DNA from: Xanthomonas sp.
GTDB taxonomy: Bacteria; Pseudomonadota; Gammaproteobacteria; Xanthomonadales; Xanthomonadaceae
Assembly: GCA_018262705.1 (NCBI GenBank)
Contig: JADFDQ010000003.1
Location: forward strand, 124,001 to 188,000
Length of the DNA: 64,000 nt
Reading direction: 5' to 3'
Part shown: positions 1-64,000 of the stretch, one piece after another
How the letters are laid out: each line of letters opens with the position of its first letter
How positions within the stretch are numbered: the first letter of the stretch is position 1
Notes under the pieces: model-generated
Told to the model about the DNA's origin: nothing
Databases searched by the model: none
Seen by the model: the letters and a program-made list of their open reading frames with translations, nothing else
Made by a program: the position numbers and the translations under genes

Positions 1-28
1 GCGGTCTCGTGCGTTGCCGAACTGCCCC

Positions 29-53
29 GTAGGAGCGCACCGCAGGGGCGCGA
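29..53 (+). repeat. single GTAG-type REP element
   Basis: A 25-base palindromic unit starting GTAGGAGCGCACC and ending GGGGCGCGA. The same unit recurs as inverted pairs near 17.1 kb and 55.1 kb in this window. The GTAG head is the signature of REP sequences moved by RAYT (TnpA-REP) proteins. Here it is a lone copy downstream of the peptidase gene. No RAYT gene is in the window. Confidence 0.8.
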
Positions 54-91
54 TTGCGCCTAGGTTGATCCGCATCCGGATCCCCGGCGGC

Positions 92-1495
92 TCAGTTCTC
101 GCGTCGAGGTGCGGCTTTCGGCGCGCTGCCAAAGTCGCCGTCGGCCTGCGCTGCCATCCAGGCGAACACGGCGTAGGCGGCGACGTTCTGCGCCAGTTCC
201 GACGGCAGCACTTTGTCGAGGGTGTCGTCGGCCGTGTGGTGCAGGTCGAAGTAGCGGCTGCCGTCGTGGCCCAGCCAGGCCCAGGCGGTGCCCAGATCGG
301 TCATGCCGCCGATGTCGGATTCCGGATCGCCTTGCTTCGGCAGCCAGGCGATGCCCAGCGGTGCCAAGACCTGCTGGATCTGCGCCAGCACCTGCGGCTG
401 CAGGTCGCGCGCGCTGGAGTCGAAGCCGAAGATCGGCGCCGCGCCGAAATCGCTTTCGATCGCGATCACGTGGCGGGCAACCTCGCCCGCATGGCGCTCC
501 GTGTAGGCTTTGCCGCCCCATAGCCCTTGTTCTTCGTTGGCGAAGGCCACCACGCGAATGCTGCGGGCCGGGTGCAGCGGCTTGAGCAGGGCGCCGGTGG
601 CCATGGTGATGGCGATGCCGGCGGCATCGTCGATGGCGCCGGTGCCGTAATCCCAGGAGTCGAGATGGCCGCCGAGCAGGATGATTTCGTCGGGCCGCGT
701 GCTGCCGGTGATTTCGCCGATCACGTTGTACGAGGTCGCCTCGCCGTCAAAGCCGCAGTCCAGCGCCAGCCGCACGCGGGTCGGGCCGAGCGCGACCAGT
801 CGCGCCAGCTGGCCGGCGTCGATGGTGGCCAGCGCGGCGGAAGGGATGGGCGTCAGCCCCGGCATGAAGCCGGTATTGCCGGTGTGCGGCTCGCGCGAGA
901 GCGAGGTGCCGGCCGAACGCATCAGGAATCCGATCGCGCCCTTTTTGATGGCGACCGACGGCCCCGCCCAGCGGATGCCGCCGGCGTTGCGGTAGTCGCC
1001 GCCATCGCGGCGCGCCTGCATGGTGTAGTCCACGAACACGATCTTTCCGGCCAGCGACCCGTCCGCAACCGCCTGCAGCGCGGCGAGGTCGGGAAAGCGC
1101 ACGATTTCGCCCTCGACCGTCCCGCCCGGGCTGCCGCCCAGCGCGCCGACCCGCAGCGGCTGCGCGTGGGCGCCGAGGACGCTCAGTGCTTCCGAGCGGC
1201 GCACCCATTTCGGAAACGTCACCGGCTCGATCCAGACCCGGTCGTAGCCAAGTTCGCGGAACTTGGCCTGCGCCCAAGCCACGGCGCGGGCGTCGCCCTC
1301 GCTGCCGGCCAGCCGCGGGCCGACTTCGGTGGTCAGCGATTCCAGCACCTTCCATGCGGTTTGATCGCGCAGCGCCGATTCGCGCAGGACGTTGGCCTGG
1401 GTGACGGCGGCCGCAGCGATGCGGGTGGGCTGCGCTGCCTGCATGGGTGCGGCAACCAGCAGGCTGAGGGCGAAAACGAGTGCGGCGGCGCGCAT
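92..1495 (-). CDS. secreted M28-family zinc peptidase
   Basis: A 467-residue exported metallopeptidase, probably an aminopeptidase or carboxypeptidase acting in the periplasm or outside the cell. I place the start at the ATG at 1495 because it opens a clean signal peptide (MRAAALVFALSLLVAAPMQA); the in-frame ATG upstream adds 22 non-signal residues. A PA-like domain (about residues 120-240) precedes the catalytic core. M28 zinc ligands are visible: GGHLDSWDYGTGAIDDAAG near 277 (His and Asp), the Glu-Glu pair in ANEEQG near 319 (catalytic base and ligand), and His in DLHHTADDT near 417. Length and order fit the family. The substrate is not predictable. It is transcribed alone, downstream of mscL on the same strand. 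Confidence 0.88.
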   Translation of the reverse strand: MRAAALVFALSLLVAAPMQAAQPTRIAAAAVTQANVLRESALRDQTAWKVLESLTTEVGPRLAGSEGDARAVAWAQAKFRELGYDRVWIEPVTFPKWVRRSEALSVLGAHAQPLRVGALGGSPGGTVEGEIVRFPDLAALQAVADGSLAGKIVFVDYTMQARRDGGDYRNAGGIRWAGPSVAIKKGAIGFLMRSAGTSLSREPHTGNTGFMPGLTPIPSAALATIDAGQLARLVALGPTRVRLALDCGFDGEATSYNVIGEITGSTRPDEIILLGGHLDSWDYGTGAIDDAAGIAITMATGALLKPLHPARSIRVVAFANEEQGLWGGKAYTERHAGEVARHVIAIESDFGAAPIFGFDSSARDLQPQVLAQIQQVLAPLGIAWLPKQGDPESDIGGMTDLGTAWAWLGHDGSRYFDLHHTADDTLDKVLPSELAQNVAAYAVFAWMAAQADGDFGSAPKAAPRREN

Positions 1496-1573
1496 GGATC
1501 GGCTCCGTGGAATGGATATTGGCAGTCTGGAAGAGGTGCGCGGTGCGCGCCTGTGCCACAAGTTGCCGAGCGG

Positions 1574-1984
1574 TTATTTCTTCAGCAGGTCGCGGATCTC
1601 GCGCAGTAGTTGGACGTCTTCGGGCACTTCCGGCGGCGCTGCGGGCGCTTCCGCCTTCTTGTGCATCGCGTTGATGCCCTTGACCACGAGGAAGATGGCG
1701 AACGCCACGATCGTGAACTGGATGATGGCGTTGATGAACTCGCCGTAGGCCAGAATCACGGCCGGGATTTCCTTGCCGGCCGCGTCGACCGTGGCTGCCT
1801 TCAGGGTGAAGGCGAGCGAGGAAAAATCGACGCCGCCGATGAGCACGCCGATCGGTGGCATGATGACCTTGTCGACCAGCGCAGTGACGATCTTGCCGAA
1901 CGCGGCGCCAATGACGACGCCGACCGCGAGATCGACGACGCTGCCGCGCATCGCAAATTCCCTGAATTCCGTCATCATGCCCAT
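1574..1984 (-). CDS. mscL: large-conductance mechanosensitive channel MscL
   Basis: A 136-residue inner-membrane channel that opens under high membrane tension to release solutes during hypo-osmotic shock. The N-terminal helix and pore helix ([21 protein letters not shown]) match MscL closely. A second transmembrane helix ([19 protein letters not shown]) and a charged C-terminal helix ([13 protein letters not shown]) follow. Two in-frame ATGs exist. I choose 1984 because it aligns with the E. coli start and has an ACGGAG ribosome-binding site 7-8 bases upstream; the 1999 start would bury that site in the coding region. Confidence 0.96.
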
Positions 1985-2017
1985 CGCGTTCTCCGTCATC
2001 TGGTGTGCCGCTTCATC

Positions 2018-2743
2018 CTAGCGCGTGGGCGGTTCGATGCGCCCATGCAGTTCCGGCAGTCCGTCGATCCGGGCATGAAAGACGTCGCCCGGCAGCAGCG
2101 TGCCAACGCCGGCCGGGGTGCCCATGAACACCAGATCGCCGGCGCGCAGGGCATACAGCTTCGACAGTTCGTGCAGGATGTCCGGCACGTTCCAGATCAT
2201 GCGATCCAGGGTGGAGTGCTGGCGCGTTTCGTCGTTGACGACGAGCGCAATATCGGCCGCGCCGAGCTCTCCGGCGGCGTCTGCGGGCAGCAGCGGGCCG
2301 ATCGGCGCGGAATGGTCGAAGCCCTTGGCGGTGTCCCAGGGCAGGCCTTTGGCCTTGGCGGCGGATTGCCGGTCGCGGCGGGTCAGGTCGAGCCCGACGC
2401 CGTAACCGAACACCAGCGCTTGCGCGTCCTCAGCGGAAACGATGCCCGCAGACGCATCGCGGCCCAACGCCACCACCAGTTCGACTTCGTGGTGCAGTTG
2501 CGAGGTGGCGGACGGATAGGGGACGTTGCCGTCGATGACGATGGCGTCCGCCGGTTTCATGAAAAAGGTCGGATCGCCGCGCTCGGCTTTCGATGCCGGC
2601 GCTGCGGCGCCCATTTCGCGCGCGTGGTCGGCGAAGTTGCGACCGACGCAATAGATCCGATGGACGGGAAATTCGCCCAGCGCCGCGCCCGCGCGATTCT
2701 GCACTGGAACCCGTGGTGCCGTTCGAGCGGCAATCAGATCCAT
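2018..2743 (-). CDS. fumarylacetoacetate hydrolase family protein
   Basis: A 241-residue single-domain FAH-fold enzyme, of the size of bacterial YcgM-like acylpyruvases or hydratases. The domain starts with IYCVGRNFADHAREMG. The metal-binding acidic residues are visible in HHEVELVVALG (two Glu, near 84-86) and in GLDLTRRDRQ (Asp). The family hydrolyses or decarboxylates acylpyruvate-type compounds; the substrate here is unknown. Its ATG follows directly on the stop codon of the upstream membrane protein (TGA then ATG with no gap), so the two are probably translationally coupled. Confidence 0.88.
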   Translation of the reverse strand: MDLIAARTAPRVPVQNRAGAALGEFPVHRIYCVGRNFADHAREMGAAAPASKAERGDPTFFMKPADAIVIDGNVPYPSATSQLHHEVELVVALGRDASAGIVSAEDAQALVFGYGVGLDLTRRDRQSAAKAKGLPWDTAKGFDHSAPIGPLLPADAAGELGAADIALVVNDETRQHSTLDRMIWNVPDILHELSKLYALRAGDLVFMGTPAGVGTLLPGDVFHARIDGLPELHGRIEPPTR

Positions 2744-3034
2744 TCAGCGCGGCAGCGGCAGGCGCGGCTCTTCCACGACGCGGAAGCTGGCGTCGATGAC
2801 GCTAACGTTTGCGACATGCGTTTGCGCTGCGCGTCTGCGCGTCCACGCCTGCCAGAGCGCACCGACGCCCAGCATGGCCGCGCCGACGATCACGCCGAAG
2901 ATCAGCAGCACCAGCAGCACTGCGATGCCGGCAAGGCCAGCGAGCGCGCGCAACAGCGGATGCCGCGGACGACGGGGGGCGCTGAATGCATCGAAGCGGA
3001 ACCAGCGGAATGTGGAGCCGGGGAAAGTCGACAT
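2744..3034 (-). CDS. small one-pass membrane protein, unknown function
   Basis: A 96-residue protein I do not recognise. Residues about 29-60 form a long hydrophobic stretch (GLAGIAVLLVLLIFGVIVGA), followed by a basic WTRRRAAQ segment and a short hydrophilic tail, suggesting an inner-membrane anchor. The start is set at the ATG at 3034 (MSTFPGSTFRWF); the longer reading frame to 3133 would run into the divergent Rieske gene. It abuts the FAH-family gene with zero spacing. A membrane gene in front of this hydrolase suggests an operon, not a shared function. Confidence 0.6.
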   Translation of the reverse strand: MSTFPGSTFRWFRFDAFSAPRRPRHPLLRALAGLAGIAVLLVLLIFGVIVGAAMLGVGALWQAWTRRRAAQTHVANVSVIDASFRVVEEPRLPLPR

Positions 3035-3105
3035 CGTGATGAAAGGTGGGGAACGGTCGTCGTGAGAGAATCCAGCGCAGTATCGGCAGAATTGGCGGGT
3101 CAGTT

Positions 3106-3480
3106 GTGAGTAGTTCGTTAATTGGCGACGCATCCGGCGAAATCCTGCTCCTGCCGCTGGCCGAACTGGCGCCGGACAGCGTCGGCGAAACCGAAGCCGT
3201 CATCGACGGCGATGTCGAATCATTGATCTTGTACCGCGACGGCGAAGGCAGCGTGCGCGCCTGGCGCAACACCTGCCCGCACGCCGGGCGGCGGCTCGAC
3301 TACGCGCCGGGCAAGTTCCTGCGCAGCAAGAAAGGCGAGTTGGTGTGCGCGGTCCACGGCGCCACCTTCGCCCTGCCCGAAGGCAACTGCGTGGCCGGCC
3401 CCTGCCGCGGCGAATGCCTGTGCGCGGTTTCGGTGCACGTGGCCGAAGGACAGGTGCGGTTGGGCGAGGACCCGGCCTGA
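3106..3480 (+). CDS. Rieske [2Fe-2S] ferredoxin-like protein
   Basis: A 124-residue stand-alone Rieske protein. The cluster ligands are present as C57-P-H59 (NTCPHAGRRLDY) and C81-A-V-H84 (LVCAVHGATF), the two-His two-Cys pattern of Rieske centres. There is no signal peptide or transmembrane segment, so it is a soluble cytoplasmic electron carrier or ligand-free fragment of an oxygenase-type system. The start is a GTG at 3106 (VSSSLIGDASGEIL); the ATG at 3046 would overlap the promoter region of the divergent gene. No oxygenase partner is adjacent. Confidence 0.85.
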   Translation: MSSSLIGDASGEILLLPLAELAPDSVGETEAVIDGDVESLILYRDGEGSVRAWRNTCPHAGRRLDYAPGKFLRSKKGELVCAVHGATFALPEGNCVAGPCRGECLCAVSVHVAEGQVRLGEDPA

Positions 3481-3497
3481 GGCGGCGCCATCCGGCG

Positions 3498-5336
3498 TCA
3501 GAACATGATGTTGATCATCACCACGATGATGGCGGTGTAGACCAGCGTCAACGGACCACCGGTGCGCCACATGTCGGCCGAGGTGTAGCCGGCCGGGCCG
3601 GTGATCATCGACACCGACGGGTTCGAGGCGGTCATGAAGTTGTTGGACGCCGACAGCGCCACGATCAGGGCGAAGGCGGTCGGATTGCCGCCCACGGCCA
3701 GCGCGAGGTTGATTGCCAGCGGCACCAGCACGATGGTGGCGCCGACGTGGCTGATGACCATGCCGAGCAGAGTGGTGAACAATGCCAGCGCCAGTTCGAT
3801 CAGCCACAGCGGGATGCCGCTTGGCAGGCGATCGATGGTGTGCCCTGCCACCCAGGCCGCTGCGCCGGATGAATCCATCGCCCAGCCCAGCGGAATCAGG
3901 CAGGCCATCAGGAACACCGTCTTCCAGCTGATCGCGGCGTAGGCCTCGTCCATCTTCAGAACGCCGGTCACCAACATCCCGGCCACGCCGGTCATCAGCG
4001 CGATCGCGGTCGGCACGCTCGACATCAAGGCCATCAGCATGCTGACCGCGAAAATCGCCATCGCGATCTTGAACTTGTGCGGGCGCTGCTCGCCTTTTGG
4101 ATAGTCGGTGACGACCACGAAGTCGCGGCTTTTCGCCGCTTCGGCCAGATCGACCCAGATGCTGTGCAGCACCAGCATGTCGCCGGCGCGGATCGGGATG
4201 TTGCGCACGTCCTCGCGCAGGACGTGTTTGTCGCGGTTGATCGCCAGCAGACTGAGGCCGAACTGCTTGCGCAGCCGCAGTTGCGCCTGCGGCTTGCCGA
4301 TGAATTTCGAATTGGGCGGCACCACCGCTTCGGAGATGCCGGCCCGGCTTGGATTGAACAGATCGCCGAACACCCGCAGCCGCGACGACAGGCGCAGGAA
4401 GTTCTTCTGGGCGAAGTCGGCGATCGTTTCGCGTTCGCCCATCACGCCCAGCACGCTGCCGACCCAGATCCGCGCGTCCGCCGGCGGTGCCAGCCGCGAT
4501 TCGGTGCCGGTTTGCAGGGCCAGCAGCAGCGGTGCGCCCACCTGGGATTCGGCATCGCCCACGCTCATGCCGACCAGCGGGCTGTCCGCCGTCACCGTCA
4601 GTTCGTGGATGTCGCCTTCCAGCCCGTAGGCACGCGCGAAATAGCTCTGGGTGCGCGCCGGCGTCACCGCGTCGGCGCGGCTTTCCGGGAGCATGCGATG
4701 GCCGAAAAAATGGAAATAAAGCAACGATGCGGCCAGCAGCGCCAAACCGATCGGCAGCGGCGCGAACATCTTCAGCGGTTCCAGCGTGGCCGCGCCCGAG
4801 GGCATGTTGGCATTGGCCGACACCAGCAGGTCGTTGAGCAGGATCAGCGGTGAATTGCCGACCATGGTCAAGCTGCCACCCATGATGATCGCCGCCGACA
4901 TCGGCATCAGCAGTCGCGACAGGCTGATGCCGGTGCGCGCGGTCAATCGTGAGGCGACCGGAAGATAAAGCGCGGTGGTGGAGGTGTTCTGGATGATCGC
5001 CGAGTTCAAGCCTGCCACCGCCGAGGCGAGCAGCACCAGCCGGCTTTCGATGCCCTGCGCGCGCTGCAGCAGCCAACCGGCCAGCCGGTTCAGCGCGCCG
5101 GTACGATCGAGGCCGGCGCCGAGGATCATGGTCGCGATCACGTTCATCACGGCGCCCGAGGAGAAGCCGCCGAACAGGTCTTCGGGAGCGACGAGGCCGG
5201 TCAGCCCGAGCACCACCAGCACCACCAGCGAGACCACGTCGCTGCGAATCCGCTCGAACAGGAACATGACCATGGTGAACACCACCAGACCCAGCACCAG
5301 CAGCATGTCGTTGGTGAGGGTGAGGGAGGTGTCCAT
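3498..5336 (-). CDS. SLC13-family carrier with two TrkA-C domains
   Basis: A 612-residue inner-membrane anion carrier of the DASS/ArsB-like fold (sulfate, citrate or dicarboxylate transport). The N-terminal half has five to six hydrophobic segments including the family-typical NTSTTALYLPV and GNSPLILLND loops. Two TrkA-C (RCK_C) regulatory domains lie at about 205-290 and 295-375, and the C-terminal transmembrane half contains SASNNFMTASNPSV. The ATG at 5336 has no purine-rich ribosome-binding site: the sequence just upstream is a C-rich heptamer array. trmB lies upstream on the same strand. The substrate cannot be read from sequence. Confidence 0.87.
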   Translation of the reverse strand: MDTSLTLTNDMLLVLGLVVFTMVMFLFERIRSDVVSLVVLVVLGLTGLVAPEDLFGGFSSGAVMNVIATMILGAGLDRTGALNRLAGWLLQRAQGIESRLVLLASAVAGLNSAIIQNTSTTALYLPVASRLTARTGISLSRLLMPMSAAIIMGGSLTMVGNSPLILLNDLLVSANANMPSGAATLEPLKMFAPLPIGLALLAASLLYFHFFGHRMLPESRADAVTPARTQSYFARAYGLEGDIHELTVTADSPLVGMSVGDAESQVGAPLLLALQTGTESRLAPPADARIWVGSVLGVMGERETIADFAQKNFLRLSSRLRVFGDLFNPSRAGISEAVVPPNSKFIGKPQAQLRLRKQFGLSLLAINRDKHVLREDVRNIPIRAGDMLVLHSIWVDLAEAAKSRDFVVVTDYPKGEQRPHKFKIAMAIFAVSMLMALMSSVPTAIALMTGVAGMLVTGVLKMDEAYAAISWKTVFLMACLIPLGWAMDSSGAAAWVAGHTIDRLPSGIPLWLIELALALFTTLLGMVISHVGATIVLVPLAINLALAVGGNPTAFALIVALSASNNFMTASNPSVSMITGPAGYTSADMWRTGGPLTLVYTAIIVVMINIMF

Positions 5337-5340
5337 GGGT

Positions 5341-5431
5341 CAGGGGTCAGGGGTCAGGGGGCAGGGGGCAGGGGGCAGGGGGCAGGGGGCAGGGGGCAGG
5401 GGGCAGGGGGCAGGGGGCAGGGGGCAGGGCG
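5341..5431. repeat. G-rich heptamer tandem array (CAGGGGG)n
   Basis: Thirteen contiguous 7-base units: two CAGGGGT, ten identical CAGGGGG and a terminal CAGGGCG. The array starts 4 bases from the start codon of the SLC13 gene and fills most of the gap to trmB. On the plus strand it has runs of five Gs every seven bases, a sequence able to form G-quadruplexes and prone to replication slippage. A related degenerate G-rich block with the same CAGGGGGCAGGGCG end lies at 37.7 kb. Confidence 0.95.
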
Positions 5432-5481
5432 TGCTTCAAGTCGTCGGTGGCTTCATGAGGGTAGCGCGTTTTAACGAAAAA

Positions 5482-6231
5482 CTAACCCCGCATCTGCGGG
5501 CCAGTTTTTTCATACAGCACATCCAAAACCCCGTGGCCGAGTTTTTGGCCGCGTGTTTCGAAATGGGTCTGCGGCCGCCAGTCAGGGCGCGCGACATGGC
5601 CGCGCGCCCCGGCGACATTGACGATCCCCGGCGTGGCATCCAGCACGTTCCACATCTGCTCGGCGTAATCCTGCCAGTCGGTGGCCAGATGCAGGCGTCC
5701 GCCTGCGACAAGCTTGCGCACCAGCAGTGCGGCGAATTCGGGGTTGACCAAGCGCCGCTTGTGGTGGCGCTTCTTGTGCCAAGGGTCGGGGAAAAAAATC
5801 CGGATTTCGTCCAGCGTGCCGTCGGCGATCTCGTGTTCCAGAACCTCAACCGCATCGTGGCGCAGTACCCGCACGTTATCCACGTTTGCTGCGGCGAGCG
5901 CATTAAGCAGGCGGCCGACGCCCGGCGCGTGGACTTCGATGCCGATATGGTCGCGCTCCGGGTCGCGCTGCGCGGAGTGCAGCAGCGCCTCGCCGTTGCC
6001 GAAACCGATTTCCAGAATGCGCGCTGCCTGCCGGCCGAAGCTTGCGGTGAAATCGCGCGTGCGTCCCTGATAGTCGAGCCCATAGCGCGACCATGCCTGT
6101 TCGAACGCGCGCTGCTGGGCCGGGCTGAAGCGTCCCTGGCGCAGTACGAAACTGCGGATTTTGCGGGCGCCCGCGGCGTCTTGGTCGGCAACGACCGCGC
6201 GCTGGGCCGGGTTGGCGTTGACTTCAATCAT
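5482..6231 (-). CDS. trmB: tRNA (guanine-N7-)-methyltransferase TrmB
   Basis: A 249-residue SAM-dependent enzyme that makes m7G46 in the variable loop of tRNAs. The SAM-binding loop is [14 protein letters not shown]; the family hallmark [18 protein letters not shown] and the [14 protein letters not shown] motif follow. The start is the ATG at 6231 ([10 protein letters not shown]), preceded by GCGGAG at a spacing of 8; the upstream in-frame ATG at 6357 would overlap the divergent esterase promoter. It sits upstream of the SLC13 carrier gene, with the heptamer array between them. Confidence 0.95.
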
Positions 6232-6441
6232 CTCCGGCGCTCCGCGGGAAGGGACGAGTGCGGTTTGGCAGTTGCGGGAAAACGAACGATGGGCGGGTCG
6301 GACAAAACGGCAGGCCTTTCGAAAATGTTGTGATTTCGTGAAATCTTGGCGTACCATGCGCCTGCGTATGCCCTGAACTGCCGCTACCGGCGGGTGCAGG
6401 GCGAATCTCAGAGCACTTCACCCGCCATGTCGAGGATACCC

Positions 6442-8394
6442 ATGAAAACCGCATTCCGCAGGACTTTGCTGTGTGCCGCGCTGGCGCTGGCCGCCTCCCC
6501 CGTGTTCGCGCAGAGTCAGGAAGCCACGCCGCCGTCGCCCTTCAGCCAGACCATCTTCTTTGGCGACAGCCTGACCGATGGCGGCTTCTTCCGCCCGCTG
6601 CTGGGCCCGAACGGCGCCGTCATCGGCCAGTTCACCACCAACCCCGGCTACGTCTGGTCGCAGTACATGGCCGATTACTTCCACAGCAATGCCGACGTGG
6701 CCTGGAAGGCGACCGGTGCGCCGCCTCCGGGTCCGTACACGACCGCGGGCAATGGCAACAACTGGGCCGTGGGCGGCGCACGCATGGACACCAGCACGTT
6801 TGGCGCGCTTGGCTACACGCCGTCGCTGCAGGCTCAGTACGCGGCCTACCTCGCGGGGCACACCGTGGATCCGAATGCGCTGTACACCGTCTGGGGCGGC
6901 GCCAATGACATCTTCCAAGCCATCACCGATTATCAGAACGCCTATGTCGCGACCTTGATGGGCGGTGGCACGGCGACACAGGCCGATGCCGCAGGTCAGG
7001 CTGCAGCCGGCGCCACCGTCGGCGCTGCGGTCACCAGCCAGATTGGTCTGGTCGGCGCGCTCAATACTGCCGGCGCGCAATACATCATGGTGCCGACCCT
7101 TCCCGATATGGGACTGACCCCCTCGGCGGCTGCCGGTGGCGCGCAGGGCATCGCAATCGCCCACGGCTTATCGACCAACTACAACAACGCGCTCTACGGT
7201 GGCCTGACCACGGCGGGCCTGCACATCATTCCCGTCGATACCTACCACTTCCTGCAGGAAGTGGTCGCCAATCCGGCCGAATTTGGCCTGACCAACGTCA
7301 CCGGGGTGGCCTGCCTGACCCAGCCGCCGCCGGCCGGTGCTTCCTCGCTGTTCTGCAACCCGGCCTCCACCGTGCCCAACGGTGCCAACACCTATCTGTT
7401 CGCCGATGGCGTACATCCGACCTCGGCTGCGCACAAGGCGCTGGCGGATCTGGCGGTCTCGATGGTCGACGGCCCGCGCCAAATCGCGGTGCTGCCGCAC
7501 TCGGCGGCCACGGTCGGCTATGCCCGCGCGCGTGAAGTCGGCAGCGTGGTCACCGGCTTCAACAGCAAGCAACAGGATGGCATGAGCTGGTGGCTGAATC
7601 TGCGCGGCGACCAGCAGCGCTTCGAGGATTCGATCGGCTTTGACGGCAACGGCGGCACCGGCTCGATCGGCATCGGCTGGCGCAGCGGCAACCTGTCCTA
7701 TGGCGCGTTCGGTGGTTACGGCCAGCAGAACATCGACTTCGGTTTTAGCCGCGGCCGCTTCCACCAGAAGGATGCCACCCTCGGCGCGTTCGTCGGCTGG
7801 GGCGGCGACGAAGGGCTGTGGGCCAACGGTCAGCTGAGCTACACGTGGCTGGATTACCGCGTGCGCCGCGACGTCAAGCTCGGCGTTGCCGTGCGCAGCT
7901 ACGACGGTTCGCCGAACGGCGAAAACCTGAGCCTTGGCGGCAGCATCGGCTGGAATTTTCGTCACGGCCCGTGGCAGCACGGCCCGGTGCTGAGCGTGCT
8001 GTACCAGAACATCAAGGTGGATGGTTATGCGGAAAACAGCACGCAGTCCACGGCGCTGGCCTATTTCGATCAGCGTTTCCATTCGCGGATCGCAAACCTC
8101 GGCTGGCAGGGCAGCTATGCGATCAACGACCATCTGACGCCGTATGCCAGCGTCACCTGGAACCGCGAGTTCGAGGATCAGCCGGCACAGGTCTGGGCGC
8201 AGTCGCGCTCGATGTCCAACACGCTGCCCTATGCCGTGCCCGGTCTTGACTACGACCAGAGCTACGGGATGCTGACCTTCGGCGTGCGCACCAAGGTGCT
8301 GGGTCTGGATGTCACCACCGGCAGCAGCCTGACCTTCAACCAGCGCGGCGGCGGCGACGCCAGCACCTTCATCAGCCTGAGCGGATCGTTCTAA
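6442..8394 (+). CDS. GDSL-family autotransporter esterase
   Basis: A 650-residue outer-membrane esterase/lipase of the EstA type. The ATG at 6442 has GAGGATACC upstream and opens a signal peptide ending near ASPVFAQ. The passenger has the four GDSL blocks: FFGDSLTDGG (nucleophile Ser, near 41), a Gly/Asn block, GGANDIF near 152, and DGVHPT (catalytic Asp and His) near 322. The C-terminal 265 residues are an autotransporter beta-barrel with alternating aromatic strands, ending in the BAM-recognised terminal Phe (SLSGSF). It is probably surface-displayed and hydrolyses ester lipids. It diverges from trmB and is followed by a hairpin cluster. Confidence 0.92.
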   Translation: MKTAFRRTLLCAALALAASPVFAQSQEATPPSPFSQTIFFGDSLTDGGFFRPLLGPNGAVIGQFTTNPGYVWSQYMADYFHSNADVAWKATGAPPPGPYTTAGNGNNWAVGGARMDTSTFGALGYTPSLQAQYAAYLAGHTVDPNALYTVWGGANDIFQAITDYQNAYVATLMGGGTATQADAAGQAAAGATVGAAVTSQIGLVGALNTAGAQYIMVPTLPDMGLTPSAAAGGAQGIAIAHGLSTNYNNALYGGLTTAGLHIIPVDTYHFLQEVVANPAEFGLTNVTGVACLTQPPPAGASSLFCNPASTVPNGANTYLFADGVHPTSAAHKALADLAVSMVDGPRQIAVLPHSAATVGYARAREVGSVVTGFNSKQQDGMSWWLNLRGDQQRFEDSIGFDGNGGTGSIGIGWRSGNLSYGAFGGYGQQNIDFGFSRGRFHQKDATLGAFVGWGGDEGLWANGQLSYTWLDYRVRRDVKLGVAVRSYDGSPNGENLSLGGSIGWNFRHGPWQHGPVLSVLYQNIKVDGYAENSTQSTALAYFDQRFHSRIANLGWQGSYAINDHLTPYASVTWNREFEDQPAQVWAQSRSMSNTLPYAVPGLDYDQSYGMLTFGVRTKVLGLDVTTGSSLTFNQRGGGDASTFISLSGSF

Positions 8395-8410
8395 GCCTGC
8401 GCTCCCGCGT

Positions 8411-8434
8411 CCCGGCGTTTTGCCTTGCGCCGGG
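8411..8434 (+). terminator. hairpin terminator after the esterase gene
   Basis: A perfect 7-bp stem (CCCGGCG / CGCCGGG) with a 10-base T-rich loop, 16 bases after the esterase stop codon. There is no downstream T run, so it is a stabilising or weakly terminating structure at best. Confidence 0.45.
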
Positions 8435-8461
8435 GCGTCGACAGAGACTGTCAGCCCACGT

Positions 8462-8570
8462 CGAGTCCGGTGCAAACCCGGACTCGGCTCACACGAATCA
8501 ATCGCTTGCGCGATCGGATCCGGTCGGCCATCCTTGGTCGACAGGAACCCCTGAATCGTTCATGGGTTCC
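8462..8570. repeat. cluster of three consecutive hairpins
   Basis: Three inverted repeats in 110 bases. At 8462-8486 is a perfect 9-bp stem CGAGTCCGG with a 7-base loop. At 8523-8542 is an 8-bp stem around TCCT with one G-U pair. At 8544-8570 GGAACCC pairs with GGGTTCC, continuing inward as TGAA/TTCA after one mismatch. They fill the gap between the esterase terminator and tRNA-Gly. A similar cluster lies after rimK, so this looks like a family of intergenic palindromic repeats; no coding potential is apparent. Confidence 0.6.
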
Positions 8571-8574
8571 CCAC

Positions 8575-8648
8575 GCGGGTGTAGTTCAATGGTAGAACTG
8601 CAGCTTCCCAAGCTGCTAGCGTGGGTTCGATTCCCATCACCCGCTCCA
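8575..8648 (+). tRNA. tRNA-Gly (anticodon CCC)
   Basis: A 74-base tRNA with encoded CCA. The acceptor stem GCGGGTG pairs with CACCCGC, the discriminator is T at 8645, and CCA occupies 8646-8648. The anticodon stem GCAGC/GCTGC encloses the loop TTCCCAA with anticodon CCC at 8607-8609, reading GGG. The T arm contains GGTTCGATTCC. It is a single tRNA, followed 15 bases later by a strong intrinsic terminator. Confidence 0.97.
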
Positions 8649-8663
8649 ATTCGGAAGCAACGG

Positions 8664-8693
8664 GGCGGCATCCTTCGGGGTGCCGCCTTTTTT
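8664..8693 (+). terminator. intrinsic terminator of tRNA-Gly
   Basis: A 10-bp stem (GGCGGCATCC / GGGTGCCGCC, with one G-U pair) closed by a TTCG tetraloop and followed by TTTTTT. It is a textbook Rho-independent terminator for the tRNA transcript and separates it from rimK. Confidence 0.93.
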
Positions 8694-8740
8694 GTCCCCC
8701 GTTGACGTTGCAAGAGATACGACCGAACCTTGAGGCCGCC

Positions 8741-9655
8741 ATGAAGCTCGCCATCCTCTCCCGCAACGGCAAGCTCTATTCCACCCGCCGGCTGGTCGAG
8801 GCCGCGCGCGAACGTGGACACAGCGCCCGCGTGCTGGATCCGCTGCGCTGCTACATGCGGATCGGCAGCGATGGGTTCGCCATGCGCTACAAGGGCAAAT
8901 CGGTGGCTGGTTATGAGGCGGTTATTCCGCGCATCGGCACATCGATCACCCGCTACGGATGCGCGGTGGTACGCCAGTTCGAACTGATGGGCGCTTACAG
9001 CCCCAGCGGTGCCACCGCAATCGCGCGCGCGCGCGACAAGCTGCGCTGCCATCAGGTGCTGGCGGCCGACGGAATCGGCATGCCGACCACCGTGTTCGGC
9101 GACAATCCAGACGACACCGGCGATCTGCTGTCGATGCTCGGCCCGCCGCCACACGTCATCAAACTCAACGAAGGCACCCAGGGCGCCGGAGTGATGGCCA
9201 CCGAGAAGCCCTCGGCCTCGCGCGCCGCCATCGAAACCCTGCGCGGCCTGTATGCAAACTTTCTGGTGCAGGAATTCATCGCCGAGGCCGGCGGCGCCGA
9301 CCTGCGCTGCCTGGTGGTCGGCGGGCGGGTGGCGGCGGCGATGCGGCGGCAGGCGCCACGCGGCGATTTTCGTTCGAACCTGCACCGCGGCGGCAGCGCC
9401 AAGCCGGCGCGACCCAGCAAGACCGAAATCGCCACCGCGGTGCGCGCCGCGCAAATCCTCGAACTGGGCGTGGCCGGCGTCGACATGATTCGCAGCGCGC
9501 GCGGGCCGCTGGTACTGGAGGTCAACGCCTCGCCGGGCCTGGAAGGCATCGAGGCGGCGACCGGCGTGGACGTGGCCGGTGCGGTGATCGAATTCGTCGT
9601 GCATGAAACCGAAGCGCGCGCGGCACGACCGAACCGCAGCGCGGCCGTACTCTAG
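8741..9655 (+). CDS. rimK: RimK-type alpha-L-glutamate ligase
   Basis: A 304-residue ATP-grasp ligase. RimK adds glutamates to the C terminus of ribosomal protein S6 and can make poly-glutamate. The start at 8741 ([18 protein letters not shown]) has GAGG at a good spacing; the longer reading frame would begin inside the tRNA. N-terminal RimK domain to about 95, then ATP-grasp with [12 protein letters not shown] (nucleotide/Mg loop), [18 protein letters not shown] and the C-terminal metal-binding [13 protein letters not shown]. Length matches the family (about 300). The same gene lies near two-component genes in related organisms, but no functional link is evident here. Confidence 0.93.
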
Positions 9656-9667
9656 CGAAGGTCTGGG

Positions 9668-9757
9668 CAACTCCATCCTGGAGTTGTTGGCTCGCTCCGG
9701 GTCCGGGACATGCCCGGACTCTCCCACGCCCGATCAAGCACGGATGTGCTTGATCGG
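9668..9757. repeat. second cluster of three hairpins
   Basis: Between rimK and the response-regulator gene. At 9668-9686 CAACTCCA/TGGAGTTG has a 3-base loop. At 9701-9719 GTCCGGG/CCCGGAC has a 5-base loop. At 9730-9757 is a perfect 12-bp stem CCGATCAAGCAC with loop GGAT. The right arm of the last shares GTGCTTGATC with a hairpin upstream of the efflux operon at 57.9 kb. The first could act as a transcript end for rimK, although no T run follows. Confidence 0.65.
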
Positions 9758-9907
9758 CTTGAACCCCGACCCCGGCGCCTGATTGCCTGAAATCGACGGC
9801 GTTCACCTCGGCTTCCGCCAGCGCGGGCGCGGCTGTGCCAGAATCAAGCCAAGGCGCAGCAGCTCGCACGGTGCGGCTTCGCGTTCCAACGCCGATGGAA
9901 GAACGAC

Positions 9908-10588
9908 ATGCGCATCCTGGTCATCGAAGACAACACCGACATCGCCGCCAATCTGGGCGACTATCTTGAAGAATGCGGGCATACCGTGGACTTCGCCGCG
10001 GATGGCGTCACCGGATTGCATCTGGCGGTGGTGCACGACTTCGACGCGATCGTGCTGGATCTGAACCTGCCCGGGATGGATGGTCTGGAAGTCTGCCGCA
10101 AGCTGCGCGCCGAGGCGCGCAAACAGACGCCGGTGCTGATGCTGACCGCGCGCGACACGCTTGACAACAAGCTGGCCGGCTTCGAATCCGGCGCCGACGA
10201 CTACCTGATCAAGCCGTTCGCGCTGCAGGAAGTCAACGTCCGCCTGAACGCGCTGGCGCGGCGTGGGCGCGGCTTGCCGGCGCGGGTGCTGAACGTCGGC
10301 GATCTCGAATTCAACCTCGATACGCTTGAGGTTCGGCGCGAAGGAAAGCTCATCCAGCTCAACCCGACCGCACTCAAGATCCTGCAGGTGTTGATGCAGG
10401 CGTCGCCGGCCGTGGTGACGCGACAGGATATGGAAAGCCGGGTGTGGGGCGAAGAACTGCCCGATTCGGATTCGCTGCGGGTGCACATCCACGGCCTGCG
10501 CGCGGTGCTGGACAAGCCGTTCGATCAGCAAATGATCCAGACCCGGCACGGCATCGGCTACCGGATTGCCGTGCCCGGGATCGACTGA
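9908..10588 (+). CDS. OmpR/PhoB-family response regulator (ColR/PhoP-like)
   Basis: A 226-residue regulator. The receiver domain (1-118) has the acidic pocket ED (residues 7-8), phospho-acceptor D51 in IVLDLNLPG, the conserved Thr in LTARD and the Lys in YLIKPF near 101. A winged-helix DNA-binding domain follows (LNPTALKILQVLM, HIHGLRAVLDKPF, TRHGIGYRI). It is followed 6 bases later by its cognate kinase. The receiver resembles ColR/PhoP types, which respond to envelope metal or cationic peptide stress; that assignment is a family-level guess. Confidence 0.9.
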   Translation: MRILVIEDNTDIAANLGDYLEECGHTVDFAADGVTGLHLAVVHDFDAIVLDLNLPGMDGLEVCRKLRAEARKQTPVLMLTARDTLDNKLAGFESGADDYLIKPFALQEVNVRLNALARRGRGLPARVLNVGDLEFNLDTLEVRREGKLIQLNPTALKILQVLMQASPAVVTRQDMESRVWGEELPDSDSLRVHIHGLRAVLDKPFDQQMIQTRHGIGYRIAVPGID

Positions 10589-10594
10589 CGCGGC

Positions 10595-11926
10595 ATGGCC
10601 GGATCCGACGCATTACCCAAAACCGAACGCCGCCGCCAGGTTCGCTTCCGGCGCCGGCTGCGTAGCCGCATCATCCTGTCCTACCTGCTGCTGGGCTTCG
10701 GATTGACGCTGGCGCTTGCGTTCACCACCAACTGGGCGCGCGCCCGGGTCGAGACCCAGCTGGTCGAAGACCTGATGAATCGCAACCTCGATGAATCGTG
10801 GAAGCGCTTCGAGCAGAGCGGTGGGCGCGAGCCTGTGGTTCCGGTTCAGCAGCTGCGCGCGTTTTTCTACACGCCGGACAAATTCGACGACCTGCGACAG
10901 CACCGCCCCGAGTGGTACGGGCTCGGCGACGGCATCCACAACATGACCGTGGTCGAAGACGACGGCAGCAAGTCCTACTTCAAGCTGGGCGTGCGCAAGA
11001 CGCCGCAGGCGTGGTTCTTCCTTGCCTACGACATGTCGGAGTCGGCGCGCGGCGAGAAGCAGTTCAACAACGCGCTGATCGGCGTCGTCATCGTGTTTAC
11101 CGGGCTGTCGCTGCTGGTGGGCTGGTGGGCGGCGTCGAAGGTGATGAGTCCGGTGTCGGATCTCGCCCAGCGCTTGCGTCGTTCCGGCACCAGTTCCGAT
11201 CCCGAGCCGCTGGCGCCGCATTTCCCCAAGGATGAAGTGGGTGAACTGGCCAAGGCGCTGGACGACTATGCCGCGCGCCTGACCGAAGTGGTGCAGCGCG
11301 ACCGCGAGTTCAATGCCGACGTCAGCCACGAGCTGCGCACCCCGCTGGCGGTGATTCGCGGCGCGGTGGAGTTGATGCTGGCCAGGCCCGAGATGGACGA
11401 GCGAAGCCGCGTGCGCCTGCAGCGCATCCAGCGTGCCGAACAGCAGTGCACCGATCTGATCGGAGCGCTGTTGCTGCTGTCGCGCAACGAACGCGCGCAG
11501 GGCGAATGCGATGTCGTCAAGGTGGCGCAGCAGCAGTTGGAAAGCCACCGTGCGCAGATCGGCGGCAAGCCGGTCGAACTGCGACTGGAAGGCGAGAGCA
11601 AGGTGCTGCTGGACGTCGCGGATTCGGCGCTGGCGGTGGCGCTGGGGAACCTGATCGGCAACGCGGTGAAATACACGCCCAGCGGCGAAGTCGTCGTGCG
11701 TGTCGGCACGGAGGCCGTGGATGTCATCGACTCCGGGCCGGGTTTGAGCGCTGAAGACGCCGCCAACCTGTTCACCCGCGGCTACCGCGGCAGCCACGCC
11801 GGCCATTCGCAGGGCGGCGGGATCGGGCTGTCGGTCGTGCGCCGCCTGTGCGCGCTGTACGGGTGGGAAGTGCAGGTGCGGCCGGGTGCCGAAAATGGCG
11901 TGGTTGCGACGCTGCGGTTTGGTTGA
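10595..11926 (+). CDS. sensor histidine kinase, partner of the upstream regulator
   Basis: A 443-residue membrane kinase. Transmembrane helix 1 is at about 25-47 (IILSYLLLGFGLTLALAF), then a periplasmic sensor of roughly 110 residues rich in charged and aromatic residues, then helix 2 at about 163-183 (ALIGVVIVFTGLSLLVGWW). HAMP linker, dimerisation box with phospho-acceptor His near 244 (DVSHELRTPLAVI), N box LGNLIGNAVKYTPSG, and short G boxes (VIDSGPGLS, GGGIGLSVV). A single ATG lies 6 bases after the regulator stop, so the pair is co-transcribed. The sensor region shows no recognisable named domain; the signal is unknown. Confidence 0.9.
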   Translation: MAGSDALPKTERRRQVRFRRRLRSRIILSYLLLGFGLTLALAFTTNWARARVETQLVEDLMNRNLDESWKRFEQSGGREPVVPVQQLRAFFYTPDKFDDLRQHRPEWYGLGDGIHNMTVVEDDGSKSYFKLGVRKTPQAWFFLAYDMSESARGEKQFNNALIGVVIVFTGLSLLVGWWAASKVMSPVSDLAQRLRRSGTSSDPEPLAPHFPKDEVGELAKALDDYAARLTEVVQRDREFNADVSHELRTPLAVIRGAVELMLARPEMDERSRVRLQRIQRAEQQCTDLIGALLLLSRNERAQGECDVVKVAQQQLESHRAQIGGKPVELRLEGESKVLLDVADSALAVALGNLIGNAVKYTPSGEVVVRVGTEAVDVIDSGPGLSAEDAANLFTRGYRGSHAGHSQGGGIGLSVVRRLCALYGWEVQVRPGAENGVVATLRFG

Positions 11927-11929
11927 ACG

Positions 11930-12847
11930 TCAGACCGGCTCCAACCAGCCGTATTTGTCCTCGGTGCGCCCGTCGAACAGTCCGAAGAACAGTTCCTGCA
12001 GCCGCCGCGTCAGCGGGCCGGCCTTGCCGGCGCCGACCTGGCGCGCATCGACCGAACGGATCGGAGTGATTTCCGCCGCGGTGCCGCACATGAAGATTTC
12101 GTCGGCCAGATAGAGGTATTCGCGCGGCATGTCGCGTTCGACCACGCTGATCCCGGCGTCGCGCGCCAGCGTCATCAGCGAATGCCGGGTGATGCCGTTG
12201 AGCAGGGCGGCACTGACCGGGGTGGTGTGCAGCGCGCCGTCGATGACTAGGAACAGGTTTTCGCCGGCACCTTCGCTGAGCAGTCCGGTCGAGGCCAGCG
12301 CGATGCCCTCGCCGAAGCCGAGCCGCCGCGCCTCGCGCGCGATCAATGTGCCCGACAGATAGTTGCCGCCGGCCTTGGCTCCGGAAGGAATGGTGTTGGG
12401 CGCGAACCGTTGCCAGCTCGACACGCAGGCGTCGATGCCGTTTTCCAGCACGCCTTCGCCCAGATATTTGCCCATCGTCCAACTGGCCACCGCCACGTCG
12501 GTCGGGGTGGCCGCCGACAGACCGAAGCCGCCGAGACCGCGGAAGGCGACCGGTCGGATGTAGTCGGTGGTGTTGTCGTTGGCCTGGATGACCTCGCGGC
12601 AGGCCGCGTTGATCGAATCCAGATCGAACGGGATGTCGATCTCGTGGATCTTGGCCGAGGTGAACAGGCGCTTGTTGTGGTCGGTCAGGCGAAAGATCGC
12701 CGGGCCATTGGAGGTCTGGTAGCAGCGGATGCCTTCGAACACCGACGAGCCGTAGTGCAGCGCGTGCGCCATGACGTGGACGGTCGCTTCGGCCCAGGGC
12801 TTGATCTTGCCGTTGTGCCAGATCCACTGCGGGTATTGCGTCGTCAT
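11930..12847 (-). CDS. ilvE: branched-chain amino acid aminotransferase
   Basis: A 305-residue fold-type IV PLP aminotransferase carrying out the last step of Val, Leu and Ile synthesis. It starts at the ATG at 12847 (MTTQYPQWIWHNGKIKPW) behind GAGGA; the ATG at 12871 lacks such a site. Signature segments: HALHYGSSVFEGIRCY, YIRPVAFRG, SGAKAGGNYLSG containing the PLP-binding Lys, and EIFMCGTAAEITPI. It converges with the kinase gene, with only 3 bases between the stop codons, so no separate terminator fits there. Confidence 0.95.
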   Translation of the reverse strand: MTTQYPQWIWHNGKIKPWAEATVHVMAHALHYGSSVFEGIRCYQTSNGPAIFRLTDHNKRLFTSAKIHEIDIPFDLDSINAACREVIQANDNTTDYIRPVAFRGLGGFGLSAATPTDVAVASWTMGKYLGEGVLENGIDACVSSWQRFAPNTIPSGAKAGGNYLSGTLIAREARRLGFGEGIALASTGLLSEGAGENLFLVIDGALHTTPVSAALLNGITRHSLMTLARDAGISVVERDMPREYLYLADEIFMCGTAAEITPIRSVDARQVGAGKAGPLTRRLQELFFGLFDGRTEDKYGWLEPV

Positions 12848-12991
12848 CGTTGCGTCCTCGCTGCGATTCAAGAGTGCAATTGTGCCGCAATGTGCGTTTG
12901 CCTGCGTTTGACGAAAGTCACGCAGGAGCTGCGTCGTTGCGTGTTTCCACGTCTGCAGCGATGTGGCGAAGGGGATTGCGCGGAACCAGCG

Positions 12992-13585
12992 CTAGCCGCG
13001 AATCCACCAGCAGCCCATGCGCTGAACGATGCCGAACACCGTGTGCGAGGGGGTGCGTCCGTTGGAGAGCACTTGCTCGACGCGCAGGCCGACCAGTCGC
13101 TGCGGGCCGGGTGCAGGTGGCGGTTGTGCCGGATCCGCCACGGCTGCGGCGGATGGATCGGGGTCCGTCTCCATCCGCGCTGCCGCGTACACCGGCTGCA
13201 CGTCCACGAATCCGCGCGCGGCCATGGCATCGAACCGATCCATCAGCCGTTCCGCGGTGGCATTGGCGACGCCGGTCCAGTCGTAGATGCTGGCGATGCG
13301 GTTGACGTCGCCCGACTGCAGGGCGCTTTCCAGACCGTAGGCGAGATCACGCACGCTGCGCGCGCACATGCTGCGCAGCGCATTGCCGCCGTTGCCTGCG
13401 CCGACGGGCGAGATCGGTGCAAGCACCGGGCTGGCGCCGATGTCGTCGCACTGGCGGTCGGTGTAGACAACGTTCCCCGACGCCGTAGCGCAGCGGCGCA
13501 CCTGCGCCTGTGCCGGCGCAACGGGTGCGATGCCGGTCAGCAGGAAGGTCAGCACAAAGACGGGGACACAGAGCGCACGCCGCAT
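12992..13585 (-). CDS. exported hypothetical protein
   Basis: A 197-residue protein I cannot assign. Residues 1-27 are a signal peptide (VFVLTFLLTGIAPVAPAQAQ), so it is periplasmic or secreted. The mature N terminus, RRCATASGNVVYTDRQCDD, resembles the Cys-containing start of DUF4124-type secreted proteins. A middle helical part has paired Cys (SMCARSVRDLAYGLESAL), and the C-terminal domain contains VQPVYAAARM and ends MGCWWIRG. It sits between ilvE and metF on the same strand, with gaps of 80-140 bases on both sides, so it is probably a single-gene unit. Confidence 0.65.
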   Translation of the reverse strand: MRRALCVPVFVLTFLLTGIAPVAPAQAQVRRCATASGNVVYTDRQCDDIGASPVLAPISPVGAGNGGNALRSMCARSVRDLAYGLESALQSGDVNRIASIYDWTGVANATAERLMDRFDAMAARGFVDVQPVYAAARMETDPDPSAAAVADPAQPPPAPGPQRLVGLRVEQVLSNGRTPSHTVFGIVQRMGCWWIRG

Positions 13586-13665
13586 CCGCGCAGGGTACGC
13601 GGGCAGGCGATGGCGGGAAAGCCCCAGATCTGGCCGCGGGTAACGGTGCAGTCAGGAATCTGTCG

Positions 13666-14490
13666 TCAGGCCAGCCGCTGCAGGATCGCCAGCGCCGGTC
13701 GCGACAAATTCAACGTGTAGAAATGCAGCGCCGGCGCACCGCCGTCGATCAGGCGTCGGCACAGCTGGGCGACCACGTCGGCGGCCAGTTCGCGCACGCA
13801 TTCTACATCGTCGCCATAGGCGCGCATGCGCTGGGCGACCCAGCGCGGAATTTCCGCGCCGCAGGTTTCGGAGAAACGGCGCAGTTGGCTGAAGTTGGCG
13901 ATCGGCATGATGCCCGGCACGATCGGCACGTCGACGCCGAGTCGACGCACGTCTTCGACGAATCGGAAGTAGGCGTCCGGGTTGTAGAAATACTGGGTGA
14001 TCGCGCCGCTGGCGCCGGCATCGATCTTGGCTTTGAAGTGGCGCAGATCGACGTGGGCGTCGTCGGCTTGCGGATGGGTTTCCGGATACGCCGCCACCTC
14101 GATTTCGAAGTGGTCGCCGTGCTCGGCGCGGATCAGCGCGACCAGTTCGTTGGCGTGGCGCAGATCGCCGGTGCGCGCCATGCCCGAGGGCAGGTCGCCG
14201 CGCAGGGCGACGATGCGCCCGCAGCCCAGCGCGCGGTAGAGCTTGAGCAGGCTGCGGATTTCTTCGCGGCTGCCGCCAACGCAGGTGATGTGCGGCACGC
14301 CGGTGACGCCGTGGTCGCTGCGCAGCCGCTGCACGGTTTCCGGCGTGTGGCTCAAGGTCGAACCGCCGGCGCCGAAGGTGACGGACATGAACTGCGGCGC
14401 GTGCGCTTTCAACTTGCGCACGGTGCGATCGAACTGGACGCGCTGGTCGTCGGTCTTGGGCGGGTAGAACTCGAAGCTGAGGGGGAGCAT
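13666..14490 (-). CDS. metF: methylenetetrahydrofolate reductase
   Basis: A 274-residue FAD enzyme that reduces 5,10-methylene-THF to 5-methyl-THF, the methyl donor for methionine synthase. The start at 14490 (MLPLSFEFYPPKTDDQR) aligns with the family; ten upstream residues of the longer frame do not. Motifs: FEFYPPKT, SVTFGAGGS with the active Glu region just before it, ITCVGGSREEI, VALRGDLPSG, and ITQYFYNPDAYFRF. It is downstream of riboswitch-controlled ahcY on the same strand, separated by 126 bases that contain an AT-rich dyad, so it may have its own promoter too. Confidence 0.95.
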   Translation of the reverse strand: MLPLSFEFYPPKTDDQRVQFDRTVRKLKAHAPQFMSVTFGAGGSTLSHTPETVQRLRSDHGVTGVPHITCVGGSREEIRSLLKLYRALGCGRIVALRGDLPSGMARTGDLRHANELVALIRAEHGDHFEIEVAAYPETHPQADDAHVDLRHFKAKIDAGASGAITQYFYNPDAYFRFVEDVRRLGVDVPIVPGIMPIANFSQLRRFSETCGAEIPRWVAQRMRAYGDDVECVRELAADVVAQLCRRLIDGGAPALHFYTLNLSRPALAILQRLA

Positions 14491-14517
14491 CGCTGATTCC
14501 GGGGCCGGGAATAGATA

Positions 14518-14535
14518 CATCGCTTTATCGCGATG
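14518..14535 (-). promoter_or_regulatory. candidate operator dyad upstream of metF
   Basis: An 18-base inverted repeat, CATCGC-N6-GCGATG, lies 28 bases upstream of the metF ATG. It is in an unusually AT-rich pocket that also contains TATTAT on the metF strand (14542-14547). This could be a regulator site with a local promoter. I see no MetJ-type (AGACGTCT) or clear MetR-type site, so the regulator is unknown. Confidence 0.3.
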
Positions 14536-14616
14536 AAAAGAATAATATCAAAATTACGCGCACGACAACAGCGGCCGCGGGTGGATTCGCGTCCGTGTTG
14601 CCGCAGCGGCTGGTTT

Positions 14617-16062
<1,446 letters not shown>

Positions 16063-16090
16063 GGTTGGGCTCCGTGAGTGCGGTGGATGC

Positions 16091-16164
16091 GGTCACGGGC
16101 GCCGTTGTGCAAGACGGTTGCCGAGCCTGGCCGTGACAAATGCACGATCGCAGCGCCCCTCGGC
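16091..16164 (-). promoter_or_regulatory. SAH riboswitch in the ahcY leader
   Basis: Read on the minus strand, the leader contains GCCGAGGGGCGCTGC, then CCAGGCTCGGC, then CAACGGCGCCCGTGACC. This is the ordered consensus of the SAH riboswitch: CCGAGG pairs with the downstream CTCGG, and the GCGCTGC segment faces the later GGCGC in the pseudoknot. It ends about 28 bases before the ahcY ATG. In the known family, SAH binding turns on expression of SAH-recycling genes. The match includes all conserved blocks, with a variable spacer of about 17 bases between the first and second. Confidence 0.92.
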
Positions 16165-16174
16165 TAAACTGTGA

Positions 16175-16180
16175 ATTATA
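16175..16180 (-). promoter_or_regulatory. -10 box of the ahcY promoter
   Basis: A perfect TATAAT on the minus strand, 11 bases upstream of the riboswitch, so transcription would start just before it. A matching -35 hexamer is not obvious: CGCTTT at 17-base spacing or TTTCAT at 15 are the nearest. Confidence 0.65.
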
Positions 16181-16315
16181 GCGGGGCCGGGCCGATGAAA
16201 GCGGGTGCGGGCGGACAGTCGTCGATGGGCGAGGGTGTGTTGGCAGAACCGCAATTGACATCAAGCGCGTGATGCGTGATGCTTGACGCACCAATCCCGG
16301 CAGGAGCATCCCATC

Positions 16316-16549
16316 ATGCGCACCACCTTGCAGTTGGACGAAGACATTCTCTCTGCGGCGCGTGCGCTGGCGGCGCAGCAAGGCCGCACCTTGGGTGAAG
16401 TGGTGTCTGAGCTTGCGCGCAAGGGCTTGGCCCCGGCGGCCGCGCCGCAGACCCGCAACGGCATTCGTTTGATGCCGGTACGCAGCGATGCCAAGCCCAC
16501 GCCGCTGTCTGAAATAAACCGGCTGCGCGACGAACTGCCGTGGGCGTGA
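16316..16549 (+). CDS. VapB-like antitoxin
   Basis: A 77-residue protein. Its N terminus, MRTTLQLDEDILSAARALAA, is a ribbon-helix-helix DNA-binding motif, as in antitoxins that repress their own operon. The C-terminal half (RLMPVRSDAKPTPLSEINRLRDELPWA) would be the toxin-binding tail. The start at 16316 has AGGAG nine bases upstream. Its stop overlaps the start of the downstream PIN-domain gene by 4 bases, the standard arrangement of a toxin-antitoxin pair. It lies divergent to ahcY. Confidence 0.82.
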   Translation: MRTTLQLDEDILSAARALAAQQGRTLGEVVSELARKGLAPAAAPQTRNGIRLMPVRSDAKPTPLSEINRLRDELPWA

Positions 16550-17046
16550 GCACGCGCACACGAACGACTGCGCAGCAGCGTGTCGCCGATGCCGGCACGC
16601 CGGGGCCGGCAAAAGACACGGTTTGGCTGCTGGACGTGAATGTTTTGCTGGCGCTGCTTGATCCGGTACACCCACATCATGCACTGGCTCATGCTTGGTT
16701 TACCGATGCAGGCGCGGCGTGGGCCAGTTGCAACATCACCCAAAATGGCGCGCTGCGGATCATGGCGCACCCGCGCTATGGCAATGCGGTGGCATCGGCA
16801 GCGATTGCCGCAGAACTGCTGGCCGATTTATGCTGCCAGCCGGAGCATGTGTACTGGCCGTCTGATCTGAGCCTGCTGGACTCACCGCTAATCGACCGCA
16901 GCCGCCTATTGGCTTCCGAGCAAGTGACCGACACCTATCTGCTGGCGCTGGCGGTACACCACGGCGGACGCTTGGCGACGTTCGATAAGCGCCTGATCAC
17001 CAGCGCCGTGCGCGGTGGCGAGGCTGCGCGGTTTGTGATTGGCTGA
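16546..17046 (+). CDS. VapC-like PIN-domain ribonuclease toxin
   Basis: A 166-residue PIN domain protein. Acidic metal-binding residues are visible: Asp in WLLDVNVLLALLD near the N terminus, the following Asp/His-rich helix start DPVHPHHALAHAWF, and the C-terminal TDTYLLALAVHHGGRLATFD pair of Asp. PIN toxins cleave tRNA or rRNA, and the antitoxin neutralises them. I prefer the GTG at 16546, which overlaps the antitoxin stop as GTGA; a GTG at 16540 is also possible. The family is the TA-type PIN with a TFDKR signature. Confidence 0.85.
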   Translation: MSTRTRTTAQQRVADAGTPGPAKDTVWLLDVNVLLALLDPVHPHHALAHAWFTDAGAAWASCNITQNGALRIMAHPRYGNAVASAAIAAELLADLCCQPEHVYWPSDLSLLDSPLIDRSRLLASEQVTDTYLLALAVHHGGRLATFDKRLITSAVRGGEAARFVIG

Positions 17047-17098
17047 TGGCGGGCTGCCAATGCTTCGTCATCGCCTGGTGGCGGCCTACCAATGTTGC

Positions 17099-17176
17099 GT
17101 AGGAGCGCACCGCAGGGGCGCGAATGGCCTTCGTGTGACACCGCAAACGCATCGCGCCCCTGCGGTGCGCTCCTAC
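17099..17176. repeat. REPIN (two inverted GTAG REPs)
   Basis: A REP at 17099-17123 (GTAGGAGCGCACCGC...GCGCGA) and its exact 25-base reverse complement at 17152-17176, separated by 28 bases. This paired inverted layout is the mobile REPIN form. It lies in the 141-base gap between the vapC-like gene and the 3' end of uup, and the two arms could also form a transcript-ending hairpin for both converging genes. Confidence 0.9.
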
Positions 17177-17187
17177 GGTGTTTCGTT

Positions 17188-19119
17188 TCACCCATCCAGC
17201 GCTTCCCAGCGCGCAAACGCGGCCTCCAATTCTGCTTGTTGCGCAGCCAGTTCGACGTTGGCGCGTTGCTGGCTGGCGGCATCTTGTTTGTAAAACGCAG
17301 CGTCTTGCATCGCCGCGCTGCGGCTGGCGATGTCGGTTTCCAGTTGCTCGATCTTGGCTGGCAACAGCTCCAGTTCGCGTTGATCCTTGAAGCTGAGTTT
17401 TTTCTTGGCAGAAGGCGTGGCCTTTTGCTCGTCATCCCGGCGCAAGCCGGGATCTGGCTGTTGATTGGTTTGCGCCTTGGGAAAAGCTGGATACGCGGAT
17501 AGAGGATCCGCGAAAAGATGCCGGCTTGCGCCGGGATGACGAACCGAAGGCCGCTGCCGCAACCAATCACTGTAGCCGCCCACGTATTCGCCAAGCTGGC
17601 CACCGCCTTCCAGCGCCAGCGTGCTGGTGACGACGTTGTCGAGGAAGTCGCGGTCGTGGCTCACCAGCAGCAGCGTGCCTTTGTAGTCCAGCAGCAATTC
17701 TTCCAGCAGCTCGAGTGTTTCCACGTCGAGGTCGTTGGTGGGTTCGTCCATCACCAGCAGGTTGCTGGGCTGCGCAAACAGCCGCGCCAGCAGCAGGCGA
17801 TTGCGTTCGCCACCCGACAGGCGGGTGATCGGTGCGCGTGCGCGCTCGGGCGAGAACAGGAAGTCCTGCAGGTAGCCGATGATGTGCTTGCGGCTGCCGT
17901 TGATTTCCACGAAATCGCTGCCGCCGGCCACGTTTTCCAGCGCATTGCGGGTTTCGTCCAGTTGGCTGCGGTGCTGGTCGAAATAGGCGATCTGCAGGTT
18001 GGTGCCCACCTCCACAGTGCCGGAATCGGGGGCCAGTTCCCCCAGCAGGAGTTTCAGCAAGGTGGATTTTCCAGAGCCGTTGGGCCCGATGATGCCGACC
18101 CGGTCACCGCGCAGGATCGTGGTGGCGGTGTCGCGCAGGATGAGCTTGTCGCCGAACCTCTGCGACACGCCGTTCATCTCGAAGACCTTGCGCCCCGATG
18201 TCTGCGCGGCGGCGGTTTCCATTTTCACCTTGCCGGTCAGCTCGCGCCGTTCGGCGCGCTCGTTGCGCATCGCTTTCAGCGCACGCACGCGGCCTTCGTT
18301 GCGGGTGCGGCGGGCCTTGATGCCCTGCCGAATCCACACTTCTTCTTGCGCCAGCAGTTTGTCGAAGCGGGCATTTTCTTGCGCCTGTGCGTGCAAGCGT
18401 TCTTCGCGGCGGCGTAAATAATTGTCGTAATCACCGGGCCAACTGGTCACCTGGCCGCGATCAATTTCGAAAATGCGGGTGGCCAGCGCACGCAAAAAAC
18501 TGCGGTCGTGGGTGACGAAGATTAGGCTGCCGTTGAACGATTTCAGAAAGCCTTCCAACCAGTCGATGGCCTCGATGTCCAGATGGTTGGTTGGCTCATC
18601 CAGCAACAGTACATCCGGGTTGCGCACCAGCGCTTGCGCCAGCAACACACGCCGCTTCATGCCGCCGGACAGCGAGGAAAAATCCACGTCTTCCGGCAAT
18701 TCCAATTTCTCAAGCACCTGCGACACGCGGCGGTCCAGATCCCAGCCGTGCTGCGCCTCGATTTGCGTCTGCGCGTCGGCCATCGCGTCCATGTCGCCGT
18801 CGTGCACCGCGTGATGATAACGCGCCAGCAGCGTGCCCAAATCGCCCAGCCCCAGCGCCACCACGTCAAACACGCTGCCATGGGTGTCCTGCGGCACTTC
18901 CTGCGCCATCCGCGCCACCACCACGCCGCCCTGCACGCGGATCTCGCCATCGTCAGGTTTGATCTCGCCGCAAATCAAGCGCATCAAGGTGGACTTGCCC
19001 GCACCGTTGCGGCCCACGATGCACACGCGCTCGCCGGGTTCGATGGTCAAATTCACCTGCTCAAGCAGGAGTGGGCCGCCGACGCTGTAGTCGACGTTTT
19101 GCAGTTGAAGTAAAGACAT
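17188..19119 (-). CDS. uup: ABC-F ATPase Uup
   Basis: A 643-residue soluble protein with two ABC cassettes, of the ABC-F class that acts on ribosomes; Uup is linked to suppressing transposon excision and to ribosome or replication stress. First cassette: GRNGAGKST, LSGGMKRRV, LLLDEPTNHLD. ABC-F linker region between the cassettes, then GPNGSGKST, RLSGGERNR and VMDEPTNDLD. A C-terminal coiled coil (KKKLSFKDQRELELLPAKIE) ends the protein. Residues about 527-564, between the second cassette and the coiled coil, are translated from an inserted palindromic element and are absent from the typical family pattern. Confidence 0.94.
   Translation of the reverse strand: MSLLQLQNVDYSVGGPLLLEQVNLTIEPGERVCIVGRNGAGKSTLMRLICGEIKPDDGEIRVQGGVVVARMAQEVPQDTHGSVFDVVALGLGDLGTLLARYHHAVHDGDMDAMADAQTQIEAQHGWDLDRRVSQVLEKLELPEDVDFSSLSGGMKRRVLLAQALVRNPDVLLLDEPTNHLDIEAIDWLEGFLKSFNGSLIFVTHDRSFLRALATRIFEIDRGQVTSWPGDYDNYLRRREERLHAQAQENARFDKLLAQEEVWIRQGIKARRTRNEGRVRALKAMRNERAERRELTGKVKMETAAAQTSGRKVFEMNGVSQRFGDKLILRDTATTILRGDRVGIIGPNGSGKSTLLKLLLGELAPDSGTVEVGTNLQIAYFDQHRSQLDETRNALENVAGGSDFVEINGSRKHIIGYLQDFLFSPERARAPITRLSGGERNRLLLARLFAQPSNLLVMDEPTNDLDVETLELLEELLLDYKGTLLLVSHDRDFLDNVVTSTLALEGGGQLGEYVGGYSDWLRQRPSVRHPGASRHLFADPLSAYPAFPKAQTNQQPDPGLRRDDEQKATPSAKKKLSFKDQRELELLPAKIEQLETDIASRSAAMQDAAFYKQDAASQQRANVELAAQQAELEAAFARWEALDG
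17429..17542. repeat. in-frame palindromic mobile element inside uup
   Basis: A 114-base element (38 codons) bounded by perfect 22-base inverted repeats, starting TCGTCATCCCGGCGCAAG and ending as its complement. An internal 7-bp hairpin (CGCGGAT/ATCCGCG) lies near the right end. Other frames give the peptides VIPAQAGI and IPACAGMT, hallmarks of a widespread dispersed palindromic repeat. In uup it is read as a hydrophilic linker including RHPGASRH and PDPGLRRDDE without breaking the frame. Confidence 0.9.
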
Positions 19120-19180
19120 GTGCGTATTTTACGGGGCCGGCGCGCGATACTGCCTGTTTCTAGCTGGTCGGAGTTCGACC

Positions 19181-19711
19181 GTGGATGGAACAACCTTGGC
19201 ACCAGAACTTCAATGCGCGCAGTGGTTCAACGCCGATGCGCCGGTGACGCTGGCGGCGTTGCGCGGCAAGGTGGTGGTGATTGAAGCCTTTCAGATGCTG
19301 TGCCCCGGCTGCGTGTCGCACGGCTTGCCGCAGGTGCAAACATTGCGCCATGTGTTTCCCGAGGAGCACGTTGCGGTGCTGGGTCTGCATACCGTGTTCG
19401 AGCACCACGCGGCGATGACGCCGGTGGCGCTGCAAGCTTTTCTGCATGAATACCGAATCCAATTTCCGGTGGGCGTGGATCTGCCCACAGACACCGGACC
19501 CATCCCGCGCACCATGTCCGCCTACGGCATGCGCGGCACGCCCACGCTGCTGATCATCGACCGCGCCGGCCGTCTGCGGCACCAGCACTTCGGGCAAGTG
19601 GAAGACATGGCGCTGGGCGCGCAGGTGGCGTTGTTGATGGGCGAGGCGGGCACCGATGCGGCTACCGACGCAGCAGCGGTGTGTGGGGTGGATGGGGAGT
19701 GTGCGAGGTGA
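19181..19711 (+). CDS. TlpA/AhpC-like redoxin
   Basis: A 176-residue thioredoxin-fold protein. The active-site pair is FQMLCPGCVSHG (C-P-G-C, near residue 41-44), followed by YGMRGTPTLLIIDRAGRL with the cis-Pro. There is no signal peptide, so it is probably cytoplasmic. The start is a GTG at 19181 with GGAG 7 bases upstream; the longer frame to 19118 overlaps the uup start. The extreme C terminus carries two more Cys (VCGVDGECAR). Its substrate is unknown. It diverges from uup and converges with the SDR gene. Confidence 0.82.
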   Translation: MDGTTLAPELQCAQWFNADAPVTLAALRGKVVVIEAFQMLCPGCVSHGLPQVQTLRHVFPEEHVAVLGLHTVFEHHAAMTPVALQAFLHEYRIQFPVGVDLPTDTGPIPRTMSAYGMRGTPTLLIIDRAGRLRHQHFGQVEDMALGAQVALLMGEAGTDAATDAAAVCGVDGECAR

Positions 19712-19780
19712 TTGAATTTCGTGCGTCAGCGCGACTTGCTGCTGTATTGCCAGCAATTTAAAAGCGTCGTATTCGAAGCC

Positions 19781-19820
19781 GGCCCGCGCCCGCGCTGGAC
19801 ACACTGGCGGGCAGCGGGCC
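19781..19820. terminator. bidirectional hairpin between redoxin and SDR genes
   Basis: GGCCCGC and CCCGC pair with GCGGG and GCGGGCC in a 12-bp stem with a small bulge and a 13-base loop, ending one base from the SDR stop codon. It is placed to end both convergent transcripts. No T run is seen. Confidence 0.5.
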
Positions 19821-19821
19821 A

Positions 19822-21381
19822 TCACCAGTCGGTGGGCTTGTAGTCCTTCAGGAATTGCCCCCACACGTGTTCGCCGGTTTTGATGCCGTGGATGATGGGA
19901 TCGACGATGCGGGCGGCCCCGTCGACGATGTCCAGCGGCGGGTGGAAGCGTTCCTCCACGACCTTGCGTGCGGCGAGTTCGGCGGGATCCTCGTCGGTAA
20001 TCCAGCCGGTGTCCACGCTGTTCATGTGGATGCCGTCACCGTGGTAATCGGCGGCGGAGGTGCGCGTCATCATGTTCAACGCGGCCTTGGCCATGTTGGT
20101 GTGTGGGTGGCGGGTGGTTTTGAAGTTGCGGTAAAACTGCCCCTCCATCGCCGACACATTGACGATGTGCTTGTCGCGGCTGGGTTCGGTACCGTCGGGT
20201 GTACGCAGCAGTAATGGCTTGAGGCGTGCGTTGATGATGAACGGTGCGATGGCGTTGACCAGTTGCGTCTCCAGCAATTCCACCGATGGCACTTCGTGCA
20301 TCAGCAGCCGCCAGGAGTTGCGCCCGCGCAGGTCGATTTGCTGCAGGTCTTGGTCCAGCCGGCCCTGCGGGAACAGGTGTTTCTGCCCCAGCAATTCTTC
20401 GGCCAACAGCGGCACCTGCGAGAGCTCTGCCGAGCGGGTGAGCCCCGCGTTTTCGCCGCTGTCGCCGATCGCCACCTGCATCGCTGCGGCATTTGCATCC
20501 GGCAACATGTGGTAGCTGCGCAGGCCTTCGTAACTGCCCAGCAACTTGCGCACGTGCTGCGGGATGTCATGCAGTGCGGCGGTTTCCGCTTCCATCATGT
20601 GCGCATAGAACTCCGGTGGGCGGCGCACGGTCTGGCAGGCATTGTTGATGATGAAGTCGAGCCGCGGCAGCTTGCCCAGCAGCTCATGACAGAACGCCTC
20701 GACGCTGGGCGTGTGACGCAGATCCAGACCGAACACTTCCAGGCGATGGCCCCATTCGGCGAAGTCCGGCTCCTGCGCGTAACGTGCGGCGGAGTCGCGC
20801 GGGAAGCGGGTAATGACGATCAGTTGCGCACCGGCGCGCAGCAATTTCAGGCCGGCCTGATAGCCGATCTTGACCCGTCCGCCGGTCAGCAAGGCAACGC
20901 GTCCGCGCAGGTCGGCAAGTTCGGTGCGCTTGGCGAAATTGAAGTCGGCGCAGGCCGGACACATCTGATCGTAGAAGTGATGCAGCAGCGTGTATTTCTG
21001 CTTGCAGACGTAGCAGTGCAACAGCTCGCTGGATTCCTGCGGCGCGACATCCGGCGAGGGCAGGGTGGGCGGGAAATAATTCGGCGTGGTGAATACCGGC
21101 TTGCGGCGCAGCTCACGGATGCCGGTCTGATTGAGCACGGCCTCGGCACGGCGCACGGCCTCGGCATTGCGCTCGCGTTCGCGCACCTTGGCCTGCTTGC
21201 GGCGCAGCTTGGGCTCCGGGTGATAGATCGCGGCGATGGCCTGGTGCAGACGCGCGCGGTCTTCGCTTGGCCACGCATCCAGCACGGTGCGGTCGGCGGC
21301 GATGGCTTCAAGCAGTTCGATCGCTCGGTGCTGGCCCGAAGCTGCGTCGGCGTCGGTGGAAAGTGGAGTGTCGGTGGTCAT
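19822..21381 (-). CDS. SDR oxidoreductase with an N-terminal zinc-ribbon extension
   Basis: A 519-residue protein. Residues 1-110 are helical and basic (EPKLRRKQAKVRERERNAEAV). Residues about 125-150 hold two CxxC pairs (LHCYVCKQKY and DQMCPACADF), a likely zinc ribbon. The rest is a short-chain dehydrogenase: cofactor loop VALLTGGRVKIGYQAGLKLL, NNACQTVRR, and the C-terminal NVSAMEGQFYRNFKTTRHPHTNMAKAAL segment (Ser...Tyr..Lys region not canonical YxxxK). The ATG at 21381 lies about 50 bases upstream of the terminator of metK. The substrate is unknown; the composite architecture is known in several Proteobacteria but not characterised to my knowledge. Confidence 0.8.
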   Translation of the reverse strand: MTTDTPLSTDADAASGQHRAIELLEAIAADRTVLDAWPSEDRARLHQAIAAIYHPEPKLRRKQAKVRERERNAEAVRRAEAVLNQTGIRELRRKPVFTTPNYFPPTLPSPDVAPQESSELLHCYVCKQKYTLLHHFYDQMCPACADFNFAKRTELADLRGRVALLTGGRVKIGYQAGLKLLRAGAQLIVITRFPRDSAARYAQEPDFAEWGHRLEVFGLDLRHTPSVEAFCHELLGKLPRLDFIINNACQTVRRPPEFYAHMMEAETAALHDIPQHVRKLLGSYEGLRSYHMLPDANAAAMQVAIGDSGENAGLTRSAELSQVPLLAEELLGQKHLFPQGRLDQDLQQIDLRGRNSWRLLMHEVPSVELLETQLVNAIAPFIINARLKPLLLRTPDGTEPSRDKHIVNVSAMEGQFYRNFKTTRHPHTNMAKAALNMMTRTSAADYHGDGIHMNSVDTGWITDEDPAELAARKVVEERFHPPLDIVDGAARIVDPIIHGIKTGEHVWGQFLKDYKPTDW

Positions 21382-21431
21382 GGCGTGGGTCTTGCGATGT
21401 GTATCGTGGATCGGAACGTGTGGCGACCTGC

Positions 21432-21462
21432 AAAAAAACACGGGCCGCGAGGGCGGCCCGTG
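21432..21462 (-). terminator. intrinsic terminator of metK
   Basis: On the minus strand a perfect 10-bp stem (CACGGGCCGC / GCGGCCCGTG) with a 4-base loop runs into TTTTTTT, 33 bases after the metK stop codon. It is a strong Rho-independent terminator. Confidence 0.94.
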
Positions 21463-21494
21463 CGTCACGGTATTGCAATTTCTACGCGGGGTGC

Positions 21495-22706
<1,212 letters not shown>

Positions 22707-22835
22707 TTCAATATCCTTGTATTCGGATGGAAGGATGGGCGCGCATGATAACGCCATGCGCACAAGTATGCACGCTTGCGCCCACTCGTCGTTCATCGGG
22801 AGGATAACGTGCAGCGCTGCGGTTAGGATCTGGGG

Positions 22836-23897
22836 ATGGATTCGATCACCCACCTGTTTTTCGGCGGCGTCATTGCTGCTGCCATCGCTCCCAAAGCCCA
22901 TCGCCGCGCCGCGCTGTTGGCGGGGGCCGCGCTGAATACCTTGCCGGATTTGGATGTCTTTCCGCTGCTGCTGAGCGACAACCCGGTGCTGCGGATGACT
23001 TGCCATCGCGCCGCCACCCATTCGTGGTTGGTGCTGCCGCTGATCGCGTGGGCAATCTGGTGGTTCTTCCAGCGCCGTGGCGGGCGGGTGGCCGCGGCGC
23101 CCACGCGCTGGTGGTGGGCGATCTGCATATGCCTGATGGCGCACCCGCTGCTGGACAGCTTCACCGTCTATGGCACGCAATTGTTTTGGCCGATCCCGCT
23201 GCCGCCGTTGATGTGGGGCACGCTGTTTATCGTCGATCCCGTATTTACCTTGCCGTGGCTGCTGGCCTGCGTAGTGGCGTGGTTTGCATGCAACAAACCG
23301 CTGGGGCAACGGGCATTGCTGGCGGGGCTGGTGCTGGGCGTGGGCTATTTGGGCTGGTCGCTGTTGGCGAAGGCGCTGGTGGCGCGCGCCGCAGACCGCG
23401 CGCTGGCGGCACTGGGCCATGCAAACGCGCCACGGTTTTCCGTGCCGATGCCGCTCAACACCCTGCTATGGCGTGAGGTGGCGATGGTGCCGGGCGGGTA
23501 TCTGGAGGGCTTCCGCTCGCTGGCCGTCGACCGCGGGCCGATGCGGTTCGCATTTCATCCTTCGAATACCGCTGCGCTGCAGGCCGCCGACAACGTGCCT
23601 GCCGTGCGGCGATTGACGTGGTTCACCAACGGGTTTGTGGGTGCGCGGGTGATCGACGGCGCGCTGGTGCTTGAGGACCTGCGCATGGGCAGTGCGCCTG
23701 AGTATTTCTTCAGCTTCAAGGTTGCGCAGGGTGTGCCGGGCCACTGGCAGGCGGTTGCGCCGACACAAGTGCACACCCTGCGTATTGCTCCCGGTGCGAT
23801 GTGGGATAGCGTATGGCAGCGGATCTGGAACGCACCCGTGGCTCAGGCGGCAACGGGTAATTCGGGCGCAACGCCTGCGATCAGCGCATCGAAATAA
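22836..23897 (+). CDS. inner-membrane metal-dependent hydrolase (YdjM/YfhO-like DUF457)
   Basis: A 353-residue membrane protein. It begins [15 protein letters not shown] with the DxxTH motif of the family; further conserved acidic and His residues follow in [20 protein letters not shown] and [15 protein letters not shown], suggesting a metal centre in the membrane. At least four hydrophobic helices lie in residues 1-180. The 150-residue C-terminal part is soluble. The biochemical reaction is not established for the family. It is divergent from metK and its 3' end overlaps dusB by 55 bases, tail to tail. Confidence 0.82.
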
Positions 23898-24841
23898 TCG
23901 CAGGTCAGCTGCAGTTGCGCATCGGCCGTTTGCGCACGGTTGACCACGGCGCGGAATGCGGCGTTCTCGGGCCGGTCTTTGGCATACCAGCCCAGATGCT
24001 TGCGCGCTATGCGCACGCCTATCTCTTCGCCGTAGTGGGCGTGCAGCGCGTGCAGGTGCGCGATGAGCGTGTCGCGAACGCGGGACAGCGCGGGGTCGGG
24101 CAAGGCCTCGCCGGTCTTTAGATAGTGCGCGATCTGGCCCAGCAGCCACGGCCGCCCCTGCGCGGCGCGGCCCACCATCACCGCATCGGCCCCGGTGTGC
24201 TGCAGCACGAACGCGGCCTTCTGCGGCGAGTCGATATCGCCATTGGCGATCACCGGGATGCACAGTGCTGCTTTGACTTGTGCAATCGTGGCGTACTCGG
24301 CGCTGCCGGTGTAGTGCTGGTCGCGGGTGCGACCGTGGATGGCCAGCGCGGCAATGCCGGCATCTTCGGCAATAAGTGCAATCTGCAGCGCGTTTTTATG
24401 CGCGGTCTCCCAACCGGTGCGGATTTTCAGCGTCACCGGCACGCTTGCCGCGGCAACCACCGCCGACACAATTCGCGCCACCAAGTGCGGGTCACGCATC
24501 AGCGCGCTGCCGGCCAGCACATTGCACACTTTCTTGGCCGGGCAGCCCATGTTGATGTCGATGATTTGCGCGCCGTGATCCACATTGAAGCGCGCCGCTT
24601 CGGCCAGCGCGGCAGGGTCGGTGCCGGCGATCTGCACGCTGACCGGATCCGGCTCGCCGGCATGATCCATTCGCGTGCGCGATTTCGTGGTGTTCCAGAA
24701 TCGCGGATCGGAAATCGTCATCTCCGACACCGCCAGTCCCGCCCCCATGCGCTTGCACAGCAGCCGGAAGGGTTTGTCGGTGACCCCCGCCATCGGCGCA
24801 AGAATCACGTTCGGGGTGACGGAGTAGGGCCCGATGCGCAT
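23843..24841 (-). CDS. dusB: tRNA-dihydrouridine synthase B
   Basis: A 332-residue FMN enzyme that reduces uridine to dihydrouridine in the tRNA D-loop (U17 in E. coli DusB). The start at 24841 (MRIGPYSVTPNVILAPMAGVTD) aligns exactly with DusB. Diagnostic segments: APMAGVTDKPFR, the active Cys in IDINMGCPAKKVCN, VTLKIRTGW, IHGRTRDQHYTG, VIANGDI and MVGRAAQGRPW. Length and the AKKV variant favour DusB over DusA or DusC. In many gammaproteobacteria dusB precedes fis, but no fis gene follows here; instead a convergent gene overlaps its 3' end. Confidence 0.94.
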   Translation of the reverse strand: MRIGPYSVTPNVILAPMAGVTDKPFRLLCKRMGAGLAVSEMTISDPRFWNTTKSRTRMDHAGEPDPVSVQIAGTDPAALAEAARFNVDHGAQIIDINMGCPAKKVCNVLAGSALMRDPHLVARIVSAVVAAASVPVTLKIRTGWETAHKNALQIALIAEDAGIAALAIHGRTRDQHYTGSAEYATIAQVKAALCIPVIANGDIDSPQKAAFVLQHTGADAVMVGRAAQGRPWLLGQIAHYLKTGEALPDPALSRVRDTLIAHLHALHAHYGEEIGVRIARKHLGWYAKDRPENAAFRAVVNRAQTADAQLQLTCDYFDALIAGVAPELPVAA

Positions 24842-24913
24842 GCACGAAGTGTAGCGGGCAAGCGTGTCCAGATGCGGCAAAACCGCCGCTTGCGAAGCGT
24901 GACTTCGCCCCGT

Positions 24914-24943
24914 CTGCCATGCCCGACGCTGCAGGCATGGCAG
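24914..24943 (-). terminator. hairpin after dps
   Basis: A perfect 10-bp stem (CTGCCATGCC / GGCATGGCAG) with a 10-base loop, 17 bases beyond the dps stop codon and upstream of dusB. There is no T run, so it may be a processed 3' end or a pause site. Confidence 0.6.
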
Positions 24944-24960
24944 AGAGTGGACGGTTGCCC

Positions 24961-25488
24961 CTATTCCAGCAGCGAACGCAGCATCCATGCATACTTTTCG
25001 TGGGTCTGCAGGCGCTGGGTCAGCAGATCCTCGGTCGGGGCATCGTCGGCAGCGTCGGCAATGTCCAGCACCTTGCGCGCGGTACGGCACACTGCTTCAT
25101 TGCCTTCCACCAGCTGCTGCACCATCGCGTGCCAGGCCGGGGCGGTGGTCAGGCCGGGCTCTTCGTCGATCGAGGACAGCCTTGCAAACTCGGCATAGCT
25201 TCCGGGGGCGTTGAATCCCAGCGCGCGGATGCGTTCTGCGATCTCGTCCAGCGCCGCCCATTGCTCGGTGTATTGAACCTCGAACATGACGTGCAGGGTA
25301 TTGAACATCGGCCCGGTCACGTTCCAGTGGAAGTTGTGGGTTTTCAGGTACAGGGTGTAGGCATCGGCGAGAAAATGCGACAGGCCATCGGCGATCTTGG
25401 CGCGCGATTTGGCATCGATGCCAATATCGATGGCGGGCGCGCTCCCGGCGGGGAGGCGGGCGGTCTTGACGCGGGTGTTGCTGGCCAT
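24961..25488 (-). CDS. dps: Dps-family ferritin-like DNA protection protein
   Basis: A 175-residue miniferritin that stores iron, uses peroxide to oxidise Fe(II) and can bind DNA. Ferroxidase residues are visible in LKTHNFHWNVTGPMF (His), MFEVQYTEQWAALDEIAERI (Asp and Glu) and the C-terminal helix. It has the usual flexible Lys/Arg-bearing N-terminal tail (ASNTRVKTAR). The start at 25488 has AAGGAG at a spacing of 6, a strong site suggesting high expression. The longer frame to 25908 is not supported. It is divergent from hrpA, with 93 bases of shared upstream region; no OxyR site could be recognised. Confidence 0.92.
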   Translation of the reverse strand: MASNTRVKTARLPAGSAPAIDIGIDAKSRAKIADGLSHFLADAYTLYLKTHNFHWNVTGPMFNTLHVMFEVQYTEQWAALDEIAERIRALGFNAPGSYAEFARLSSIDEEPGLTTAPAWHAMVQQLVEGNEAVCRTARKVLDIADAADDAPTEDLLTQRLQTHEKYAWMLRSLLE

Positions 25489-25581
25489 GTGGAACTCCTT
25501 TGCACGAAGAAAGGGTCTTGCAGGGGACAATACGCGCTTGGTGCGAATGAATGAAATCGAAAATCCAGATATTTCCTGTAG

Positions 25582-28500
25582 ATGGATCCGATCGAAGCAA
25601 AACCCAAGCCTTCGCCTGAACAGGCGCGCCGATTGATCGACGCCGCCTTGACGCGCGATCGTGGGCGTCTGCTTGGACAATGGAAGAAATGGCAGGGCAA
25701 GCCTGACGATGAAGTGCTGCGCGCGGGGTTTCTCGATTGTCTGCAGGTTTCGCTGACAAAGCGCCAGCACTGCGCCGCGCAATTGCCTAAGGCAACGGTG
25801 AATGCCGACTTGCCGATCGCCGCGCACGCCGATGAAATTCTCGAACTGCTGAAGAAGCATCAGGTTGTGGTGGTGGCCGGCGAAACCGGCAGCGGCAAGA
25901 CCACGCAATTACCCAAACTGTGCCTTGCGGCGGGGCGCGGTGCGGCCGGAATGATCGGCTGCACCCAGCCGCGTCGGATCGCGGCGCGCTCGGTGGCGCG
26001 GCGGGTGGCCGAAGAACTGCTGGTGCCGCTGGGCGGCGCAGTCGGCTATCAGGTGCGCTTCAACGATGCGGTGAGCGAGGCGACCGCCGTAAAGTTCATG
26101 ACCGACGGCATCCTGCTGGCGGAAATCCAGAACGACCGCTGGCTGTCGAAGTACGACACCCTCATTATCGACGAAGCACACGAGCGCAGCCTTAACATCG
26201 ATTTTCTGCTCGGTTATCTGAAGCAGCTGCTGCCGAAGCGCCCGGATCTGAAGCTGATCGTCACCTCGGCCACGATCGATACCGCGCGCTTCGCCGAGCA
26301 CTTCGGCGGCGCGCCGGTGGTGGACGTTGAAGGACGCGGCTATCCGGTGGAAATGCGCTGGCGGCCGCCCGGGGAAATGGGGTCGGAATCAATTTCCCCT
26401 CCCGCGCAATCGAGGGGCAGGAATGCCGAGGCGAAAACCGACGCTGGCCCCGTTTCCCTCCTCGACTGCATCGTTACCGCCTGCGATGAAATCATGCGCG
26501 ACAAGGGCATCGGCGACGTGCTGGTGTTCCTGCCCGGCGAGCGCGAAATTCGCGATGCCCATCAAGCGCTGGCGCAGCGCAAGTACCGCCACACTGAAGT
26601 GCTGCCGTTGTACGCGCGGCTATCGGCGAAGGATCAGGATCGGGTGTTCCATCCCGGTTCGCAGCGGCGCATCGTGCTGGCAACCAACGTTGCGGAAACC
26701 TCGCTGACGGTGCCGCGCATCCACTATGTCGTCGATCCAGGCGTGGCGCGGGTCAAGCGCTACAGTTCGCGTCAGAAGCTGGATCGGCTGCACATCGAAG
26801 CTGTTTCGCAGGCCAGCGCCAATCAGCGCGCAGGTCGCTGTGGGCGCATAGGGCCGGGCGTGTGTTTTCGTCTGTATTCCGAGACTGAATTTGCTTCACG
26901 CAGCGAATTCACCGATCCGGAAATCCGCCGTGCGTCGCTGGCCGGCGTGATTCTGCGCATGCTGGCGCTGGGGCTGGGCGAGATCGACCGTTTCCCGTTT
27001 CTCGAACCGCCCGATCCGCGCGCAGTTGCCGACGGCTGGCAACAGTTGTCCGAGTTGAGTGCGACTGACGCACAGCGCAAGCTCACCGCGATCGGCAAGC
27101 AGATGGCCAAACTGCCGGTGGATGTGAAACTGTCGCGCATGTTGGTGGCGGCACGCACGCATGGCGTGTTGCACGACATGCTGGTGATCGCCAGTTTTCT
27201 CGGCGTGCAAGATCCGCGCGAACGGCCCGCCGATGCTCGCGCCGCCGCCGATGCCGCGCACGCGCAGTTCGCCGACGCCAAATCGGAGTTCGTCGGCATT
27301 CTCAATTTGTGGCGCGGCTACCGGCAGGCGCACGCCGATCTGACCGGTTCGCAGCTGCGCAAATGGGCCGAGCGCAATTTTCTCGGCTTCCTGCGCCTGC
27401 GCGAATGGTGGGAACTGCACCGGCAATTGAAGTTGCACTGCGAGGGTGAAATCGAATCGAAAACGGGGTCAGCTTCGATCATCGCAAACAGTGAACCTGA
27501 CCCCGTTCCCTGCGCGGCGCTGCATCGCGCGCTGATCGCCGGCTTGCCCACCCAGATCGGGCAACGCGGCGAGCGCGGCATTTACGATGGCCCGCGGGGA
27601 CGTAAGTTTCAACTGTTTCCGGGCTCGAAGCTGGCCAGCAAGCCGCCGCCGTGGGTGCTGTCGGCGACGCTGCTGGATACTGAAAAGGTCTGGGCGCTCA
27701 CCAATGCCGCCATCGAGCCGGACTGGGCGATCGCCGAACTGCCGCACCTGCTGGCGCGTCGCCACCACGATCCGCACTGGTCGCGTGCGCAGGGCAGGGT
27801 GCTGGGCAGCGAACTGATTTCCCTGTTCGGGCTGGTGTTGGCGCCGAAAAAGCCGGTCCATTACGGCGCGCTGTTTCCGCAGGAGAGTCGGCAGATCTTC
27901 GTGCGCGATGCGCTGCTGACCGGCGAGATCAACACCCGCAGCACGTTTCTCGTGCGCAACCTGCGCACGTTGGAATCAGCGAAGGAAGAGGAAGCCAAGC
28001 AGCGCCGCGCCGGACTGGTGGTGGACAAAGATTGGCAGGCGCGCTGGTATCTTGATCGGTTGCCGCCGCACGTCCACAACGCGCAGGCGCTGGATGCGTG
28101 GTACGCAAAATTGCCGAAGACGGACAAAGCGACGCTGGAGTGGTCGCGCGATGATCTGCTGGTGGTCGATCAAGCCGATGCGGCGCGGTATCCAAAGTAT
28201 CTTGCGCTGGGCGATGCGCGGCTGGCGCTGCATTACCGCTTCGAGCCGGGTGCTGCGGATGACGGCATGAGCGTGGCGGTGCCGCTGCATCTTCTGAATG
28301 CGCTTGATCCAGCGCGGTTGTCGTGGCTGGCGCCGGGGTTTGTCGAAGAAAAGGCAGCGGCGTTGATCAAGGCCCTGCCGAAATCGTTGCGCCGCAATTT
28401 CGTGCCGGTGCCGGAGTTCGCCCGCGCCTTTGCCGAGGCGTATCCGCAGCCGGATGCGGACGTCATCGAAGGTACGCTGGCGCGATTTCTGCGCAAGCTG

Positions 28501-29553
28501 ACCGGCGTCGAGGTGACGGCGGCCGATTTTTCAGATGCCGAGCTGGAACCGCATTTGCGTGCGAACCTGCAGCTGCTGGACGGGTGCAACGTGTTGATGC
28601 AGTCGCGTGATCTCGATGCGCTGCGGCAGCGGTTCGGAAAGCGGGCTGCAGAGGCCTTTGCGCAGCACGCAGCGCAGGGGATGGCGCGCGCCGGTCTGCG
28701 CGAATTCCCAATCGAACCCATCCCGCGCAGCGTGCCCGGCACCGGTGGCGTGCCGGCCTATCCGGCGTTGCAAGATGAAGGCGATGCGGTGGCGTTGGCC
28801 GTGCACGCAGCCCGCGAGGTGGCGGAAAAACTGCATCCGGCCGGCGTGCGCCGGTTGCTGACGCTGGCGCTTGCAGATGCCTGCAAGCAGGCGCGCAAGC
28901 AGCTTCCGGTTCAGCCGAAGCTGTCCCTTTTATATGCCGCGATCGAATCTGGAGCGCCGCGGCAAAACGGTCTGAAGGACGCCGACCGGCTGCGCGCGGA
29001 TCTGGTGGACGGGGCATTTGCCGCGCTCACCGACGCCGGCTTGCTGGAGGTTCGCGATGCCGGAGCTTTCGCGCAGCGCCGCGATGCCGTTCGTAAAGCG
29101 CTGTTCGGGGAGGCGATGCAACGCCTTGAACAGGCCGAAACGATTCTCGCTCTGGTATCGGACGCACGAGTGAAGCTGGAATCGAAGCTGATGGGCTGGG
29201 CCAGCGCCAATCTTGACGACATGCGTGCCCAGCTTGAAGCGCTGGCGTATCCGGGATTTTTGCGCGACACCCCGGCCACGGCGTTGGCCGAGTACCCGCG
29301 CTGGCTGAAAGCGCTGGCGCTGCGCGCCGAGCGCGCCCAGCGCGATCCGATTCGCGATCAGGCGCGGATGCTCGAACTCAAGCCGTTTCTCGATGCGCTG
29401 TCGAACGCCGATCCCAACGACCCGGAAGCGCAGGCGCTGCGCTGGGAGCTGGAAGAGCTGCGGGTGTCGCTGTTCGCGCAGGAGCTGGGCGCGAAGGAAC
29501 GCATATCGAGCAAACGGCTGGCGGCGCGACTGCAGCGCCTGAGCTTGACCTGA
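25582..29553 (+). CDS. hrpA: ATP-dependent RNA helicase HrpA
   Basis: A 1323-residue DEAH-box helicase that rescues stalled ribosomes and processes mRNA. Visible motifs: Walker A GETGSGKTTQLPKL, TQPRRIAARSVARRVAEE, DEAH in IIDEAHERSLNIDF, SAT in VTSATID, and VI in QRAGRCGRIGPGVC. The C-terminal half is the HA2/OB and HrpA-specific region. E. coli HrpA has about 1300 residues, so the length is normal despite two inserted segments at about 264-292 and 626-643 that come from palindromic repeats. Both lie in surface-like positions, the first after the helicase domain 1/2 junction (EMRWRPP) and the second after HRQLKLHCEG. Confidence 0.96.
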   Translation: MDPIEAKPKPSPEQARRLIDAALTRDRGRLLGQWKKWQGKPDDEVLRAGFLDCLQVSLTKRQHCAAQLPKATVNADLPIAAHADEILELLKKHQVVVVAGETGSGKTTQLPKLCLAAGRGAAGMIGCTQPRRIAARSVARRVAEELLVPLGGAVGYQVRFNDAVSEATAVKFMTDGILLAEIQNDRWLSKYDTLIIDEAHERSLNIDFLLGYLKQLLPKRPDLKLIVTSATIDTARFAEHFGGAPVVDVEGRGYPVEMRWRPPGEMGSESISPPAQSRGRNAEAKTDAGPVSLLDCIVTACDEIMRDKGIGDVLVFLPGEREIRDAHQALAQRKYRHTEVLPLYARLSAKDQDRVFHPGSQRRIVLATNVAETSLTVPRIHYVVDPGVARVKRYSSRQKLDRLHIEAVSQASANQRAGRCGRIGPGVCFRLYSETEFASRSEFTDPEIRRASLAGVILRMLALGLGEIDRFPFLEPPDPRAVADGWQQLSELSATDAQRKLTAIGKQMAKLPVDVKLSRMLVAARTHGVLHDMLVIASFLGVQDPRERPADARAAADAAHAQFADAKSEFVGILNLWRGYRQAHADLTGSQLRKWAERNFLGFLRLREWWELHRQLKLHCEGEIESKTGSASIIANSEPDPVPCAALHRALIAGLPTQIGQRGERGIYDGPRGRKFQLFPGSKLASKPPPWVLSATLLDTEKVWALTNAAIEPDWAIAELPHLLARRHHDPHWSRAQGRVLGSELISLFGLVLAPKKPVHYGALFPQESRQIFVRDALLTGEINTRSTFLVRNLRTLESAKEEEAKQRRAGLVVDKDWQARWYLDRLPPHVHNAQALDAWYAKLPKTDKATLEWSRDDLLVVDQADAARYPKYLALGDARLALHYRFEPGAADDGMSVAVPLHLLNALDPARLSWLAPGFVEEKAAALIKALPKSLRRNFVPVPEFARAFAEAYPQPDADVIEGTLARFLRKLTGVEVTAADFSDAELEPHLRANLQLLDGCNVLMQSRDLDALRQRFGKRAAEAFAQHAAQGMARAGLREFPIEPIPRSVPGTGGVPAYPALQDEGDAVALAVHAAREVAEKLHPAGVRRLLTLALADACKQARKQLPVQPKLSLLYAAIESGAPRQNGLKDADRLRADLVDGAFAALTDAGLLEVRDAGAFAQRRDAVRKALFGEAMQRLEQAETILALVSDARVKLESKLMGWASANLDDMRAQLEALAYPGFLRDTPATALAEYPRWLKALALRAERAQRDPIRDQARMLELKPFLDALSNADPNDPEAQALRWELEELRVSLFAQELGAKERISSKRLAARLQRLSLT
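26373..26457. repeat. degenerate palindromic repeat within hrpA
   Basis: An 85-base insert-like stretch with inward-facing imperfect ends: GGAAATGGGGTC on the left and GGCCCCGTTTCC on the right (10 of 12 complementary). It codes for MGSESISPP...DAGPVS. Its ends resemble the 'CGGGGTCAG...CTGACCCCG' repeats found further down in hrpA and in dinG. Confidence 0.55.
27459..27510. repeat. palindromic repeat within hrpA
   Basis: A roughly 52-base insert bounded by AACGGGGTCAG and its complement CTGACCCCGTT (perfect 11-base arms). It codes for TGSASIIANSEPDPVPC in frame. The peptide SEPDPV also occurs in the dinG insert. Confidence 0.75.
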
Positions 29554-29592
29554 GCGCTGGCCGTACCGCGTCGCCGCGGCTACTGTATTCGC

Positions 29593-31752
29593 ATGCACGC
29601 TGCCGTTGCTCCCTCCGCTTCCGATTATGCCGATGCGCTGGCGCGAGTGCCTGCAGGCGCGCTGCCGTCGGATCTGGCCGAATTCTGGCGGGCGCGCGCG
29701 CAGGCCGGCGCGCCGATGCGCGACCGCGCCAACGTGCTGGCCGATACCCTGGCCATTCTGGAGACGCTGCACGCCGACGCCGAAGTGCTCGCTGCGGCGC
29801 TGCTGGATGCGTTGAAGGATCTGGAAAGCGCCGCCGCCGAGGCGAAAGTCGCCATCCCCGAGCGTCTGCACATTTTGCTGGAAGGCCAGCGTGCGGCGAG
29901 TCGGGTGTGGGCGTTGCACCGCAGCCACGGCAGCGGTCGCAACCCAGAAGGCATGCGCCGGCTGCTGCTGGCGCTGGTGCGCGATCTGCGCGTCGTCCCG
30001 ATCGTGCTTTCGCGCCAACTGTCGCGGATGCGCGCGGCGTGGCGGCTGCCCGTGGCCGAACAAGAGGCGCTGGCCAAACTGACCCGCGACATCCACGCGC
30101 CGCTGGCCAACCGATTGGGCATCGGCCAGCTGAAATGGGAGATGGAAGATCTGGCCTTTCGCATCCTGCAGCCGGCCGAGTACCTGCAAATCGCAAGGCT
30201 GCTGGACGACAACCGCGGCGGGCGCGAGCGCTACGTCGCCAAGGTTGCCGCCCGGCTGCGTGATGCGCTGGCGGAGCAGGGCATCGGCGCCGACGTGGCC
30301 GGACGCCCCAAGCACATCTACAGCATCTGGCGGAAGATGCGGCGCAAGAGCGTCGGCATCGACGAACTCTACGACCTGCGCGCGGTGCGCGTGCTGGTCG
30401 ACGACATCCCCTCATGCTATGCCGCACTGGGGCTGGTGCATGCGCTGTGGGTGCCGATTCCCAGCGAGTTCGACGACTACATCGCTCGCCCCAAGCCGAA
30501 CGGCTACCGCTCCCTGCACACGGCGGTGATCGGGCCGGACGGCAAGACCCTCGAAGTCCAGATCCGCACCTGCGGAATGCATGCCCAGGCCGATCTCGGC
30601 GTGGCCGCGCACTGGCGCTACAAGGAAGGCAGCAGCGCCGGCGGCGCGGTGATGGACAAGCGCATTGCCTGGATGCGCAAACTTCTCGAACAGGCCGCCG
30701 AAGCCGCGCGCGAGGGCGAGCCGGCGCCGCTGCAGGGCGTGGACAGCGATCTGGTCGAGGATCGCGTGTACGCGCTCACGCCCAAAGGCGAAGTGGTCGA
30801 TCTACCGCAGGGCAGCACCGCGCTCGATTTCGCCTACGCCGTGCACACCATGGTCGGCCACCGCTGCCGCGGCGCCAAAGTCGATGGCCGTATCGTTCCG
30901 CTGACCTATGCGCTGCGCACGGGCGAGCGGATTGAAATCCTGACCGGCAAGGTGCCCGACCCCAGCCGCGACTGGCTGGTGTCCAGTTCAAGGTTTCTTG
31001 CCAGCAGCCGTTCGCGCGAGAAGGTGCGTTCCTGGTTCAACAAGCTCGACCGCGAGCGCAACCTGCAGGCGGGTCGCGACCTGCTCGATCACGACCTGCG
31101 GCGGATGGGATTGCTGCACGCCGACCTGCAGCCGGTGCTGGGGCGTTTCAACGTTCAGGCAGTCGACGACCTGCTGGTCGCGGTCGCGTTGGGCGACATC
31201 GGGCCGGGGCAGGTTGGCCGCGCTTTGCTGGAACTGGAACGGCCGCCGCCTGAGCCCGAGCGGACGCTGCCGATGCCGCCGCCGGGAACGGGCGGCAAAC
31301 AACACGCCGGCACGGTGACCGTGCAGGGCGTGGACAACCTGCTCGCGCAGGTGGCGCGTTGCTGTCAGCCGCTGCCTGGCGAGCCGATCGTCGGCTATCT
31401 GACCCGTTCGCGCGGGGTCAGCGTGCATCGGCCGGACTGCGCGTCCTTCTTGCGGCTGGCCGCAAAGGAGCCGGCGCGCGCGTTGCCGGTGGAGTGGGGG
31501 GCGCGCCAGAACGGGCAGACTGTGGCGATCCAGATCGAAGCGATCGACCGCAAGGCCCTGCTCAGGGACATCACCACGCTGATGGCCCAGCTCGGCATCC
31601 ACGTGCTTGGCATGCACGCCGAGCAGCTGCGCGGCGGCTACGGACGGGTGCGGATACTGCTGCACGCACGCGTGGCCGATTTCGGTCAGTTCGGATTGCT
31701 GCTGGCGCGGCTGGAGTCGCTGCCGGGCGTGCGCGCGGCGCGCCGCGCCTGA
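29593..31752 (+). CDS. relA: RelA-type (p)ppGpp synthetase
   Basis: A 719-residue stringent-response enzyme making (p)ppGpp from GTP/GDP and ATP when uncharged tRNA is on the ribosome. The N-terminal hydrolase domain is degenerate: the HD motif is replaced by AALLDALKDLES, as in monofunctional RelA. Synthetase region: LANRLGIGQLKWEMEDL, RPKHIYSIWRKM, KPNGYRSLHTAV and LEVQIRT. TGS domain near 390 (VYALTPKGEVVDLPQGST), zinc-finger-like CC segment (VARCCQPLPGEPI...HRPDC) and a C-terminal ACT/RRM domain (LLRDITTLMAQLGIHVL). Length matches RelA. It follows hrpA by 39 bases on the same strand. Confidence 0.95.
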   Translation: MHAAVAPSASDYADALARVPAGALPSDLAEFWRARAQAGAPMRDRANVLADTLAILETLHADAEVLAAALLDALKDLESAAAEAKVAIPERLHILLEGQRAASRVWALHRSHGSGRNPEGMRRLLLALVRDLRVVPIVLSRQLSRMRAAWRLPVAEQEALAKLTRDIHAPLANRLGIGQLKWEMEDLAFRILQPAEYLQIARLLDDNRGGRERYVAKVAARLRDALAEQGIGADVAGRPKHIYSIWRKMRRKSVGIDELYDLRAVRVLVDDIPSCYAALGLVHALWVPIPSEFDDYIARPKPNGYRSLHTAVIGPDGKTLEVQIRTCGMHAQADLGVAAHWRYKEGSSAGGAVMDKRIAWMRKLLEQAAEAAREGEPAPLQGVDSDLVEDRVYALTPKGEVVDLPQGSTALDFAYAVHTMVGHRCRGAKVDGRIVPLTYALRTGERIEILTGKVPDPSRDWLVSSSRFLASSRSREKVRSWFNKLDRERNLQAGRDLLDHDLRRMGLLHADLQPVLGRFNVQAVDDLLVAVALGDIGPGQVGRALLELERPPPEPERTLPMPPPGTGGKQHAGTVTVQGVDNLLAQVARCCQPLPGEPIVGYLTRSRGVSVHRPDCASFLRLAAKEPARALPVEWGARQNGQTVAIQIEAIDRKALLRDITTLMAQLGIHVLGMHAEQLRGGYGRVRILLHARVADFGQFGLLLARLESLPGVRAARRA

Positions 31753-31862
31753 TCGCAGCCGCACGCGGTGGCGGCTGAACGTGCCGGTACGGTCGAATGC
31801 AGCGACTGCGCTAGACTGCGCGCATTCGCAGCCCAGAGCGCGTTGGAGTTTCCCGTTAGACC

Positions 31863-34367
31863 ATGCCCCGGATCGAAGACGACGACCTGCGCGACGGGGA
31901 CGACGAGGATCTCGACGCAGAAGAAGGCGGCGGGTTCCGGAGCGGGGGATTGCTGCGACTGGGTTTGCTGGCCGGCGCGCTGCTGCTGGGATTCCTGATT
32001 CCCTATCTGCTGTATCTGAATCACGAAGTCGGGGAACGCTTCGGCAAGCTGCGCTGGCAGGTGCCGACCCGGGTGTACGCGCGTCCGCTGCTGCTGCGCG
32101 ACGGGTTGGCGATGGATGCCGGCACCCTGCAGATCGAACTGGAGGCGGCCGCGTATCGCGCCGGGGATGGCGGCCAGTCGGGAACCTATGCGCGCAACGG
32201 GGCGCGCTGGCGCATTTCCAGCCGCGGCTACGACGACATCGATGGGCGGGTGGTTCCGGCGGTCGTCGAGGTCGTGCTGCGGGACGGCTCGGTGGCGTCG
32301 ATCCGCGATGTCGGCGCGCGTCGCGCGCTGCGCAGCGCGCGGATGGATCCGGCGCGGATTGCGACCCTGTACGGTCAGCTGCAGGAAGAGCGACGCCTGG
32401 TGCGGATCGAGGAAGTCCCGGATCTGCTCGTCACCGGCCTGCAAGCGGTCGAGGATCGCGATTTCAACCATCACATCGGGGTCGATTTCAGCGGCATGCT
32501 GCGGGCGGCGTTCGTCAATGTGAAATCCGGCGGAGAAACGCGGCAGGGCGCCAGCACCCTGACCCAGCAGCTGGCGCGCAGCGGTCTGCTCGGCATCGGC
32601 AAAGAGCAGACCTACCGGCGCAAGTTCAAGGAAATCCTGTTCGCCCTGCTGCTCGAAGTGCGCTACGACAAGCGCACGATCCTCGAGGCCTACCTCAATC
32701 AAGTGGATCTCGGCCAGAACGGCGCCCAGTCCATCCGCGGCGTGGCCGCCGCGTCCGAGTTCTGGTACGGAAAAGATCTCAAGGACCTGTCGCCTGAGCA
32801 GATCGCGCTGCTGATCGGCATGGTCAAAGGGCCGTCCTGGTACAACCCGCGCCGCAATCCGGAGCGCGCGCTGGAGCGCCGCAATCTGGTGCTGCGGCAG
32901 ATGCGCGATACCGGCCTGATCGACGAAGCGACCTATCACCGCGCGGTCGCCGCGCCGCTGGGCGTGACCGCCAGCCCCGGCACGCCCAACGCCAACCGCT
33001 ACCCGGCTTATGTCGACCTCGTACGCAAGCAGTTGGCACGCGATTATCCGGCCGAACAGCTCTCCGGCGCCGGGCTGTCGGTGATGACCGGCATGTCGCC
33101 GGCGGCACAGGGTTATGCCGAAGGCGCGGTGACGCGCACCCTGTCCGCGCTGGGTCGCCGTGGGCGCCCGCCGCTGGAGGCGGGTCTGGTGATGACCGAC
33201 GTCCACAACGGCGACGTGTTGGCGGTGGTGGGTTCACGCGATTACACCCAGCCGGGATTCAATCGTGCGGTGGATGCGCGCCGGCCGGTGGGCTCGCTGC
33301 TCAAGCCGTTCATCTACCTGCTCGCTTTCGCGCAGCCGGACAAATGGTCGTTGGCCAGCACGATCAGCGACGACCCGGTGGCGGTCGGGCTGGGACGCGG
33401 ACGGGTCTGGAAGCCGGGCAATTCCGACGGCCGCAGCCATGGGCAGGTGCATCTGGTCGATGCGCTGGCGCAAAGCTACAACCAGGCCACGGTCCGGTTG
33501 GGGATGGAAGTGCAGCCGCAGCGCCTGGCCGACTTGATCCATACCTTAGCCGGGATCACCGTCGAACCACAGCCTTCGCTGCTGCTCGGGGCGACCGACC
33601 AAAGCCCGTTTGCAATGGCGCAGCTGTACGAATTTCTGGCCTCCGGCGGCGAAATCCAGCCGCTGCACGCAGTGCGCGGCGTGCTTGATCCGCAGGGGCG
33701 CACGATCAAACGCTACGACAGCGCAACACCGCCGGCGCAGCCAGGCGATTCCCTGGCGGCGCGACTGGTCGGCAACGCGCTGCAATTCGTGGTGACGGCG
33801 GGAACCGCGCGTGGTCTGCTGCGCGATGGATTGGGGCGGCTGGCACCGGCCGGAAAGACCGGAACCAGCAACGACGGCCGCGACAGCTGGTTTGCCGGCT
33901 ACACCGGCGATCATCTGGCCGTGGTCTGGGTCGGCAACGACCAGAATCAGGCCACCGGGCTGTACGGAGCCACCGGTGGCATGCGGGTCTGGGCTGAAAT
34001 CTTCCGGCGCATGCCGAGCGCGCCGCTGCGGCTGTCCAGCGCGGGGATCGACTGGAGCTGGGTGTTGGACGGACAGAGCACCGATCCGGACTGCCCTGGC
34101 GCGCGCCGCTATCCGTTCGTCGCGGGCCATGCGCCGGCCTATCAGGCCTGCCAAATCGCGCCGCCGCAGGAACTCGACGAATTCGGCAATCCGCTGCCGC
34201 CGGCAATCGACGAGGCTGGCGCCGATCCGCTGGAGCGCGCCGGTCAGATCCTGCGCGGACTGTTCGGTGGCGACGACCCGGCCAAGCGGGAGCCGCCACC
34301 GCCACCACCACCACCGCCCGCCGCCCCGGCACCCGCCGCAACGCCCGCGCCGCGCCCCGTGCAGTGA
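31863..34367 (+). CDS. mrcB: bifunctional penicillin-binding protein 1B
   Basis: An 834-residue class A PBP that polymerises and cross-links peptidoglycan. Acidic cytoplasmic N terminus, a single transmembrane helix at about 38-60 (LLAGALLLGFLIPYLLYL), a UB2H-like region, glycosyltransferase motifs EDRDFNHHIGVD, GASTLTQQLARS and EAYLNQVDLGQ, and transpeptidase motifs SLLK (catalytic Ser in VGSLLKPFIY), SYN (AQSYNQATV) and KTG (AGKTGTSND). The tail is Pro-rich (PPPPPPPPPAAPAPAA). The size and UB2H spacing favour PBP1B over PBP1A. Its stop overlaps the start of the downstream helicase gene by 4 bases. Confidence 0.94.
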   Translation: MPRIEDDDLRDGDDEDLDAEEGGGFRSGGLLRLGLLAGALLLGFLIPYLLYLNHEVGERFGKLRWQVPTRVYARPLLLRDGLAMDAGTLQIELEAAAYRAGDGGQSGTYARNGARWRISSRGYDDIDGRVVPAVVEVVLRDGSVASIRDVGARRALRSARMDPARIATLYGQLQEERRLVRIEEVPDLLVTGLQAVEDRDFNHHIGVDFSGMLRAAFVNVKSGGETRQGASTLTQQLARSGLLGIGKEQTYRRKFKEILFALLLEVRYDKRTILEAYLNQVDLGQNGAQSIRGVAAASEFWYGKDLKDLSPEQIALLIGMVKGPSWYNPRRNPERALERRNLVLRQMRDTGLIDEATYHRAVAAPLGVTASPGTPNANRYPAYVDLVRKQLARDYPAEQLSGAGLSVMTGMSPAAQGYAEGAVTRTLSALGRRGRPPLEAGLVMTDVHNGDVLAVVGSRDYTQPGFNRAVDARRPVGSLLKPFIYLLAFAQPDKWSLASTISDDPVAVGLGRGRVWKPGNSDGRSHGQVHLVDALAQSYNQATVRLGMEVQPQRLADLIHTLAGITVEPQPSLLLGATDQSPFAMAQLYEFLASGGEIQPLHAVRGVLDPQGRTIKRYDSATPPAQPGDSLAARLVGNALQFVVTAGTARGLLRDGLGRLAPAGKTGTSNDGRDSWFAGYTGDHLAVVWVGNDQNQATGLYGATGGMRVWAEIFRRMPSAPLRLSSAGIDWSWVLDGQSTDPDCPGARRYPFVAGHAPAYQACQIAPPQELDEFGNPLPPAIDEAGADPLERAGQILRGLFGGDDPAKREPPPPPPPPPAAPAPAATPAPRPVQ

Positions 34368-36376
34368 GTTCGACCGTGACGCCCCATTCCCGGCTGGGAC
34401 GCGAGGCGAGCGCCGCGCTTGCCGCCGGATCGCGGCTGGCGGGCGCATTCCCCGGATTCGTGCAGCGGCCCGCGCAGCAACGATTGGCTGCCGCCATCGC
34501 CGATTCCCTGGATACGCGCGACCTGCTGCTGGCCGAGGCTGGAACCGGCACCGGAAAAACCTTCGCCTATCTCGTGCCGGTGCTGTTATCGGGCATGCGC
34601 ACGATCATTTCCACCGGCACCCGTGCGCTGCAGGACCAGCTGTTTTTGCGCGACCTGCCGCGCGTGCGCACGGCGTTGGGCGTGGATGCCAAGATCGCCT
34701 TGCTCAAGGGGCGTTCCAACTACCTGTGCCATTACCGGATGGAGCAGGCGCTCGAAGACTCGCGTTTCCAGCACGGCAAGCTGGCGATTCAGCTGCAGGA
34801 CGTGGTGGCCTGGAGCCAGCGCACCCGCAGCGGCGATCTGGCCGAATTGGACAGCCTGCCGGAGGATTCGCCACTGCTGCCTCAGGTCACCTCGACCGCA
34901 GAAAATTGCCTCGGAACGGCCTGTCCGTTCTGGAACGAGTGCTTCGTGGTGCGTGCCCGCCAGCGCGCACAGGCCGCCGATCTGGTGGTCGTCAACCACC
35001 ACCTCCTGCTGGCCGACATGGCGCTGAAGGAAGAGGGTTTCGGAGACATCCTGCCCGGCGCCCAGGCCTTTGTGGTGGATGAGGCGCACCAGCTTCCCGA
35101 TCTGGCCGCGCAGTTCTTCGGCGAAGGACTGGGCATGCGTGCGCTGCTCGAACTTGGCGTCGATGCCCTGGCCGAATGTGCGAATGTGGATGGCGCGCTG
35201 GCCAGCGTCCAGAACCCGATACGCGCGCTGGAATTGGCGGCGCGCGGCGTGCGCGTGGCCATGGATGGCCTGCCGACGCGCGGCACGGTCGCGCGCGCGC
35301 TGGCGGCGGTGGACGTGGAGCCGGCGTTTGCCGCGCTCGTCGATGCACTGGGTGACCTGCAGCGTGCGCTGGAGCCGCTGCGCGAAGCGGCGTCGGGCTT
35401 CGATGCCTGCCATCTGCGGTCCACCGGCCTGTTGGCCCGGCTGAAGCGTTGGCTGACGGGAGGAACGGGGTCGGGTGCACTTCCCGACTCGAGTTTTGCA
35501 GAACACGAAGTATCGTCAGAAAGTGAACCTGACCCCGTTTCGGTGAATTGGTACGAACTCACGCCGCGCGGCTTCCGCCTGCAGCGCACGCCGCTGGATG
35601 TGTCGCAGCCGCTGCGCGCCCACCGCGAACGCACCGCCGCCGCCTGGGTGTTCACTTCGGCCACCTTGGCGGTGGCGGGCAGTTTTGCGCACGCCGCGCG
35701 CCGGCTCGGGATCGAACATGCGCACGAATTGATTGAACCCAGCCCGTTCGATTGGGAGCGGCAGGCGCTGTGCTATCTGCCGTCGAATCTGCCCGACCCA
35801 TCCGCGCGCGATTACACGCAACAGGTGATCGAAGCGGTGCGGCCGATTCTGGAAGCCTCGAACGGGCGCGCTTTCCTGCTGTTCGCCTCGCACCGCGCCC
35901 TGCGCGAGGCGCAAGACTGCCTGCGCGGCGCGCCGTGGCCGCTGTTCGTGCAGGGCAGCGAACCGCGCCACGCGCTGCTGCAGCATTTCCGCGAATCCGG
36001 CAACGGCGTGCTGCTGGGCACCGCGAGTTTTCGCGAAGGCGTGGATGTCGCCGGCGCCGCACTGAGCGTGGTGGTGATCGACAAACTGCCGTTTGCCGCG
36101 CCCGACGATCCGGTGTTCGAGGCGCGGCTGGACGCCATCCGGCGCGCGGGCGGCAATCCGTTTCGCGATGAACAGCTGCCGCAGGCGGTGATCGCGCTCA
36201 AGCAGGGGGCCGGGCGGCTGATTCGCACCGAAACCGACTGCGGGGTGCTGGTGCTGTGCGATCCGCGCCTGCGCAGCAAATCCTACGGGCGAACGTTCCT
36301 CGCCTCGCTGCCGCCGCTGCCGGTGACCGAGGTCGCTGGCGAGACGATCCGTTTTTTTGCGCCGAAGGCGACCTGA
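34364..36376 (+). CDS. DinG/YoaA-type Fe-S DNA helicase
   Basis: A 670-residue XPD-like superfamily 2 helicase. Motifs: Walker A AEAGTGTGKTFAYL, the iron-sulfur cluster cysteines in SNYLCHYR, ENCLGTACPFWNEC, DEAH-like VVDEAHQL, and helicase C-terminal VLLGTASFREGVDV and KQGAGRLIRTE. YoaA/DinG proteins unwind R-loops or process replication-blocking DNA. A GTG at 34364 overlaps the mrcB stop as GTGA. Residues about 366-392 derive from an inserted palindromic repeat. The short length is closer to YoaA (about 640) than to E. coli DinG (716). Confidence 0.9.
   Translation: MSSTVTPHSRLGREASAALAAGSRLAGAFPGFVQRPAQQRLAAAIADSLDTRDLLLAEAGTGTGKTFAYLVPVLLSGMRTIISTGTRALQDQLFLRDLPRVRTALGVDAKIALLKGRSNYLCHYRMEQALEDSRFQHGKLAIQLQDVVAWSQRTRSGDLAELDSLPEDSPLLPQVTSTAENCLGTACPFWNECFVVRARQRAQAADLVVVNHHLLLADMALKEEGFGDILPGAQAFVVDEAHQLPDLAAQFFGEGLGMRALLELGVDALAECANVDGALASVQNPIRALELAARGVRVAMDGLPTRGTVARALAAVDVEPAFAALVDALGDLQRALEPLREAASGFDACHLRSTGLLARLKRWLTGGTGSGALPDSSFAEHEVSSESEPDPVSVNWYELTPRGFRLQRTPLDVSQPLRAHRERTAAAWVFTSATLAVAGSFAHAARRLGIEHAHELIEPSPFDWERQALCYLPSNLPDPSARDYTQQVIEAVRPILEASNGRAFLLFASHRALREAQDCLRGAPWPLFVQGSEPRHALLQHFRESGNGVLLGTASFREGVDVAGAALSVVVIDKLPFAAPDDPVFEARLDAIRRAGGNPFRDEQLPQAVIALKQGAGRLIRTETDCGVLVLCDPRLRSKSYGRTFLASLPPLPVTEVAGETIRFFAPKAT
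35463..35540. repeat. in-frame palindromic repeat within the dinG-type helicase gene
   Basis: A 78-base element (26 codons) whose ends are complementary at 17 of 20 positions: GAACGGGGTCGGGTGCACTT on the left and the complement of AAACGGGGTCAGGTTCACTT on the right. It is translated as TGSGALPDSSF...SESEPDPVSV. The unit is the same family as the hrpA insert at 27.5 kb. Confidence 0.88.
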
Positions 36377-36447
36377 GAAGGTTCCGCGTGTGCCGAATCT
36401 GAGCGCGCACGCAGATGCGCAGTTGCCGTTTCCGCCATAATGTCGGG

Positions 36448-37152
36448 ATGAAGCTGCTTGCATTCGAAACTGCGACCGAAGCGTGTTCTGTCGCCGTTTT
36501 CGCCGATGGTCGCGTGCTGGAGAGGTTTGAAATCGCGCCGCGCCGACACGCCGAACTGGCGTTGCCCTGGGCGCAGGCGCTGCTGGCCGAAGCGGGGCTG
36601 GCGCGTGCGCAGCTGGATGCGGTTGCCGTGAGCCGCGGCCCGGGCGCATTTACCGGCGTGCGGCTGGGGATCGGCATTGCACAAGGCATCGCGCTGGCGC
36701 TGGATCGTCCGATCGTGGCGGTGTCGACGCTCGCAGTGCTGGCGGCAGGCGCGCTGGAGAGCGACGCCGCGACTGGAAATGTGCTTGCCGCGATTGATGC
36801 GCGCATGGGTGAGGTCTATCTGGGTGCGTTCGCCTGCCGCCAGGGCGATGCGCGGGCGCTGGGCCAGGAAGCCGTGCTCAAGCCGGAGCAGGCGCAGGTT
36901 CCGGACGGAGCCGGTTGGGTGGGCGTTGGAACCGGGTTTGCCGCCGCCGCGGGCGGGCTGCGGAAGCGCTTCGGCTCGGCGCTGGGCCGGATGGACGCGC
37001 AGGCGCTGCCGCACGCAGCGGTACTGGCGCGAATGGCGGCGCTCGCCTACGCCCGCGGCGAAGGTCTGCCCCCCGAGCGCGTCGAACCGGCATACCTGCG
37101 CAATCAGGTGGCGCTGACGCTGCAGCAACAGCGGTGCCGACGCGGCGACTGA
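36448..37152 (+). CDS. tsaB: tRNA threonylcarbamoyladenosine biosynthesis protein TsaB
   Basis: A 234-residue ASKHA-fold protein (YeaZ). It partners TsaD and TsaE to install t6A37 on ANN-decoding tRNAs. The start is at 36448 (MKLLAFETATEACSVAVF); motifs include VAVSRGPGAFTGVRLGIGIAQGIAL, the family hallmark, and IDARMGEVYLG. It lacks the catalytic metal site of TsaD, as expected. It is on the same strand as the helicase and the secreted protein that follows. Confidence 0.94.
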   Translation: MKLLAFETATEACSVAVFADGRVLERFEIAPRRHAELALPWAQALLAEAGLARAQLDAVAVSRGPGAFTGVRLGIGIAQGIALALDRPIVAVSTLAVLAAGALESDAATGNVLAAIDARMGEVYLGAFACRQGDARALGQEAVLKPEQAQVPDGAGWVGVGTGFAAAAGGLRKRFGSALGRMDAQALPHAAVLARMAALAYARGEGLPPERVEPAYLRNQVALTLQQQRCRRGD

Positions 37153-37214
37153 GAGCGCCCCGCCCGCGGTTTTTGCGCTATCCTCGAGCACGGCCATGAA
37201 GTTCAAGGGAGCCT

Positions 37215-37700
37215 GTGACGTTGCGGTTATCGATCCTCCTTGCAGCTTTTCTCCTGATTCCGGCGCAGGCCGGCCAGGTTCAATTCAGTGGCCGGACGCT
37301 GGATGTTGGCGATGGTCAAGACAACGGCCCGATCCAGCGCATGGTCGGCGCCGAGTACAACATTCCCGGCACGGCGGCTGACATCATCGGTCGCGCCCAG
37401 ACCTGTGCGGCGTCGGTCGACGGATTGTCGCTGGTGGGCGCAAGCCCCGACAGCGGTACGTTGGTGCTGCGCGCCAACGTGGACTACCGGTCGGGCTTTT
37501 CCGCCCGAACCATCCACAGTCGGCTGGATTTTTTGGCTTCCGACAGCGTCTTTCAGATCACCGAAACCGAACTCGAGGTTCGTGAGGGTGGCGGGGATGC
37601 CGATTTCACAGCGTTGACCCAAGCAGATGGCAGCTGGGAAAAGGGCTTGGACGCGCTTGTGGGGTTGGAGAACAAGCTGGTCGATTGCCTGTATCGCTGA
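37215..37700 (+). CDS. exported hypothetical protein
   Basis: A 161-residue protein that I do not recognise. Residues 1-20 are a signal peptide (RLSILLAAFLLIPAQAG). The mature part is beta-rich with two Cys (RAQTCAASVDG and LVDCLYR) that may form a disulfide, and FSARTIHSRLDFLASD. The start is a GTG at 37215 just 3 bases after AAGGGAG; a TTG two codons later at 37221 would have better spacing. It is probably periplasmic. It is followed by a G-rich repeat. Confidence 0.6.
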   Translation: MTLRLSILLAAFLLIPAQAGQVQFSGRTLDVGDGQDNGPIQRMVGAEYNIPGTAADIIGRAQTCAASVDGLSLVGASPDSGTLVLRANVDYRSGFSARTIHSRLDFLASDSVFQITETELEVREGGGDADFTALTQADGSWEKGLDALVGLENKLVDCLYR

Positions 37701-37704
37701 ACGA

Positions 37705-37753
37705 CGGGGCCGGGGACCAGAGGACAGGGGGCCAGAGGACAGGGGGCAGGGCG
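37705..37753. repeat. G-rich degenerate repeat after the exported protein
   Basis: About 49 bases with two copies of CCAGAGGACAGGGGG followed by CAGGGCG. The end, CAGGGGGCAGGGCG, is identical to the end of the heptamer array at 5.4 kb. It lies in the 74-base gap between two converging genes. Confidence 0.75.
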
Positions 37754-37774
37754 GACTCGGTGTGAACGGATTTG

Positions 37775-38662
37775 TCAGCGGTCGATCAGCTCGCCGCCGG
37801 GCAGGAACTGCCAGGTGCGGGTGATGTGGAGGATGTCGGGATCCTCGCGCGTCTTGGGCAGCGGCGCGAACGGTTCGGACAGCCGGACGATGCGCTGCGC
37901 GGCCTCGTCCAGCATCGGGATGTGGCTGGAACGGATGATCTGGATGCTTTCGATGCTGCCGTTGCGACGCACGCCGACGCTGATCACGACCACGCCGCCA
38001 ATGTGGCGACGGCGCGCCTCGTCGGGATAGTTCAGGTTGCCGACCCGCTCGACCCGATCCACCCAGCCGCGCAGGTATTGCGCCCAGACGTATTCCTTGG
38101 TGCTGGCGGAGACGAATTTGCGGGTCGGTCGGCGCGCGTACTGCTGCGAGCGCAGTTCGATTTCTGCCGCCAGTCGCGCCATCTCGATGTCGTGATCGAT
38201 TTTCTCGCGACCACGCCGCGCATCCGAGGCGACGGCTTCCGGGCGTGCCAGCGGCTGCGGAAGCGCGCGCTCGCCCTGCGCGGAGGCGATCACGCGATCG
38301 CGCGGCGGCGGGCTCGGCGCGGGGGATTCCACGTGCAGCGGGCGCGGCGCCAGGCCGTCTTCCGGCTGTGGCACCGGGCCGGCCTGGGGCGCGCTCGGAC
38401 GGCTGGCCTTGTCGTCTTCGCCGCCGCCCTGATTGCTGGCCTGCGCCAGAAAATCGGCCTGCTTGGGCGTGAGCGGGGTTTGCGTGCGGGTCTGGATGAC
38501 GTCGAGCGTGGGCACCAGCGGCGCCGGATCTTCAAGGGTGAATCCGATGCCGAGGATCACCATGGCATGCACCAGCACCGACAGCACGACCGTGGCGCGC
38601 AGGCGTTCGCTTTCGCCGATGCGCGGCGGGGGCGGCACGATCGGGGCATGTGCGGCGTTCAT
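37775..38662 (-). CDS. tonB: TonB-family protein (TonB3-like position)
   Basis: A 295-residue TonB-like energy transducer. One N-terminal transmembrane helix (ATVVLSVLVHAMVILGIGF, about 23-41) is followed by a Pro-rich periplasmic spacer (AGPVPQPEDG, ESPAPSPPPRD) and a C-terminal domain with NLNYPDEARRRHIGGVVVISVGVRRNGS. No ExbB or ExbD gene is nearby. In Pseudomonas aeruginosa the tonB3 gene has this same position next to gshB and pilG and is needed for twitching motility, so a pilus-related role is plausible here. The stop of gshB lies 1 base before its ATG. Confidence 0.88.
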   Translation of the reverse strand: MNAAHAPIVPPPPRIGESERLRATVVLSVLVHAMVILGIGFTLEDPAPLVPTLDVIQTRTQTPLTPKQADFLAQASNQGGGEDDKASRPSAPQAGPVPQPEDGLAPRPLHVESPAPSPPPRDRVIASAQGERALPQPLARPEAVASDARRGREKIDHDIEMARLAAEIELRSQQYARRPTRKFVSASTKEYVWAQYLRGWVDRVERVGNLNYPDEARRRHIGGVVVISVGVRRNGSIESIQIIRSSHIPMLDEAAQRIVRLSEPFAPLPKTREDPDILHITRTWQFLPGGELIDR

Positions 38663-38663
38663 G

Positions 38664-39626
38664 TCATCCCGCGGCCAGCGCTTCGATCCGGTCGAACAGC
38701 GTGCCGGCGATGTTCAGCCCGAACTGCGCGTCCATCTCGCGGATGCAGGTCGGGCTGGTGACGTTGACCTCGGTCAGCCAGTCGCCGATCACGTCGAGGC
38801 CGACGAACAGCATCCCTCGGCGGCGCAGTTCCGGGCCGACCTGCGCGGCAATCCAGCGGTCGCGCTGCGTGAGCGGACGGCCCTCGCCGCGTCCGCCGGC
38901 GGCGAGGTTGCCGCGGAATTCGTCGCCTTGCGGGATCCGCGCGAGGCAATAGTCCACCGGTGCGCCGTCGACCAACAGGATGCGTTTGTCGCCGTCGGCA
39001 ATTTCCGGCAAATAGCGCTGGGCAAGGGCTAGGTGACGCCCGCCTTCGGTGAGGGTTTCCAGAATCACGTTGAGATTGGGGTCGGCGGCGTGGGTGCGGA
39101 AGATCGAACGCCCGCCCATCCCGTCCAGCGGTTTGAGAACGGCTTCCCCGAGTTCGTGCACGAAGCTCTTGAGCGCTTGGGCGTCGCGGCTGACCAGAGT
39201 TGGCGGGATGCACTGCGGAAACAGCAATGCGGCCAGTTTTTCGTTGAAATCGCGCAGCCCCTGCGGGTCGTTCACCACCAGCGCCCCCTGTTTCTGCGCC
39301 ATTCCGAGGATCTGGGTGTCGTGCAGGTAGGCGGCATCGACCGGCGGATCGGTGCGCATCAGCACCGCCTGCCCGGGACCGAATTCAAGGATGTCCCAAT
39401 TGCCCAAGGTGAAATGGTCGCCGTACACGTCGCGCACGCGCAGCGGCGCCGCGGTGGCGACCGCGCGGGCGGCGCGAACCGCAAGCCCGCCGGGACGCAC
39501 GTAGTGCAAGCGATGGCCGCGCCGCTGGGCCTCCAACAGCATGGCAAAGGTGGAGTCTTTGGCGGTTTTGACGGCCTCGATCGGATCCATCACGATCACG
39601 ATATCGAGCGGGGTTGAGATCGGCAT
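38664..39626 (-). CDS. gshB: glutathione synthetase
   Basis: A 320-residue ATP-grasp enzyme adding glycine to gamma-glutamylcysteine. It starts MPISTPLDIVIVMDPIEAVKTAKDST (the MDPIEAI motif is diagnostic). Other motifs: RTDPPVDAAYL, NDPQGLRDFNEKL, LKPLDGMGGRSIFR (ATP-grasp) and NVTSPTCIREMD. Length matches the bacterial enzyme (about 315). It is divergent from pilG, sharing a 156-base region, and is followed by tonB with 1 base between them. Confidence 0.95.
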   Translation of the reverse strand: MPISTPLDIVIVMDPIEAVKTAKDSTFAMLLEAQRRGHRLHYVRPGGLAVRAARAVATAAPLRVRDVYGDHFTLGNWDILEFGPGQAVLMRTDPPVDAAYLHDTQILGMAQKQGALVVNDPQGLRDFNEKLAALLFPQCIPPTLVSRDAQALKSFVHELGEAVLKPLDGMGGRSIFRTHAADPNLNVILETLTEGGRHLALAQRYLPEIADGDKRILLVDGAPVDYCLARIPQGDEFRGNLAAGGRGEGRPLTQRDRWIAAQVGPELRRRGMLFVGLDVIGDWLTEVNVTSPTCIREMDAQFGLNIAGTLFDRIEALAAG

Positions 39627-39697
39627 TCGGACGTCCCGTGGCGGGTGAAAGAATGGTAGCAGGCAGTGACTTCGTGCCGATTTCGCGAAGGCGGTGC

Positions 39698-39726
39698 TTG
39701 ACAGTCAGGGCGCGTGCTGGAATATA
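39698..39726 (+). promoter_or_regulatory. sigma-70 promoter of the pil-chp operon
   Basis: A perfect TTGACA at 39698-39703 and AATATA at 39721-39726, spacing 17 (TATAGG at 39723 is an alternative with spacing 19). Transcription would start near 39733, at the foot of the leader hairpin. Confidence 0.6.
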
Positions 39727-39730
39727 GGTG

Positions 39731-39760
39731 TTCCGCAACGCGTATATGAACGCGGCGGAA
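39731..39760 (+). other. leader hairpin upstream of pilG
   Basis: TTCCGC, a 2-base bulge and CGCG pair with CGCGGCGGAA around an 8-base loop (TATATGAA), giving a 10-bp stem 22 bases before the pilG start. The ribosome-binding segment AAGGGGA lies just after it and is not occluded. It may stabilise the mRNA 5' end. Confidence 0.5.
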
Positions 39761-39782
39761 GGCAATCGCCCAAGGGGATTAC

Positions 39783-40184
39783 ATGGCGCAGCAAGGCGAC
39801 TCCGACTCCGGCCTCAAGGGCCTGCGAGTGATGATCATCGACGATTCGCGGACGATTCGGCGCACGGCGGAAACGCTGCTTTCGCGCGAAGGCTGCGATG
39901 TCGTCACCGCGACCGACGGGTTTGAAGCGCTGTCCAAGATCGCGGATCACTCGCCGCAGATCATTTTCGTGGACATCATGATGCCCAGGCTCGACGGATA
40001 TCAGACCTGCGCGTTGATCAAGAACAATCAGACGTTCAAAAGTGTGCCGGTCATCATGCTTTCGTCGAAAGACGGTTTGTTCGATAAGGCGCGAGGCCGT
40101 ATCGTCGGCTCCGAGCAGTATCTCACCAAGCCGTTTACGCGGGAGGAGTTGCTCGGTGCGATCCGCACCTACGTGAACGCTTGA
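39783..40184 (+). CDS. pilG: type IV pilus response regulator PilG
   Basis: A 133-residue single-domain CheY-like regulator. Acidic pocket in MIIDDSRTIRRTAE, phospho-acceptor Asp in IIFVDIMMPRLDGYQ, Thr/Ser position in IMLSSKDG, and Lys in YLTKPFTRE. In Pseudomonas PilG signals from the Chp kinase to PilB-driven extension and twitching. Preceded by AAGGGGA. First gene of the pilGHIJ-chp operon, divergent from gshB. Confidence 0.95.
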   Translation: MAQQGDSDSGLKGLRVMIIDDSRTIRRTAETLLSREGCDVVTATDGFEALSKIADHSPQIIFVDIMMPRLDGYQTCALIKNNQTFKSVPVIMLSSKDGLFDKARGRIVGSEQYLTKPFTREELLGAIRTYVNA

Positions 40185-40200
40185 TTAGGGGAAGGCAACC

Positions 40201-40566
40201 GTGGCACGTATCCTGTTGATTGAGGACTCACCGACCGAGGCCGCCGTCATGGTTCAGTTGCTGCAACGCAACGGGCATGACGTCAGCACGGCGGGTAATG
40301 CCGAAGACGGGATCGACGTCTGCCGCAAGACCAAGCCGGATTTGGTCCTGATGGACGTGATCCTGCCGGGCATGAACGGGTTTCAGGCAACGCGCCTGCT
40401 GTCGCGCGATGCCGAGACCAAGAGCATCCCCGTACTCATCGTGAGCACCAAGGGTCTGGACACCGACCGGGTCTGGGGCCTGCGGCAAGGGGCGAAGGAT
40501 TACATCGTCAAACCACCGCGCGAGAGCGACTTGATCGCGCGCATCAACGCACTGATCGGACACTGA
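40201..40566 (+). CDS. pilH: type IV pilus response regulator PilH
   Basis: A 121-residue CheY-like protein starting with GTG (VARILLIEDSPTEAAVMVQLL), phospho-acceptor Asp in LVLMDVILPGMNGFQ, and Lys in YIVKPPRESDL. PilH is the second output of the Chp system, linked to retraction and phosphate sink function in Pseudomonas. GGGGAAGG ends 5 bases upstream of the GTG. It begins 16 bases after pilG. Confidence 0.95.
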   Translation: MARILLIEDSPTEAAVMVQLLQRNGHDVSTAGNAEDGIDVCRKTKPDLVLMDVILPGMNGFQATRLLSRDAETKSIPVLIVSTKGLDTDRVWGLRQGAKDYIVKPPRESDLIARINALIGH

Positions 40567-40569
40567 CGC

Positions 40570-41478
40570 ATGGCCAAGCGCGGCAAACAGAAGCAGAAAC
40601 AGAAAGGCAAACCGGCAGCGGAAACCCCCGCACGCGTGGCCGCCGAATCTGCGGCTTCTGCGGCCGACGCGGCAGGCGGAGCCGCCGAGGAGACGCAGGA
40701 ACCTGCGGATGCGGAAGCCGTTGCCGGAGCCGTCGAAGCGGAAACGGCCGCCGATCCGGTTGCCCAGGAAACGCACTCCGCCGGGGCCGTGGTCGAAGAA
40801 TCGCCCGCTGCCGAATTCATGGAGGCGGCGGCCGACGAGGCGGAGACCGTCGCTGCAGCCGGGCCGGAGGTCGAAGCCGCGGAGTCTGCGGCGGCCGTCG
40901 CGCCGGTGCGCAAACCCAAGCCCAAACGTGCGGCGCGGCCACGCGACCCGCGTTCGCCGTTTCTGGTGCTAGCCGATTATGAGCAGCGCAGTTTGAACCA
41001 CGTCGCCGGTTTGCCGGAGCAGCTGGAGGCTCCGGGACTGTGGCGCGGCGTGGCCTATCGGATCGGAAGTCGGCGGCTTGCCTCCGGTTTCGAAGAGGTG
41101 CTGGAGATCCTGCCGCTGCCGTCGGTCACCCACATCCCCGGCTCGCTGCCGTGGATGCTGGGCGTCGCCAACGTCCGCGGCACGCTGCTGCCGGTGGTCG
41201 ACCTCAAGCAGTTCCTCGAGGGCGAACGCACCGTGCTGCAGGAAAAACAGCGCGTGCTGGTGGTTCACCAGCCCGGCGGCGATGTTGCCGTCATCATCGA
41301 CGAGTTGTACGGACAACGCAGTTTCGTCGATGCCCAAAGCGTGGATGCAACCGCCATCGCCGATGGCCGCTATGCTTATTTCGTCGAACGCGCGTATCGC
41401 CACGATGGCAGCGATTGGGGCGTTTTCAGCCTCGACCGCCTTTCCCGAACCCCCGAATTCCGCCAAGCCGCCGCCTGA
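40570..41478 (+). CDS. pilI: CheW-like coupling protein PilI with a long acidic N-terminal extension
   Basis: A 302-residue protein. The C-terminal 185 residues are the PilI-type CheW domain (GVAYRIGSRRLASGFEEVLEIL, VTHIPGSLPWMLGVANVRG, LLPVVDLKQFL, VAVIIDELYG), coupling PilJ to the ChpA kinase. The first 118 residues are low complexity: a Lys/Gln-rich start (KRGKQKQKQKGK), about 75 residues dominated by Ala, Glu and Asp, and a basic segment (RKPKPKRAARPRD). Typical PilI is about 178 residues. The start is an ATG 4 bases after the pilH stop. Confidence 0.93.
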   Translation: MAKRGKQKQKQKGKPAAETPARVAAESAASAADAAGGAAEETQEPADAEAVAGAVEAETAADPVAQETHSAGAVVEESPAAEFMEAAADEAETVAAAGPEVEAAESAAAVAPVRKPKPKRAARPRDPRSPFLVLADYEQRSLNHVAGLPEQLEAPGLWRGVAYRIGSRRLASGFEEVLEILPLPSVTHIPGSLPWMLGVANVRGTLLPVVDLKQFLEGERTVLQEKQRVLVVHQPGGDVAVIIDELYGQRSFVDAQSVDATAIADGRYAYFVERAYRHDGSDWGVFSLDRLSRTPEFRQAAA

Positions 41479-41511
41479 TCAGCGGACCAACCACCAAGCC
41501 GAGGTCGCAAC

Positions 41512-43527
41512 ATGAGCACGATGATGGATACTGCCGCCGGCAAGGGCCGCAATCTCAGCACCAACTTCTGGATCTGGCTGCTGATCGTTTCGCTGGCCGT
41601 CTTTGCCGTCAACACGCTGTATTCGACGACCAAGGCCGCGCGCCTCGGCGGCGCCAGTACCTCGGCTTCTCGTCTGCAGTTGAACTCGCAGCGCATGGCC
41701 AACCAGAGCCGCGAAGCGATCGACGGCAACGCGCAGGCGTTCGAGGAGTTCCAGGCAACCAAGAGCGAAATCGACGAGGACATCAAGTCTCTGAACGAGC
41801 GCTTTGGCGACACTGCCGGCGTGGCCGGACCGATCCGCACGGTGACGGCGACTTGGTCGCCGCTGGCCAAGCGCGCCGAGGAAGTGCAGGCCTCGCAGTC
41901 CGCGGTGCTGGCGCTGGCGGGCCACGCCGACAGCTTCACCGGCAAGGTGCCGCAGCTGCAGGCGCAGCTCAGCGAAGCGGTGCGCGGACTGGCTTCGGGC
42001 GGCGCGACTTCGGCACAGCTGTTCACGGCGTTGAACGAAGTGGTGACCTCGGCTTCGATGGCCCGACGCATCGCCGAATTGCGCGCCGGTGGCGAAGGTG
42101 CGCAGGTCGCCGCCGATGCGCTGGGCCGCGACGCGGCGGTGTTCGAACGCCAGCTGAGCGCGCTGCGCGAGGGCGGCGGCGATATCGCCAAGGTGACGGC
42201 CGCCGGCGCGCTGGCGCCGCTCAATCAGGCGGCCGCGCTGTGGCAGGGCATGAAAAAAGATCTGGACGCCATCGTCGGCGATTCCGGCAAGCTGATCGGC
42301 GCGCAAACTTCGGCGGCCGCATTGGTCAACGGCTCCGACAAGCTGCTGGGCGACAGTGAAAAACTGTTCGCGGCGTTCACCTCGTTCGGCTCGCTCAAGG
42401 ACACCAGCCTGTTCGGCGGCGTCTGGGTGAGCATCATCTCCGGTGTGGTGGCGTTGTTCTCCATCGTCGGCCTGCTCTGGGCACTGGGTCGCGCGCAGCG
42501 GGTTCGCTACCAGACCACCAAGGAACTGAACGACCGCAACCAGGAAGCGATCATGCGCTTGCTGGACGAAATGGGTTCGCTCGCGGAAGGCGACCTGACC
42601 GTGAAGGCGACCGTGACCGAGGACATGACCGGCGCGATCGCGGACTCGATCAACTTCGCCGTGGAGCAGCTGCGCACCCTGGTGACCACCATCAACGACA
42701 CCTCGGTGCAGGTGGCGGCGAACGCGCAGGAAACCCAGGCGACCGCCATGCATCTGGCCGACGCGGCCGAGCATCAGGCGCAGGAAATCAACTCCGCCAC
42801 CGATCGCATCAACGAAATCGCAGCCAGCATCAACCAGGTGTCGCGCAGCTCCGCCGACTCCGCCGAGGTGGCGCGGCGCTCGGTGCAGATCGCGACCAAT
42901 GGTGCCGGCGTGGTGCGGCAGACGATCGCCGGCATGGACAGCATTCGCGACCAGATCCAGGAAACCTCCAAGCGTATCAAGCGACTGGGCGAAAGTTCGC
43001 AGGAAATCGGCTCGATCGTGGAACTGATCAACGACATTTCCGAGCAGACCAACATCCTCGCGCTGAACGCGGCCATTCAGGCGGCCTCGGCCGGTGAGGC
43101 GGGCCGCGGGTTCGCGGTGGTGGCGGACGAAGTGCAGCGCCTCGCGGAACGCTCTTCCAACGCGACCAAACGTATCGAATCGCTGGTGCAGACCATTCAG
43201 GCCGATACCAACGAAGCGGTGTCCTCAATGGAGCAGACGACCTCGGAAGTGGTCGCCGGTGCGCGCCTGGCCGAGGACGCCGGTACCGCGCTGGGCGAGA
43301 TTGAAAAGGTGTCGTCCGACCTGTCGGGCCTGATTGAAGGCATCTCGGTAGCGTCGCAGGAGCAGTCCAGCGCGGCGACCAACATCACCCAAGCCATGAA
43401 CACGATTCAGGCGATTACCGCGCAGACCTCGCAGGGTGCCAGCCAGACCGCCGAGTCGATCGGCAATCTGGCGCAGCTCGCCGCGGATCTGCGGCGTTCG
43501 GTCGCCGACTTCAAGCTGCCGGCCTGA
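41512..43527 (+). CDS. pilJ: type IV pilus chemoreceptor PilJ
   Basis: A 671-residue membrane methyl-accepting protein. Transmembrane helix 1 at about 18-40 ([20 protein letters not shown]), a 250-residue periplasmic part with PilJ helical repeats, helix 2 at about 302-325 ([20 protein letters not shown]), HAMP, and a signalling domain with the tip hairpin around [42 protein letters not shown] lies 7 bases before the ATG. In Pseudomonas PilJ senses pilin interactions. No pilK methyltransferase gene follows. Confidence 0.94.
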
Positions 43528-43589
43528 TCGCGAGCACCTGAGGTGTTCGCGATGAGCGGTTCCTTCCTGGCCAGCCCCGCCCAGCGGGG
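43528..43589 (+). other. two hairpins between pilJ and chpA
   Basis: At 43528-43552, TCGCGAG-CACC pairs with GGTG-TTCGCGA around TGA (11 bp including one G-U). At 43575-43589, CCCCGC pairs with GCGGGG around CCA. They begin at the base after the pilJ stop and end 18 bases before the chpA start. They may pause transcription or set the ratio of receptor to kinase. Neither has a T run. Confidence 0.6.
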
Positions 43590-43607
43590 CCTTACCGGAA
43601 TCAAGAT

Positions 43608-46600
43608 ATGACGACGGCACTGCGGGACGCCATCGACCAAACTGCACTCGGTTGGGTGAAGCCGGAGATCGACGAGACCCTGCGCCAAGCGCGGATCGAT
43701 CTCGAAGGTTTCGCGGGGGCGCCGGACGACGCGTCGCCGATGAATTCCTGCATCAGCGGAATGCATCAGATCTTCGGAACCTTGAAGATGCTGGAATTGC
43801 AGGCGCCGGCGCTGGTGGCCGGCGAGATGGAACAGGTGGCGGTGGCCCTGCTCGGGGAAACCACCTCCAATCGCGATGAGGCGCTGGCCGTGCTGATGCG
43901 CGGCATGGTGCAACTGCCCGATTATCTGGAACGGCTGCAGGGCGGACATCGCGACATCCCGATCGTGCTGCTGCCGCTGATCAACGAACTGCGCGCGGTG
44001 CGCGGCGCCGAGCCGATGTCGCAGGACGACCTGCCGGCGCTGGTGGTCGAGCCGACCGAGGCCGAAATCGAACACGCGCGCGGCAGCCTTGCCGGACGCA
44101 ATCGGGCGCTGCTCGATACCGTGTCCGCCGCAATCAAGGAAGACCTGCTGCGGGTCAAGGACGCGCTGGATCTGTATTTGCGCGGCGTACGCGGCAATGT
44201 CGAAGAACTGATGCCGCAGGCCGAAGCGCTGACGCGAATCGGCGACACGCTGGCGATGCTCGGTCTGGAAAAGGCGCGAGGCGTGATCCACCAGCAGCGC
44301 CAGCTCGTGCACGACATCGCCAGTGGCGCCCGGGTGTCGAGCGAAGCCGATCTCATCGAAGCGGCCGGCGCGTTGATTTCTGTCGAACATTCTCTGGATG
44401 ACCAGGTCGCGGACCTGAGCGGCGGTTCGAATGGTGATGAAGACCAGCAGGCGCAAGAATCGCGCAAGGTCATTGGCGTGCTGTCGCGCGCCGCGGTCGC
44501 CAATTTTGGCGAAGTTCGCGGCGCCTTCGTCGCCTTCATCGAAACCAACTGGGATCACGGCGCGCTCAAGCGCGTTCCCGATCTGCTGACCGAAGTGTCC
44601 GGCGCCATGCGCATTCTCGAACTGCCGGAACCCGCCGGCTATCTGGATGCGCTGCGTGAATATTCCCGGCGTGAGTTGATCAATCACAGGCGCGTCCCGG
44701 ACGGCGTGCAGCTCGATACGCTCGCCGATGCGCTGTCGAGCATGGAGTATTTCCTGGAATCGCTGCACGATCCGCGCGACACCCGCAGCGATCTGCTGGG
44801 CAAGACCCGTTCCAGCCTGGAATTGTTGCGCTACTGGCCGATTCCCGAAGCGCTGCCGGAAGACGCCATCGAGGCGGCTTCGGAACAAGCCGCTCAAGAA
44901 GCGAAGGCTGCCGCGACAACGGAAACGGCCGCAGCAAGCGTCGCCGCCGAAGCCGAAGCGCAGGCCGCCGAACCCGCGGCGGCCGCAGCTGTCGTGGTGG
45001 CGGTCGCTCAGGGTGGCGCTGGCATCAATGCCGGGTTCGACACCGCGAGCGAAGAAATCGACGACGAAATTCGCGAAATCTTCGTCGAGGAGTTCCAGGA
45101 AGAGCTGGCCAATCTCGACGAACTGCTGCCGCCGTGGCGTCTGGCTCCGGACGATGTCGAACTGCTGCGGCCGATCCGTCGCGTGTTCCATACCCTGAAG
45201 GGCAGCGGCCGGCTGGTGGGTGCCAGGCTGCTTGGCGAATTCAGCTGGCACGTCGAGAGCATGCTCAACCGCGTGCTCGATGGATCTCGCCCGGCGAGCT
45301 ATGCCGTGGTCGCGTTTTTGGGTGAGGTCACCTCGATCCTTCCGAAGTTGCACGCGGCGCTACGCGGCGAACCCGGGTTCGACGTGGATATCGCCGCTTA
45401 CGAAGCGGTCGCCGATCGCCTGGCGGCCGGCGAAGACGTGCTGATGCAGGCGGCGCCAGCCGTCGCTCGGGAAACGGCCCCTGCGGAAACGGAAGCCGCC
45501 GAAGAGACCGTCGCAGAGCCGGCTGCGGAAGCGGAAACCGTTGCAGTTGCAGTCGATCCGGTGCTGCTGGAAATCCTGGGTTCGGAGGTGGGAGGACATC
45601 TCGAAACGGTCGATGCCTGGCTTGCGCAGGCGCGCTCGGGGCAGGCACTTCCCAGCGACGCGCTGGTGCGTGCGATCCATACCCTCAATGGCGCTTTCGC
45701 GATGACCGAAGTGCCGAGCGTGACCGAGTTCACGGCGCCGGCAGAAGGCTACGTCAGGCGGCTGCTTGCCGCACAGACCGAAGCCGATGCGGATGGCATC
45801 GAAGCGATCGCCAGCGTGGCCGATGCGGTTCGCGCAAGCACGGCGGCGTTGCAGAATCAGCCGGAGCAGGTTCCGGTCTACCGCGTTTTGGCCGAGCGCA
45901 TGGCGGCGCTGCGGGATACGCTGCCCGAACCGAGCGTGCCGTTTATCGATCAGGCGGCAGCCGAAGCCCAGCGCGAAGCCGAGGCGCAGGCTGTCGCAGA
46001 AGAAGCGGCGCGGCTCGAAGCCGAACGGCTTGCCGCCGAGCAGGCCGAAGCCGAACGCGTTGCAGCCGAACAGGCTGCGGCAGAAGAAGCGGCGCGGCTC
46101 GAAGCCGAACGGCTTGCCGCCGAGCAGGCCGAAGCCGAACGCGTTGCTGCCGAACAGGCTGCGGCCGAAGAAGCGGCGCGGCTCGAAGCCGAGCAGGCCG
46201 AATCCGAGCACCTTGCTGCAGAACAGGCGGAAACCGAAGGGCTTGCAGCCGAGCAGGCTGCGGCAGAAGAAGCGGCCCGGCTCGAAGCCGAACGGCTTGC
46301 CGCCGAACAGGCCGAAGCCGAACGCGTTGCCGCCGAGCAGGCCGAAGCCGAACGCGTTGCCGCCGAACAGGCCGAAGCCGAACGCGTTGCCGCCGAACAG
46401 GCCGAAGCCGAACGCGTTGCCGCCGAACAGGCCGAAGCCGAACGCGTTGCCGCCGAACAGGCCGAAGCCGAACGCGTTGCCGCCGAACAGGCCGAAGCCG
46501 AACGCGTTGCCGCCGAGCGGGCCGAAGCCGAACGCGTTGCCGCCGAGCGGGCTGCTGCCGAAGAAGCGACGCGGCTCGAGGGCGAACGCAAGGAGGTCGA

Positions 46601-49301
46601 ACGCATTGCCGCGGCGCGTGCGGAAGCCGAGCGCGCAGAAGCCGCGCGTATCGCGGCCGAGCGCCGCGAAGCCGAACGGCGCGAAGCCGAGCGGCGCGCT
46701 GCAGAAGCGTCTGCGTTTGCCAAGGCGCGCGAGGAAGCGGCGCTGGCCTCCCTGCTGGCGACCGCAACGGCAGCCGAGGATCCGGACGCGCCGCTCGACA
46801 CAGGCGATCTGGACATTGAGCTGGTCGATATCTTTGTCGAGGAAGGCAACGACCTGCTCGATCACTCCGACGGCCTGCTGGCGCAGCTGCGCGAAAACAG
46901 CGAAGACGGCGAAGACGAAGAGTTGATCGTCGGCCTGCAGCGCGACCTGCACACCTTCAAGGGCGGTGCGCGCATGTCCGGCATGATGTCGGTCGGCGAA
47001 CTCGGTCACGCGATGGAATCGCTGCTGGAAGCGATAGCCATGCGGCGCGCGACGTTGGGTGGAGACGGCGTGCGCCTGTTGGAGCGCGGGTTCGACCGCT
47101 TGCGCGACATGGTCACGCGCATCGCGGCGCGCCGCGCCGTCGGTCTTCCAACGATGCTCATCGAGGAATTCCAGGCACGCGCGGAGAACCGCGCTTACGA
47201 AGCGGCCGAGCCTGTTACCACGGAACAAGCGCAGCCATCGCAAGCGCAGGAGCCTGCGGAAACTGCGCAGGCGGAATCTGCCGAGTCGGCCCAAGCCATC
47301 CCGGAGGCGGCCGAATCTTCCGAAACGGCGCCCGAACCCGCTGGCAAACAGCCGGCCGAGATGGCGACCGAGCCCGTCACGGTTCCCGCCAAGGTCGCGG
47401 TGCTCAAACCGCTGTCGGCGCCGATCGGAGAGATGGCGATCGGAGCGGACGACGATGCATCCGTACGCGCGCCGCAGGAGCAGGTGCGCATCCGCGCCGA
47501 TCTGCTCGACCGTCTGGTGAACTACGCCGGCGAAGTCGCGATTTATCGCGCCCGTCTTGAGCAGCAGCTCGCCGCGTTCCGCGCAACCGCGCAGGAAATG
47601 GAGCGCACCAACGATCGTCTGCGCGATCAGCTGCGTCGACTCGATTCCGAAACCGAAGCGCAGATCATGGCGCGCTACCAGCGCCAGAACGATGCCGGGG
47701 ATGAAAGCTTCGATCCGCTGGAACTCGACCGTTTCAGCACCCTGCAGCAGCTCTCGCGCGCGCTGGCCGAGTCGGCGGCGGACTTGCAGAGCTTGCACGG
47801 TTCGATGGAAGACCTGACCCGCCAGTACGAGACGCTGCTGACCCAGCAGTCGCGGGTGAGCTCGGATCTGCAGGAAGGCCTCATGCGCACGCGCATGCTT
47901 CCGCTGGATTCGCTGCTGCCGCGCTTGCGCCGGGTGGTGCGTCAGGCCGCCGGCGAGACCGGAAAGCAGGCGGCGCTGCGGGTCGACGGAGCCCAGGGCG
48001 AACTCGACCGGAGCGTGATCGAACGCATGACGGCCCCGCTGGAGCACATGCTCCGCAACGCGGTGGCGCATGGTCTGGAGGCGCCGGCAACCCGCGCGCA
48101 GCTCGGAAAGCCGCTGGAAGGCACGATCCGCATCGCGGTTCGCAACGAGGGCTCGGAAGTCGTGCTGGAGGTCGGCGACGACGGTGGCGGACTCAATCGC
48201 GACGCGATCCGTTCACGCGCGATTTCGCGCAATCTCATCCAGCCGGATGCGGTTCTGACCGACGGCGAACTGGATCGGATGATCTTCGAGCCGGGCTTCT
48301 CCACGGCCGAATCCGTGAGTCGGCTGGCCGGTCGCGGCGTCGGCATGGACGTGGTGTCCAGCGAAGTTCGCCAGCTCGGCGGCACGATCGAAATCCGTTC
48401 GAAGGAAGGCGAAGGCACGACCTTCGTACTGCGCCTGCCGCAGACGCTGGCGGTAACCCAGGCGGTGTTCGTCAAGATCGGCGAAATCGAGTACGCGGTG
48501 CCGATCGCCTCAGTGCGCGGCGTGGGCCGCATCCCGCGCGAAGATCTGGCCAAGTCCGATGCGGTCTATCGCTACGGCGGCGAAGACTACGCGCTGCACG
48601 ATCTCGGTTCGCTGGTTGGTGCGCCGACGGCGAAGGCGGAAGGCCATTTGCAGATGCCGTTGCTGCTGATCGGCTCGGGCGATCTGCGCGCCGCAGTGGC
48701 GATCGATCAGGTGCTGGGCAGCCGCGAAATCGTGGTGAAGGACGGCGGTCCGCAGATGGCCGCATTGCCCGGCGTCTTCGGCGCCACCATCATGGGCGAT
48801 GGCCGCGTGGTCGTCATCCTCGACATTGCGCCGCTGGTGCGCCGCTATGCGTCGATGGCGCAGACCGCCGTGCCGACCGAAATCGAGGCCGTCGAGGAGC
48901 TGCGTCGGGTTCCGCTGGTCATGGTGGTGGACGACTCGGTCACCATGCGCAAGGTCAGCGGGCGCGTGCTGGAGCGCCACGGTTTCGAGGTGGCCACGGC
49001 GAAGGACGGCCTCGATGCGTTGGAACACATGATCGATCTGGTGCCGGATCTGATGCTGCTCGACATCGAAATGCCGCGCATGGACGGCTACGAGCTGGCG
49101 ACGGCGATGAAGGCCGACCCGCGCCTGCGCAACATTCCGATCATCATGATCACCTCGCGAACCGGCGAGAAGCATCGCCAGCGTGCGATCGACATCGGCG
49201 TCGAACGCTACCTCGGCAAGCCGTATCAGGAAGCCGAACTGATGCGCAACGTGTTCGAGCTGCTCAAGCTGGAGCGCGTCAGCGACGGTAGTCTGCAATG
49301 A
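43608..49301 (+). CDS. chpA: Chp hybrid histidine kinase ChpA/PilL
   Basis: An 1897-residue multi-Hpt CheA-like kinase of the type IV pilus chemosensory system. Hpt-like domains: one near 45-75 (MHQIFGTLKMLEL), one near 490-560 with HTLKGSGRLV, one near 650-720 with HTLNGAFAM, and one near 1080-1140 with HTFKGGARM. A fifth, near 325 (LLTEVSGAMRILEL), lacks the His. Residues about 797-1044 are an Ala/Glu/Arg repeat region. The CheA core follows: dimerisation (1315-1430), N box HMLRNAVAHGLEAP near 1480, GDDGGGL, GRGVGMDVV; then a CheW-like domain (1615-1750) and a C-terminal receiver (1768-1890) with DDSVTMRKVSG and LLDIEMPRMDGYE. GGAA precedes the ATG. Confidence 0.94.
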   Translation: MTTALRDAIDQTALGWVKPEIDETLRQARIDLEGFAGAPDDASPMNSCISGMHQIFGTLKMLELQAPALVAGEMEQVAVALLGETTSNRDEALAVLMRGMVQLPDYLERLQGGHRDIPIVLLPLINELRAVRGAEPMSQDDLPALVVEPTEAEIEHARGSLAGRNRALLDTVSAAIKEDLLRVKDALDLYLRGVRGNVEELMPQAEALTRIGDTLAMLGLEKARGVIHQQRQLVHDIASGARVSSEADLIEAAGALISVEHSLDDQVADLSGGSNGDEDQQAQESRKVIGVLSRAAVANFGEVRGAFVAFIETNWDHGALKRVPDLLTEVSGAMRILELPEPAGYLDALREYSRRELINHRRVPDGVQLDTLADALSSMEYFLESLHDPRDTRSDLLGKTRSSLELLRYWPIPEALPEDAIEAASEQAAQEAKAAATTETAAASVAAEAEAQAAEPAAAAAVVVAVAQGGAGINAGFDTASEEIDDEIREIFVEEFQEELANLDELLPPWRLAPDDVELLRPIRRVFHTLKGSGRLVGARLLGEFSWHVESMLNRVLDGSRPASYAVVAFLGEVTSILPKLHAALRGEPGFDVDIAAYEAVADRLAAGEDVLMQAAPAVARETAPAETEAAEETVAEPAAEAETVAVAVDPVLLEILGSEVGGHLETVDAWLAQARSGQALPSDALVRAIHTLNGAFAMTEVPSVTEFTAPAEGYVRRLLAAQTEADADGIEAIASVADAVRASTAALQNQPEQVPVYRVLAERMAALRDTLPEPSVPFIDQAAAEAQREAEAQAVAEEAARLEAERLAAEQAEAERVAAEQAAAEEAARLEAERLAAEQAEAERVAAEQAAAEEAARLEAEQAESEHLAAEQAETEGLAAEQAAAEEAARLEAERLAAEQAEAERVAAEQAEAERVAAEQAEAERVAAEQAEAERVAAEQAEAERVAAEQAEAERVAAEQAEAERVAAERAEAERVAAERAAAEEATRLEGERKEVERIAAARAEAERAEAARIAAERREAERREAERRAAEASAFAKAREEAALASLLATATAAEDPDAPLDTGDLDIELVDIFVEEGNDLLDHSDGLLAQLRENSEDGEDEELIVGLQRDLHTFKGGARMSGMMSVGELGHAMESLLEAIAMRRATLGGDGVRLLERGFDRLRDMVTRIAARRAVGLPTMLIEEFQARAENRAYEAAEPVTTEQAQPSQAQEPAETAQAESAESAQAIPEAAESSETAPEPAGKQPAEMATEPVTVPAKVAVLKPLSAPIGEMAIGADDDASVRAPQEQVRIRADLLDRLVNYAGEVAIYRARLEQQLAAFRATAQEMERTNDRLRDQLRRLDSETEAQIMARYQRQNDAGDESFDPLELDRFSTLQQLSRALAESAADLQSLHGSMEDLTRQYETLLTQQSRVSSDLQEGLMRTRMLPLDSLLPRLRRVVRQAAGETGKQAALRVDGAQGELDRSVIERMTAPLEHMLRNAVAHGLEAPATRAQLGKPLEGTIRIAVRNEGSEVVLEVGDDGGGLNRDAIRSRAISRNLIQPDAVLTDGELDRMIFEPGFSTAESVSRLAGRGVGMDVVSSEVRQLGGTIEIRSKEGEGTTFVLRLPQTLAVTQAVFVKIGEIEYAVPIASVRGVGRIPREDLAKSDAVYRYGGEDYALHDLGSLVGAPTAKAEGHLQMPLLLIGSGDLRAAVAIDQVLGSREIVVKDGGPQMAALPGVFGATIMGDGRVVVILDIAPLVRRYASMAQTAVPTEIEAVEELRRVPLVMVVDDSVTMRKVSGRVLERHGFEVATAKDGLDALEHMIDLVPDLMLLDIEMPRMDGYELATAMKADPRLRNIPIIMITSRTGEKHRQRAIDIGVERYLGKPYQEAELMRNVFELLKLERVSDGSLQ
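46321..46530 (+). repeat. 30-bp coding minisatellite in chpA
   Basis: Seven near-identical 30-base units (AACGCGTTGCCGCCGAACAG then GCCGAAGCCG), with a degenerate copy on each flank, encoding the 10-residue repeat ERVAAEQAEA. Upstream, at about 46000-46290, is a longer repeat of about 84 bases encoding EEAARLEAERLAAEQAEAER in three partial copies. In-frame expansion or contraction by slippage is expected. Confidence 0.95.
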
Positions 49302-50272
49302 CAGCCTCGAGGGTGGTCGTGCTGGCCAAGGCCGGCGCAGCCTGCGACCGCACCCTCGAGGCGGTGAAGCAGGCCGGCGCCGAGCTGGTGGCGACGCTGG
49401 ATCCGACCACGGTCTCGGAATCCGATGTGCGCGTCGATGCGCCGGATGCGGTTCTCGTCGTGCTCGATGCGGCGACGGAATCGGCGCTGGGAAAATTCGA
49501 CGATCTGTTCGCGGATCCTGCGCTGGATGTGCTGTTCGACGATGCCGAGGTCGCAGTGAAGCGCACCGGCTGGGAGGCCGCACGCTGGGCGCGGCATCTT
49601 GCGGCCAAGCTTTCGGGCAGCGGCAATGTGTTGCCGGCGGCGGTCGAATCCGACGGGGCGAAGGGTTTCGAGGCGGAGATGCAGGAGCTGACGCTGGCCG
49701 TCGCGACGTTGCCTCAGGATTCGCCGCGACCGGCCGCGGCCGCCAAGCTTCCCGATGGCGCGGTGGTCATTGTTGCCGGCGTTGGCGGGCCGGATGCGGT
49801 GCGCCAGTTTTTGGGCGGGCTGCCGTCGACTTTTCCGCGCGCGGTTCTGCTGCGGCAACGCATCGAAGGCGCCCAATACGATCGGCTGATGCGGCAGATG
49901 CAGCGGGCATCGCAAATGCAGGTCGCACTTGCCCAGGCCGGCGACGTGCCGCAGCGCGGCACCGTCTATGTGATGCCCGATGGGCTCGACGTGCGTGCCG
50001 CCGGAACGGATCTGGTGTTTGCGGAAACCCAGGGAGAGCCGCGTTTCGCGGCGCTGCGTGCCTCCGACAGTGCGATGCTCCTGCTCAGTGGCGCCGAAAT
50101 CGCCATGGTCGATGTGGCGCTGACGATGTCGCTGGCCGGCGCTCTGGTGTTCGGCCAGGCGCCCGATAACTGCTTCGATCCAGCTGCAAGCCAAGCCCTC
50201 GTTGCCCGCGGTGGCGGCTCGCGCAGCCTGGTCATCATGGTGCAACAACTTCAACAGCGCTGGTCTTCCTGA
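49298..50272 (+). CDS. chpB: CheB-like protein of the Chp cluster with a lost catalytic triad
   Basis: A 324-residue protein at the chpB position. The C-terminal 180 residues have a CheB methylesterase-like layout (VVIVAGVGGPDAVRQFLGGL, PRAVLLRQRIEGAQYDRL, GTVYVMPDGLDV, AMLLLSGAEIAMVDVAL). In CheB the motif reads GxSxGGP with Ser as nucleophile; here the position is Gly (AGVGGPD). The expected QHMP His is replaced by RQR, and the GxGxDG Asp segment by SGAEIA. The N-terminal 130 residues lack a receiver-domain phosphorylation site. It overlaps chpA by 4 bases (ATGA). I infer a non-enzymatic role; calling it chpB rests on position and residual similarity. Confidence 0.7.
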   Translation: MTASRVVVLAKAGAACDRTLEAVKQAGAELVATLDPTTVSESDVRVDAPDAVLVVLDAATESALGKFDDLFADPALDVLFDDAEVAVKRTGWEAARWARHLAAKLSGSGNVLPAAVESDGAKGFEAEMQELTLAVATLPQDSPRPAAAAKLPDGAVVIVAGVGGPDAVRQFLGGLPSTFPRAVLLRQRIEGAQYDRLMRQMQRASQMQVALAQAGDVPQRGTVYVMPDGLDVRAAGTDLVFAETQGEPRFAALRASDSAMLLLSGAEIAMVDVALTMSLAGALVFGQAPDNCFDPAASQALVARGGGSRSLVIMVQQLQQRWSS

Positions 50273-50280
50273 GGTATCCC

Positions 50281-50751
50281 ATGGCCGACATTTCCCACAT
50301 CATTCGCGGCGTGTTGATCCAGGTGGCTGGAACGCGCCTGCTGCTACCCAACGCAGCGATCGCCGAAGTGCTGTCTTTTGCCCCGCCGGAACCGATTGAC
50401 GGTGCGCCGGATTGGCTGCTTGGCCGCATCCGCTGGCGTGGTTGGAACGTGCCGTTGGTCGCGTTCTCGCGGTATTCGGAAATTTCCGAAGAACAGGGCG
50501 GATTGGGCAGCAAGGTGATCGTACTCAAGGCCTTGGGCGGCGACACCAAGCGCCCCTACTTCGCCATCCTGACCCAGGGCTTCCCGCGGCTGGTGACGGT
50601 GACCGATTCGGCGCTGGTGCGGCTCGACGAAGGCGAGGAGCTTGCCGATGGCGTGCTGTCTCGGGTGCGCCTGAATCAGGATGACGCCGTCGTGCCCGAT
50701 CTTGTCGGACTGGAAGAAAGCCTGCGCGAAGCGCTCGCGGCGGTCGCCTGA
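50281..50751 (+). CDS. chpC: CheW-like protein ChpC
   Basis: A 156-residue second CheW-domain coupling protein at the end of the cluster (IRGVLIQVAGTRLLLPNAAIAEVLS, GAPDWLLGRIRWRGWNVPLVAF, YFAILTQGFPRLVTVTD). ChpC in Pseudomonas is a linker for ChpA to other receptors. It begins 9 bases after the previous stop, behind GAGG (CTGAGGTATCCCATG). A strong inverted repeat ends the operon right after its stop. Confidence 0.9.
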   Translation: MADISHIIRGVLIQVAGTRLLLPNAAIAEVLSFAPPEPIDGAPDWLLGRIRWRGWNVPLVAFSRYSEISEEQGGLGSKVIVLKALGGDTKRPYFAILTQGFPRLVTVTDSALVRLDEGEELADGVLSRVRLNQDDAVVPDLVGLEESLREALAAVA

Positions 50752-50795
50752 GAACCGGTTCGCGGTCTCGCCCCAAAGAGACCGTAAACCGGTTC
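50752..50795. terminator. long bidirectional hairpin ending the pil-chp operon and rsmE
   Basis: GAACCGGTT at 50752-50760 pairs with AACCGGTTC at 50787-50795; after one mismatch and a G-U pair, CGGTCTC pairs with GAGACCG around an 8-base loop. The total is about 17 bp. It starts at the base after the chpC stop and lies just beyond the rsmE stop on the other strand, so it serves both transcripts. No T run. Confidence 0.8.
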
Positions 50796-50799
50796 CAGC

Positions 50800-51531
50800 T
50801 CACGTCAGATCGCCGGCCAGCGCCTGCAGCGCGGCGATTGCAGCGATGCCTGCCGTTTCGGTGCGCAAGATGCGCGGGCCGAAGCGGGTGCCGCTGAAGC
50901 CGGCGGCGCGCAGCGCGTCCAGATCGCCGTCCGACCAGCCGCCTTCCGGGCCGATCGCCAGCGTGCAGGCGAGGGGCCGTTCGGCAATGGCGGCGTGAAG
51001 CGATGGGTCGGCCGTCGGGTCGAGGATGAGCTTGGCGCCCTCGCATTGCGCGGCCGCCGGTGCCAACGGCTGCGTGTGCGCGATTTCAGGGAGTATTGCG
51101 CGCCCGCTCTGTTCGCAGGCGGCGATCGCGACTTCGCGCCAATGCCGTTGCCGCTTCTCGGCGCGCTGCGCGTCCAGCCGGACTTCGCTGCGTTCGCTGG
51201 TCGCCGGAAGAATGCGCGCGACGCCCAGTTCGGTGGCCTTCTGCACGATCCAGTCCATCTTCTCGCCGCGCGCCAGCCCCTGCAGCAGGGTGATGCGCAG
51301 CGGGGATTCGTTGTCGATGCGGCGGCAGGTCGTGAGTTCGACCTGGGCCTGACGCTTGCCCGCCGTCACGATGCGGGCATCGAAATCGCAGCCGCTGCCG
51401 TTGAACAGCACGCAGGCATCGCCGCTGCCCAGCCGCAGCACCTGCAGCAAATGGCGGGAGACGTCCTCGGGCAGCGCGAATGTCGCGCCCTCGGCCAGCG
51501 GCAGATCGACGTGGCAGCGGGTCAGGCGCAT
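50800..51531 (-). CDS. rsmE: 16S rRNA (uracil-1498-N3)-methyltransferase RsmE
   Basis: A 243-residue SPOUT methyltransferase with an N-terminal PUA-like domain (FALPEDVSRHLLQVLRLGSGD, VLFNGSGCDFDARIV) and the C-terminal knotted domain with the SAM-binding LAIGPEGGWSDGDLDA and LRTETAGIAAIAAL motifs, all diagnostic. It modifies U1498 in the 30S decoding region. Its start overlaps the 3' end of bioA by 10 bases, so the two are co-transcribed. Confidence 0.94.
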   Translation of the reverse strand: MRLTRCHVDLPLAEGATFALPEDVSRHLLQVLRLGSGDACVLFNGSGCDFDARIVTAGKRQAQVELTTCRRIDNESPLRITLLQGLARGEKMDWIVQKATELGVARILPATSERSEVRLDAQRAEKRQRHWREVAIAACEQSGRAILPEIAHTQPLAPAAAQCEGAKLILDPTADPSLHAAIAERPLACTLAIGPEGGWSDGDLDALRAAGFSGTRFGPRILRTETAGIAAIAALQALAGDLT

Positions 51532-52928
51532 TGGCTTGCTTCCTCCAGCGCGGCGGCGGTGGCGTTGGCCAGCAGCGCCAGTTGCGCATCGTCAACGCAG
51601 TAGGGCGGCATCCAGTACAGCACATCGCCGAGCGGACGCAGCAGCACGCCGTAATCAAGCGCGGTGCGGTACATCCGCAGGCCGCGCCGACCGGCGATTT
51701 CGACCGCGTGGCCGTCTTCGCGGTTGTCCGGCTCCGGATGCAGTTCGATGGCGACGATCATCCCGGTCTGGCGCACTTCGGCCACCTGCGGATGCGCGGC
51801 CAGCGACGCCGCCAACTCCGCCATCTTCTTGATGGTCGCGCGATTGCGCTGGAGCACGGCGTCGGTTTCGAAGACGTCCAGCGAAGCCAGCGCGGCGGCG
51901 CAGGCCAGCGGATTGCCGCTGTAGCTGTGCGAGTGCAGGAAGGCGCGTTCGCGCGAATCATCCAGAAAGCCGTCGTAAATCCGTTGGGTGGCCAGTACCG
52001 CGCACAGCGGCAAGAAGCCGCCGGTCAGACCTTTCGACAGGCACAGCAGATCCGGCTGGATGCCGGTTTGCTCGCAGGCGAACAGGGTTCCGGTGCGGCC
52101 AAAGCCGACCGCGATCTCGTCGGCGATCAGGAACACGCCGTAGGCATCGCACAGTTCGCGTGCCCGCCGCAGATAGGCCGGATGGTGCATGCGCATGCCG
52201 CCGGCGCACTGCACCAGCGGTTCGAGGATCAGCGCGCACACTTCGCCAGCGTGGGTGTCGAGCAGCTGTGCCAGCGCGTCGGCCGCAGTCAGCGCCAGTC
52301 GTTCGGCTTCGGCATCGTCGCGCGCGCCGAAGGCATCCGGCGACGGCGCAAACAGCGCTTCGGCCAGCAGCGGCGCATACACGCGCCGGTACAGCGGGAT
52401 GTCGCCCACGGCCAGCGCGCCGAGGGTTTCGCCGTGGTAGCTGCCGCGCAGCGCGATGAATTTGGTGCGTTCGCGGATGCCGCGATTGTGGAACCAGTGA
52501 AAGGCCATCTTCAGCGCCACTTCGACCCCGGCCGAGCCGTTGTCGGCGTAGAACACCTTGGCCAGCGGATCGCGACCGGACTCACGCGGCGCCAGCGCCA
52601 GCAGGCGTTCTGCCAGCTCCACCGCGGGCGCGTGCGAACAGCCGGCGAGGATGACCTGTTCGAGATTTTGCGCCTGACGCCCGATCGCGTGGGCGATCCG
52701 CGGCTCGGCGTGGCCGTGGATGTTGGTCCACCAGCTGCTGACCGCGTCCAGCACCCGACTGCCGTCGTAGCCAATCAGCCAAGCGCCATCCCCGCGCGCG
52801 ACCGGAAACAGCGGCAGCGCGTGGGGGTGTTCGCGCATCTGCGTGCACGGGTGCCAGAGCACGGCGAGGTCGCGCGCGCGCCAAGCCTGCGCCGCGGCTA
52901 TCATGTCTGCATCGTGACGTCCTTCCAT
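51522..52928 (-). CDS. bioA: adenosylmethionine-8-amino-7-oxononanoate aminotransferase
   Basis: A 468-residue PLP aminotransferase of biotin synthesis that uses SAM as amino donor. Motifs: LWHPCTQMREHP, SWWTNIHGHAEPRI, YADNGSAGVEVALKMAFHW, GSYHGETLGALAVGD, LILEPLVQCAGGM, LIADEIAVGFGRTGTLFA and the PLP Lys in LLCLSKGLTGG. Start at 52928 or at the ATG 8 codons later (52904, with GGAAGGA further upstream); both are possible. It diverges from nudE with only 29 bases between them. No other biotin gene is in the window. Confidence 0.93.
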   Translation of the reverse strand: MEGRHDADMIAAAQAWRARDLAVLWHPCTQMREHPHALPLFPVARGDGAWLIGYDGSRVLDAVSSWWTNIHGHAEPRIAHAIGRQAQNLEQVILAGCSHAPAVELAERLLALAPRESGRDPLAKVFYADNGSAGVEVALKMAFHWFHNRGIRERTKFIALRGSYHGETLGALAVGDIPLYRRVYAPLLAEALFAPSPDAFGARDDAEAERLALTAADALAQLLDTHAGEVCALILEPLVQCAGGMRMHHPAYLRRARELCDAYGVFLIADEIAVGFGRTGTLFACEQTGIQPDLLCLSKGLTGGFLPLCAVLATQRIYDGFLDDSRERAFLHSHSYSGNPLACAAALASLDVFETDAVLQRNRATIKKMAELAASLAAHPQVAEVRQTGMIVAIELHPEPDNREDGHAVEIAGRRGLRMYRTALDYGVLLRPLGDVLYWMPPYCVDDAQLALLANATAAALEEASQCA

Positions 52929-52957
52929 CCCCCCATTATCGCCGTCGGGCCGGCAGC

Positions 52958-53512
52958 ATGAGTCACCGGCTTCCGATCATCCACGGCATCACCGAGCACG
53001 ACGCCGGCCCGTACCGGATGGAGCGGCTCGACCTCGAATTCGGCAACGGCGAACGCCGCCGCTACGAACGCCTGCACGGGCGCGGTCACGGCGCGGTCGC
53101 GGTGGTGCCGCTGCTGGACGCGGAAACCGTGCTGCTGATCCGCGAATACGCCGCCGGCGTGCACCGCTACGAGCTGGGTCTGGTCAAAGGCCGGATCGAC
53201 GCCGGCGAAACCCCGGAGCAGGCCGCCAACCGCGAGCTGATGGAAGAGGCCGGCTACGGCGCGCGCGACGTGCGCGTGCTGCGCGACCTCACCCTGGCGC
53301 CGACCTACATGAGCCATACGACCCATCTGGTGCTGGCACGCGACCTGTATCCGCAGCGCCTGCCCGGCGATGAACCCGAGCCGCCGGAGCTGGTGCCGTG
53401 GAAGCTGGCCGATCTCGGCCAATTGATTCTCGAAGAAGATTTCTCCGAAGGCCGCACGATTGCCGGCCTGTTCATTGCCCGCGAATGGTTGCAGCAACAT
53501 GCCGATCGATGA
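52958..53512 (+). CDS. nudE: ADP compounds hydrolase NudE
   Basis: A 184-residue Nudix hydrolase cleaving ADP-ribose, NADH and ADP-sugars. The Nudix box is intact: GRIDAGETPEQAANRELMEEAGY (G-x5-E-x7-REL-x-EE). The N terminus (ITEHDAGPYRMERLDLEFGNGERRRYERL) and YEAGVHRYELGLVKG-like region match the NudE group. It overlaps cysQ, and nudE-cysQ pairing is common in Gammaproteobacteria, consistent with nucleotide by-product clean-up. Confidence 0.93.
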   Translation: MSHRLPIIHGITEHDAGPYRMERLDLEFGNGERRRYERLHGRGHGAVAVVPLLDAETVLLIREYAAGVHRYELGLVKGRIDAGETPEQAANRELMEEAGYGARDVRVLRDLTLAPTYMSHTTHLVLARDLYPQRLPGDEPEPPELVPWKLADLGQLILEEDFSEGRTIAGLFIAREWLQQHADR

Positions 53513-54290
53513 TGCCCTGCGCGCCGGCGTGATCGCGCTTGCGCGCCGCGCCGCTGCCGAAATCCTGGCCGTGTACGAGGGCGAGTTCGCAGTCCGGGAG
53601 AAGCAGGACCATTCGCCGCTGACCGCCGCCGACCTGGCCTCGCACCGCTGCATCGTCGCCGGTCTGCGCGCGCTGACACCGGACATTCCGGTGCTTTCGG
53701 AAGAGTCGAAGGATCTCGACATCGCCCAGCGCAGGCAGTGGCGAACCTTCTGGCTGGTTGATCCGCTCGACGGCACCCGCGAGTTCATCAAGCGCAACGG
53801 CGAATTCACGGTCAACATCGCGCTGGTCGAAGACGGCGTGGCGAGCTTCGGCGTGATCCAGCAGCCGACCACCGGCGCGCTCTGGCACGGCGCGCCGGGA
53901 CAGGGCGCATATCGGCGCGAAGGCGAAACCGACGTTCCGATCCACGCCCGCATCCCCGCCACCACGCCTTTGCGCATTGCCGCCAGCCGCTCGCACCGCG
54001 ACGGCCGTACCCAGGCCATCATCGACGCCCTGCCCGATTGCGAAGTGCTGGGCTGCGGCTCCTCGCTGAAGTTCTGCAAGATCGCCGAAGGCGCGATCGA
54101 CCTGTACCCGCGCTTCGGGCCAACCAGCGAATGGGACACCGCCGCCGGACAGGCCATCCTCGAAGCCGCCGGCGGGGCGGTACTCGATCCCAGGCGTCGG
54201 CCGTTCCGCTACAACCAGCGCGACGGCCTGCTCAACGGCGACTTCGTGGCGCTGGCGGATCGCGCGCTGCTGGAGATGCTGCCGGCATGA
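53499..54290 (+). CDS. cysQ: 3'(2'),5'-bisphosphate nucleotidase CysQ
   Basis: A 263-residue Mg-dependent phosphatase that recycles 3'-phosphoadenosine 5'-phosphate from sulfate assimilation. Inositol-phosphatase-like motifs: SPLTAADLASHR, VLSEES (acidic), WLVDPLDGTREFIKRNGEFTVNIALV (DPIDGT-type motif), and SEWDTAAGQAILEAAGG. Start at 53499 (MPIDDALRAGVI), overlapping the last 14 bases of nudE. Confidence 0.94.
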   Translation: MPIDDALRAGVIALARRAAAEILAVYEGEFAVREKQDHSPLTAADLASHRCIVAGLRALTPDIPVLSEESKDLDIAQRRQWRTFWLVDPLDGTREFIKRNGEFTVNIALVEDGVASFGVIQQPTTGALWHGAPGQGAYRREGETDVPIHARIPATTPLRIAASRSHRDGRTQAIIDALPDCEVLGCGSSLKFCKIAEGAIDLYPRFGPTSEWDTAAGQAILEAAGGAVLDPRRRPFRYNQRDGLLNGDFVALADRALLEMLPA

Positions 54291-55111
54291 GCACACAGCG
54301 CACGATCGACGACCTGCTGGCGATCATGGCCAAGCTGCGCAGCCCAGACGACGGCTGTCCGTGGGACCTGCAGCAGACCTTCAAGACCATCGCGCCGTAC
54401 ACCGTCGAAGAGGTCTACGAGGTGGTCGATGCGATCGACCGCGGCGACATGGCCGATCTCAAGGACGAACTGGGCGATCTGCTGCTGCAGGTGGTGTTCC
54501 ATGCGCGCATGGCGCAGGAAGCCGGCGCGTTCGGATTCGCCGATGTGGTCGAGGCCATCTGCGACAAGATGACCCGCCGCCATCCGCACGTGTTCGGTGA
54601 TGCCCATTTTGCGGATGCCGAAGCCCAGCTTGTGGATTGGGAAGCGCGCAAACGCACCGAACGTGCGGCGCAGGGCGATGCTGATACCTCGGCGCTGGCC
54701 GGCATCGCCCGCGGACTGCCGGAGTGGCAGCGCGCGGTCAAGCTGCAGCACAAGGCGGCCAAGGTCGGCTTCGACTGGCCCGGCCCCGATCCGGTGCTGG
54801 AAAAACTGCACGAGGAAATCGACGAAGTACGCGCCGAATTCGCAGCGGTGACAGCGGATCCCGGCGATGCCGCCGCCCACGACCGGCTGGAAGACGAAAT
54901 CGGCGACGTGCTGTTCGTCTGCGCCAACCTCGCCCGACACGCCAAGGTCGATGTCGGCAACGCCCTGCGCCGCGCCAACCACAAGTTCGAGCGCCGCTTC
55001 CGGACGATGGAGGCGCTGGCGACCACCGATGGCGGACTGGCCGGAAAATCGCTGGAGGTGCAGGACGCCTATTGGAATCGCGCCAAAGCCGCCGAACGCA
55101 AGCTCACGTAG
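54287..55111 (+). CDS. mazG: nucleoside triphosphate pyrophosphohydrolase MazG
   Basis: A 274-residue protein with two MazG domains that hydrolyses NTPs and (d)NTPs to monophosphates, removing abnormal nucleotides and moderating ppGpp-related stress in E. coli. N-terminal domain: LRSPDDGCPWDLQQTFKTIAPYTVEEVYEVVDAI and LKDELGDLLLQVVFHARMAQE (EExxE and ExxD metal motifs); second domain: EEIDEVRAEF and DEIGDVLFVCANLARH. The start overlaps cysQ as ATGA. The last three bases of the gene (TAG) are also the start of the REPIN GTAG head. Confidence 0.94.
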   Translation: MSTQRTIDDLLAIMAKLRSPDDGCPWDLQQTFKTIAPYTVEEVYEVVDAIDRGDMADLKDELGDLLLQVVFHARMAQEAGAFGFADVVEAICDKMTRRHPHVFGDAHFADAEAQLVDWEARKRTERAAQGDADTSALAGIARGLPEWQRAVKLQHKAAKVGFDWPGPDPVLEKLHEEIDEVRAEFAAVTADPGDAAAHDRLEDEIGDVLFVCANLARHAKVDVGNALRRANHKFERRFRTMEALATTDGGLAGKSLEVQDAYWNRAKAAERKLT

Positions 55112-55194
55112 GAGTGCACCGAGGCCGCAGGCCGAGGGGCGCGAAACGCCCAAGCGTCCGCAATGCCGGTCGCGCCCCTGCGGTGCGCTCCTAC
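55108..55194. repeat. REPIN overlapping the mazG stop codon
   Basis: Left arm at 55108-55144 begins GTAGGAGTGCACCGAGG and has an extra palindromic insertion (GGCCGCAGGCC) before GGGGCGCGA. Right arm at 55170-55194 is the exact reverse complement of the standard 25-base REP. The GTAG of the left arm supplies the mazG TAG stop at 55109-55111. It ends 50 bases before the next gene. Confidence 0.9.
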
Positions 55195-55244
55195 AACCTG
55201 GATCCGTAAATGCAATCATGCCACCCGCCGCAGGGAGAAAATCG

Positions 55245-55550
55245 ATGAGCGATGGCTTCGCCAGTTTCCGCGAGTTCTACCCGTTCTATCTCGGCGAGCA
55301 CCGCAATCGCATCTGCCGGCGTCTGCACTTTGCCGGGACGAGCTTGTCGATCGGATTCATTGTGTTGGCGATTAAGTCGATGCATCCGTGGTGGTTACTG
55401 GCGGCGCTGGTCTCCGGCTATGCCTTCGCCTGGGTCGGGCATTTCTTCTTCGAGAAGAATCGCCCGGCGACCTTCAAGCACCCGATCTATTCGTTTGCCG
55501 GCGATTGGGTGATGTACCGGGACATCCTGATCGGCAGGATTCCGTTCTGA
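55245..55550 (+). CDS. Mpo1-like (DUF962) membrane protein
   Basis: A 101-residue protein. Family residues: FREFYPFYLGEHRNRICRRLHFAG (ExHxN..R..H), LAIKSMHPWWLLAALVSGYAFAWVGHFFFEKN and HPIYSFAGDWVMYRDIL. The conserved His residues bind Fe2+ in yeast Mpo1, a 2-hydroxy fatty acid dioxygenase; a bacterial role is not established. Two hydrophobic helices are predicted. The ATG at 55245 has GGGAG upstream. It sits between the REPIN and a bidirectional hairpin. Confidence 0.85.
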   Translation: MSDGFASFREFYPFYLGEHRNRICRRLHFAGTSLSIGFIVLAIKSMHPWWLLAALVSGYAFAWVGHFFFEKNRPATFKHPIYSFAGDWVMYRDILIGRIPF

Positions 55551-55560
55551 AGTCTCCCGA

Positions 55561-55575
55561 GGCCACACGGTGGCC
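55561..55575. terminator. short bidirectional hairpin
   Basis: GGCCAC-ACG-GTGGCC, a perfect 6-bp stem with 3-base loop, between the converging Mpo1-like and DMT genes. Weak without T runs. Confidence 0.45.
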
Positions 55576-55611
55576 CATCTTGCCGCGGCCCTGATGGGGG
55601 CAATGGCCGCA

Positions 55612-55950
55612 TCACTCCAGGAAAATCAGCCACGCCGCTACCGCGATCAGCGCGAACCCGGCCCAGTGGTTCCACTTCAGCGGCTGACCGAGGTACCACA
55701 CCGAAAATCCGGCGAACACCAGCAGGGTGATGACCTCCTGCATGCCCTTGAGCTGTGGTGCTGAAAACACCTCGCTGCCGATCCGGTTGGCCGGCACCAT
55801 CAGCGTGTATTCGAAGAACGCGATGCCCCAGCTGATCAGGATGACCTTGGGCAACGCGACCTCGCGGTATTTCAGGTGTCCGTACCAGGCGAAGGTCATG
55901 AACAGGTTGGAGCAGACCAGCAGCAGCGGGGTCAGCAGGCGAGTGGGCAC
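55612..55950 (-). CDS. DMT-family protein (DUF486)
   Basis: A 112-residue membrane protein with four hydrophobic segments (LLTPLLLVCSNLFMTFAWYGHL, VILISWGIAFFEYTLMVPANRIG, MQEVITLLVFAGFSVWYL, WAGFALIAVAAWLIFLE). The FAWYGHLK and GIAFFEY motifs are characteristic of this small drug/metabolite transporter-like family. Its transport substrate is unknown. It stands alone, converging with the gene upstream and diverging from the response regulator. Confidence 0.9.
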   Translation of the reverse strand: MPTRLLTPLLLVCSNLFMTFAWYGHLKYREVALPKVILISWGIAFFEYTLMVPANRIGSEVFSAPQLKGMQEVITLLVFAGFSVWYLGQPLKWNHWAGFALIAVAAWLIFLE

Positions 55951-56037
55951 GGGGTATCCTCAGCGGCAGGTGGTCGTTTCCTTCACGCAACATCGACCGT
56001 TCAGGCCGCATCGTGCGCACATGGAAACGGGCGGGTG

Positions 56038-56745
56038 ATGCGAATGCAAGAGAAAGAGCAGGCGGGGCTGATACTCATCATCGAGGACAACCGCAACATC
56101 TCGGAAATGGTGGGCGAATATCTCGAGAGCCGCGGCTTCGAGGTGGATTATGCCGTCGACGGTGTCGATGGCTACCGGCTTGCGTCCGAAAACACCTACG
56201 ACGCCATCGTGCTCGATCTGATGCTGCCGCGGCTGGACGGCGTGGAAGTGTGCAAGCGCCTGCGCAGCGAAGCGCGCAAGGCGACGCCCGTCCTGATGCT
56301 GACCGCGCGCGACACGCTCGACGACAAGCTCACCGGGCTGTCGTCGGGCGCCGACGACTACCTGACCAAGCCGTTTGCAATCCGCGAACTGGAAGCGCGC
56401 CTGCACGCGCTGATCCGGCGCGACCGTCGCCAGATCGGCGGCGAGGCGCTGCGCGTGGGCGATCTGGAACTGGATCCCGAGTCGATGCGCGCCACCCGCG
56501 CCGGGGTCGAACTGCAGATGTCGCCGATTGGTCTGCGCCTGCTGTCGATTTTGATGCGCGAATCCCCGCGCGTGGTCAGCCGGCAAGAGATCGAACGCGA
56601 GATCTGGGGCGACGATCTGCCGGATTCGGACACCCTGCGCAGCCACCTGTACAACCTGCGCAAGGTGATGGACAAGCCGTTTGCCAGGCCGCTGCTGCAC
56701 ACCGTGCAAAGCGCCGGCTACCGCATCGCCGATCTGTCCGACTAG
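56038..56745 (+). CDS. OmpR-family response regulator upstream of the MacAB-like system
   Basis: A 235-residue regulator with receiver (IEDNRNISEMVGEYL, phospho-acceptor in IVLDLMLPRLDG, TARD, YLTKPF) and winged-helix domain (SPIGLRLLSILM, HLYNLRKVMDKPF, VQSAGYRI). It resembles the regulator at 9.9 kb. Start chosen at the ATG at 56038 (MRMQEKEQAG); an ATG at 56044 is also possible. The kinase gene follows 12 bases later and the efflux genes after that, so efflux control is a reasonable inference. Confidence 0.9.
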   Translation: MRMQEKEQAGLILIIEDNRNISEMVGEYLESRGFEVDYAVDGVDGYRLASENTYDAIVLDLMLPRLDGVEVCKRLRSEARKATPVLMLTARDTLDDKLTGLSSGADDYLTKPFAIRELEARLHALIRRDRRQIGGEALRVGDLELDPESMRATRAGVELQMSPIGLRLLSILMRESPRVVSRQEIEREIWGDDLPDSDTLRSHLYNLRKVMDKPFARPLLHTVQSAGYRIADLSD

Positions 56746-56757
56746 CGGCACGCGCCC

Positions 56758-57780
56758 GTGGCCATCTGGCAGCACCGCATCCGGAGAACGTTTTACCTGC
56801 AGTTGGCGCTGTTGTGTCTGGTGGCGCTGGGCGGTCTGGAACTGGTGCGATTGCAGGGGGTGATGTCGCGCTCGGGCGCGGATGCGGCGATCTTCATTGG
56901 AATGGCTCTGGCCATGCTGGCCGTCATCTGGGTTGGCGATCGTGCCGCACGGCTTGCCATTGCGCCGGTGTGCTGGCTGCTGCGCGAAATCCGGCGGTGG
57001 GATCCGCGCCAATCGGATCCGGATGCGTTTGCGCCGGAACGGTTGGCTGAAAACATTCCCGACGATGTGCGTGAAGTTGCGCAGGCGCTGCACGGTTTCG
57101 GACAACGCGCGCGCGAACACGCGCAGCGCGAGCGCGAATTCACCCGCGCCGCCAGCCACGAGTTGCGCACGCCGTTGACGATCGTTCGGGTCGCGGCCGA
57201 CCTGATCGACCACGATCCATCCCTGTCCGAGGCCTCGCGGAGATCGCTTGAGCGCATCCAGTGCGCCAGCGCAGGCATGGAAGCGATCATCGATTCGCTC
57301 CTGCTGCTGGCGCGGTCGGAAGAAACCGCACCCGAGGCGGAAGATTTTGCGGTTGGCGAGGTGGTCGATCGCGAGCTCGAACGCGTGCGGCCCTTGCTGG
57401 AACGCAAGCAATTGGCGCTGCGGGTGGAGCGAACCGCAGAACCGAAACTGCACGCGTCGCCGCGGCTGCTGCAGGCCGTGCTTGGACGCGTGCTCGACAA
57501 CGCCGTACGTTTCACCCACGCCGGCGAAGTGGCGGTGCGTCTGCACGCAGACCGTGTGCTGGTGGAAGACACCGGCAAAGGGATGGACGGCGAAACGCTG
57601 GCGCATGCCATTGAACCGTTCTACTGCGGTTCGGGTCCGTGCGACGCTTCGGGGCCGGGGTTGGGCTTGACGATCGCGCATCGACTCGCCGAGCGTTGCG
57701 GCTGGAAGCTCGAACTCGACAGCACGCCGGGCCGCGGAACCTGCGCCAGTATCCGGTTTGTCCCACTTGCCGATGCATGA
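56758..57780 (+). CDS. sensor histidine kinase with minimal periplasmic loop
   Basis: A 340-residue kinase with a GTG start. Two transmembrane helices (LQLALLCLVALGGLELVRL, about 14-32, and AIFIGMALAMLAVIWVG, about 42-60) are separated by only about 10 residues, the layout of intramembrane-sensing kinases. HAMP-like linker, His box RAASHELRTPLTIVR near 138, N box VLGRVLDNAVRFTHAG, D box VEDTGKGMD and GLGLTIAHRL. No sensor domain is present. It is the likely partner of the upstream regulator. Confidence 0.9.
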   Translation: MAIWQHRIRRTFYLQLALLCLVALGGLELVRLQGVMSRSGADAAIFIGMALAMLAVIWVGDRAARLAIAPVCWLLREIRRWDPRQSDPDAFAPERLAENIPDDVREVAQALHGFGQRAREHAQREREFTRAASHELRTPLTIVRVAADLIDHDPSLSEASRRSLERIQCASAGMEAIIDSLLLLARSEETAPEAEDFAVGEVVDRELERVRPLLERKQLALRVERTAEPKLHASPRLLQAVLGRVLDNAVRFTHAGEVAVRLHADRVLVEDTGKGMDGETLAHAIEPFYCGSGPCDASGPGLGLTIAHRLAERCGWKLELDSTPGRGTCASIRFVPLADA

Positions 57781-57875
57781 CGGCGGCTGTTTTGATCGGT
57801 GCCCCGGCAACCCGTTTTGCAGAAGTCTTGAGGTCGCGTTGAAAAGTCCGGCTTGGGCTTATTCGGCTCGCGCCG

Positions 57876-57899
57876 GATCAAACGCTTGCGTGCTTGATC
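57876..57899. repeat. hairpin in the 283-base gap before the MacA-like gene
   Basis: The 57781-58063 gap contains no gene that I can support. GATCAA at 57876-57881 pairs with TTGATC at 57894-57899 with an inner CGC/GCG. The right arm shares GTGCTTGATC with the 12-bp stem after rimK at 9.7 kb. A promoter could not be located with confidence. Confidence 0.45.
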
Positions 57900-58063
57900 T
57901 GCGTTGCCTCGATCGTATCTGAACGGATTGCCCGGCTTGCGGCCATCCATCCCAAACGGCACGGTACATGAATACGGTTGAACGTTAGCATCGGCATCTG
58001 TCAACGCGTTCCGTCCTCAAACGTTGCTCTGGTTTCGGGCGACTCTTGGAATTTTCGACACAC

Positions 58064-59632
58064 ATGAACAGCTTCCCCCGTTCCCGCGGTTGGTTCACGG
58101 CGCGCCGTCTCGTTATTGCGCTTGTCGTGGTCGCAGCGGTTCTTGGCATCTGGTACGTCCGTGGTCGCAGTGCCGACAGCGGCGGCGATGGCGGCTACCG
58201 AACCGAAACCGTGCAGCGCGGCAACATCCGGGTGACGATTTCTTCGACCGGCACGCTCAGCGCGATTTCCACCGTCACCGTGGGCAGCCAGATTTCCGGC
58301 CAGGTCGACGACGTGCTGGTCGATTTCAATTCGCCGGTGAAGAAGGGCGACATTCTTGCCCGGATCGACCCTTCCACCTATCGGGCCCAGATGGAACAGG
58401 GCAATGCCGCGATCGCCAGCGCGCGCGCGCAGCTGGCGCAAGCGCAGGCGAGCCTGCGCAACGCCACCCTCGACTTCCGGCGCAAGCAGGATCTGGTGCA
58501 GCAAAAGCTCATTGCGCGCAGCGACTTCGACCTCTCCCGCGCCGCGCTGGAACAGGCGCAGGCGCAGGTGAACTCGGCGCAGGCGCAGATCCGCCAGCAG
58601 GCCGCGTCGGTCAAGAACACCCAGGTCAATATCGACCGCGCGGTGATCCGTTCGCCGGTCGATGGCGTGGTGTTGACCCGCAAGATCGACCCCGGCCAGA
58701 CCGTGGCGGCCAGCTTCTCGGCGCCGGAGCTGTTCACCATCGCCGAGGATTTGTCGAAGATGCAGATCCAGCTGGCGGTGGACGAGTCCGACATCGGCCA
58801 GGTTCACGTGGGACAAACGGTGACTTTTTCCGCCGATGCCTTCCCGGACCGTCAATTCAAGGGCGTGGTTCAACAGGTGCGGCTGGCGGCGACAACCACC
58901 AACAACGTCGTCACCTATCCGGTGATCGTCACCGTCGACAACAGCGACGGCACCCTGCTGCCTGGATTGACGGTGAATGCAGAAATCGAAGTCAGCAGTC
59001 GCGAGAACGTCCTCAAACTCGGCAATGCGGCGCTGCGCTTCAAGCCCGGCGACGATTCGCCGCTGTCCCAGTTGCAGCCGCAGGGCGCCGGTCCGCAAAG
59101 CGGCCCCGGCGGCGGTGGGGCCGGCATGGATCAGGACTGGCAGACGCTGGCCGGAACCTTGGGCCTGAATCCCGAGCAAAAAGCGGCGTTCGAGGCGGCG
59201 CTGGAAGAAATGAAGCAGCGCCAGGCCGAGCGCGCCGCGCAGTTCCAGCAGCAAAACCAGTCGCAGCAAGGCGGCGGCAACCGGTTGTTCGGCGGCGGGC
59301 GCGGCTTCGGGCGGCCCGGTGGCGGAAGTGGAGCCGATCCCGGCATGCTGGCGCAGATGCGGGCGCGCATGCGCGATCGCATGAACCAGCAGTTTGCGGC
59401 GTTCGCGGCAACCTTGACTCCGGAACAGCGCGCCAAGTGGAGTTCGGGTGTCGATGCCCAGCTCAGCGCGCGCCGCGTGACCGTCTATCGACTGGCGGCG
59501 AACGGCAAGCCCGAAGCGGTCTCGATCAAGATCGGAGCCAGCGACGGCAGCAGCACCGAAGTGTCCGGTTCGAGCATCCGCGACGGCGATCGGATCGTCT
59601 CCGGCGAACGTGCGGCGGCGGGAGGCAAATGA
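58064..59632 (+). CDS. macA: MacA-like periplasmic adaptor with inserted LTxxQ-type segment
   Basis: A 522-residue membrane-fusion protein. N-terminal anchor (RRLVIALVVVAAVLGIWYV, about 15-33), lipoyl/barrel part with VGSQISGQVDDVLVDFNSPVKKG, coiled-coil hairpin (about 115-185), then VGQTVTFSADAFPDRQFKG and VTVDNSDGTLLPGLTVNAEIEV. A 100-residue Gln/Gly/Pro-rich insertion (about 345-455) contains LNPEQKAAFEAAL and LTPEQRAKW, then the C-terminal strands resume. It should link the ABC permease to an outer-membrane channel. The start is the ATG at 58064; no strong ribosome-binding site is seen. Its stop overlaps the ABC gene start. Confidence 0.9.
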   Translation: MNSFPRSRGWFTARRLVIALVVVAAVLGIWYVRGRSADSGGDGGYRTETVQRGNIRVTISSTGTLSAISTVTVGSQISGQVDDVLVDFNSPVKKGDILARIDPSTYRAQMEQGNAAIASARAQLAQAQASLRNATLDFRRKQDLVQQKLIARSDFDLSRAALEQAQAQVNSAQAQIRQQAASVKNTQVNIDRAVIRSPVDGVVLTRKIDPGQTVAASFSAPELFTIAEDLSKMQIQLAVDESDIGQVHVGQTVTFSADAFPDRQFKGVVQQVRLAATTTNNVVTYPVIVTVDNSDGTLLPGLTVNAEIEVSSRENVLKLGNAALRFKPGDDSPLSQLQPQGAGPQSGPGGGGAGMDQDWQTLAGTLGLNPEQKAAFEAALEEMKQRQAERAAQFQQQNQSQQGGGNRLFGGGRGFGRPGGGSGADPGMLAQMRARMRDRMNQQFAAFAATLTPEQRAKWSSGVDAQLSARRVTVYRLAANGKPEAVSIKIGASDGSSTEVSGSSIRDGDRIVSGERAAAGGK

Positions 59633-60327
59633 TGACTGCGCAGTCCGCGGTCCCAGCGATCCGGACCCAGCGGCTCGGCAAGGTGTATTCGGCCGGAACC
59701 GAGGCGGAGGTCGTTGCCTTGCGCGGCGTCGACTTGACCATCATGCGCGGCGACTTCGTGGCGATCATGGGGCCTTCGGGTTCGGGCAAGTCCACGCTGA
59801 TGAATGTGATCGGCTGCCTCGATCGGCCGACCGGTGGCAGTTACGAATGCGATGGCGTGGACGTTTCGACGTTGGATGCCGAGCAGTTGGCACAGCTGCG
59901 CCGCGACAAAATCGGCTTCGTGTTCCAGAGCTTTTACTTACTGCCGCGGATGGATGCCACCGACAATGTGGCGATGCCGCTGGGGTATGCGCGGATTCCG
60001 CACGAAGAGCGTCGGCGGCGGGCGCTGAAGGCGCTGGAATCGGTGGGACTGGCCGATCGCGCCGGCCATCGTCCCAATGAAATGTCCGGCGGCCAGCAGC
60101 AACGCGTGGCGATTGCGCGCGCGTTGGTGAACCATCCGCCGATTCTGCTGGCCGACGAACCGACCGGCGCGCTCGACAGCAAATCCGGCGAAGAGGTGCT
60201 CGCCCTGTTCAAACGCCTGCGCGACGACGGCCATACCGTGATCATGATTACCCACGACGCCCACGTCGCCGCGCACGCCGACCGCACCTACGTGATGCAC
60301 GACGGCGAACTGCACGCGCAGGCATAA
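59629..60327 (+). CDS. MacB-like ABC transporter ATP-binding protein
   Basis: A 232-residue ATPase of the MacB/LolD class. Walker A GPSGSGKSTLMNVIGCLD, Q loop FVFQSFYLLPRMDATDNVAMPL, signature MSGGQQQRVAIARAL, Walker B ILLADEPTGALD, and H loop MITHDAHVA. Two consecutive ATGs (59629, 59632) follow GGAGG. Unlike E. coli MacB, the ATPase is separate from the permease, a common layout in this order. Confidence 0.92.
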   Translation: MMTAQSAVPAIRTQRLGKVYSAGTEAEVVALRGVDLTIMRGDFVAIMGPSGSGKSTLMNVIGCLDRPTGGSYECDGVDVSTLDAEQLAQLRRDKIGFVFQSFYLLPRMDATDNVAMPLGYARIPHEERRRRALKALESVGLADRAGHRPNEMSGGQQQRVAIARALVNHPPILLADEPTGALDSKSGEEVLALFKRLRDDGHTVIMITHDAHVAAHADRTYVMHDGELHAQA

Positions 60328-60396
60328 CCACCTTTTGGCCCCTGCCTGCATTGTCTTTTCACAGGCCCCAGACCTCCGCACCCTGATCCCACCGAC

Positions 60397-61632
60397 ATGA
60401 CCTTCCTCGACGTTTTCCGCACCGCTTTTTTCGCCCTGCGCGGCAACTGGGCGCGCAGCGCACTGACTTCGCTGGGCGTGATCATCGGTATTGCTGCGGT
60501 GATCGTGATGGTGTCGATCGGGCAGGGCACCCAGGCCGAAATCGACAAGATGGTGTCGGGCCTGGGCTCGCAGCGGCTGGACATCAGCAGTTCCGGCGGC
60601 ATGGGGATGGGCGGGGCGCGGATGGCGCAGGGCAGTCGCTGGACCTTGAGCGTCGGTGACGTGGAGGCGATCCGCAACGAAGTCCCGGAAGTGCAATACG
60701 CCGCCGGGTCGCTGCGCGGCGGCGCGCAGATCGTGTATGGCGTCAACAACACGTCGACCCAATGGCAGGGCGTGCAGCCGGACTGGTTTCCGATCAACGA
60801 CTGGCAGATCGCGCAGGGCAACGGCTTCGATGCCGCCGATTACGGCGGCGGTTCGAAATCGGTGCTGATCGGCGAGAGCGTGCGCAAAACGCTGTTCGGC
60901 GACGATTCCGGCGTCGGCCAGACCATCCGCATCGGACGGGTGCCGTTCACCGTGGTCGGGGTGCTGGGTTCCAAGGGCCAGGGTGGCTTCGGGCAGGATC
61001 AGGACGATGTCGTGGTGGTGCCGCTGGAGACCGCAAGGCGTCGGTTGTCGAGTTCGACCGACATGCCGCCCGGCACGGTCCAGCAGATCGCGGTCGGCGT
61101 CGACGATGCGCGCAACCTCGACAGCGCGCAGAGCGAAATCGAAAGCCTGCTGCGCCAGCGGCACAAGATCGAACCCGGCGCCGACGACGATTTCGCGGTA
61201 CGCAACATCAGCCAGATCGTGGCCACCCGCACCGCAACCACCAACCTGATGTCGAAGCTGCTGGGTGCGGTGGCCGGCATTTGCCTGATCATCGGCGGCA
61301 TCGGAATCATGAACATCATGCTGGTGTCGGTGACCGAACGCATTCGCGAAATCGGCCTGAGGATGGCGGTGGGTGCCGGTCCGCGCGACGTGCGCCGGCA
61401 GTTCCTGATGGAGGCCATGCTGATTTCCCTCGGCGGCGGGGTGATCGGCATCGCAATCGGTGTGGTTGGCGCGCTGATCGTGGGCAAGATCGGCGATTTG
61501 CCGGTTCAGCTCGACACCAAGGTGGTGCTGCTGGCCGCCACCTTTTCGATATGCACTGGGCTGTTTTTCGGGTATTACCCGGCACGCAAGGCGTCGCTGC
61601 TGGATCCGATCGAGGCGCTGCGTTCGCAATAG
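60397..61632 (+). CDS. MacB-like ABC transporter permease (FtsX family)
   Basis: A 411-residue permease: N-terminal helix (RGNWARSALTSLGVIIGIAAVIVMVSIG), a large periplasmic MacB-PCD domain (about 50-270), and three C-terminal helices including ICLIIGGIGIMNIMLVSVTERIREIGLR (the FtsX hallmark) and LFFGYYPARKASLLDPIEALR. It works with the preceding ATPase and MacA-like adaptor as a tripartite exporter of peptides or macrolide-like compounds. A 69-base gap separates it from the ATPase gene. Confidence 0.93.
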   Translation: MTFLDVFRTAFFALRGNWARSALTSLGVIIGIAAVIVMVSIGQGTQAEIDKMVSGLGSQRLDISSSGGMGMGGARMAQGSRWTLSVGDVEAIRNEVPEVQYAAGSLRGGAQIVYGVNNTSTQWQGVQPDWFPINDWQIAQGNGFDAADYGGGSKSVLIGESVRKTLFGDDSGVGQTIRIGRVPFTVVGVLGSKGQGGFGQDQDDVVVVPLETARRRLSSSTDMPPGTVQQIAVGVDDARNLDSAQSEIESLLRQRHKIEPGADDDFAVRNISQIVATRTATTNLMSKLLGAVAGICLIIGGIGIMNIMLVSVTERIREIGLRMAVGAGPRDVRRQFLMEAMLISLGGGVIGIAIGVVGALIVGKIGDLPVQLDTKVVLLAATFSICTGLFFGYYPARKASLLDPIEALRSQ

Positions 61633-61771
61633 GCTGTCCGTACGCCCGGTGCCCGGGGCCGTGCCTGGATGTGGCAGAATTGCACTATCAGCGCGGATTT
61701 GCCGCCGGTTGCGATCGTTTCGATGCCAGAGCGTACGTCCAGCGCGTCGGTCAGATGTCGGGTAGCCCGGC

Positions 61772-62152
61772 ATGGCTGACGGGTATGGGCATCTTCCGCG
61801 CGGGCCGGTGGGAGTTCTAAAAGCGCTGAGGTGGTCCTTGCTGGGGCTGCGGGCGGCTTGGCTGCATGAGTCGTCGTTCCGTCTCGAGGTCTATCTGCTG
61901 GTCGTACTCGCGCCGCTGGGATGGCATCTGGGCGGCAGCCCCGTCGAGCGCGCGCTGTTGATCGGCAGCTGTCTGCCGGTGCTGGCGATGGAGCTGATGA
62001 ATTCCGCGATGGAAGCGCTGGCCGAGCGTTTCGGGCCGGAGCACAACGAGCTGGTGGGACGCGCCAAGGACATGGGATCGGCGGCGGTGTTCGTGCTGAT
62101 GATGAACGTGGTGCTGGTGTGGGGGCTGCTGCTGTGGCCGCGGCTGCCGTGA
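61772..62152 (+). CDS. dgkA: diacylglycerol kinase
   Basis: A 126-residue inner-membrane enzyme recycling diacylglycerol to phosphatidic acid. It has three transmembrane helices and the diagnostic motif MELMNSAMEALAERF with the catalytic Glu, followed by RAKDMGSAAVFVLMMN. The ATG at 61772 is used; upstream sites are weak. It is on the same strand as terC, with 33 bases between them. Confidence 0.95.
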   Translation: MADGYGHLPRGPVGVLKALRWSLLGLRAAWLHESSFRLEVYLLVVLAPLGWHLGGSPVERALLIGSCLPVLAMELMNSAMEALAERFGPEHNELVGRAKDMGSAAVFVLMMNVVLVWGLLLWPRLP

Positions 62153-62185
62153 CCTTCGCCCGCAACGCGAATTGACGAGATTGCA

Positions 62186-62935
62186 ATGGACCTGAGTTTT
62201 CTAACCAGCCCGGATGCCTGGCTGACCCTGGTGACGTTGAGCGCGCTCGAGATCGTGCTCGGCATCGACAACCTCGTGTTCATTTCGATCGCGGTGGGGC
62301 GACTGCCGGAGAATCGGAAATCGCTTGCGCGCAAGCTCGGTATCGCTGCCGCCTGCTTCACCCGGGTCGCGCTGCTGGTGACGCTGGCGCATCTGGCGCG
62401 GATGCACCGGAACCTGTTCGATGTCGGCGGCATGGGGATTTCGATCCGTGATCTCGTGCTGATCCTCGGCGGCGGGTTCCTGCTGGTGAAGGGGACGCAG
62501 GAAATTCGAGAATTGATCAGCGGCGGCGAGGACGAAGACCCGCGAACCACCAAAACCTCGGCGGTGTTCGGTTTCGTGATCGCTCAAATCGCGGTGATCG
62601 ACATCGTGTTTTCGCTCGATTCGGTCATTACCGCGGTCGGCATCGCCGAGCACATCCCGATCATGGTGATGGCGATTCTGGCCGCAGTGGCCATCATGCT
62701 GCTGGCGGCCGACCCGCTCGGAACCTTCATCGACGGCAATCCGACGGTGAAGATGCTGGCGCTGGCCTTCATCCTGCTGGTCGGCGTGGTGCTGGTGCTG
62801 GACGGTCTGGAAATCCACGTGCCCAAGCCCTACATCTATTTCGCGATGGGCTTCTCGGTCTTGGTCGAATGGCTGAACCTGTTGATGCGTCGCAAGGCCG
62901 CCCAGCACCGCGTGCCCGGCGTCGGCGAATGGTGA
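62186..62935 (+). CDS. TerC-family integral membrane protein
   Basis: A 249-residue TerC protein with about seven hydrophobic segments. The motif EIVLGIDNLVFISI near 26 and the mirrored IVFSLDSVITAVGIAEH near 140 carry the membrane-embedded Asp residues typical of the family. TerC-type proteins handle Mn or metal ions during co-translocational metalation of exported proteins in Bacillus; a comparable role is likely, but the substrate is not shown. It lies between dgkA and lgt. Confidence 0.9.
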   Translation: MDLSFLTSPDAWLTLVTLSALEIVLGIDNLVFISIAVGRLPENRKSLARKLGIAAACFTRVALLVTLAHLARMHRNLFDVGGMGISIRDLVLILGGGFLLVKGTQEIRELISGGEDEDPRTTKTSAVFGFVIAQIAVIDIVFSLDSVITAVGIAEHIPIMVMAILAAVAIMLLAADPLGTFIDGNPTVKMLALAFILLVGVVLVLDGLEIHVPKPYIYFAMGFSVLVEWLNLLMRRKAAQHRVPGVGEW

Positions 62936-62974
62936 GCCGTGCGGCTTACAATGCCCACTGATCCGAGCGCCTGA

Positions 62975-63862
62975 ATGACGATGCCGTTTCTCGACCAGAT
63001 CGATCCGATTGCCGTTTCGCTTGGACCGCTCAAGGTGCACTGGTACGGGCTGATGTATCTGCTCGGCTTTGCCGTGGCCTGGTGGCTGGGCGTGCGCCGC
63101 GCCCGCGGCGGTCGCTTGCCGGGCGTGAACGAGGCCGGGTTTTCCGATCTGATGTTCTACGCGATGGTTGGCGTCATTCTCGGCGGTCGGGTCGGCTACA
63201 TGCTGTTCTATGGCTTTGCCGAACTCATGCGCGATCCGCTGTCGCTGTTCCGGGTCTGGGAAGGCGGCATGAGCTTCCACGGCGGTCTGCTGGGCGTGTT
63301 GGCCGCGATCGGCTGGTGGTCGCGCAGGTACAAATTGCACTACTTCGACACGGTCGATTTCGTTGCACCGCTGGTGCCGGCCGGGCTGGGTTTTGGCCGC
63401 ATCGGCAATTTCATTGGCGGCGAATTGTGGGGCAAGCCGACCGCCGGCACCGCCTTCGACGGCTGGGGCGTGGTGTTTCCGCGCGCGCTGCCGCAGCCGT
63501 TCGTTTCGATGGATCCCGCTGCGCTGCGCGCGCAGTTCGACAGCGGCGTCCTCAACGCCTTCGCCCGCCATCCTTCGCAGCTCTACGAAGCCGCACTGGA
63601 AGGGCTGGTGCTGTTTTGCGTGCTGGTCTGGTATTCGCGCAAACCGCGCCCGCGCTATGCCGTGTCGGGCCTGTTCGCGCTGCTGTACGGCTGTTTCCGG
63701 TTCCTGATCGAATTCGTGCGCGAACCCGACCAGCCGCTGGGCTATCTGGCTTTCGACTGGCTGACCATGGGCCAGGTGCTGAGCACGCCGCTGATCCTGC
63801 TCGGGCTGTTTTGGCTGTGGAAATCGCGCTCGGCGCCGACGCTGGAGCCGGAGCCGCGCTGA
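62975..63862 (+). CDS. lgt: phosphatidylglycerol-prolipoprotein diacylglyceryl transferase
   Basis: A 295-residue inner-membrane enzyme transferring diacylglyceryl to the Cys of lipobox signal peptides. Key motifs: [44 protein letters not shown] (His103-type motif HGG), [18 protein letters not shown] (Lgt signature) and [16 protein letters not shown]. Several helices. Its TGA stop shares one base with the ATG of thyA (TGATG), so coupling of lgt and thyA is likely, as in many Proteobacteria. Confidence 0.95.
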
Positions 63863-64000
63863 TGCGCCAATACCTCGACCTGCTGCGGCACGTGCTGGAA
63901 CACGGCGCCGAGAAATCGGACCGCACCGGCACCGGCACCCGCAGCGTGTTCGGCTGGCAGATGCGGTTTCCGCTGGCGGACGGCTTTCCGCTGGTCACCA
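63862..64000 (+). CDS. thyA: thymidylate synthase, truncated by the window end
   Basis: The first 46 codons of Thy[16 protein letters not shown], then [19 protein letters not shown] (residues 18-36 of the known N terminus, containing the phosphate-binding Arg in DRTGTGT) and [11 protein letters not shown]. The gene continues beyond the window. It converts dUMP to dTMP. Confidence 0.95.

Follow-up and report, generated by a model that had tools for sequence, protein, structure and literature searches.

A ChpB-like protein without a catalytic triad in a Xanthomonas Pil-Chp cluster that lacks pilK

The 64,000-nucleotide stretch of Xanthomonas sp. DNA analysed here (the window) contains a Pil-Chp cluster from which pilK is absent and in which the ChpB-like protein has lost all three residues of its catalytic triad. 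This protein is probably a pseudoenzyme that serves the Pil-Chp system in a non-catalytic capacity, the retention of a dead eraser suggesting that an old enzyme has been recast as a structural or regulatory component. In Pseudomonas aeruginosa the genes run pilG-H-I-J-pilK-chpA-chpB-chpC, with PilK the methyltransferase and ChpB the methylesterase, and adaptation in chemosensory signalling is considered to centre on receptor methylation.

The order pilG-H-I-J-chpA-B-C identifies the cluster as Pil-Chp (Tfp-class) and, as the earlier note had described, pilJ is followed by chpA with no pilK between them (Table 1). Searching of the whole genome (2,490,595 b, 99.92% complete) revealed no CheR homologue, ruling out a pilK elsewhere, and no CheD, so that CheD could be dismissed as a substitute modifier. 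The genome contains a single CheB, the ChpB-like protein itself, and a single chemoreceptor, PilJ, whose signalling domain is retained (MCPsignal, 3.5e-43). With no CheR in the genome and no triad in ChpB, the two halves of the adaptation cycle are indeed absent together, as had been proposed. Since no known PilJ-modifying enzyme is left, the system most likely works without covalent receptor adaptation.

Table 1. Features of the Pil-Chp cluster, in window coordinates
Feature	Position	Strand	Basis or remark
pilG, CheY-like	39783..40184	+	
pilH, CheY-like	40201..40566	+	
pilI, CheW-like	40570..41478	+	
pilJ	41512..43527	+	only MCP found in genome
PilJ Q406/E407	42727..42732	+	by spacing, P. aeruginosa predicted site Q412/E413; kept
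PilJ E617/Q618	43360..43365	+	equivalent of Q623/Q624; kept as E/Q
PilJ Q633/A634	43408..43413	+	equivalent of Q639/E640; pair lost
pilJ-chpA gap, 80 nt	43528..43607	+	pilK location in pilK+ relatives
chpA, hybrid kinase	43608..49301	+	4 Hpt stretches, HATPase, CheW, receiver
chpB-like gene	49298..50272	+	324-aa ChpB/CheB-family protein without catalytic triad
N-terminal domain, residues 1-120	49298..49657	+	common to catalytically intact ChpB
GWxxARWxRHLxAKL stretch, residues 91-105	49568..49612	+	profile A3 rows
Old nucleophile loop, residues 160-169 (AGVGGPDAVR)	49775..49804	+	G161 at Ser164 position
R188, at catalytic His190 position	49859..49861	+	alignment to E. coli CheB
A269, at catalytic Asp286 position	50102..50104	+	alignment to E. 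coli CheB
C292-F293-D294	50171..50179	+	sequence comparison
chpC, CheW-like	50281..50751	+	

Residues 156-306 of the ChpB-like protein match the CheB_methylest domain (PF01339; 3.1e-15; bit score 56.8, threshold 24), and the solved relatives of this catalytic domain found with profile A2 at E < 0.001 are CheB only. While the domain similarity is thus that of a CheB, the catalytic Ser, His and Asp are each missing: S164, H190 and D286 of E. coli CheB align with G161, R188 and A269, respectively. The earlier note had seen the Gly correctly; its statement that the His and Asp segments are lacking holds for the catalytic residues, the segments themselves being present and alignable (LLRQRIEGAQYD, LLLSGAEIAMVD). 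An alignment artefact was ruled out as the source of the Gly, which sits in the same loop throughout the family, mostly as AGxGGPDA, a sequence that aligns with the ASIGGPDA of own-family members possessing pilK. Reconstruction of the triad from other residues was also ruled out, there being no conserved His in the domain: the sole His of the protein, H100, lies outside it, so that a Ser-His-Asp triad cannot form within. Neither of the findings that the note had named as contrary to its reading, a pilK elsewhere or a rearranged triad, was therefore made. Downstream, position 294 is Asp in 75/75 family sequences, Val in E. coli CheB, and Asp or Glu in the other sequences read; Cys at position 292 is frequent in intact ChpB too (0.90).

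The N-terminal domain is possibly a vestigial receiver domain. Its profile, A3, gave no response-regulator match at an E value below 0.025, the one better match being a designed protein. Within residues 91-105, the amino acids G, W, R, W, R, H, L, A and K are invariant in all 16 rows of this profile, in dead and intact ChpB alike.

Comparison with other Xanthomonadales clusters extends the earlier note, the same state proving common to most of the family, with a parallel in a second family and a change at one PilJ site. The order sample contains 79 own-family genomes. In 77 of them pilK is absent and the nucleophile position is occupied by Gly; the Gly is thus shared by 77/77 pilK-less genomes, which exceeds chance. 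The remaining two, and four later additions, have pilK and an intact triad. Gly was also found in 80/80 named relatives (the best 80 of 450), a set biased toward the dead type since the patterns used to pick it included GGPDA and RHL; family records among these include Xanthomonas, Stenotrophomonas, Lysobacter, Luteimonas, Pseudoxanthomonas and Thermomonas. Of 26 further family genomes, 22 have Gly, these being classified by the ChpB residue alone, and the other four are pilK+ with an intact triad, while two of the 28 such genomes searched gave no ChpB match. A single in-frame stop was flagged within a matched stretch in each of three genomes, G260, G459 and G468.

Among the pilK+ loci, ChpB could be read in 35, and Ser-His-Asp is present in 34 of these. 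In the exception, L158, the chpB ORF is truncated and chpA is split; L085, L093, L132 and L174, which end before chpB, and L102, where chpB is cut, were left out of this tally. L018 was counted as pilK+ on the strength of a PilK profile match, the start of its chpA ORF being over-extended. In the locus comparison rooted on L182, from which 13 loci were dropped for incomplete genes, the apparent misplacement of L063 reflects a chpA cut by the contig end. In the second family, f12 (L109-L121), pilK has been lost and ChpB retained without a full triad: Ser is replaced by Thr or Ala, with His and Asp retained, in 11 of 13 (L118 and L119 differ), and the nucleophile loop is variable. This triad loss was separate from that of the own family and followed another route. 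Elsewhere, 11 pilK-less loci have an intact ChpB, and seven of these 11 genomes have neither CheR nor CheD; such genomes look like natural intermediates.

Median dN/dS is 0.146 for the dead domain (23 pairs), 0.104 for chpC (23) and 0.119 for pilI (19), with values of around 0.15 in both halves of the ChpB-like protein. The old nucleophile loop has a family entropy of 0.26 bits, the smallest value among 148 ten-residue windows (domain mean, 1.46), and seven of 15 family-specific conserved positions are within the old active-site segments or adjacent to them. Relative to the core Chp proteins, the dead domain evolves faster than the intact domain of pilK+ loci, with median ratios of 1.99 and 1.69, respectively, overall, 2.87 and 2.28 at core distances of 0.1-0.2, 1.84 and 1.68 at 0.2-0.3, and 1.75 and 1.66 at 0.3-0.4. 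Given its dN/dS and the conserved loop, the dead domain is not simply decaying, even if intact ChpB changes somewhat more slowly.

PilJ has three predicted methylation sites, two of which the family retains. Where the locus has pilK or an intact triad, 45/47 receptors keep the third pair, compared with 41/123 of the remaining receptors, these being counts from related, phylogenetically non-independent sequences, for which Fisher values are not read as probabilities; the pilK+ group here takes in L158, L085, L093, L132, L174 and L102, as well as L018. Dead forms outside the own family keep the third pair in 11 of 14.

A probable course of events is that the ancestor of crown-group Lysobacteraceae (Xanthomonadaceae) lost pilK and exchanged the ChpB nucleophile Ser for Gly, after which the His and Asp positions eroded. 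To judge from its residues, the protein is hardly likely still to cleave methyl esters on PilJ or to act as a PilJ deamidase, and a non-catalytic job would be the reason for its retention. The N-terminal domain, with its ARWxRHLxAK helix, most likely docks the protein into a polar PilG/PilJ/ChpA assembly. The old active-site loop is most likely a site for binding without turnover, with the cytoplasmic bundle of PilJ, the protein's former substrate, as the obvious candidate partner. The linkage of pilK and triad, the constraint on the domain and the change at the third PilJ site are together counted in favour of a pseudoenzyme, as are the invariant N-terminal helix, the published twitching defect of an X. 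fastidiosa chpB knockout and the PilG-dependent polar position of P. aeruginosa ChpB, both cited below. Against such a role may be set the faster evolution of the dead domain, the genomes with no ChpB match or with in-frame stops, the two PilJ sites that are kept, the fact that only seven of the family-specific positions are near the old active site, the third PilJ pair kept by most of the other dead forms, and the putative chpB loss in one X. fastidiosa strain noted below.

The faster evolution, the genomes with no ChpB match and the flagged stops would also suit a functionless protein in slow decay, its frame persisting through translational coupling between chpA and chpC: the ORF start overlaps the chpA stop by 4 nt and 8 nt separate it from chpC. 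We nevertheless consider this unlikely, given the low dN/dS of both halves, the exceptional conservation of the old nucleophile loop and a frame that is open across that loop in every one of the 77 own-family genomes without pilK in the order sample. Moreover, pilK and chpB are both absent from 20 class loci read as far as chpC, showing that the operon can dispense with chpB and arguing against coupling. The strict conservation of the loop, along with the gain of D294 next to the invariant C292, could also point to a new active site, an altered pocket (G161, D166 and D294 plus the older Q200, S264, Q287 and C292, positions mapped by sequence alignment only) that would perform other chemistry or bind a small ligand. 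This too seems improbable, since the domain has no conserved His, its solved relatives at E < 0.001 are all CheB, and Q200, S264, Q287 and C292, as conserved or nearly so in intact ChpB, may serve the fold alone.

Little probability likewise attaches to a brake, in which dead ChpB would sit on the PilJ methylation helices and fix the level of ChpA activity, standing in for demethylation. Retention of the loop and alteration of the third PilJ site in the same family would be in keeping with it, but a chpB knockout of X. fastidiosa has significantly lowered twitching in a published account (PMC9956873), an outcome not simply expected of a pure brake. The earlier note had suggested a scaffold or an inhibitor; the former, which fits both the conservation and this knockout, stands as a candidate role, while the latter does not fare as well.

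Returning to the pseudoenzyme, a broader account may be offered tentatively, though we find it somewhat doubtful: that loss of receptor methylation, at least twice, left an enzyme that once modified the receptor as a lasting subunit without catalysis, that in Lysobacteraceae a remodelled catalytic cleft now serves as a fixed surface for binding, to which PilJ has been adjusted, and that most of the family steers its pili via a receptor that goes unmethylated and is held by a methylesterase no longer active. In the genomes read of this large family, the pilus receptor has no dedicated methyltransferase and the eraser persists without its active site. The dead ChpB would set a structural role of ChpB apart from its catalytic one, and provides natural material for testing ChpB at the pole.

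Among structures of the CheB methylesterase/glutamine deamidase, homology to PDB entries 3sft, 6ymz, 1chd and 1a2o (2.1e-11 to 5e-7) covers most of the catalytic domain; unlike them, the ChpB-like protein has Ser, His and Asp replaced, in a genome without CheR. Compared by description, it resembles P. aeruginosa ChpB in its position between chpA and chpC and its CheB-family C-terminal domain, and differs in lacking both the triad and a PilK partner. The receiver part of P. aeruginosa ChpB is thought not to be phosphorylated, and that protein localises to the leading pole in a PilG-dependent manner, according to the available portion of PMC12632253. Our literature search, covering sources in part, found no report of a dead ChpB triad. 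Acinetobacter Pil-Chp is listed as without pilK and chpB, and Ralstonia as without chpB and chpC (PMC8088505, PMC9596432, PMC7056806); these systems share the reduction in methylation genes, but the accounts, as far as available, mention no dead ChpB. Putative loss of chpB is noted for one X. fastidiosa strain in the accessible text of PMC8176220. The f12 loci are alike in having kept ChpB after pilK was lost, and unlike in their variable loop and mostly Ser to Thr or Ala replacement. For Lysobacter capsici AZ78, of the same family, the available part of PMC4960238, where the ChpB active site is not mentioned, already describes a pilGHIJ-chpABC cluster lacking pilK.

A complete pilG-pilH-pilI-pilJ-chpA-chpB-chpC cluster is present in the window, with features positioned as tabulated below. 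As the earlier note had claimed, the CheB-like protein encoded by chpB has no catalytic triad: Gly161, Arg188 and Ala269 align with the triad of E. coli CheB, Ser164, His190 and Asp286. The available text on the P. atrosepticum CheB structure places the triad at S165-H191-D287, in agreement with the E. coli numbering (PMC7698151). A rearranged active site restoring a Ser-His-Asp triad, which the earlier note had given as part of its refuting finding, is excluded within the domain since H100, the sole His of the protein, lies outside it. The lack of the methyltransferase gene pilK also held: 80 nt separate pilJ from chpA, and a search of the whole source genome (Lysobacterales, Lysobacteraceae; 2.49 Mb, 99.92% complete) yielded no CheR, no CheD and no CheB besides the window ChpB, with PilJ the one chemoreceptor (MCP) found.

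Features of the chpB region
Feature	Position	Remarks
chpB	49298-50272 (+)	324 aa; start codon inside chpA stop, overlap 4 nt
CheB catalytic domain	ChpB residues 156-306	3.1e-15
chpC		begins 8 nt after chpB
Tandem repeat array in chpA	45987-46698	long, Ala/Glu/Arg-rich; units of 15, 30 and 84 bases
30-base unit of the array	46016-46546	17.8 copies

The protein is short (around 320-350 aa) in the window and its nearest relatives, most other ChpB of the family having 390-840 aa owing to longer linkers. The 18 closest loci (53-74% identity, among the 80 named relatives that are the best 80 of 450) comprise 12 labelled Thermomonas and others bearing higher names only, which assigns the genome to Thermomonas.

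The same state extends across the family Lysobacteraceae. Our order sample held 299 genomes, 79 of them from this family, and both PilG and a ChpB match were found in 79/79; Pil-Chp clusters were fetched from all 78 relatives. In 77 of the 79 (74 fetched loci, the window and two more) the nucleophile position is Gly and pilK is missing, as read from the pilJ-chpA gap or a PilK profile; in G280 and G284, with split contigs, its absence rests on zero CheR in the genome. The remaining two, G091 and G237, keep both pilK and Ser-His-Asp. No CheR at all was seen in 22 of the 79, 20 with zero matches and two (G290, G294) not among the matches listed. A further 28 genomes of the family gave 26 ChpB matches, 22 with Gly (a count of the ChpB residue, not of pilK) and four (G479, G482, G460, G463) with pilK and Ser-His-Asp. 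All 80 named relatives likewise carry Gly, though they represent the best 80 of 450 and came from search patterns including GGPDA and RHL, a bias towards this type. The two genomes lacking a ChpB match, G447 and G461, are listed as 99% complete. In G260, G459 and G468 one in-frame stop is flagged within the ChpB-matching stretch, which may mark a frame end or a broken gene.

Beyond the family, PilG was present in 210 genomes of the order, from which we hand-picked 61 loci, and in 64 genomes of the class, from which we hand-picked 40. Over all loci, those of the family included, the triad is intact in 34 of the 35 pilK-bearing loci with readable ChpB; the sole exception, class locus L158, has a truncated chpB ORF and a chpA split into two frames, and is a case of decay or assembly error. 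Loci without pilK comprise 91 with degenerate ChpB (88 fetched, the window and two more) and 11 intact. Among the 40 class loci, 11 have both pilK and chpB and 24 neither (20 of these read through to chpC); L174 stops after pilK and four lack the pilJ-chpA pair. Since none of the 40 has chpB without pilK, ChpB without PilK is seen in this sample only in families f1, f5, f11 and f12 of this order; detection relied on a profile or BLAST score and may have overlooked a very remote ChpB.

A phylogeny built from PilG, PilJ and the C-terminus of ChpA (167 taxa, root L182) places the two pilK-bearing members basally in the family and unites the Gly forms in a single clade (support 1.0). Xylella would belong to this clade as well. 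Both His and Asp are gone from 66 of the 74 Gly loci fetched; six retain His alone and two retain both residues, a distribution suggesting that Ser was lost first. A parallel loss is placed in family f12 (L109-L121), where Ser is replaced by Thr or Ala with His and Asp kept in 11 of 13 dead forms. L118 (EQD), L119 (SPG) and L081 of family f5 (SSE) look different again at the triad positions; the apparent number of losses comes from inspecting the tree rather than from a formal test. The triad stays intact though pilK is gone in L094-L101, L103, L105 and L107; seven of these 11 genomes (L096, L097, L099, L100, L101, L103, L105) are not among the CheR matches listed and lack CheD. Such loci could be recent intermediates, or their CheB could act as a deamidase only.

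The dead catalytic part is under purifying selection, with a median dN/dS of 0.146 against 0.150 for the N-terminal part (23 pairs each; maxima 0.544 and 0.574); medians for chpC, pilI, pilJ and pilG are 0.104 (23 pairs), 0.119 (19), 0.086 (19) and 0.049 (16). Of 148 windows, that of the former nucleophile loop (160-169) shows the lowest entropy, 0.26 bits as compared with a domain mean of 1.46; the loops around His and Asp stand out less, with 24 and 62 of 148 windows equally low. Fifteen positions are at least 93% conserved in the family and differ in intact ChpB, seven of them (161, 166, 189, 192, 263, 294, 297) falling, by sequence, within or next to segments of the former active site, and eight elsewhere. 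A GWxxARWxRHLxAK stretch is common to intact and dead ChpB. Scaled to core Chp proteins, the dead domain evolves more quickly than the intact ChpB of pilK-bearing loci in every distance band (2.87 vs 2.28, 1.84 vs 1.68, 1.75 vs 1.66), which counts against pure constraint. Dead forms from f12 show an even higher rate (3.06 overall), and their nucleophile loop is variable (entropy 1.46 against a mean of 1.16).

In P. aeruginosa PilJ, the accessible text of PMC10896506 gives predicted methylation at Q412/E413, Q623/Q624 and Q639/E640. The window PilJ has identical spacings of these sites, offset by -6, and its third predicted pair is QA. Among 47 PilJ whose loci have pilK or preserve the triad (36 pilK-bearing loci, including six where ChpB is truncated or unread, plus 11 pilK-less intact ones), 45 retain this pair as E/Q, and it is kept in 41 of the remaining 123: 16/73 in the family, 11/14 in other dead forms and 14/36 where ChpB is absent. 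As only one site is affected (the first is kept in 73/73 and the second in 70/73 of the family) and the effect is weak in f12, any simple link is loosened.

We infer that the dead ChpB is without activity and has a structural or binding role, signalling being methylation-free. Most likely it would act in Pil-Chp as a non-catalytic subunit that docks through the N-terminal domain, with the former cleft as a putative binding surface.

In the literature searched, which included few subscription journals, no report of a triad-less ChpB was recognised, which is no proof of its being unpublished. Excerpts available for Lysobacter capsici AZ78 describe pilK as missing (PMC4960238), and those for P. 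aeruginosa describe ChpB localisation as PilG-dependent (PMC12632253). As reported in PMC9956873, twitching of X. fastidiosa was significantly reduced in knockouts, that of chpB among them, and natural competence was unchanged in the chpB knockout. Acinetobacter differs from the window in that, as far as the accessible passages of PMC8088505 and PMC9596432 describe it, its system dispenses with both pilK and chpB.
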